From a virus, in the IMG/VR virus record IMGVR_UViG_3300031261_000073, positions 1 through 23,522 of that record: 23,522 nucleotides of DNA; one strand, given 5' to 3'. Below the pieces are notes generated by a model. The model was not told where the DNA came from, made no database searches, and saw only the letters and a list, made by a program, of their open reading frames with translations. This document shows positions 1 to 23,522 of the stretch, one piece after another. Numbering within the stretch: the stretch's first letter is position 1; the number at the start of each line of letters is the position of its first letter. The translations under genes were made by a program, and so were the position numbers.

Positions 1-1367
1 TTGGTGCTGACTGGATTGGCAAAGGAAAACTGCCTCCTGGGATGGACAGCAATGAAACTAATGCTCAGGCTTTGTCGAATATGCTGCGGTCGAAAGGCAT
101 GCCTGAATGGCAAATTGCTGACTCGCTGGCAGGCATGTTTTTTGGAGGGAATGAGCATAAAGGCATGGCTCTTGATCTGTTAATGAAGGGTGCTGGTAAT
201 AAGTTTGGAGGCATGGCCGACTCACTAACAGCATCTGGCATTGATATCAACAATATGAGCGTCACCGGCTTCCAGACGATGGGCAAAGTCATGGGGGCTG
301 ATGCCGGTGGCCTAGAGCAGTTAAGGCAAGATTTTCTTCACCGCCAGGATATGCAGGGAGAGACTGGAAAACTTAATGACTTGGCAGGGAAAAGTCCTGA
401 TGAAATGAGGCGGGTTCTGTTGTCCTTAGCGGCTGCTCATGGACAAGAATCGGACCCCGGAAAAGACTTGCTCAACGCAACAAAGGACATGGAGCAGTCG
501 CTCACTGATCTTGGCAGTAAAAGTCTTGTCGTAATGACGGATTTAAAGGAAATCGTATCTCGTATTGCAACAGTGCTTGGCGCTGATAGTACTTACAAAG
601 ATTCTGGAGCTTTGCCGCAATCCAAAATACTGAATGATGCTCTTGGTACAGGAAAGCTGGGTCTTAGTGGTTGGGATACCAACCCAGAAAACCCTGACTA
701 TGCTGCTAATATTGCCGGCCTTGCTGATCTGAATGCGCGCCATGCAAAACTGCGAGGAACAGGCCGTAAGCTTCAGTTTAGCGCCAGTGAAGAAGCCGCT
801 ATTTCCGCAGCTGCTGGTGGCGATCCAGCCATTATAGATATGATGAAAGCAAATCTTGGCGTCGAAGGCTGGGGTCATGGAAATCTAGATTATTCTGACA
901 CAAAAAATGGTGCATATAGCCCGGCGCAGATCCGGGAGAGTGCTATTCGTCAATATGGCGGAATGTATGGAATTACTGACCCTAAACAACTTTTAGGCAA
1001 GGGCGGCTTTAATGCTGCCATGCAAATTATGGCAGAAATTGAGCGGCACAATCTTAAAGCCTTTGGTGGTGACAAGTTATCTGGAATGCTTGCCTATAAT
1101 ATGGGTGTCACTGGGCTTAGGGATTATCAAACTGGAGGGTCAGCCGGCACTGACGCCATGAAAGAGCATGGTATTGACTACATGCTTAAATTGGCTGCAA
1201 CAGAGCGCAATAATGGTAATGCTGGGACAAAAATAAATATAGTCATCCAGAATACCGACGGCTCCAAGAAAAAGAGCGTATTTTCCTCGCCTCCCAAAGC
1301 CGCAGGTGTACCAGGGTCTGCGCAGATTGGCAGTAAGGATCATGACACTTTCTGGGTGGGAAACTAA
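1..1367 (+). CDS. Tail tape measure protein, C-terminal part (5' partial)
   Basis: The reading frame is open from base 3, so the true start lies outside the window; the internal ATG at 42 is not convincing. About 454 residues are visible. A helical, Met/Gly-rich stretch is followed by a helix typical of tape measure tails (DMEQSLTDLGSK). A globular C-terminal part follows, with a motif (LAYNMGVTGL) that resembles the AYNxG motif of SLT/goose-type lysozyme domains found in tape measure proteins. Known of the family: the tape measure sets tail length, and a muralytic domain can help the tail cross the cell wall. The position directly before the baseplate hub gene fits. The stop overlaps the next start (TAATG at 1365-1369). 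The gene looks somewhat more AT-rich than its neighbours. The peptidoglycan role is inferred; I could not place the catalytic Glu with certainty, and a separate tail lysozyme is the main alternative. Confidence 0.62.
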   Translation, partial: GADWIGKGKLPPGMDSNETNAQALSNMLRSKGMPEWQIADSLAGMFFGGNEHKGMALDLLMKGAGNKFGGMADSLTASGIDINNMSVTGFQTMGKVMGADAGGLEQLRQDFLHRQDMQGETGKLNDLAGKSPDEMRRVLLSLAAAHGQESDPGKDLLNATKDMEQSLTDLGSKSLVVMTDLKEIVSRIATVLGADSTYKDSGALPQSKILNDALGTGKLGLSGWDTNPENPDYAANIAGLADLNARHAKLRGTGRKLQFSASEEAAISAAAGGDPAIIDMMKANLGVEGWGHGNLDYSDTKNGAYSPAQIRESAIRQYGGMYGITDPKQLLGKGGFNAAMQIMAEIERHNLKAFGGDKLSGMLAYNMGVTGLRDYQTGGSAGTDAMKEHGIDYMLKLAATERNNGNAGTKINIVIQNTDGSKKKSVFSSPPKAAGVPGSAQIGSKDHDTFWVGN

Positions 1368-2998
1368 TGAACGTTGATCGTCCTGCTCTGTCAGTAAGGC
1401 TCTACAAAAATGTGGTGCGCACGACTATAGGCGGCAACCTGGCCGCTTCTGACCGGGCACGCGCTGGTGCCTTCAATGTAGACCTGACTCCCTACATTAC
1501 CGAAAACGGCCATGTGAAAACCAATAAAAGCCGGCAGAGCATCAGCGGTACGTTTGATATCATGCTGGCCGATATTATGCGGCCCGACACCATGGATTCG
1601 ATTTATGCCAGCATCGAGCCCATGGACCTGATTGAAATAAGGTTTTGTCGTAATCAGTCAGACCCAGCCTATAAATCCATTCCCGGCAATATCCCTGTCG
1701 TCATGCGCGGCTTTGTGAGCAAGATTACCCGCTCGCGCGCCATGTCAGCCGATGGGAAACCGTTTATGGGCGTGAGCATTAGCGGGCATGACTACGGGAA
1801 ATTGTTTGAAATATTCCGCATTTTCTATGCCAACAATTACATCATTGGTGACAATATAACCAGTGCGTTCCCTCTTTTTGAGAAGTTCGGGGCCTTCTTT
1901 AAAGTTGCTGTGTCAGCCGCTGAATTTGTCGATACGGTCAGGGATAAAATAATCAACAACCTCATCGACAAGATGCGGCAGGAGTCGCTAGTTATTGCGT
2001 CTGCAACCTCCACGTCTTCATTCATATCAGGGCTGAATACTACTGTGAATGGGCTGACGGCTGGCCAGCAAATCGCACTCCTGGGGGCTTCTCCGATACC
2101 GCCCTCCCCGATCATGCATATTCAGCCGTACACCCCATATTCTCCTGATCTTGTGAGCGCCAGCCAGAATCCTCTTAATCGGCCCAATGTAAGCTGCTTG
2201 GGCTTTCAGGGGTTCAATAATGGCTCCCTCTTCGACTTCATGTCGATCTATGGTGACGTGGGCGCCTTCAATGAGCTGTTTGTGCAGGACGAGGAAGCAG
2301 GCGTATTTCTGATGTACCGGCCGCTGCCTTACCGGGATGTGTACGGGAATTTTATCAATGCGCTGCATACCACGCAGGTTCCGCAGCAGGTAAAAATAAC
2401 GGCTGCCGACATTACCGATATCACGCTCAGCCGGTCTGACGCCAGTGTCGCTAATTTTTACTGGGTGGATAACCCTGACTGGTACCCTGGCGATGCCAGC
2501 CTTCTCAAGATGCAGTCCGCTGTCGGTGGGCAGAATGACTACACCTTGGACGGCTATAAAAACGCCACAAACCTGCTCTACGGCGTACGCAAGATGGAGG
2601 TACAAACGCACCAGCAGGGCAGTGCCACCAGCCGCGGCGGCCAGATGCAGGATGAAAGCGGGAGGCAGCAAGACCTGAGTTTCTTTTCAGGATGGCTTGG
2701 TGATAAGCTGGCCCAGTTGATCGCTCAGAACAAAGACAACGTGGTCTTTGAAGAGGGCTCGCTGTCCCTGAAGGGCAATGAGAAGATAAAAATCGGCAAT
2801 GAGCTCCTGGTGACAGAGGGGGCCATGAACTGGCAGGGTTACGTCGAGTCAGTTTCTCACGAATACATGCCGTTTCGGAGCTTCACTACTCACGTCTCTC
2901 TCGAGCGCGCCACCTCATTCATTGCCAGGTTGCAGGTGAAGGCCGGCGGCAAATCCCCGTACCTCTCTGAGCTGGGCGGAGCTTCGGCATATGACTAA
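1367..2998 (+). CDS. Baseplate hub protein (gp27 / gpD-like)
   Basis: 543 residues. The N-terminus carries a beta-rich section with a phrase about an interface fold (SGTFDIMLADIM) and a region built around MRGFVSKITRS, which resembles the late-control gpD/gp27 hub fold. The C-terminal segment (IGNELLVTEGAMNWQGYVES, then VSHEY and a THVSLERA strand) matches the usual end of hub proteins, where a beta-barrel closes the ring. Known of the family: a trimer forms the centre of the baseplate and clasps the spike. The start overlaps the tape measure stop, and the 3' end overlaps the spike gene by 8 bases, so the three are probably translated together. The assignment rests on gene order plus these short motifs; no enzymatic motif is seen. 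Confidence 0.7.
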   Translation: MNVDRPALSVRLYKNVVRTTIGGNLAASDRARAGAFNVDLTPYITENGHVKTNKSRQSISGTFDIMLADIMRPDTMDSIYASIEPMDLIEIRFCRNQSDPAYKSIPGNIPVVMRGFVSKITRSRAMSADGKPFMGVSISGHDYGKLFEIFRIFYANNYIIGDNITSAFPLFEKFGAFFKVAVSAAEFVDTVRDKIINNLIDKMRQESLVIASATSTSSFISGLNTTVNGLTAGQQIALLGASPIPPSPIMHIQPYTPYSPDLVSASQNPLNRPNVSCLGFQGFNNGSLFDFMSIYGDVGAFNELFVQDEEAGVFLMYRPLPYRDVYGNFINALHTTQVPQQVKITAADITDITLSRSDASVANFYWVDNPDWYPGDASLLKMQSAVGGQNDYTLDGYKNATNLLYGVRKMEVQTHQQGSATSRGGQMQDESGRQQDLSFFSGWLGDKLAQLIAQNKDNVVFEEGSLSLKGNEKIKIGNELLVTEGAMNWQGYVESVSHEYMPFRSFTTHVSLERATSFIARLQVKAGGKSPYLSELGGASAYD

Positions 2999-4022
2999 TT
3001 TGCGCCTCGCCAAGGTCACAAACATGCACCCGGAAGGGATATGCGCTGACCTGATCTGCTTGGACAATGGCGACCGCTATCCGGCTGTCATGATCATGGG
3101 CGAGCAGAGCCTCAGCGACTGCACAGGCACCGTTGACCTGACTGAGCCTGGGCTCCCGCCATCTGGATCTGCCGGGCAGTCTACGGACATAAACGACAGC
3201 ACTACAGGACCAAACCTGATCGCCGTGTGCGGCACGCTTCGCCATGGTGGACTGATAATCCTGGGCTTCCTGTCTCCCCAGAAAAGCCAGATGTTCGTGG
3301 AGGCCGGGCGCCGGGTCCAGCGCCATGCTTCCGACGTTTACACCACAACGGATATTTTCGGGAATTTTGAGCTTTACCATCCTAGCGGCACCTATTTAAG
3401 GATAGGCGAATCGACAGCTCATGACGATCTGACTGGCCGCGATTTTAAAAAGCTGTGGGCTATCACCAAGAACACCGGGCGCCAGCCTCACATCCATATG
3501 AGTGTGGCGGTGGGAGGGGTATCACAGGCCAGCCTTGATATGGCCCCCACTGGCCAGGTAACAGTTACGTCAGGCGCTGACACAGTTGTAAATGCCACTT
3601 CAAACGTCTATGTGACAGCCGCAAACGGAAATATCAACGCAACTGCTACAACCGGCAATATCACAGTGTCTGCTCCGCTCGGGAACCTGAACATCCATGC
3701 AGCTACCGGGGCCGTGAACGTGCAGGCGGTAGACGTGAATGTCACCGCTACTGCTACCTCTATAACCGCACCCACCAATACGATCACTGGAAATCTGAAC
3801 GTGATTGGGCTCATCAGTGCTGGCGGCTTGGCGTTGACAGCTGTTGGTGGCGGCACAGGTGCTGCGGCTATAGCAGGCAATGTGACAGTCACAGGTAGCA
3901 TAAACGTGCCGACTGGCTCAATGGTAGTGACGGCTGGAGACATATCGATTGCAGGTATCAGCATCAAGACCCACTACCACACCGGCGGCACCATCGGCGG
4001 CAATACCGGCGCAATGGTGTGA
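2991..4022 (+). CDS. Baseplate spike / tail puncturing protein (gpV / gp5-like)
   Basis: 343 residues. Residues 1 to about 100 look like the OB-fold of spike proteins, including a strand ending LIILGFLSP. A long run of short Thr/Val/Asn/Ala-rich repeats follows (for example NATATTGNITVSAPLGN), as expected for a triple-stranded beta-helix. The end has an HxH pair (IKTHYHTGG) followed by a Gly-rich tail. In P2 gpV-type spikes the HxH histidines of three chains bind one iron ion at the needle tip; that is family knowledge, and here only the motif is seen. The ATG at 2991 overlaps the hub gene, and no lysozyme domain is inserted, unlike T4 gp5. The family and role are quite secure. Confidence 0.85.
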   Translation: MTNLRLAKVTNMHPEGICADLICLDNGDRYPAVMIMGEQSLSDCTGTVDLTEPGLPPSGSAGQSTDINDSTTGPNLIAVCGTLRHGGLIILGFLSPQKSQMFVEAGRRVQRHASDVYTTTDIFGNFELYHPSGTYLRIGESTAHDDLTGRDFKKLWAITKNTGRQPHIHMSVAVGGVSQASLDMAPTGQVTVTSGADTVVNATSNVYVTAANGNINATATTGNITVSAPLGNLNIHAATGAVNVQAVDVNVTATATSITAPTNTITGNLNVIGLISAGGLALTAVGGGTGAAAIAGNVTVTGSINVPTGSMVVTAGDISIAGISIKTHYHTGGTIGGNTGAMV

Positions 4023-4040
4023 CTGTAAACTGGCGGGACT

Positions 4041-5876
4041 ATGCAGAATCCACCACTATCTCAAAAACCGGATACATCACCCATCGGCTTCGCGCTGGTG
4101 GATGTGACACGGCCGAATGGACCCGTGCAGTTGCTGACGCTCAACATCCGGCCTGAAGACGTAAACATTACCACCCCGTCGCGCGTGACCGTCCAGCAGA
4201 CGCTGGGACAGGCCGGCACAGCTGGAGCATGGGCTGATGAGTGGGGTGAGGGTCTGGTCAGTATCAATATCTCCGGTCACACTGGCTGGCGCACTGATGC
4301 TGCCCAGAAGTCATCTGTCGAACGGCTGATCGCCCTGCAGGGCATGATTCAGCAGTGGCACAATTTGCGCGCCCTTGCCGCAGAAGAAGGACGCGACCCA
4401 TCCGGGGTGTTGCTGATTTATTCCGATGGTTTGAATTTTGTGCATATGTTCGTGGTGCCGCTCGTTTTTTCATTGAAGCGGAACCGCTCACGGCCGCTGC
4501 TGATGATGTATCAGATTGCCATGACCGGCATTGCTTACGTCTCGGCGGCTACCGCTGGGACGCTTGATAGCCTGCTGGCGCCCAAGCCTTCAGATCAGTC
4601 CGTAGGCGACTCCATATCGTCCGCCCTGGCTGTCATGGATAAAGTTACGTCAGCGCTGAATACTGCGACCGGAATACTCCATACCGCGCTTCCGAGTATT
4701 CTGGCTGGCCCGATGAACAGCTTTAATAGCCTGTCAGCAGCTATTGTAGGGGCGGTCAATGCTACTCGGCAGGCTCCATCAGCCTCCCTGAATCTGCTGG
4801 CCGCAGATGCTTGCATGGGCGCGGCCAATGTATGGCGGGTCTTGGCGGCAGCCATCACTGACCCGTTCGCCGGTAATCTTTGCATGCAGGCTGCGGCTGC
4901 TTATGAGAACGTCACCTGCCTCCTGCAGAATATCCTGATACCCCCTGCCCAGTTCCCTGATTACTCCGCTGTGTACGGGGCATCCAACTGCTCATCAACT
5001 TCAGGCGGGAGCGCTGTTGCTCAGTTGAGCAATCCGCTCGCTTCGGTTTATCCAAACCAGGCGCCGCTGGCCACCCAGAATGAAGCAGCGCAGTTCTCCA
5101 CTGGTGCGCTGAAAAACTGCGACCCGGTACTGTCGCCGCCTTCCATGGTGGCTATTCATGGGCATGTATCCAATATTGCTCAAGGAACGACACTGAACGC
5201 CTCGGCTATTGCTGCTCAGCAGGCCCTGGCATCCAGTTCCAGCGGCCCATCAACTTCTTCTACCGGCATGACATCCCCGCTGACTGGCGTTCGCTTCGTG
5301 CAAACCCAGTGGGGCGATACCCTCCAGAAAATCGCACTTCGAGAGGTGGGGGATGCATCAAAGTGGGTGGATATCGTCAATATCAACGGTCTTTCTGCGC
5401 CATACCTGACGGGCGATGATTCGCAGGTGACTGCCAGCGTCCTGAAGTTTGGTGATTCGATAAAAGTCCCGTCGACATTCGACAGCACAAATGGGGCAGC
5501 TTCCGCAAGTGAAATATATGGCACAGATATAGATTTGACTTCCGGTGATTTTACTGCAACTGATTCAGGCGATATTGCCGTGCTGGTGGGAAATGACAAC
5601 CTACGGCAGGCGCTGACCATGCGCGTCAACGTGCAGCGCTATGAGCTCGTCTACTACCCTACCTACGGAAGTTTTGTTCGGACGATGCTCGGCAAGGGGA
5701 ATAACCCCATCAATGCCAACATCGCCAATGGTTATGCTCAGGCGTCAGTACAGTCTGACCCTCGCGTCCAGCGGGTCCAGAATTCTACGGTCCAGGTAAC
5801 CGGCGATGCCATGGAGATAACCATGGATGTAAACCCGATTGTGGGTAAGCCTCTTTCTGTCACGGTGAGCGTTTAA
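4041..5876 (+). CDS. Baseplate protein: gp53-like N-terminus, LysM, and gp25-like wedge domain fused
   Basis: 611 residues in three parts. Residues 1-170 form a beta-rich domain (RPLLMMYQIAMTG) typical of LysM-carrying tail proteins that follow the hub. Residues about 175-410 are Ala/Ser-rich and helical. Residues about 415-460 form a LysM-like domain (WGDTLQKIALREVGDASKW). Residues about 510-611 look like a gp25/gpW-type wedge protein: NLRQALTMRVN at its start and DPRVQRV at 573-579, close to the conserved EPR core motif but with Asp for Glu. Known of the families: gp53 and gp25 join wedges into the ring and seed sheath assembly. Here both appear on one chain, which explains why no separate gpW gene precedes the gpJ-like gene. 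The start at 4041 has a GGCGGGA ribosome site. The gp25 match is by eye. Confidence 0.68.
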   Translation: MQNPPLSQKPDTSPIGFALVDVTRPNGPVQLLTLNIRPEDVNITTPSRVTVQQTLGQAGTAGAWADEWGEGLVSINISGHTGWRTDAAQKSSVERLIALQGMIQQWHNLRALAAEEGRDPSGVLLIYSDGLNFVHMFVVPLVFSLKRNRSRPLLMMYQIAMTGIAYVSAATAGTLDSLLAPKPSDQSVGDSISSALAVMDKVTSALNTATGILHTALPSILAGPMNSFNSLSAAIVGAVNATRQAPSASLNLLAADACMGAANVWRVLAAAITDPFAGNLCMQAAAAYENVTCLLQNILIPPAQFPDYSAVYGASNCSSTSGGSAVAQLSNPLASVYPNQAPLATQNEAAQFSTGALKNCDPVLSPPSMVAIHGHVSNIAQGTTLNASAIAAQQALASSSSGPSTSSTGMTSPLTGVRFVQTQWGDTLQKIALREVGDASKWVDIVNINGLSAPYLTGDDSQVTASVLKFGDSIKVPSTFDSTNGAASASEIYGTDIDLTSGDFTATDSGDIAVLVGNDNLRQALTMRVNVQRYELVYYPTYGSFVRTMLGKGNNPINANIANGYAQASVQSDPRVQRVQNSTVQVTGDAMEITMDVNPIVGKPLSVTVSV

Positions 5877-5878
5877 TC

Positions 5879-7003
5879 ATGGCATTTCAGATAAAAAACT
5901 TTGTCTCCATTGCCGCGGCCATGATCAACCGCATGAAAGCGGTGCAGTCGCTGCTGACTGATTTTAATGTCGGCGCTGCTGCCCGTACGGTGGTAGAGGC
6001 GGTCGCCATTGAGCTCGATCAGTACTACCAGCAAATGTTCAATGGCCTGAAGGAGGCCATCCCGGTAGCGATTTACAACAGCTTCGGCTTTCCGCTGCTG
6101 CCGGCCCAGGCATCCCGCGGGCTCCTGACGTTTACTGCCACAGTATCTGCGTTCGATCAGCCCATCCTGGCTGGTGCCGTAGTGACTGTGCCCGGCGGCA
6201 CTATCCGCTATGTCACTCAGGCGAACGCTGTTATCCCTGCCGGTGACACTACAGTATCTGTGGAGGCTGCAGCTGATACGGTCGGGCTCGTCAGTAATGC
6301 GGCGCCAGGGACTATTACCCAGTTGGTCGGCAGCATTGCCGGGGTGACTGGCGTCACCAATACCCTCGCTTTCGGTGGCGGCCAGGACGCTGAGACGGAA
6401 GACCAGCGCAAAACGCGCTTCCAGTCCTACATCCAGTCCCTTGGCCGGGGCCAAGTCTATGCACTCCAGTACGGGGCGCAGACAGCCTACCTGCTGGACA
6501 GCTATGGCAATATTGTGGAAAGCGTGATCAGCGCCATCGTGCAGGAAATGTATTACATCGATGACTCCAACCCGATTGGACTTATCCATGTTTTTATTTT
6601 CAACGGCAGCACGGGGGCGAGCTCTGATTTGATCGCGAAGTGCCAGCAAATTATAGATGGCTATACCGACACCAACGGCAACAAAATCGCCGGATACAAG
6701 GCGGCTGGCACCATTGTAGTGGTGTATGCCTGCTTCACGTCTACCTGTGATGTGACTGGCGTGGTGACTCTTCTGCCAGCCTACGCAAGCAGCAGCGTTG
6801 CTGTGCTGGCGGCCTGCACAGCGGCGGTGAACGCCTATATCGCCAGCCTGCCTGTGGGCACCAATATCATTCAAGAGCAGATCCGCACAACGATTATGAA
6901 TGTGCCTGGTGTCTATAACGTGGTTTTGTCTGCGCCCGGTGGGGACGTTACGATTGCCTATAACTACAAAGCCCTTCCGGGCACCATTGCTCTGACGACC
7001 TGA
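5879..7003 (+). CDS. Baseplate wedge protein, gpJ/gp47 (baseplate J-like) family
   Basis: 374 residues, a usual length for the family. The N-terminal helical region (FNVGAAARTVVEAVAIELD) is the classic J-like opening. A middle domain follows with a conserved-looking turn (GGGQDAETEDQRKTRFQSYI), and the C-terminal domain includes IRTTIMNVPGVYNVVLSAPG, the usual GV-centred segment. Known role: it pairs with the gpI-like protein to form baseplate wedges around the hub. It starts 2 bases after the preceding stop and is followed 1 base later by the gpI-like gene, so translation is probably coupled. The family assignment is secure. Confidence 0.88.
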   Translation: MAFQIKNFVSIAAAMINRMKAVQSLLTDFNVGAAARTVVEAVAIELDQYYQQMFNGLKEAIPVAIYNSFGFPLLPAQASRGLLTFTATVSAFDQPILAGAVVTVPGGTIRYVTQANAVIPAGDTTVSVEAAADTVGLVSNAAPGTITQLVGSIAGVTGVTNTLAFGGGQDAETEDQRKTRFQSYIQSLGRGQVYALQYGAQTAYLLDSYGNIVESVISAIVQEMYYIDDSNPIGLIHVFIFNGSTGASSDLIAKCQQIIDGYTDTNGNKIAGYKAAGTIVVVYACFTSTCDVTGVVTLLPAYASSSVAVLAACTAAVNAYIASLPVGTNIIQEQIRTTIMNVPGVYNVVLSAPGGDVTIAYNYKALPGTIALTT

Positions 7004-7004
7004 T

Positions 7005-7844
7005 ATGAAACTGACGCGCAAGCTTTTCACCTGGGTACATCGGGCATTCAGCAAAGACCCGAAGGCTACCCTTGCGCTGCGTCTTGACTATGATGGCACC
7101 ATGACGTGGACTGTTGCAGATGGATTTCTGACTACCACTGTGACTGGCGGCTCGGGCGCCGCACTCAACATCGATCTTTCCCTTTACACCCTGGCTGCGC
7201 TGGCGACCCACCTTGCTGCCCAGACGGGGTATACGGTGGCTTTCTCGCCGCCTGATTCTATTGCACAGTTGAGTGCGCTTTCCATTCTGGACGGCTCCAA
7301 CACTCCAGCCGTGAGCAATGGCGATCACCTGAGCATATTCACGTCGCTGGCATGGGCGTTTCTTGATAGCAGCGCCTCAGAGCTGAATCAGGCGGTGAAC
7401 TCCATTCCGCTGATGATAGACCAGATGGTAGTGGGAACGGCGGAAGGCACATGGCTTGATTACCACGGCAGTTTTTTTGACTGCGTGCGCCAGAATAGCG
7501 AACTCGACCCCCAGTACGCTGGCCGTATCGTGACGCAAATGTTCCAGCCGAAAGCCAATAACGTGGCCATCGAACTCGCGCTTCAGTCTCTCAACTCAGG
7601 CCAGCTTGCCACAATTACCGATGCCCCGCTGGTTAGCGGCAATTACGGGTGGTTCGATGCCGAGATTGACACGGCCGGCGTTACCGATATCGCCTCCCTG
7701 ATTATTCGGTCAAGGGCGCTCATTGATCAGTTCCGGGACGCAGGGACCAATCTGCGCAATTTCTATACCTCGATCAGCACTACTGACCGGTTTGTGTCCA
7801 CGGCAGTATCCCAGCTGGGCGTAACAATTTCGGTAGGGCCTTGA
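7005..7844 (+). CDS. Baseplate/tail protein, gpI/gp48-like
   Basis: 279 residues. The recognisable region is about residues 115-190, where LNQAVNSIPLMIDQMVVGTA is followed by GTWLDYHGSFFDCVRQ and a segment on a repeated arginine (YAGRIVTQMF). This is the pattern of gpI-like proteins, which bind the J-like wedge protein and the fibre. The first 100 residues are less typical. The gene sits between the J-like and fibre genes, exactly where gpI is expected. Only 1 base separates its start from the preceding stop, and 1 base separates its stop from the fibre start. Family membership is inferred mainly from position plus this central motif. Confidence 0.65.
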   Translation: MKLTRKLFTWVHRAFSKDPKATLALRLDYDGTMTWTVADGFLTTTVTGGSGAALNIDLSLYTLAALATHLAAQTGYTVAFSPPDSIAQLSALSILDGSNTPAVSNGDHLSIFTSLAWAFLDSSASELNQAVNSIPLMIDQMVVGTAEGTWLDYHGSFFDCVRQNSELDPQYAGRIVTQMFQPKANNVAIELALQSLNSGQLATITDAPLVSGNYGWFDAEIDTAGVTDIASLIIRSRALIDQFRDAGTNLRNFYTSISTTDRFVSTAVSQLGVTISVGP

Positions 7845-7845
7845 A

Positions 7846-9093
7846 ATGTCCACGTATAAGACCCTGATCACTGCCCTGGGCGCCACGCTCGAGGCGGCTG
7901 CTCATGCCTCTGACACTCAGATTGTCTATGCCACTATCAGGGTTGGAGACGGTGGCGGCGTGCCAGTCACTCCAGATCCGACCCGTACAGCGCTGGTGCA
8001 CCAGGTATTATCTGTGGCGCTGAACAGCCTGACAGTGGACCCGTCCAATGCTGACCAGTTCATCGCAGAGGCAATAATCCCGGCAGTAGAGGGAGGCTGG
8101 ACAATCCGCGAGCTCAGCCTCAATGACAATGCCGGCAATATGATTTTCACGGCGAACTGCGGGGATACCTACAAGCCCACGGCTGCCGACGGCGCCACCT
8201 CAGACATGCTTATCCGCATGACGATTGCCGTGTCGAATCCTGACACGGTGACCATTATCCTGGACCCCTCTATCGTTACTGCTACCCGCGAGTGGGTAGG
8301 CGACAACTATCTGGCAAAGGCCAACAACCTGTCCGATATTGCCAGCGCCGCAACTGCGCGCACCAATCTTGGGGTTTATTCCACGGCCCAGGTCGATACC
8401 AATATTGCCGCTGAGCAGACTCGCGCCACTACGGCGGAAGCTGCACTGAATACGGCAATTGCCGCTGAGCAGACTCGCGCCATAACCGCAGAGGGCGTAT
8501 TAACCGCTGCTGTAGCTTCGGAAGTAACTCGCGCAACATCGGCTGAGGCTGTGCTGGCGGCGGGCCTTGTGCCGCCCGGCTCCGTGTCACACTTTTTTGG
8601 CCTGACCGCTCCCGCCGGCTGGCTGATCTGTAATGGCCAGACGATTGGCAACGCTGCCAGCAACGCGAATTTTGCTGATCCCTCATCCAGTACGCTTTTT
8701 GGCATTATTTGGGATGCGACGCTCAACACCACCGATGGGGGCGCGTTCCAGATGCTAACGGCTGACGGCGCTCCGGTGGCACGTGGCTTGACCGCCGTTG
8801 CTGACTATGACCTCAACTACCGTATCCCGCTCCCTGACGACCGTGGCCTCTTCTGGCGCGGCCTTGACCTTGGTGCTGGGGTTGATGCTGGGCGTGTGCT
8901 GGCGACGAGTCAGACGGACGCATTTGGATCGCACAATCACGACGTGAACAATAGCGAATATAACTACACCGTGCAGCCGGGCTCGAATGTCATCGCTGGA
9001 TTTCCGGCGGGGGGAACGACCGTCACGACGTCCTCCGGCGGTACTGAAACGCGCCCGAAAAACCGCGCTTACCTGCCGATCATCAAACTCTAA
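7846..9093 (+). CDS. Collar-domain tail fibre protein
   Basis: 415 residues. Residues 1 to about 155 match the N-terminal attachment domain of tail fibres (YKTLITALGATLEAAAHASD, later WTIRELSLND), the gpH/DUF3751 type that docks onto the baseplate. Residues about 185-245 are three 18-residue repeats of the AEQTRAxTAE type, predicted to form a trimeric coiled stalk. From about residue 245 a phage tail-collar domain begins (APAGWLICNGQTIG, later LPDDRGLFWRG and SHNHD). The C-terminal Gly/Thr-rich end (NRAYLPIIKL) is the usual closing motif. Role: receptor contact at the host surface. The tip is short, so an adhesin or chaperone elsewhere could contribute. The function is secure; the receptor is unknown. 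Confidence 0.88.
   Translation: MSTYKTLITALGATLEAAAHASDTQIVYATIRVGDGGGVPVTPDPTRTALVHQVLSVALNSLTVDPSNADQFIAEAIIPAVEGGWTIRELSLNDNAGNMIFTANCGDTYKPTAADGATSDMLIRMTIAVSNPDTVTIILDPSIVTATREWVGDNYLAKANNLSDIASAATARTNLGVYSTAQVDTNIAAEQTRATTAEAALNTAIAAEQTRAITAEGVLTAAVASEVTRATSAEAVLAAGLVPPGSVSHFFGLTAPAGWLICNGQTIGNAASNANFADPSSSTLFGIIWDATLNTTDGGAFQMLTADGAPVARGLTAVADYDLNYRIPLPDDRGLFWRGLDLGAGVDAGRVLATSQTDAFGSHNHDVNNSEYNYTVQPGSNVIAGFPAGGTTVTTSSGGTETRPKNRAYLPIIKL
8407..8568 (+). repeat. Three tandem 54-bp coding repeats in the fibre stalk
   Basis: Units begin at 8407, 8461 and 8515 (GCCGCTGAGCAGACTCGCGC in the first two; the third is diverged). The first two units share an exact 25-base match starting at 8404 and 8458. 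Each encodes 18 residues on the pattern AAEQTRAxTAE, giving a helical stalk. The exact DNA identity suggests recent duplication or correction, which could change stalk length. Confidence 0.85.
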
Positions 9094-9115
9094 CCGGAAA
9101 AAAGGAAGTTATGAC

Positions 9116-9466
9116 ATGGAAAATGAAAGCATTATTCCATTTTGCCGGACTGAAACCGAAGAGGAACGCAGGGAACGCGAGCAGGATGAGCGCCTTGTGC
9201 GCCTGATCAATCTTGCTCTGGACGGCCGGGCAGAGGATGCGCGCATTGACCGCAAAATCCATGCCGATCATCACATCATCGTGGCGAAGTGGATTGAGCG
9301 AGAGGAAAAGGCGAAGGAACGCTGGGATATTTTCCGCAAATCGATGCTGGGGGCAATTGCGGTTGCGATTGTCACCGGGATAGGTAAAGCGCTGGTTGTG
9401 CTCGGCACCCTTGTGGCTGCCGGGTGGGCCAGCCAGCCTCATGGCCCAGGTGGGCCGCACCCGTAG
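9116..9466 (+). CDS. Small protein with one C-terminal membrane segment (holin candidate)
   Basis: 116 residues. The first 75 are highly charged and probably helical (TEEERREREQDERLVRL). One hydrophobic segment follows at about residues 77-107 (MLGAIAVAIVTGIGKALVVL), then a short polar Gly/Pro tail. I chose ATG 9116 because AGGAAG ends about 8 bases upstream; the ATG at 9111 is in another frame and too close to that site. Small proteins with a charged helix and one membrane span are common just after the tail fibre, often in or near lysis cassettes. That suggests a holin or inner-membrane accessory role, but nothing specific to a holin family is seen. Confidence 0.6.
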   Translation: MENESIIPFCRTETEEERREREQDERLVRLINLALDGRAEDARIDRKIHADHHIIVAKWIEREEKAKERWDIFRKSMLGAIAVAIVTGIGKALVVLGTLVAAGWASQPHGPGGPHP

Positions 9467-9477
9467 GAGAGAGCGTC

Positions 9478-10119
9478 ATGCAGAACTGGCAGAAAGGCGG
9501 TTTGTTTTTGATCTACAGTGCCATCCTGGTATGGATTGGCATGATTGCTGAGGGGCACATCCTCACGAAGCCGGGCCCGACCCCGGTTCCCATGGCGGCC
9601 ATCGTGCAGCCAGACAAGTCGGTACTGCCGCCGGTGGCGCCGGGCGCCGACAAGCAGGCCGACAAAATGGCCAAGGCTCCCATGCTGCCCAAGGGTGCCA
9701 TCCATGAGCATACGGTGATTGCATCCATCCAGCCGGAAGCACAGCCTGCGCCTCCCCCCGTTGCGCCGTTTAAGCCTTCGAGCGATGGGATGTGCCATGA
9801 TACCCCTGAGCCGGCGCCAGTCTGTAAAGCGGTCACCGTGCGCCTGGATGCCATCAAGACGGCTGACGGCTATCACCGGTATATCGTTTCGACACCAGAC
9901 GGCACCATTTTGAGTACGCTGGATGTTCCGCCGGAAAAGGCGCCTCTGGTGTTCAGTGAGCCCAAGTATGGTATTGGTCCACTGGCCGTTGCCGGCCTGA
10001 AGCCTGGGATAGTGGGAACGTACAAGATGGGAACAGCCGTCGAGGTTATTGGCGAAACCTTTAACCTCGGCGGCAAGGGTGGTGCGTACTTTGGTGCAGG
10101 TGTGATCTGGCGGTTCTAA
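9478..10119 (+). CDS. N-terminally anchored periplasmic protein of unknown function
   Basis: 213 residues. An uncleaved-looking membrane helix at residues 8-25 (GLFLIYSAILVWIGMIAEG) is followed by a Pro/Ala-rich linker (about 30-115) and a beta-rich C-terminal domain. Two Cys (in DGMCHDT and PVCKAV) could form a disulphide, as expected outside the cytoplasm. The last residues (YFGAGVIWRF) end with alternating aromatic/hydrophobic positions and a terminal Phe. I chose ATG 9478, which has a GGAGAGA site 5' of it, rather than the upstream GTG/TTG choices. It lies 11 bases after the membrane protein and is the last rightward gene before convergent genes. A spanin-like or envelope function is possible but unsupported by any recognised motif. 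Confidence 0.6.
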   Translation: MQNWQKGGLFLIYSAILVWIGMIAEGHILTKPGPTPVPMAAIVQPDKSVLPPVAPGADKQADKMAKAPMLPKGAIHEHTVIASIQPEAQPAPPPVAPFKPSSDGMCHDTPEPAPVCKAVTVRLDAIKTADGYHRYIVSTPDGTILSTLDVPPEKAPLVFSEPKYGIGPLAVAGLKPGIVGTYKMGTAVEVIGETFNLGGKGGAYFGAGVIWRF

Positions 10120-10373
10120 AGTTCTACAGCGGCGTAAATCTCAACACCGGGAAACTTTTTATCAATCTTGTGACAAAGTTTCTCGGTGGCTTCATCGATA
10201 ACGATTACCCCAACACCTGTTTGCTTTAAACGATGAAAAATGAACCGCTTGGTGGCAATGTTTGCATTCACTTCAAAAAATGTAACCCCATCTTTCGTCA
10301 GCTTTTCTTTTAAATCCCGCAGGTAAGTGGTTTTTCCAGTTCCTGCGCTGCCTTTGAAAATAAGCTTTATCAT
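10116..10373 (-). CDS. Miniature P-loop NTPase-like protein (85 aa)
   Basis: The 85 residues start with a strand and a textbook Walker A (FKGSAGTGKTTYL) and have a Walker B-like strand at about residues 52-59 (GVIVIDEAT). Both nucleotide-binding motifs are therefore present within about 50 residues, and the rest of an ordinary P-loop domain (sensor strands, helical lid) is missing. The ribosome site AGAGAGGA is well placed before ATG 10373. It is the last gene of the leftward block, and its TAG at 10118-10116 overlaps the TAA of the convergent gene by 3 bases. It could be a small ATPase, a regulator that works as an oligomer, or a remnant of a larger ATPase. The strong ribosome site argues that it is translated. 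Partner and function are unknown. Confidence 0.72.
   Translation of the reverse strand: MIKLIFKGSAGTGKTTYLRDLKEKLTKDGVTFFEVNANIATKRFIFHRLKQTGVGVIVIDEATEKLCHKIDKKFPGVEIYAAVEL
10145..10188. other. Strong stem-loop at the convergent gene junction
   Basis: CACCGGGAAACTTT (10145-10158) pairs with AAAGTTTCTCGGTG (10175-10188): 14 pairs including one G-T, around a 16-base loop. It lies within the 3' end of the P-loop gene and 26 bases past the rightward gene's stop. No T-run follows on either strand, so it is not a standard intrinsic terminator. It may mark a factor-dependent bidirectional end or protect 3' ends. Confidence 0.6.
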
Positions 10374-10394
10374 AATCAGTCCTCTCTATCTGGA

Positions 10395-10431
10395 GCCAGT
10401 TCAAGCACGGTTTTAAGCCGGTCTAACTGGC
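10395..10431 (-). repeat. Short inverted repeat upstream of the P-loop gene
   Basis: GCCAGTT (10395-10401) and AACTGGC (10425-10431) are perfect arms around a 23-base loop, in the 68-base gap (10374-10441) before the P-loop gene. I see no gene in that gap; the only small frame is 10 codons. It could be an mRNA stem or a protein-binding dyad. Support is weak. Confidence 0.3.
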
Positions 10432-10441
10432 AATAGGCCTT

Positions 10442-10585
10442 TCATATCGCATCCCCAGCACCAGCCGCAATTTCACTCGCCAGCAGCTGGTGCTGAGAAC
10501 CCTTCTTTTTCGCAAGTTCCGACACTTCGCGCGCCAGTTCGCGTAGATCCGCACAATCCTCGATCATGCTCTGATCACGGCTCAT
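10442..10585 (-). CDS. Putative 47-residue helical protein
   Basis: The 47 residues start at ATG 10585 and form a charged, mostly helical sequence (DCADLRELAREVSELAKKKG). The start overlaps the end of the 58-codon frame by 11 bases, as in coupled phage genes. No clear ribosome site is seen. A longer version (83 residues from ATG 10693) is possible in this frame, but it would run mostly antiparallel-free over the 58-codon frame and lacks a ribosome site. Function unknown; it may be an accessory to the neighbouring DUF5131 protein. Whether it is translated is unproven. Confidence 0.4.
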   Translation of the reverse strand: MSRDQSMIEDCADLRELAREVSELAKKKGSQHQLLASEIAAGAGDAI

Positions 10586-10751
10586 TTTTTTCAGCCCGGA
10601 TACATCCTGCTTTAAAACCCCAAAACGGATCATCGACAACATCATTACGGACCCATGTTCCGCATTGCAGGCATACCTGGCCGTCTTCGCCACTGTGAAA
10701 CTCAGGCTGCGTATCGGCGCCCATGCAGGCTTTCGTGGGGTGCAGGTCCAT
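10575..10751 (-). CDS. 58-residue Cys-containing micro-protein, coupled to the DUF5131 gene
   Basis: The frame of 58 codons starts at ATG 10751, inside a TAATG overlap with the stop of the preceding DUF5131 gene, the usual sign of coupled translation. The protein has Cys9, a CLQCG pair (Cys27, Cys30), Cys50 and His at 4 and 19, so a small zinc-binding knuckle is plausible. It has no membrane segment and ends ...AEKNEP. It is too short for many gene-calling cut-offs. I do not recognise a family. The stop/start overlap and the Cys pattern support a real gene; no good ribosome site is seen beyond coupling. Confidence 0.55.
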   Translation of the reverse strand: MDLHPTKACMGADTQPEFHSGEDGQVCLQCGTWVRNDVVDDPFWGFKAGCIRAEKNEP

Positions 10752-11755
10752 TACCGTGCCACCGGGTAACCGTCGTGCAAAACTCCATCCAGCGTGCGGC
10801 CGGCGTGCTTGGTGCCGACCTTGCGGTAAAGCTGGATTTCGCGATGGTCACCCTTCTCGAAGGGCTTGCCGTCCTCCCATACCCAGTCCTTCAAGGGTGG
10901 GCCCGGCGGGCAGTCAGGGTGGTTGGAAGGCAAATACTCACCCCACTGCTTGAACAGGAACGGCACGCCATGCTGCGCGCAGTCGTCGCGGACCTTGCGT
11001 ACCCATTCGGCTTTCATGATGCGGGCCTTGTCGCCGCTCTCGCCGCCAAGGACAACCCAGTCCAGCTTATTGCCATGGGAGCCCCCATTTTTGGCAGACC
11101 GGAAACCATCGAGAGCATTGTCTATATGAGTCCGGCCGCCCCATTTCCGCTCGAGCATGGTCAGATTGACCCGGCCAATCATCGGCTCCAGCGATATCCA
11201 GCGCACGGCCGCAATCGTGGTCAGCAACAGCCCAATACGTTTGTTGGCCCATTCCTGATTTTCCACGCTCACGCCAAGCCAGACATTCGGCAGTGGGATA
11301 GCCGGCTTGGCCAGCACCAGGCCCATGCGCTCGGCGGCCAGTACCAGGCGCTCAGGCTCGCGGGCAATGCCCTGCATGTAGGCCTTCATGACTCCCGGCC
11401 GCTTCGTCAGCACCTGAAAAGTATGCTGGCTGGCCAGCGCCATGACGGCAAAAACCTTATCGATGAAATCCAGCGGCACAGCCTCATAGAACAGGTCAGA
11501 CATGCTGTTGACAAAAATCTTGCTGGGCTTTTTCCATGACAACGGTTCCAGAAGCACGCTATCAATAAGCATGATCTTGCCATTCCACTGACGATGTTCG
11601 CCTATAAGGCCAGCATAGGGCATTCCTTCGCCATTGAAGCGAAAAGCAATCTTTTCAGCATAGCAGTTCATGCAGCCAGGGCTCACACGGGAGCAGCCGC
11701 GCGTGGGTGACCAGGTGCTATCTGTCCATTCTATTGATGTTTTTCTGACTGCCAT
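10751..11755 (-). CDS. Phage Gp37/Gp68 (DUF5131) three-Cys-motif protein
   Basis: 334 residues. The opening is typical of Pfam Gp37_Gp68 (DUF5131): SIEWTDSTWSPTRGCSRVSP followed by GCMNCYAE, giving C-x6-C-x2-C. Further conserved-looking blocks are FVNSMSDLF, QVLTKRPGVM, LPNVWLGVSVENQEWANKR, RWISLEPMIG and WVVLGGESG, and a late FLFKQWGEY. Known of the family: radical-SAM-like TIM-barrel proteins with a three-Cys cluster, common in phages and often next to a TcmP partner, with no settled biochemical function. No TcmP-like gene is seen here. The gene lies just downstream of an intrinsic terminator (11770-11794), so it may have its own control or be made at a lower level than the genes before it. 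The AAAGAGC leader is a weak ribosome site. Confidence 0.9.
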   Translation of the reverse strand: MAVRKTSIEWTDSTWSPTRGCSRVSPGCMNCYAEKIAFRFNGEGMPYAGLIGEHRQWNGKIMLIDSVLLEPLSWKKPSKIFVNSMSDLFYEAVPLDFIDKVFAVMALASQHTFQVLTKRPGVMKAYMQGIAREPERLVLAAERMGLVLAKPAIPLPNVWLGVSVENQEWANKRIGLLLTTIAAVRWISLEPMIGRVNLTMLERKWGGRTHIDNALDGFRSAKNGGSHGNKLDWVVLGGESGDKARIMKAEWVRKVRDDCAQHGVPFLFKQWGEYLPSNHPDCPPGPPLKDWVWEDGKPFEKGDHREIQLYRKVGTKHAGRTLDGVLHDGYPVAR

Positions 11756-11769
11756 GATCGATGCTCTTT

Positions 11770-11794
11770 AAAAAACACCCCGGCGAACCGGGAT
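11770..11794 (-). terminator. Intrinsic terminator between the DUF2303 and DUF5131 genes
   Basis: On the minus strand ATCCCGG-TTCG-CCGGGGT forms a 7-pair stem (one G-T) with a UUCG tetraloop, followed by G and six Ts. It sits 15 bases upstream of the DUF5131 start and downstream of the DUF2303 stop. It should end most leftward transcripts here, so genes from 11755 down to 10116 depend on read-through, antitermination or a promoter that I do not see. Confidence 0.85.
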
Positions 11795-11817
11795 GCTCGG
11801 GTTAACACCTACTTTTT

Positions 11818-12720
11818 TCAGCCACGCTTGCCGGTGTAAAAGGCAATGTTGTGGCCCGGCAGCTTCGATTCGAGCTGTTCGGATACCTTGCTGGCGATGT
11901 TGGCCAGGGCGCGCTCGAGGATGAGCTCGAAGTCGACCATGACATAGCACATGAACAGCTTCTTCGTGTCCTTGTCCACGCGGTAGCGGTAAAGGCAGTC
12001 GATACCGAACGGATTGGCATAGCGGAAAATGCGAACGCCAATCTGGAAGTTGCTCGGAATATCGATGGTGCCCTTGGCGCCGGCCCCGCTCTCGCTTTCC
12101 TCCTGGTAGGTCAGGCGATTATCGCCATTCTGGAGGTTTTCAGAGGATACGTAGACGATCTTGGACTTCTGGTAAAGCGTCTTGGCCACTTCCAGCATGG
12201 TAGCCGCATCCGGCCGCACAATTTCACCGGCATGACGCTCCAGGAAGTCAGCGAACTGCACCTGCGGAATCATGTTGTCATTGTGCTTGGCCCAGGCGTC
12301 AAACTCGGGTGCCCTCAGCAACTGCAAGTGGACCACATGGCGCCCCCACTGGGCAGGGCCCTGCACATCAATGCCAGTAGTTGCCAGGGTGCTGAATCCC
12401 TCCGGCAATTCCTCGGCATCCGGGCGGATTGCGCCATCGTGGTAGTCGATGACGGCCGTCATGCTCAGCGAGGCCAAGTCAGAGAACACCACGGTACGAC
12501 CGCGCAAGGCAAACTTGCCAAGATAGGCCGTGAACGAGTCAACGTCGTTCAGCGTGATGTTCTGCTTGATTTCTACCGGCTGCGACAGATGCTCAGCCAG
12601 CGACTTCAACTCATAGCCTTCCGGCACGACAGCAAAGGGGATGTTGGTGCCAGGCACCGTACTCAACCCAACCAGCTTCGCGCCGAGCGCGAGCAATTCT
12701 TTCGTGTTTTCAGTATTCAT
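11818..12720 (-). CDS. DUF2303 family (YfdQ-like) phage protein
   Basis: 300 residues. The pattern fits DUF2303: TNIPFAVVPEGYELKSLAEH near the N-terminus, then a SFTAYLGKF segment, an AVIDYH strand at about residue 110, and a C-terminal domain (GVRIFRYANPFGIDCLYRYR). Known of the family: conserved in temperate and virulent phages of proteobacteria, usually in recombination or early gene clusters; the function is not known to me. The upstream stop lies 9 bases from this ATG, so it is co-transcribed with the small gene before it. Its upstream sequence has only a weak ribosome site. Confidence 0.85.
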   Translation of the reverse strand: MNTENTKELLALGAKLVGLSTVPGTNIPFAVVPEGYELKSLAEHLSQPVEIKQNITLNDVDSFTAYLGKFALRGRTVVFSDLASLSMTAVIDYHDGAIRPDAEELPEGFSTLATTGIDVQGPAQWGRHVVHLQLLRAPEFDAWAKHNDNMIPQVQFADFLERHAGEIVRPDAATMLEVAKTLYQKSKIVYVSSENLQNGDNRLTYQEESESGAGAKGTIDIPSNFQIGVRIFRYANPFGIDCLYRYRVDKDTKKLFMCYVMVDFELILERALANIASKVSEQLESKLPGHNIAFYTGKRG

Positions 12721-12728
12721 GATGCGGA

Positions 12729-13100
12729 TTAACCCTGCTTGGAGTTGCCAAGTTCTTCCAGGGCCGGCTTGTCGCTGCCGGTGGAATTGATGGCGACGAG
12801 TGGAAGTTTCTGCTGCTTGGGATGCTCACGCAGCAGGTTGTTTTCAGGGGTGACGTACATCAGGGTCTTGCCGCGCGAAATGGTCGGCGACTTGACCTTG
12901 AAATCGGCATTGATGCTCATCTGGCCCTTGCCTTCCGGCTTGTAATCCAGGGTGATGGTGATCTTGCCGCCCTTGTTGGTGAGGCCGATCAGGTCGACGA
13001 GTTTGTTCTGCTCGACGGTCAGTTCGTCCAGGAAGCTGCCGTGCTCGACTTCGCGCAGCAGGTCAATAAACGGGCGGATGCCCTTCTTCGGTTCGTCCAC
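12729..13100 (-). CDS. Small conserved-looking protein preceding DUF2303
   Basis: 123 residues, starting at GTG 13100 with AGGAG 6 bases upstream. An N-terminal helical region (RPFIDLLREVEHGSFLDEL) is followed by a beta-rich part (GGKITITLDYKPEGKGQMSI) and a polar C-terminus. I recognise no named domain. It is encoded next to the DUF2303 gene, and such pairs probably act together, but that is inference. No Cys cluster or membrane segment is seen. Confidence 0.7.
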   Translation of the reverse strand: MDEPKKGIRPFIDLLREVEHGSFLDELTVEQNKLVDLIGLTNKGGKITITLDYKPEGKGQMSINADFKVKSPTISRGKTLMYVTPENNLLREHPKQQKLPLVAINSTGSDKPALEELGNSKQG

Positions 13101-13137
13101 GGTATGCTCCTGTGGTTTTGGTGGTACTGCTCGGTAA

Positions 13138-13347
13138 TCAGCTGTTGCGCTGCGCGGAAGGAACGTAAGTATCCTTTTTGAAGCCGCACTTCAGCTCTCT
13201 GTAAACCCCTTTGTAGCAAGTCTCCAGCAGGCGGATGCCGGTGTAAATATGGCGCTCGTTGGCGCCACGGACATACTTCTCATTCGGCATGCCAATGCTA
13301 AGCGCGTGCGCATCGCGGCGGAGTGCCTTTGCTTTTTTCGCGTTCAC
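13138..13347 (-). CDS. Small basic protein of unknown function
   Basis: 69 residues from GTG 13347, with AGGGG upstream. It begins NAKKAKALRRDAHALSIGMP, a strongly basic helix of a type often seen in small phage proteins near recombination genes, and contains two Cys (LETCYKGVYRELKCGFKK). A nucleic-acid-binding role is possible from the charge alone. It lies between the putative annealing protein (41 bases away) and the 123-residue protein. No firm family match. Confidence 0.65.
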   Translation of the reverse strand: MNAKKAKALRRDAHALSIGMPNEKYVRGANERHIYTGIRLLETCYKGVYRELKCGFKKDTYVPSAQRNS

Positions 13348-13388
13348 GGTAAACCCCTAAAAAGGCGCACGTCCTTGTGCTGGAGTAA

Positions 13389-14603
13389 TTAAAACAGGCT
13401 GCCGTCATCCTCCGGCGTTTCCTGCTGCGTGGGTGCCTGCTTGGGAGCCGGCGCCAGTTTCTGCTCGGTCTGCTGCTTGTTGGTGGCAGCTTCAGCGGCA
13501 TCCGTCACTACCTGGCGGGCCAGCGGCTGAGCATTGGCGGCATGTGATTCAGCGGCCTGGCCGGTGGCGGCCTGCTCCGGCTTGGCATCAGTAGCATTGG
13601 CGGCAGGCTGCGGCTGAGCGGACTGCTGAGGCGCAGGCGCTTGCTGCTGGGTGGCATTGGCGGCAGGAGCTGGCGCACCACCCTGACGGCCCTTGCGGGT
13701 AGCACCAGCAGCAGGCGCTGTGGCGCCGGCCTGGGCTCCGGCGGCAGCACCAACGGAGTTGTTGATGGCGGCGCCCTTGGCGGTATCGACGGCCTTGTTA
13801 TTGTCGTCGAACCATTCTTCAAGCGTAGTCATGCCATCGCGCAGGCTGTGAAACATGCCCTGGAGATCCGCAAAGTCGTCATCGTTAAACGTCTGCATGG
13901 GCTTCTGCGAGCGGATCTCCAGCATTGCCCGCGTGATACCGAACTTGGCCAGCACACCCAGCGCACGCTCGATACGCTGGTCGATGGTGACGCCACCGGC
14001 CAGTGTCTTGCGGCAGGTTTCTACGGCCTGCTCCTGCAGCCACTTCGGCAGGATTGCCATGATGCGACCACGCAGGCGGCGGCCGGCCTTGTTGGCGATC
14101 AGCTCGTCGATATCGCGCTCGCTCTTTGCCGGCCGGCTGTTGCCACCGGACAGGTCGATGATGTGCTTCACAGTGAAGCTGGTACTCGAGCGGGTATTGC
14201 TCTGGAGGTCTTTGGCGAAAACTTCCACTTCGGAAAAGTCCGCACCACGACTCAGCTCACGGTGACCGAATTCGATATTCCCCCAGCACAAGGCAATCTG
14301 CTCCGCCAGGCGGATGCTCGGGCCGGAAATGGTTTCACGGCCGCGCGGGAAGCTGTAAAAGGCCTTTTCAGCCATAGACTGCTGCTGGCAGATCACCTTG
14401 ATATCGTCCATAGCCCCCTTCACATTGCGCGGGAAGCGCTTGGCGATGGCCAGTGCACCCTGGGCCTCTGCAACAGCGCGCGACGTTTCTATCGCAACAG
14501 CGCCCTGATTCAGCCCGGTTGACGGCAGATGGTCACTATTGAAAGCCTCTTCATAGCTGCCCTGCCGCATCGGGGTGGCCACCCCATCTTCTTTGGTCTG
14601 CAT
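13389..14603 (-). CDS. Putative single-strand annealing/recombination protein with SSB-like tail
   Basis: 404 residues. Residues 1-285 form a folded, charged domain with several conserved-looking blocks: GALAIAKRFPRN (49-60), FPRGRETISGPSIRLAEQIA (85-104), WGNIEFGHREL (107-117), ERDIDELIANKAGRRLRGRI (162-181). Residues about 286-404 are low complexity (Ala, Pro, Gln) and end EDDGSLF, strikingly like the linker and acidic tip of bacterial SSB. It sits between a SbcC/RecF-like ATPase and small genes, two genes downstream of a RecE-like exonuclease, the place where RecT/Erf/Rad52-type annealing proteins occur. I do not recognise RecT, Erf or Sak motifs, so annealase is an inference from context and tail. 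The start has a GGAGA site; the previous stop is 3 bases away. Confidence 0.55.
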   Translation of the reverse strand: MQTKEDGVATPMRQGSYEEAFNSDHLPSTGLNQGAVAIETSRAVAEAQGALAIAKRFPRNVKGAMDDIKVICQQQSMAEKAFYSFPRGRETISGPSIRLAEQIALCWGNIEFGHRELSRGADFSEVEVFAKDLQSNTRSSTSFTVKHIIDLSGGNSRPAKSERDIDELIANKAGRRLRGRIMAILPKWLQEQAVETCRKTLAGGVTIDQRIERALGVLAKFGITRAMLEIRSQKPMQTFNDDDFADLQGMFHSLRDGMTTLEEWFDDNNKAVDTAKGAAINNSVGAAAGAQAGATAPAAGATRKGRQGGAPAPAANATQQQAPAPQQSAQPQPAANATDAKPEQAATGQAAESHAANAQPLARQVVTDAAEAATNKQQTEQKLAPAPKQAPTQQETPEDDGSLF

Positions 14604-14605
14604 GG

Positions 14606-15952
14606 TTAATCTCCACAGTTGGTAATGTTGAGCGGGTTCTCAGAAACATAGGAAACGAAAAGCTGCAAGCCCGACTCCAGCGCTTCTTCCTTGAATACCC
14701 CGTAGGTATCCAGGTCCAGCGATTCGATGCCGTCCACGCACATGATGCCCAGCGTACCAGCGCGCATTTTGGCGATTTCCACGGAAATTTGCACCTTCTG
14801 CGCAGTATTAAGCCGGTCGAAGGCTATGCCGTCGCGGAATATGTCTCCGTTTACGATTTCCAGTCCGGTGATGGGAAGCTTGCTCATCAGCTCCAGCTTG
14901 TAGTCATGCAGGTGCTGGAGCACGCCATCCTGGAATACTGCCTTTTCCTTCAGGGTGGTCAGGTCCACATCGAGAATGCGGATATTTTCAAGCGTAGCCT
15001 CCGACCGCGAGCGCTGGCCTTCCTGCTCCTGCAGCCTGGTAATGCGCGCAGTGAGCTCGTTGTTTTTGACGGCGATGACTTCCAGCCGCTTGTCCTTAAT
15101 CTCGGCCGCTGCGGTTTTCTTCACGTCGGCTTCGGCATTGATTACTTCGATCTGACTGTCGTACTGCTCGCGTGCCACGCGCACAGCCTCATCATAAACA
15201 GCCTTGGCGTCCGTGCGTCGCTGGGAAAAGCCAACATTGTAACTATCCAGCTGTTTCTGCACCTTGTCGAGAAAGATATCCCGGCTTTCAAGCAGGGCGC
15301 GCTGTTCGTCGAGCAGGGTGGCCAGGCTCTCACTGACGGCATTTTGAATTTCTTCTGGCAGCGTCTGGCGCAACTGCTTGATCGTCGATTCTTTCTCGGC
15401 CACCAGCCTGTTGGTCACCGTGCGCTCATCGAAGACGGCTTTATGCGTGGCATGGATGGCGTCAAAAGCATGGCAATTAACCAGCTCCGGCGCCAGCGGA
15501 ATGCCGCACTTTTCCTCCATGTCAGCCTGGTCGACTTTCAACGGCATGGCCTGAAGCAACACATTCAGCCGGTCCTTCGGCTTGGCCAGCAGGAATTCAA
15601 TAGGGTTGATAGAAAGCATGTCGACCATGCCATCCAGCACACTCTGCGGGCGCTCTACCTTGGTGCCATTCTTCGTGATAGTCAGTGTAGATGCTGTGCC
15701 ATTGTCCTTGAACACGCGGCGGATGTTCGTGCCGTCATTCAGCACCAGTACCCCTTCGCCTTTGCTGGCGCCCTTATGCACCAGGGAGGCATCGGAGCCG
15801 CCCTTGATGATAGCCTTGATGCCATCGAGAATACTGGTTTTGCTGGCGCCATTCTTGCCAGATATTTCAACAAAACGGCCGGCATCAAATTCCAACTCTT
15901 CGATGCCAAGCACGTTCAGCAGTTTCACATGTGAAATGTATAAACTTTTCAT
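14606..15952 (-). CDS. SbcC/RecF-like AAA ATPase with altered Walker A
   Basis: 448 residues from ATG 15952, which overlaps the RecE-like stop (TGATG), with GGAGA just upstream; the GTG three bases earlier is less likely. The N-terminus is a typical SMC/RecN/SbcC opening (ISHVKLLNVLGIEELEFDAG) followed by a P-loop SGKNGASKTSIL, in which Ser37 replaces the usual Gly before the Lys. A coiled-coil region (about residues 180-330) follows; then comes a LNTAQK segment (about 381), resembling the ABC signature, and a Walker B-like IMCVDGIESLD (Asp407). Known of the family: such ATPases open or regulate nuclease activity at DNA ends. Immediate coupling to the exonuclease suggests a complex, not demonstrated. 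Confidence 0.78.
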   Translation of the reverse strand: MKSLYISHVKLLNVLGIEELEFDAGRFVEISGKNGASKTSILDGIKAIIKGGSDASLVHKGASKGEGVLVLNDGTNIRRVFKDNGTASTLTITKNGTKVERPQSVLDGMVDMLSINPIEFLLAKPKDRLNVLLQAMPLKVDQADMEEKCGIPLAPELVNCHAFDAIHATHKAVFDERTVTNRLVAEKESTIKQLRQTLPEEIQNAVSESLATLLDEQRALLESRDIFLDKVQKQLDSYNVGFSQRRTDAKAVYDEAVRVAREQYDSQIEVINAEADVKKTAAAEIKDKRLEVIAVKNNELTARITRLQEQEGQRSRSEATLENIRILDVDLTTLKEKAVFQDGVLQHLHDYKLELMSKLPITGLEIVNGDIFRDGIAFDRLNTAQKVQISVEIAKMRAGTLGIMCVDGIESLDLDTYGVFKEEALESGLQLFVSYVSENPLNITNCGD

Positions 15953-16806
15953 CACTTTCTCCAGGTCCAGGGCGGCAGGTCAAGGGGCATGGCTTCAGAC
16001 TTCGTATAGTCGTACCAGTACCCCGACGCATCACATTCAGCTATCAGGTCGGCCAGGCGCTGGCACTCTGCGCGAGCCAGTTCAATATCATGTTGCTGTG
16101 CATAATAGATTCCGATCTGAAAAGGCGGCTCTTTCTCCACAGCAAGAAAAACAAAATTCTCGGCCGTCCAGCCTACTGCCAGCTCCATCGTATCCAAATA
16201 CCACGGAGGCTGAAGATAATAGGTGTAGTTGGTGGCATCCAGAGCAAACCCGCGCGGGCTGGCGTCCTTTGTTGACTTCAAATCAATAATCAGCTCCCCG
16301 GATTCGATAATCTTGTCCGGCCGGCATTTGCGCAGAAGACCATTTTTCGGGTCATATCCGTAAAAGCTGTTTTCGATCATACCGCCATCGGCGCGCGCAA
16401 AATGGCGCGCTACCGGATGCCGGTGAACAGCATCACGCATTTTCAGCAAGAGGTCATGCTCGCCAACATCGACCACCACTTTATGCTTGTTCTGCGCCAT
16501 GAAATCGGCAAACTCCTGCTTGCCCACTTTGGTGCGCTTATTGATGCTGGTGGGTGCAATAACCACGGTACTGGACAGTAGGTCAGGCTCCAGCACAGCT
16601 GTGTGAAAAGCTGTACCGAAGTTTTTATCGGAGGCCCCGTCTTCTTCTACTACCTCTTTTTTTTCCTCATCAGTTTTCCGGTAATGAAACCGGTAAAAGG
16701 CTGGCGATACGGCCATCTTGTCCAGATGCGATTTTGATACACCGGGGCCATTGTGATAGTCGTCGTTCGATACGCCTGGGTAGTGACCAGGGATAAAGTC
16801 TTGCAT
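15952..16806 (-). CDS. RecE-like exonuclease (PD-(D/E)XK, DUF3799 type)
   Basis: 284 residues from ATG 16806, with GGAGAG 6 bases upstream; longer in-frame versions lack a site. The N-terminus shows the family's YHNGPGVSKSHLDKM and SPAFYRFHY. Nuclease motifs are visible: GTAFHTAVLEP (His68), MIENSFYG (Glu145), RPD (Asp164), DLKST (Asp175, Lys177), and LQPPWY (Gln199, Tyr203). These match RecE/exonuclease VIII, a 5'-3' dsDNA exonuclease that makes 3' tails for an annealing protein. It is the first leftward gene after the divergent control region. No RecT gene is recognised; the 404-residue gene is the candidate partner. A strong family assignment. Confidence 0.88.
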   Translation of the reverse strand: MQDFIPGHYPGVSNDDYHNGPGVSKSHLDKMAVSPAFYRFHYRKTDEEKKEVVEEDGASDKNFGTAFHTAVLEPDLLSSTVVIAPTSINKRTKVGKQEFADFMAQNKHKVVVDVGEHDLLLKMRDAVHRHPVARHFARADGGMIENSFYGYDPKNGLLRKCRPDKIIESGELIIDLKSTKDASPRGFALDATNYTYYLQPPWYLDTMELAVGWTAENFVFLAVEKEPPFQIGIYYAQQHDIELARAECQRLADLIAECDASGYWYDYTKSEAMPLDLPPWTWRK

Positions 16807-16959
16807 GTGTTCTCTCCAGCGACTCCTGCCGCCTAGAGAATGCTGCCTCAAAAAAGAGGAAGGCGCAAGCCTGATTTGCTCAAAAATGACAAAATGTCGG
16901 CTTGACGGGATGCCAGATGGGACGGCTATACTTACGCAAATTTGAGTGACGAGGTAGCC
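16807..16959. promoter_or_regulatory. Divergent control region between leftward and rightward early genes
   Basis: About 150 bases separate the RecE-like and HTH genes. It holds the rightward promoter-like pair (16902-16932), a dyad GACAAAATGTC (16888-16898) immediately upstream of it, a second weak inverted pair CTCAAA/TTTGAG (16879-16884 and 16941-16947), and a small hairpin CCTC-A6-GAGG. I found no convincing leftward promoter. The arrangement resembles a lambda-like or P22-like switch operator; this is inference. Confidence 0.5.
16902..16932 (+). promoter_or_regulatory. Candidate rightward promoter
   Basis: TTGACG (16902-16907) and TATACT (16927-16932) are separated by 19 bases, slightly long for sigma70. 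The transcript would begin about 20 bases before GTG 16960, with GAGG as ribosome site. The dyad at 16888-16898 lies just upstream and could bind an activator or repressor. Confidence 0.45.
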
Positions 16960-17262
16960 GTGAGCGAGACAACAGTAATAGAGAAGCCCGAATCCCCGGA
17001 CTTTGAGGCAGAGTTTCAGCAAGCCCTTGATGAGATTGAACGTAATCTGAAAGTGGCCGGCCGCTCCCTGTCCGAAGCCTGCGAGGCAGCCGGCGTAGCG
17101 CGGGCCACCCCTGATCGCTGGGCAGCCAAGCCCCCCAAGTCCGTAGAGCTGATCGCCGCTCTCCAGCGGGTGGCGCGTGGCTGGCGTGAAGAGGCAGAAG
17201 CGGCAAAGCTGAAAGAGCAGGCACAGGGCGGCGCCGGTGGCGCGCAAGGCGCTAATGGATGA
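16960..17262 (+). CDS. Small HTH protein (Cro-like regulator candidate)
   Basis: 100 residues from GTG 16960, chosen because GAGG precedes it by 5 bases; the TTG at 16942 lacks this. The first 25 residues are acidic. Residues about 35-70 (LSEACEAAGVARATPDRW, then KPPKSVELIAAL) look like a helix-turn-helix with a recognition helix around ARATPDRW. The last third is charged and Gly/Ala-rich. First gene of the rightward early operon and adjacent to the divergent operator-like region, so an autoregulatory DNA-binding protein is likely, but repressor versus Cro versus excisionase cannot be told. Its stop overlaps the next start (ATGA). Confidence 0.6.
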   Translation: MSETTVIEKPESPDFEAEFQQALDEIERNLKVAGRSLSEACEAAGVARATPDRWAAKPPKSVELIAALQRVARGWREEAEAAKLKEQAQGGAGGAQGANG

Positions 17263-17489
17263 ACGCTGGCCGACCCCCACCGGCCGGCTTTCGCGTTGTC
17301 CTGAGCTTCATCGCTTCCTATGCAATCTGCCTTTTCGTGCAATGGGTAATCGATAAGGTTTTCGGGCTACCATTTGATTGGCGAGCCAACTTAATAATGG
17401 GCGTCGTGTTCACGACAATAAATATTGGGCGCCCTCTCCTATTAACTTTTATTTTGTCCCTATTTGGGTATAGCGACAGGAGTAAGTAA
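17259..17489 (+). CDS. Small inner-membrane protein (two spans)
   Basis: 76 residues. Two hydrophobic segments flank a short polar loop: about 14-32 (SFIASYAICLFVQWVIDKVF) and about 44-68, with a GVVFTTINIGR stretch between. Positive charges sit at the C-terminus. The start overlaps the previous gene by ATGA and its stop overlaps the next start (TAATG), so the three are translated as a set. The topology is reminiscent of the DUF7220-type small phage membrane proteins, but I give that only as a resemblance. Function unknown; superinfection exclusion or helper roles are possible. Confidence 0.6.
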   Translation: MNAGRPPPAGFRVVLSFIASYAICLFVQWVIDKVFGLPFDWRANLIMGVVFTTINIGRPLLLTFILSLFGYSDRSK

Positions 17490-17749
17490 TGCACCTTTTT
17501 CTTATCATTCTTTTGTGCATTGTCGGTGTGTATCTGCTGTTTGGATGCTTCGCCGGGCTGCATATGACTTTCAGCAAATCCCCAGCGGCTGCAGCTGCTC
17601 GTACCAGGATAGAACGCGATATTTCAGCCTCGGCCGGTAACAGCAAAATTACCTATTATGTCCTTTGGTTGCTTGCCTACGTCTATACCATTGTTGGTTC
17701 TGGCGCCATGGTGCTGCATATCGCTTTCAGCAAGCCAGCAGCAAAGTAA
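17489..17749 (+). CDS. Small membrane protein (two spans)
   Basis: 86 residues. The first hydrophobic segment (LFLIILLCIVGVYLLFGCF) is at residues 3-22 and a second (YYVLWLLAYVYTIVGSGAMV) at about 56-76, with a short basic, Ala-rich loop between. No signal cleavage site or enzymatic motif. It follows the preceding membrane gene without a gap and precedes the helicase by 2 bases, so it is part of the same transcript. Function unknown. Confidence 0.6.
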   Translation: MHLFLIILLCIVGVYLLFGCFAGLHMTFSKSPAAAAARTRIERDISASAGNSKITYYVLWLLAYVYTIVGSGAMVLHIAFSKPAAK

Positions 17750-17751
17750 TC

Positions 17752-19719
17752 ATGATATCGCTACGCCCGCATCAGGAAAAAGGCGTCAAGGAGATCCGCG
17801 CGAAGATGCTGGAGGGCTTTCGCGCCGTTCTTTATCAGTTAAGTACAGGTGCCGGCAAAACGTACCTTTTCAGTTTTATAACCGAAAAGGCGGCGAATAA
17901 AGGAAACTCGGTTTTTATTATTGTTCATCGCAAGGAACTGCTAAAGCAGGCCAGCCGCAGCCTGGATAACCTGAAAGTATCTCACGGGCTAATCAGCCCT
18001 CACTTTACTCCTCGTCCGCGCGAGTTGGTGCAGGTAGCCAGTGTTGATACCTTATTGGCGCGTATTAAAAACGGCCAGCTGCCTTATAAGCCTGATTTAC
18101 TGATCGTCGATGAGGCCCATCATTTTGTGGCGGGCAACAAGTGGGGGAAAGTTTACGATGCTCTTGGCGCTCCTGTTACGCTGGGAGTTACAGCTACCCC
18201 GGTACGATCTGACGGCAAGGGGCTTGGCATTCATGCTGATGGCCTGTTCGATACTATAATTCTAGGCCCCCCCATGCCGGAGCTCATTGAATTGGGCTTC
18301 TTAGTCAAGCCGGAACTGTACGGGCCTCAGCACAATGTTGACCTGACTGGGGTAACCCTGAATGCCAACGGGGAATACAACTCTATCCAGCTCGCGCAGC
18401 GGATGGAGGGACAAAAGCAAATCGTCGGGGACGCCGTCGAGCGCTATAAAGAGGTGTGCCCTGGCGCAAAGACTATCGTTTTTGCTGCCAGCGTAAAGCA
18501 CGCCAACGATATCGTTGATCGTTTTAACGCTGCCGGCTTCCGTTTCAAGCTCCTGGTCGGGGCTCCCGCTATGTCCGATGAGGCGCGTGATTCAGTAAAC
18601 CGGGAATTGGCGTCTGGAGCAATACATGGGGCTGTCACCGTCGATCTGGTGTCAGAAGGTTATGACCTTCCTGATCTGGAGTGCGGCATTCTTCTTCGGC
18701 CTACACAGTCAGAAGGGCTTTTTCTCCAGCAGGTGGGCCGCATCATGCGCCCGAGTCCCGGCAAGACTGGCGCCTTTATTCTGGACCACGTTGGCAATAT
18801 TGGCCTTGTCCGCGATGACGTATTTATCAGCAATCACGGACTGCCCTGGGCCTATCGTGAATGGACCCTGGATGGACGCAAAAAGGGGCGTCGAAATAAG
18901 GACGCTGAAGATGAGGTAGAGGCGAACAAGCGGTGCCCCATCTGTTTCCGCATTCACCCTGTAACACAGGTTTTTTGTGGGAATATCCCTGCTGAAACGC
19001 CTGTGCCGGGCACAAAAAAGAAGTGCCCCGCCTGCTGGGCTCTCCGTCCCGTCGAAATGACTCTGTGTGATTGCGGGCATGTTTTCCGCATATCGCCATT
19101 TTCCGACGGGTGCGGTTATGAATGGGTGCCGACCGGGCGCTCCATAATGGAGGTCGAGGGCACTATCCAGAAAATGGATGTGACGGCCATCGAGGCGCAG
19201 GAAGAAGTAAACCGTCTCAGCCGGGCTGAGCGTGGACAAGCCAAGACCAAGGAAGAGTTGGCGGATTGGGCAAAGACCCAGCCCAATATAAAGAGCCCGA
19301 CAAAATATGCTGAAAACGTGCTCAAGGCCCGCGACGAGAAGGCAGAGAGAATTAAGCGCATAAAGCAGGCCCTGTCGGCTTCCAAGCAGCCCATCTGGTC
19401 GCCAGCAGGCTGGAATGCCTTTGTTAGCGCTTCCGAGCTGGGCGAGCGCGCCATGCGGGTAGCAATGAACAGTGTCATGCGTACGGATGCCGCCGGGACC
19501 ATGCTGCTTTATGTCCGGCCGGCCATGGAGAAGGATGCAATTAAGTACGTCACTGACCAGATAATCAAGCGCCTCCAGGATGTGCTGGTGCGCTGCAAGG
19601 TAGAGGTTATTTTGAAGGAATGCCTGGGGCAGACTCCCGCGGAGTACCAGGCGGCAAACAACACCATAAGTGCCCAGCCGTCTTTGCTTCAGGCGGCTGA
19701 CGAGGCAATCAACTTTTAG
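17752..19719 (+). CDS. DEAH-box superfamily 2 helicase with zinc motifs
   Basis: 655 residues from ATG 17752. Motifs are in order: LRPHQEKGV (4-12), STGAGKT (31-37), VDEAHHF (119-125), VTATPVR (146-152), SEGYDLPDL (301-309) and QQVGRIMRP (326-334). Two CxxC groups follow (Cys395/398 with Cys409; Cys425/428 with Cys439/441), which could bind two zinc ions. A charged helical C-terminal part follows, ending in an unrecognised domain (about 570-640). Known of the family: the phage DEAD/DEAH type linked to origin unwinding or recombination, near ssb and primase genes. The site before ATG is weak, so expression probably depends on coupling with the preceding gene (2-base gap). Confidence 0.87.
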   Translation: MISLRPHQEKGVKEIRAKMLEGFRAVLYQLSTGAGKTYLFSFITEKAANKGNSVFIIVHRKELLKQASRSLDNLKVSHGLISPHFTPRPRELVQVASVDTLLARIKNGQLPYKPDLLIVDEAHHFVAGNKWGKVYDALGAPVTLGVTATPVRSDGKGLGIHADGLFDTIILGPPMPELIELGFLVKPELYGPQHNVDLTGVTLNANGEYNSIQLAQRMEGQKQIVGDAVERYKEVCPGAKTIVFAASVKHANDIVDRFNAAGFRFKLLVGAPAMSDEARDSVNRELASGAIHGAVTVDLVSEGYDLPDLECGILLRPTQSEGLFLQQVGRIMRPSPGKTGAFILDHVGNIGLVRDDVFISNHGLPWAYREWTLDGRKKGRRNKDAEDEVEANKRCPICFRIHPVTQVFCGNIPAETPVPGTKKKCPACWALRPVEMTLCDCGHVFRISPFSDGCGYEWVPTGRSIMEVEGTIQKMDVTAIEAQEEVNRLSRAERGQAKTKEELADWAKTQPNIKSPTKYAENVLKARDEKAERIKRIKQALSASKQPIWSPAGWNAFVSASELGERAMRVAMNSVMRTDAAGTMLLYVRPAMEKDAIKYVTDQIIKRLQDVLVRCKVEVILKECLGQTPAEYQAANNTISAQPSLLQAADEAINF

Positions 19720-19728
19720 GGGTAGGAC

Positions 19729-20202
19729 ATGCGCGGCGTAAACAAGGTGATTTTGGTTGGCACGCTCGGGAAAGATCCTGAAGTGAAGTTTCTCCCGAAC
19801 GGCAATGCCGTGTGCAATTTCTCCATGGCGACCAGCGAGGCCTGGCGCGACAAGAACAGCGGTGAAATGCAGGAGGCTACCGAGTGGCATAATATTGTCA
19901 TGTTCGGCAAGGTGGCAGAGATTGCCGGCGAATATCTGCGCAAAGGCTCCAAGGTCTACATCGAGGGCAAACTCAAGACCAGGAGCTGGGATGACCAGGC
20001 CACCGGCCAGAAGCGCTACAAGACCGAAGTGCAGGCGGACCAGCTCCAGATGCTGGACAACAAGGCCGCCGATGGCGGTGGTGGCGGCCAGCAGCAGGCC
20101 GCTCCTGCCCAGCGCCAGCAGGCGGCGAACCGCCAGGCTGCGGCGTCCAAGGATGAAATGCCGCCGCGCGAACAGCAGTTCAGTGATGATATTCCTTTTT
20201 GA
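19729..20202 (+). CDS. ssb: Single-stranded DNA-binding protein
   Basis: 157 residues. An OB-fold opens with [17 protein letters not shown] and continues with [21 protein letters not shown] and [18 protein letters not shown]; residues about 112-151 are a Gly/Gln/Ala linker, and the protein ends SDDIPF, the tip bound by host and phage partners. The length and order are those of a bacterial-type SSB. It starts 9 bases after the helicase with GGGG 7 bases upstream. Its last codons are duplicated just downstream (see the direct repeat), next to an AT-rich HNH gene. Confidence 0.95.
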
Positions 20203-20218
20203 TTTGATATTCCTTTTT
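20188..20218. repeat. Direct repeat of the SSB tip codons at the HNH border
   Basis: GATATTCCTTTTT occurs at 20188-20200 (inside the SSB codons for DIPF and past its end) and again at 20206-20218, 5 bases later. A third degenerate copy (TTATCCTTTATTTTT) follows at about 20226. The copies mark the border where base composition drops. A scar of insertion or slippage is the simplest reading. Confidence 0.65.
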
Positions 20219-20252
20219 ATTATGGTTATCCTTTATTTTTTAGGAGATAGCC

Positions 20253-20681
20253 ATGAAATTTTGTAATACCTGTGGAACTGAAAAAGCAGAATCAGAATTC
20301 CATATACGAAAGGCATCTGTTGATGGTCTTTGCGCAAAATGCAAATCGTGTATGACTGATTATGATAAAAAAAGAAGTGGAGACAAAAATAGAGTTGCCA
20401 AGCGTAAGGAATATTCGCTGAGTATTGTCGGTATTGCTGCTGGAAAAAAAGCAAAAGAAAAATATATAGAAAAAAACCCAACGAAAAGAAAGGCTCATAT
20501 TTTGGTTGGTAATGCAATACGTGATAAGAAGCTTTTTAAGGAGCCATGCGAGGTTTGCTTTACAGAAGAAAATATTTGTGCTCATCACGATGACTACGCC
20601 AAACCATTGAATGTCCGCTGGTTATGCGCCCTTCATCACTCGCAATGGCATCAAGAGCATGGGGAATCGCTTAATCCCTAA
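20253..20681 (+). CDS. HNH endonuclease, AT-rich insertion
   Basis: 142 residues. The N-terminus has a zinc-like CNTCGTEK with CAKCKSC (Cys4, 7, 27, 30, 33). The HNH region runs CEVCFTEENICAHHDDY (Cys99, 102, His111/112), then KPLNVRWLCALHHSQWH (Asn120, His128/129). Ribosome site AGGAG ends 6 bases before the ATG. Sequence is visibly more AT-rich than its neighbours, with A/T-ending codons, and it is flanked by a 13-bp direct repeat at the ssb end. A free-standing homing-type endonuclease or moron inserted between ssb and the next early gene is likely. Cleavage site and mobility are not shown here. Confidence 0.85.
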   Translation: MKFCNTCGTEKAESEFHIRKASVDGLCAKCKSCMTDYDKKRSGDKNRVAKRKEYSLSIVGIAAGKKAKEKYIEKNPTKRKAHILVGNAIRDKKLFKEPCEVCFTEENICAHHDDYAKPLNVRWLCALHHSQWHQEHGESLNP

Positions 20682-20685
20682 TATT

Positions 20686-20714
20686 TTGACAAAAGCCGGT
20701 CGGGACAGCACTAT
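20686..20714 (+). promoter_or_regulatory. Weak promoter candidate after the HNH gene
   Basis: TTGACA (20686-20691) is a perfect -35, but the best -10 at 17 bases is CACTAT (20709-20714), which matches TATAAT at only three positions. If real, it would restart transcription ahead of the hairpin at 20739 and the genes after it. Confidence 0.25.
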
Positions 20715-20738
20715 CAGGTTTCTTACCTTGTGGTTGCT

Positions 20739-20776
20739 ATCCCCGCCCGAATTTTCGGAATCAGCGGGGATTTTTT
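20739..20776 (+). terminator. Intrinsic-type terminator or attenuator after the HNH gene
   Basis: ATCCCCGC (20739-20746) pairs with GCGGGGAT (20764-20771); an inner CCGAA-TT-TTCGG hairpin sits in the loop, and six Ts (20771-20776) follow. It should end or weaken rightward transcription between the HNH gene and the downstream replication genes. Being 36 bases ahead of the next gene's likely start (20813), it may work as an attenuator. Its T-run directly abuts an ATG at 20777. Confidence 0.75.
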
Positions 20777-20812
20777 ATGGACGCCATTTCATACCGTAAC
20801 GAAGAGGGCCTG

Positions 20813-21070
20813 ATGTATACCAAGGTGGTGTACGAGAAAGGCCGCTGCGTCTCGTCCTGCAGCCGGTACTTTATGGAGGGCTGCCTTGCCCGCCACCTGC
20901 TCGACAACATGACTCGTGATGAGCGCCGGGCATGGGTGGAAATGTGGGGTGCCCGGCAGAAACACCTGAGTCATGATGAGCGCCAGACTGCCATGCAGCA
21001 CATCCGGGATACCGTGATTGAAGAGTGGAATTTCAGGAAGTCCCAGCAGACACAGGCGGATGCAGCATGA
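20813..21070 (+). CDS. Small protein of unknown function upstream of VRR-NUC
   Basis: 85 residues from ATG 20813, where GAAGAGG gives a good ribosome site; the in-frame ATG at 20777 touches the terminator T-run and has no site, so it is rejected. It contains Cys12, 16 and 24 (CVSSCSRYFMEGC) in the N-terminal part and a charged helical remainder with two similar phrases (MTRDERRAW and LSHDERQTA). The stop overlaps the next ATG by ATGA. I recognise no family. It may be a partner of the VRR-NUC protein. Confidence 0.65.
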   Translation: MYTKVVYEKGRCVSSCSRYFMEGCLARHLLDNMTRDERRAWVEMWGARQKHLSHDERQTAMQHIRDTVIEEWNFRKSQQTQADAA

Positions 21071-21483
21071 GAGAGAGCAGCGTCAGCAAAAAACTAATGC
21101 TGTTCCTGAGCCGCGCCGGTGCGGTCCTATTCAGAAACAATGTCGGCAAGAGCTGGATCAGCTCTAACTTTGTTGAGCTGGGTAACGGTGATGTGCTGGT
21201 GAAAAATGCTCGCCGCTTCCATTCCGGGCTTGTGGACGGGTCGCTTGATCTGGTCGGTTGGTACTCCATTATCATCACCCCGGACATGGTGGGCAGCAAG
21301 GTTGCGGTTTTCACGGCCATTGACTCGAAGCACAGTAATGGTGGTGACCGCAAGAAAGAGAATCAGCTCAATTTTATCTACCAGGTCAATGATGCTGGTG
21401 GGATAGCAGGTTTTGCGTCCTCCGAAGAAGAGGCTATGCAGGTGCTGGAGCGCGGTGTTTCGCGGCTCCGTACCAACGGTTGA
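21067..21483 (+). CDS. VRR-NUC domain nuclease (Holliday-junction resolvase-like)
   Basis: 138 residues from ATG 21067, overlapping the previous stop. The expected order is seen: R-NN around 23-25 (LFRNNVG), G-S-L-D-L (58-62), a strand ending AIDSKHSNGG with Asp86 and Lys88 (the D-x-K of PD-(D/E)XK folds), then a Q-containing helix (NQLNFIYQV) and AGGIAGFA. Known of the family: VRR-NUC domains cut branched DNA in phage recombination and host interstrand-crosslink repair (FAN1 family). The stop lies within the left arm of the interleaved repeat that precedes the primase gene. Confidence 0.87.
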   Translation: MRESSVSKKLMLFLSRAGAVLFRNNVGKSWISSNFVELGNGDVLVKNARRFHSGLVDGSLDLVGWYSIIITPDMVGSKVAVFTAIDSKHSNGGDRKKENQLNFIYQVNDAGGIAGFASSEEEAMQVLERGVSRLRTNG

Positions 21484-21573
21484 TGTGTCGGCTAGGTCTG
21501 GCCGCCGAACGATCCCCCAAGTGATCCGCCGACGCATCATTCAATACTTGGGATAATAAGAGCCACTTGGGGG
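21481..21573 (+). promoter_or_regulatory. Interleaved inverted repeats (pseudoknot order) covering the primase ribosome site
   Basis: Stem 1: TGATGTGTCGGC (21481-21492) pairs with GCCGACGCATCA (21528-21539), 12 pairs with one G-U. Stem 2: CCCCCAAGTG (21514-21523) pairs with CACTTGGGGG (21564-21573), 10 perfect pairs. Their order A-B-A'-B' is that of an H-type pseudoknot (loops of about 21, 4 and 24 bases). The right arm of stem 2 contains GGGGG, the ribosome-binding site 4 bases before ATG 21578. Alternative ACTTGGG (21546-21552) also fits the left arm of stem 2, and a second CCGCCGA (21502) resembles that at 21526. This suggests a switchable leader or an operator/origin. Not a terminator: no T-run. 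Confidence 0.6.
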
Positions 21574-21577
21574 CCCA

Positions 21578-23522
21578 ATGAGTAATGAACTGCCAAAAAC
21601 GTCGCAACAGGATATTGACCGTGCAAACGCCAATATCCTCGAAGTGGTCGGCGAGTTTATTGACCTGAAAAAACAGGGTGCAGAGTGGGTAGCCTGCTGC
21701 CCGTTCCACAATGAAAAGTCGCCATCGTTCAAGGTTAATCAGAACAAAGAAATGTATTACTGCTTTGGCTGTGGCGCCAGCGGTGATGCCGTCTCGTTCG
21801 TGATGGAGTTCAAGGGCTTCAATTTTCCTGACTCGGTGCGCTACATCAATGGCGAGCCCACGAAGGCCAATATCGTCCGTCCGCCGGCCGACCAGCGCCC
21901 ATCTTTTGCGCAGCAGCGCCAGCAAGCACGCCAGTTCGAGCTGATTATTCCGGTACCTGATCATGCTGAGCCTCCGCCCTCTGTTCACTCAAGGCATGGC
22001 AAGCTTACTTCCATGTGGCCTATCCGTATGCCGGATGGCGAACATATCTACGGTTATGTCGTGCGTTTCGATATCCTCCGCCGTGACCCGGAAACCGGTG
22101 AAATGCGTCCAGGCAAGGAAGTGCTGCCGCTGACCTACTCGGTTGATACGGAAACCGGTGAAGAGGGCTGGCGCTGGGCGGCGCTGCCGAAGCCGCGGCC
22201 TATATATGGCCTTGAGCAGTTGGCTACCCCTGGCATGGTTGTGATGGTGGAGGGTGAGAAGACCGTCGACGCAGCGCGCCGGCTCCTGCCACAGTTCCAG
22301 GTAATCAGCTACCTGGGTGGAGGCAAGGCCATCGAGCATACCGACTGGCTTCCGCTGAAGGGTCGCAAGGTGCTGATCATCCGCGATGCCGACCAGGAGG
22401 GCTATGTCACCACGTACGGCCGGCTGGGCGAGGATGGCGAGCTGGAGCGGCGTGGCCTGGTGCATATCCTGCTCGAGCAGGGTTGCATCGTGAAGTGCTC
22501 GGAGCCGCCGGCCGACTACCCCAGGGGCTGGGATCTCGCCGACGCTGAGACTGACGGCTGGACACCTGACGACGTGCTGGCATGGGTCAAAAAGCATATG
22601 ACGGACCCGCTTCCGCCATCACCCCCGAAGAAAAAAGCATCGGTCGATAATGAGCAGGTACCGGAGCCTGACGCGCACGACGAAATGATGGCCGACCGCT
22701 TTGCAGATGAAGAGGACGGCGAGCAAGAGGTAATGCTTGATCAGTCTGATCTGCCACCCCAGCCGAAAAGCACGGCAGGCATTGACGGCCACAATCAGCC
22801 ATGGGATTTCCTGGGCTATGACCGGGACTACTACTTTATCTACCACCACGGTAAAAAGCAGATCCTGACGCTTACCGTCGGCAGTTTTGGAAAGAATGGC
22901 CTTATTACCCTGGCGCCGCTCAACTGGTGGGAAAAAAGCGATTTCATGGCGAACAAGAAAAAGCCTGAAATTGACACAGATGCTGCGCTCGATTGGATTG
23001 TGCAGGCCTGCATTGCCAAGGGCGTATTTGATCCATCATGCGTGCGTGGCCGTGGGGCCTGGGAAGACGAAGAACGGCTGGTGTTCCACCTGGGCGACCG
23101 CCTGTGGGTGGATGGCAAGATAACGAACCTGGAGGAAATTAACTCGAAGTTCGTTTATGAGCGCAAATTCAGGATGCCCACGCTACCTGAAACAGCGCTG
23201 ACTACAGCCGAGGGCCAGCACATACTGGAAATCTGCCGCAAGTTCCGCTGGAGTATGCCGGCCAGTGGTGCCTTGCTGGCAGGCTGGATGGCGCTGGCGC
23301 CGATTTGCGGGGCATTGGCGTGGCGTCCGCACATTTGGGTTACCGGTGGCGCCGGCTCAGGCAAGAGCACCATCATGGAGTTCCTGCACTGGCTTATGAA
23401 TGGCATGGATAAGTATGCCCAGGGCAACAGCTCCGAGGCCGGTATCCGCCAGAAGCTGGCGGGTGACGCAATCCCTGTGCTGTTCGATGAGTCGGAGTCG
23501 AATACCGAAAAGGACGCGAACC
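21578..23522 (+). CDS. Bifunctional primase-helicase, 3' partial
   Basis: At least 648 residues, running off the right edge with no stop. ATG 21578 is the first in frame, with GGGGG 4 bases upstream. Residues about 37-95 are a CHC2 zinc finger (CCPFHNEKSPSF with Cys41/His44, and YYCFGCGASGDA with Cys62/65). Residues about 210-275 are a Toprim-like domain (MVEGEKTVDAARRL with Glu225; LIIRDADQEG with Asp270/Asp272). Residues about 345-400 form an acidic/Pro linker, followed by a helicase-type domain: WVTGGAGSGKST (587-598) and VLFDESES (Walker B, about 634-641). Known role: primer synthesis and DNA unwinding in phage replication. The gene lies after a structured leader and in the same direction as ssb and helicase. 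The helicase superfamily cannot be settled because the end is missing. Confidence 0.9.
   Translation, partial: MSNELPKTSQQDIDRANANILEVVGEFIDLKKQGAEWVACCPFHNEKSPSFKVNQNKEMYYCFGCGASGDAVSFVMEFKGFNFPDSVRYINGEPTKANIVRPPADQRPSFAQQRQQARQFELIIPVPDHAEPPPSVHSRHGKLTSMWPIRMPDGEHIYGYVVRFDILRRDPETGEMRPGKEVLPLTYSVDTETGEEGWRWAALPKPRPIYGLEQLATPGMVVMVEGEKTVDAARRLLPQFQVISYLGGGKAIEHTDWLPLKGRKVLIIRDADQEGYVTTYGRLGEDGELERRGLVHILLEQGCIVKCSEPPADYPRGWDLADAETDGWTPDDVLAWVKKHMTDPLPPSPPKKKASVDNEQVPEPDAHDEMMADRFADEEDGEQEVMLDQSDLPPQPKSTAGIDGHNQPWDFLGYDRDYYFIYHHGKKQILTLTVGSFGKNGLITLAPLNWWEKSDFMANKKKPEIDTDAALDWIVQACIAKGVFDPSCVRGRGAWEDEERLVFHLGDRLWVDGKITNLEEINSKFVYERKFRMPTLPETALTTAEGQHILEICRKFRWSMPASGALLAGWMALAPICGALAWRPHIWVTGGAGSGKSTIMEFLHWLMNGMDKYAQGNSSEAGIRQKLAGDAIPVLFDESESNTEKDAN

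Follow-up and report, generated by a model that had tools for sequence, protein, structure and literature searches.

The DNA analysed here (the window) is a virus record of 23,522 bases that carries contractile-tail genes together with genes for an exonuclease, a helicase, nucleases and a CHC2 primase-helicase. On its plus strand, a leader separates the ORF of a VRR-NUC-like nuclease from that of the primase-helicase, and the junction has the following features.

21067-21483, plus strand: VRR-NUC-like nuclease ORF, directly upstream of the leader; phrog_93 endonuclease (searched from 21073)
21481-21492, plus strand: 5' strand of P1 (TGATGTGTCGGC), which opens with the stop codon of the VRR-NUC-like ORF (21481-21483)
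21493-21495, plus strand: UAG of the C-UAG junction motif, common to int-alpA RNAs (alignment)
21495-21506, plus strand: P2, a weak hairpin (GGU/GCC, 3 pairs), in the MFE fold and missing from the centroid
21506-21510, plus strand: CGAAC, the P2-P3 junction; the CGAA motif is common to int-alpA RNAs
21511-21526, plus strand: P3 hairpin, GATC-CCCCAAGT-GATC (predicted fold)
21514-21523, plus strand: antisense segment CCCCCAAGTG, the P3 loop with its closing pair
21528-21539, plus strand: 3' strand of P1 (GCCGACGCATCA), from the inverted-repeat search and the predicted fold
21546-21552, plus strand: target 1, ACTTGGG, 7 nt complementary to the P3 loop
21564-21573, plus strand: target 2, CACTTGGGGG, 10 nt complementary to the P3 loop
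21578-23521, plus strand: primase-helicase ORF (CHC2 zinc finger); PF01807 at 5.1e-31, phrog_35358 DNA primase

The nuclease ORF has an in-frame ATG at 21067, and the ORF list begins the same frame at GTG 21025. Its homologues carry the VRR-Nuc annotation in Dolphis, Jeremy, ST4 and Touem01. The primase ORF starts at ATG 21578 and runs off the window, and it is presumed to be the gene under control of the leader. No promoter-like site was found in 21300-21700 of the window.

Anatomy and folding of the leader

Two inverted repeats interleave at this junction. Stem A joins 21481-21492 to 21528-21539 in 12 pairs, one of them G-U, and stem B joins 21514-21523 to 21564-21573 in 10 perfect pairs. 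The original prediction had placed two such repeats between the VRR-NUC stop and the primase ATG, and its coordinates were recovered. It was likewise correct that one stem covers the stop codon of the nuclease gene and that the last arm includes the ribosome-binding site, since a probable Shine-Dalgarno sequence, GGGGG (21569-21573), lies inside target 2, 4 nt before the ATG. The alternative short partner that it drew, ACTTGGG, is target 1, and two targets recur in most of the members described below. Its pseudoknot drawing is sound as to the interleaving; the structure is better drawn as a hairpin loop plus target, which could act equally in trans.

With the interleaving defined as at least 11 pairs (one G-U allowed) crossing at least 10 perfect pairs at a span of at most 110, this repeat pair is unique among the 23,522 bases, and 1 of 100 dinucleotide shuffles of the window yields one. 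A perfect repeat of 10 pairs is by itself not rare, there being three maximal ones in the window against a mean of 2.1 in shuffles. The longest perfect inverted repeat in the window at a span of at most 110 is another one, of 12 pairs, at 13860-13922 inside a minus-strand ORF (13389-14603).

Predicted folding of the whole of 21465-21600 is ordinary (z -0.94). Taken alone, 21481-21538 has a z of -2.45, with 3 of 200 shuffles folding as well, and its predicted fold is an outer stem, P1, that encloses P2 and P3. A hammerhead or other ribozyme, brought to mind by the GAAA in a three-way junction, was considered and rejected because the junction lengths do not fit.

Leaders and loop-target matching in other phages

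The leader is invariant in five near-identical IMG/VR contigs, so that the covariation proposed as a check by the original prediction cannot come from close relatives. A tblastn search with the primase returned 221 phage records. Twelve named phages were examined, and nine of them have a leader of the same plan ahead of the primase: by inspection in Dolphis, Jeremy, ST4, PHB04, Touem01, phiT5282EW, Mecenats66 and fHe-Yen8-01, and also in Acjo_20, whose predicted fold has P1 enclosing P2 and P3 and whose loop matches 8 and 7 nt downstream (this leader was recognised after the loop-target tests and stands outside them). The IMG/VR contigs L201, L072, L061/L062, L063 and L068/L069 have such a leader before the primase as well, and L226, L232 and L234 resemble L068. 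The order nuclease, leader, primase is shared by the window with Dolphis, Jeremy, ST4 and Touem01.

Three of the named phages (PY223, ZRG1 and MQ-4) have no leader before the primase, and their genes are close together at this point. By eye there is also none in contig L094 and the genomic loci L293 and L294, which carry a related primase; with related primases that lack a leader (L035, L036, L218, L094, L293 and L294), the element is patchy. L061, L063 and L068 keep the leader, and only the C-terminal part of their primase-helicase matches the window protein (residues 406-648, 359-647 and 383-646, respectively). That C-terminal part is carried by 2 of 369 genomes of the class of Tolumonas, which we take to be Gammaproteobacteria (E<=1e-15), neither of them with a leader by eye.

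In 10 of 17 leaders P1 reads GGGC/GCCC or close to it, usually with a U-rich run after it, and many leaders have GGUUAGCUACCG in P2 and GAAAAG ahead of P3. The window's own P2 is weak and without UAGCU, and no U-run follows its P1, which counts against the antisense reading preferred below. The two targets stand at offsets +11/+29 in the window, +10/+29 in Dolphis, +14/+29 in PHB04 and +9/+33 in fHe-Yen8-01, and the matching sites of the members examined are on the downstream side, toward a start codon. The Dolphis loop, TTCTGCTGA, pairs with TCAGCAGAA at +10 and with GCAGAA at +29, while that of fHe-Yen8-01, TTCGATCCTT, pairs with AAGGATCGAA next to the start codon (+33) and with GAAAAGG at +9. 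The letters vary between members and the loop-target matching persists. In L211, L213, L061 and L215 a short frame seems, by eye, to begin just past target 2, toward the primase start, which recalls icd before ant in phage P1.

In an alignment of 12 leaders, 6 of 15 pairs are changed on both sides (four in P2, two in P3), for structures that were set by hand and are thereby favoured over slid versions. P1 is without compensating change in these 12 leaders and P3 is 66% paired; RNAalifold on their MAFFT alignment recovered only P2. The UAG and CGAA junction letters are more conserved than the loop. DNA similarity to the leader among phages was confined to six short weak matches, the pattern GATGNGTCGGCNNGGTCTGGCC found the five near-identical contigs and two unrelated ones, and the pattern GGTTAGCTACCG... 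found 33 stretches, four of them members by eye (L225, L226, L232, L234) and the others unrelated.

The P3 segment of each member was matched against up to 60 nt of its own downstream sequence and against the stretches of all other members, a design that cancels the generic likeness of C-rich loops to any Shine-Dalgarno sequence. The segments of the leaders were hand-chosen from pairing, a possible source of bias in the values that follow. Among 17 leaders the longest run was 7.47 for own against 4.97 for swapped stretches, a difference reached in 0 of 10,000 permutations. In a set of 14 that includes the window and from which Jeremy, L226 and L068 were dropped as near-duplicates, the values were 7.29 and 4.93 (0 of 10,000); both sets retain L225, which is followed by a short ORF and not by a primase. 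Duplex energy gave 0 of 10,000 in both sets too. For the best plus the second non-overlapping run, own and swapped values were 12.57 and 8.04 in the 14 leaders and 12.23 and 8.53 in the 13 without the window (0 of 10,000 each). The P2 region, used as a control in the leaders, had no own-target excess (5.71 against 6.71; 9283 of 10,000). When the downstream stretch of the window itself was shuffled 5000 times, both runs were reached in 2 cases and the 10-nt run in 30. Low ranks of the own stretch among the 17 were seen for L063 (9th), L201 (11th) and L225 (17th).

Relation to known RNAs and spread of the scaffold

Comparison with Rfam, another check that had been proposed, gave no match in the window at the gathering threshold. 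At a relaxed threshold the best match of the leader is the int-alpA RNA (RF02996), whose score of 18.3 bits falls short of the gathering score of 35.8, so that membership in the family is not established by score. The E value was 0.0031 on the whole record and, across all of Rfam, 0.13 with a 241-base and 0.09 with a 161-base query. In the Dolphis leader int-alpA is the sole Rfam match (15.2 bits), which does not hold for those of L072 and L201. RF02996 was found directly upstream of the primase in 5 of 13 records (the window, the contig of L063 with 24.7 bits, the contig of L061, Dolphis and Jeremy), and in a second run of 17 records, one of them repeated, only in L062, a copy of L061. It misses the leaders of ST4, PHB04, Touem01, phiT5282EW, Mecenats66, fHe-Yen8-01, L068/L069, L072 and L201. 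No primase leader exceeds the RF02996 cut-off. At E<=10 the family also has some match in half of the controls, 7 of 14 genomes. The L063 contig (G009) has a second sub-threshold int-alpA match, of 19.1 bits, at 20404-20507 on the minus strand, away from the primase.

The int-alpA RNA lies between integrase and alpA genes, as its name implies, whereas the window leader lies between a VRR-NUC-like ORF and a primase gene. Of 274 genomes from the class of Tolumonas, 35 have a true int-alpA RNA that passes the cut-off, and one locus per genome returned gave a comparison set of 30. With structures again set by hand, these loci covary, with 92.1% of pairs formed against 73.0% in shuffles and 15 of 17 pairs changed on both sides. 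When the window was aligned with them (alignment A3), P1 was 95.2% paired, 7 of its 8 pairs were changed on both sides and all eight aligned P1 pairs of the window formed; the window's P3 is misaligned there. Shared features are the outer stem, the C-UAG and then CGAA junction and two enclosed hairpins, of which the window's P2 has only 3 pairs, and target 1 aligns to the 3' end of the int-alpA model. In most of the 30 loci, moreover, the loop of the second hairpin matches two downstream sites before the start codon. This loop-target relation of the int-alpA RNA was found in the present analysis; in the accessible part of PMC12370729 the RNA is listed only, without a role or such a relation. 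The best plus second run was 10.47 for own against 8.98 for swapped stretches (0 of 10,000; the second site alone, 6 of 10,000), and the P2 control had no own-target excess (912 of 10,000). The difference is less marked than among the leaders and weaker by duplex energy (50 of 10,000), and many single loci rank their own downstream stretch below first.

Two covariance models were built without the window, R1 from the 30 int-alpA loci and R2 from 12 primase leaders. R1 scores the window at 5.8 bits (E 8.9), too low to assign it to the family. Over 31 sources at E<=10 its sole matches are L225 (45.2 bits) and one place hit by chance, and it misses the other leaders. R2 gives the window 9.3 bits at only the third best place within it (E 0.57). 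Among sources outside its training R2 finds Mecenats66 at the right place (E 1.6e-5) and, weakly and at the right places, PHB04, fHe-Yen8-01, phiT5282EW and the int-alpA loci L276, L274, L272 and L281; it has no match in Acjo_20 or P4. L225, a match to the leader pattern whose next ORF is no primase, appears from its R1 score to be a bridge between the leaders and int-alpA RNAs. Since both models fail to place the window, it belongs by plan, position and loop-target matching, and not by score.

According to the accessible parts of the respective papers, the C4 RNA acts at a ribosome-binding site and blocks translation (PMC12197685), arises by processing of a longer transcript and comprises P1, P2, P3 and antisense loops a' and b' (PMC5320573), and the CI RNA of P4 shuts off replication genes by pairing with two sites (PMC4825925). 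The window fold follows the C4 consensus (RF01695) in that P1 encloses P2 and a P3 with a 12-nt loop, and in the complementarity of 21514-21523 to the ribosome-binding site at 21564-21573. C4 is a processed, trans-acting RNA of about 77 nt that uses two antisense loops, whereas in the window one loop fits both targets. The gene after C4 is icd/ant, whereas that after the window leader is a primase, and the window's P1 is the shorter of the two systems as compared. The C4 model has no match in the window (E<=1) or at the primase leader in 16 other records, and two weak matches elsewhere in phiT5282EW and Touem01; it recognises P4 CI (P4 8420-8507; 74.9 bits) and P1 C4 (68.8 bits), which served as positive controls. 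P4 CI is like the window leader in that one loop, UAUCCUGUGAA, matches UUCACAGG beside two start codons, and in lying upstream of the alpha primase gene on the same strand. It differs in that its two sites flank CI, whereas both of the window's are downstream, and in a sequence unlike that of the window's leader. P4 (L289) also has an Rfam isrK match of 60.8 bits at 1696-1773 on the minus strand, upstream of CI, which surrounds the start codon bearing the upstream CI target. An element of this kind, of which the original prediction knew none, has in fact been described: the topology is that of the C4/CI antisense RNAs, and the nearest Rfam family, below threshold, is int-alpA.

The window also supplied a core pattern, CGGCTAGG-N5-14-GCCGAAM, which occurs in at least 120 stretches of viral contigs. 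Among the matches listed 118 were usable, and 16 of these have a fully paired 8-base P1 against a mean of 2.1 (maximum 7) on strand swaps; when 7 of 8 pairs suffice, 30 of the matches listed qualify, a small excess over the swapped mean of 21.7 (maximum 32). The loop-target test on the 16 gave 9.5 against 8.34 (260 of 10,000, among the matches listed), about four of them being without a useful match. For a survey of downstream genes, 17 of the 30 listed stretches with P1 of at least 7/8 were picked by eye. Pfam was run on ten proteins encoded after such stretches, among the matches listed, and five matched.

L338: AP2/HNH nuclease (Pfam); P1 7/8
L332: glycosyltransferase (Pfam)
L411: lambda-type tail tube protein (Pfam)
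L417: pRha regulator (Pfam); loop without a second target
L313: prim-pol domain (Pfam, below cut-off)

Proposed antisense control of the primase and its alternatives

We think it somewhat probable that the leader is an int-alpA-like, C4/CI-like antisense RNA that represses translation of the primase. An RNA of about 60 nt would be made from the region between the nuclease and primase genes, in which P1 would close a three-way junction, with UAG and CGAA as joining strands, and present the P3 loop CCCCCAAGTG. The loop could then pair with ACTTGGG and with CACTTGGGGG over the primase Shine-Dalgarno sequence, and the latter pairing would block ribosome binding and hence synthesis of the primase. 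Of the readings considered, we infer this loop-Shine-Dalgarno repression to be the most economical. Pairing may also favour premature termination of the untranslated message. It might take place in cis, as interleaved stems, or in trans after release of the leader by processing, as with C4 of P1 and CI of P4. In the trans case, the RNA might prevent replication in a lysogen, and likewise that of a superinfecting phage whose loop is identical.

Judged by gene content, the relatives are often temperate, with a tyrosine integrase in 9 of 12 related records; a serine recombinase was found in 0 of 16. No integrase was found in four near-identical contigs of the window phage (54-88 kb, possibly incomplete), so that gene content gives no support for lysogeny in this phage itself. 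The scaffold before nuclease, glycosyltransferase and tail genes suits immunity poorly. The idea of a phage-plasmid was dropped, PF13614 having no match in 9 records and ParB_N two sub-threshold matches in 9. A literature search found no paper tying antisense RNA to primase, immunity and lysogeny in phage-plasmids, and the accessible part of the Mecenats66 paper has no mention of sRNA or intergenic.

The same anatomy could be read as a purely cis-acting switch without a separate RNA, in which the junction would respond to a small molecule or to a protein and the P3 loop would pick target 1, leaving the Shine-Dalgarno sequence free, or target 2, covering it. Recurrence of the two targets at similar offsets in the window, Dolphis, PHB04 and fHe-Yen8-01 is consistent with this, as are the junction letters, better kept than the loop, and the scaffold ahead of unrelated kinds of genes, as expected of a cis module, which keeps this reading alive. 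No riboswitch family of Rfam matches the leader, however, the loop varies freely between members like the specificity loops of the C4 type, and by eye the U-rich run after P1 in many leaders resembles the end of an sRNA; we regard such a switch as rather unlikely. The prediction that RNA controls primase expression gains from the distant relatives, which retain the plan and the complementarity of loop and downstream sites despite changed letters. Little positive evidence was found for its other suggestion, an origin or operator at the DNA level, in which CCCAAGT boxes, present in either orientation, would serve as operators of a regulator or belong to a replication origin. Three boxes of this type lie within 60 bp, and primase genes can lie near origins, yet the boxes of relatives differ in letters and keep matching, P1 pairs of int-alpA RNAs change on both sides, and the matching sites hold to the downstream side; a DNA element is accordingly improbable.

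Control by a single-strand-binding protein of the phage, bound to a leader pseudoknot in an autogenous circuit as with gp32 of T4, seems very improbable. An SSB gene is present in the same replication cluster in relatives, but the fold is a three-way junction with two targets and not a lone H-type pseudoknot, and similar scaffolds precede genes unconnected to SSB. Equally hard to credit, and largely disfavoured, is a chance complementarity at a gene junction or C-rich loops that fit any Shine-Dalgarno sequence. Shuffled windows do contain about two perfect 10-pair repeats, 1 in 100 has the interleaved pair, the leader does not vary in near-identical contigs, and L201, L063 and L225 rank their own downstream stretches low. 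Against this stand the comparisons of own with swapped stretches, which remove the generic Shine-Dalgarno effect and still gave 0 of 10,000 in two sets, and the same plan at the same place in distant phages; the third set, selected by core motif and P1 among the matches listed, was weaker and in the same direction.

More tentatively than for the antisense repression of the primase, it is possible that the scaffold (P1, the UAG/CGAA junction, P2 and P3), with its exchangeable loop, is a plug-in regulator across phages and integrated elements. The int-alpA RNAs would then form one group with the leaders of phage primases and with those ahead of other phage genes, namely for an AP2/HNH nuclease, a glycosyltransferase and a tail tube protein. 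Such a scaffold would share the C4/CI plan and could serve either as an antisense RNA specific to its gene or as a switch between two states that a factor reads at the conserved junction. The int-alpA RNA thereby gains a testable role, and an architecture like that of C4 and CI is found ahead of a primase-helicase gene in a group of large phages. This suggests that the onset of replication in these phages is gated by an RNA loop whose exchangeable letters set its specificity.
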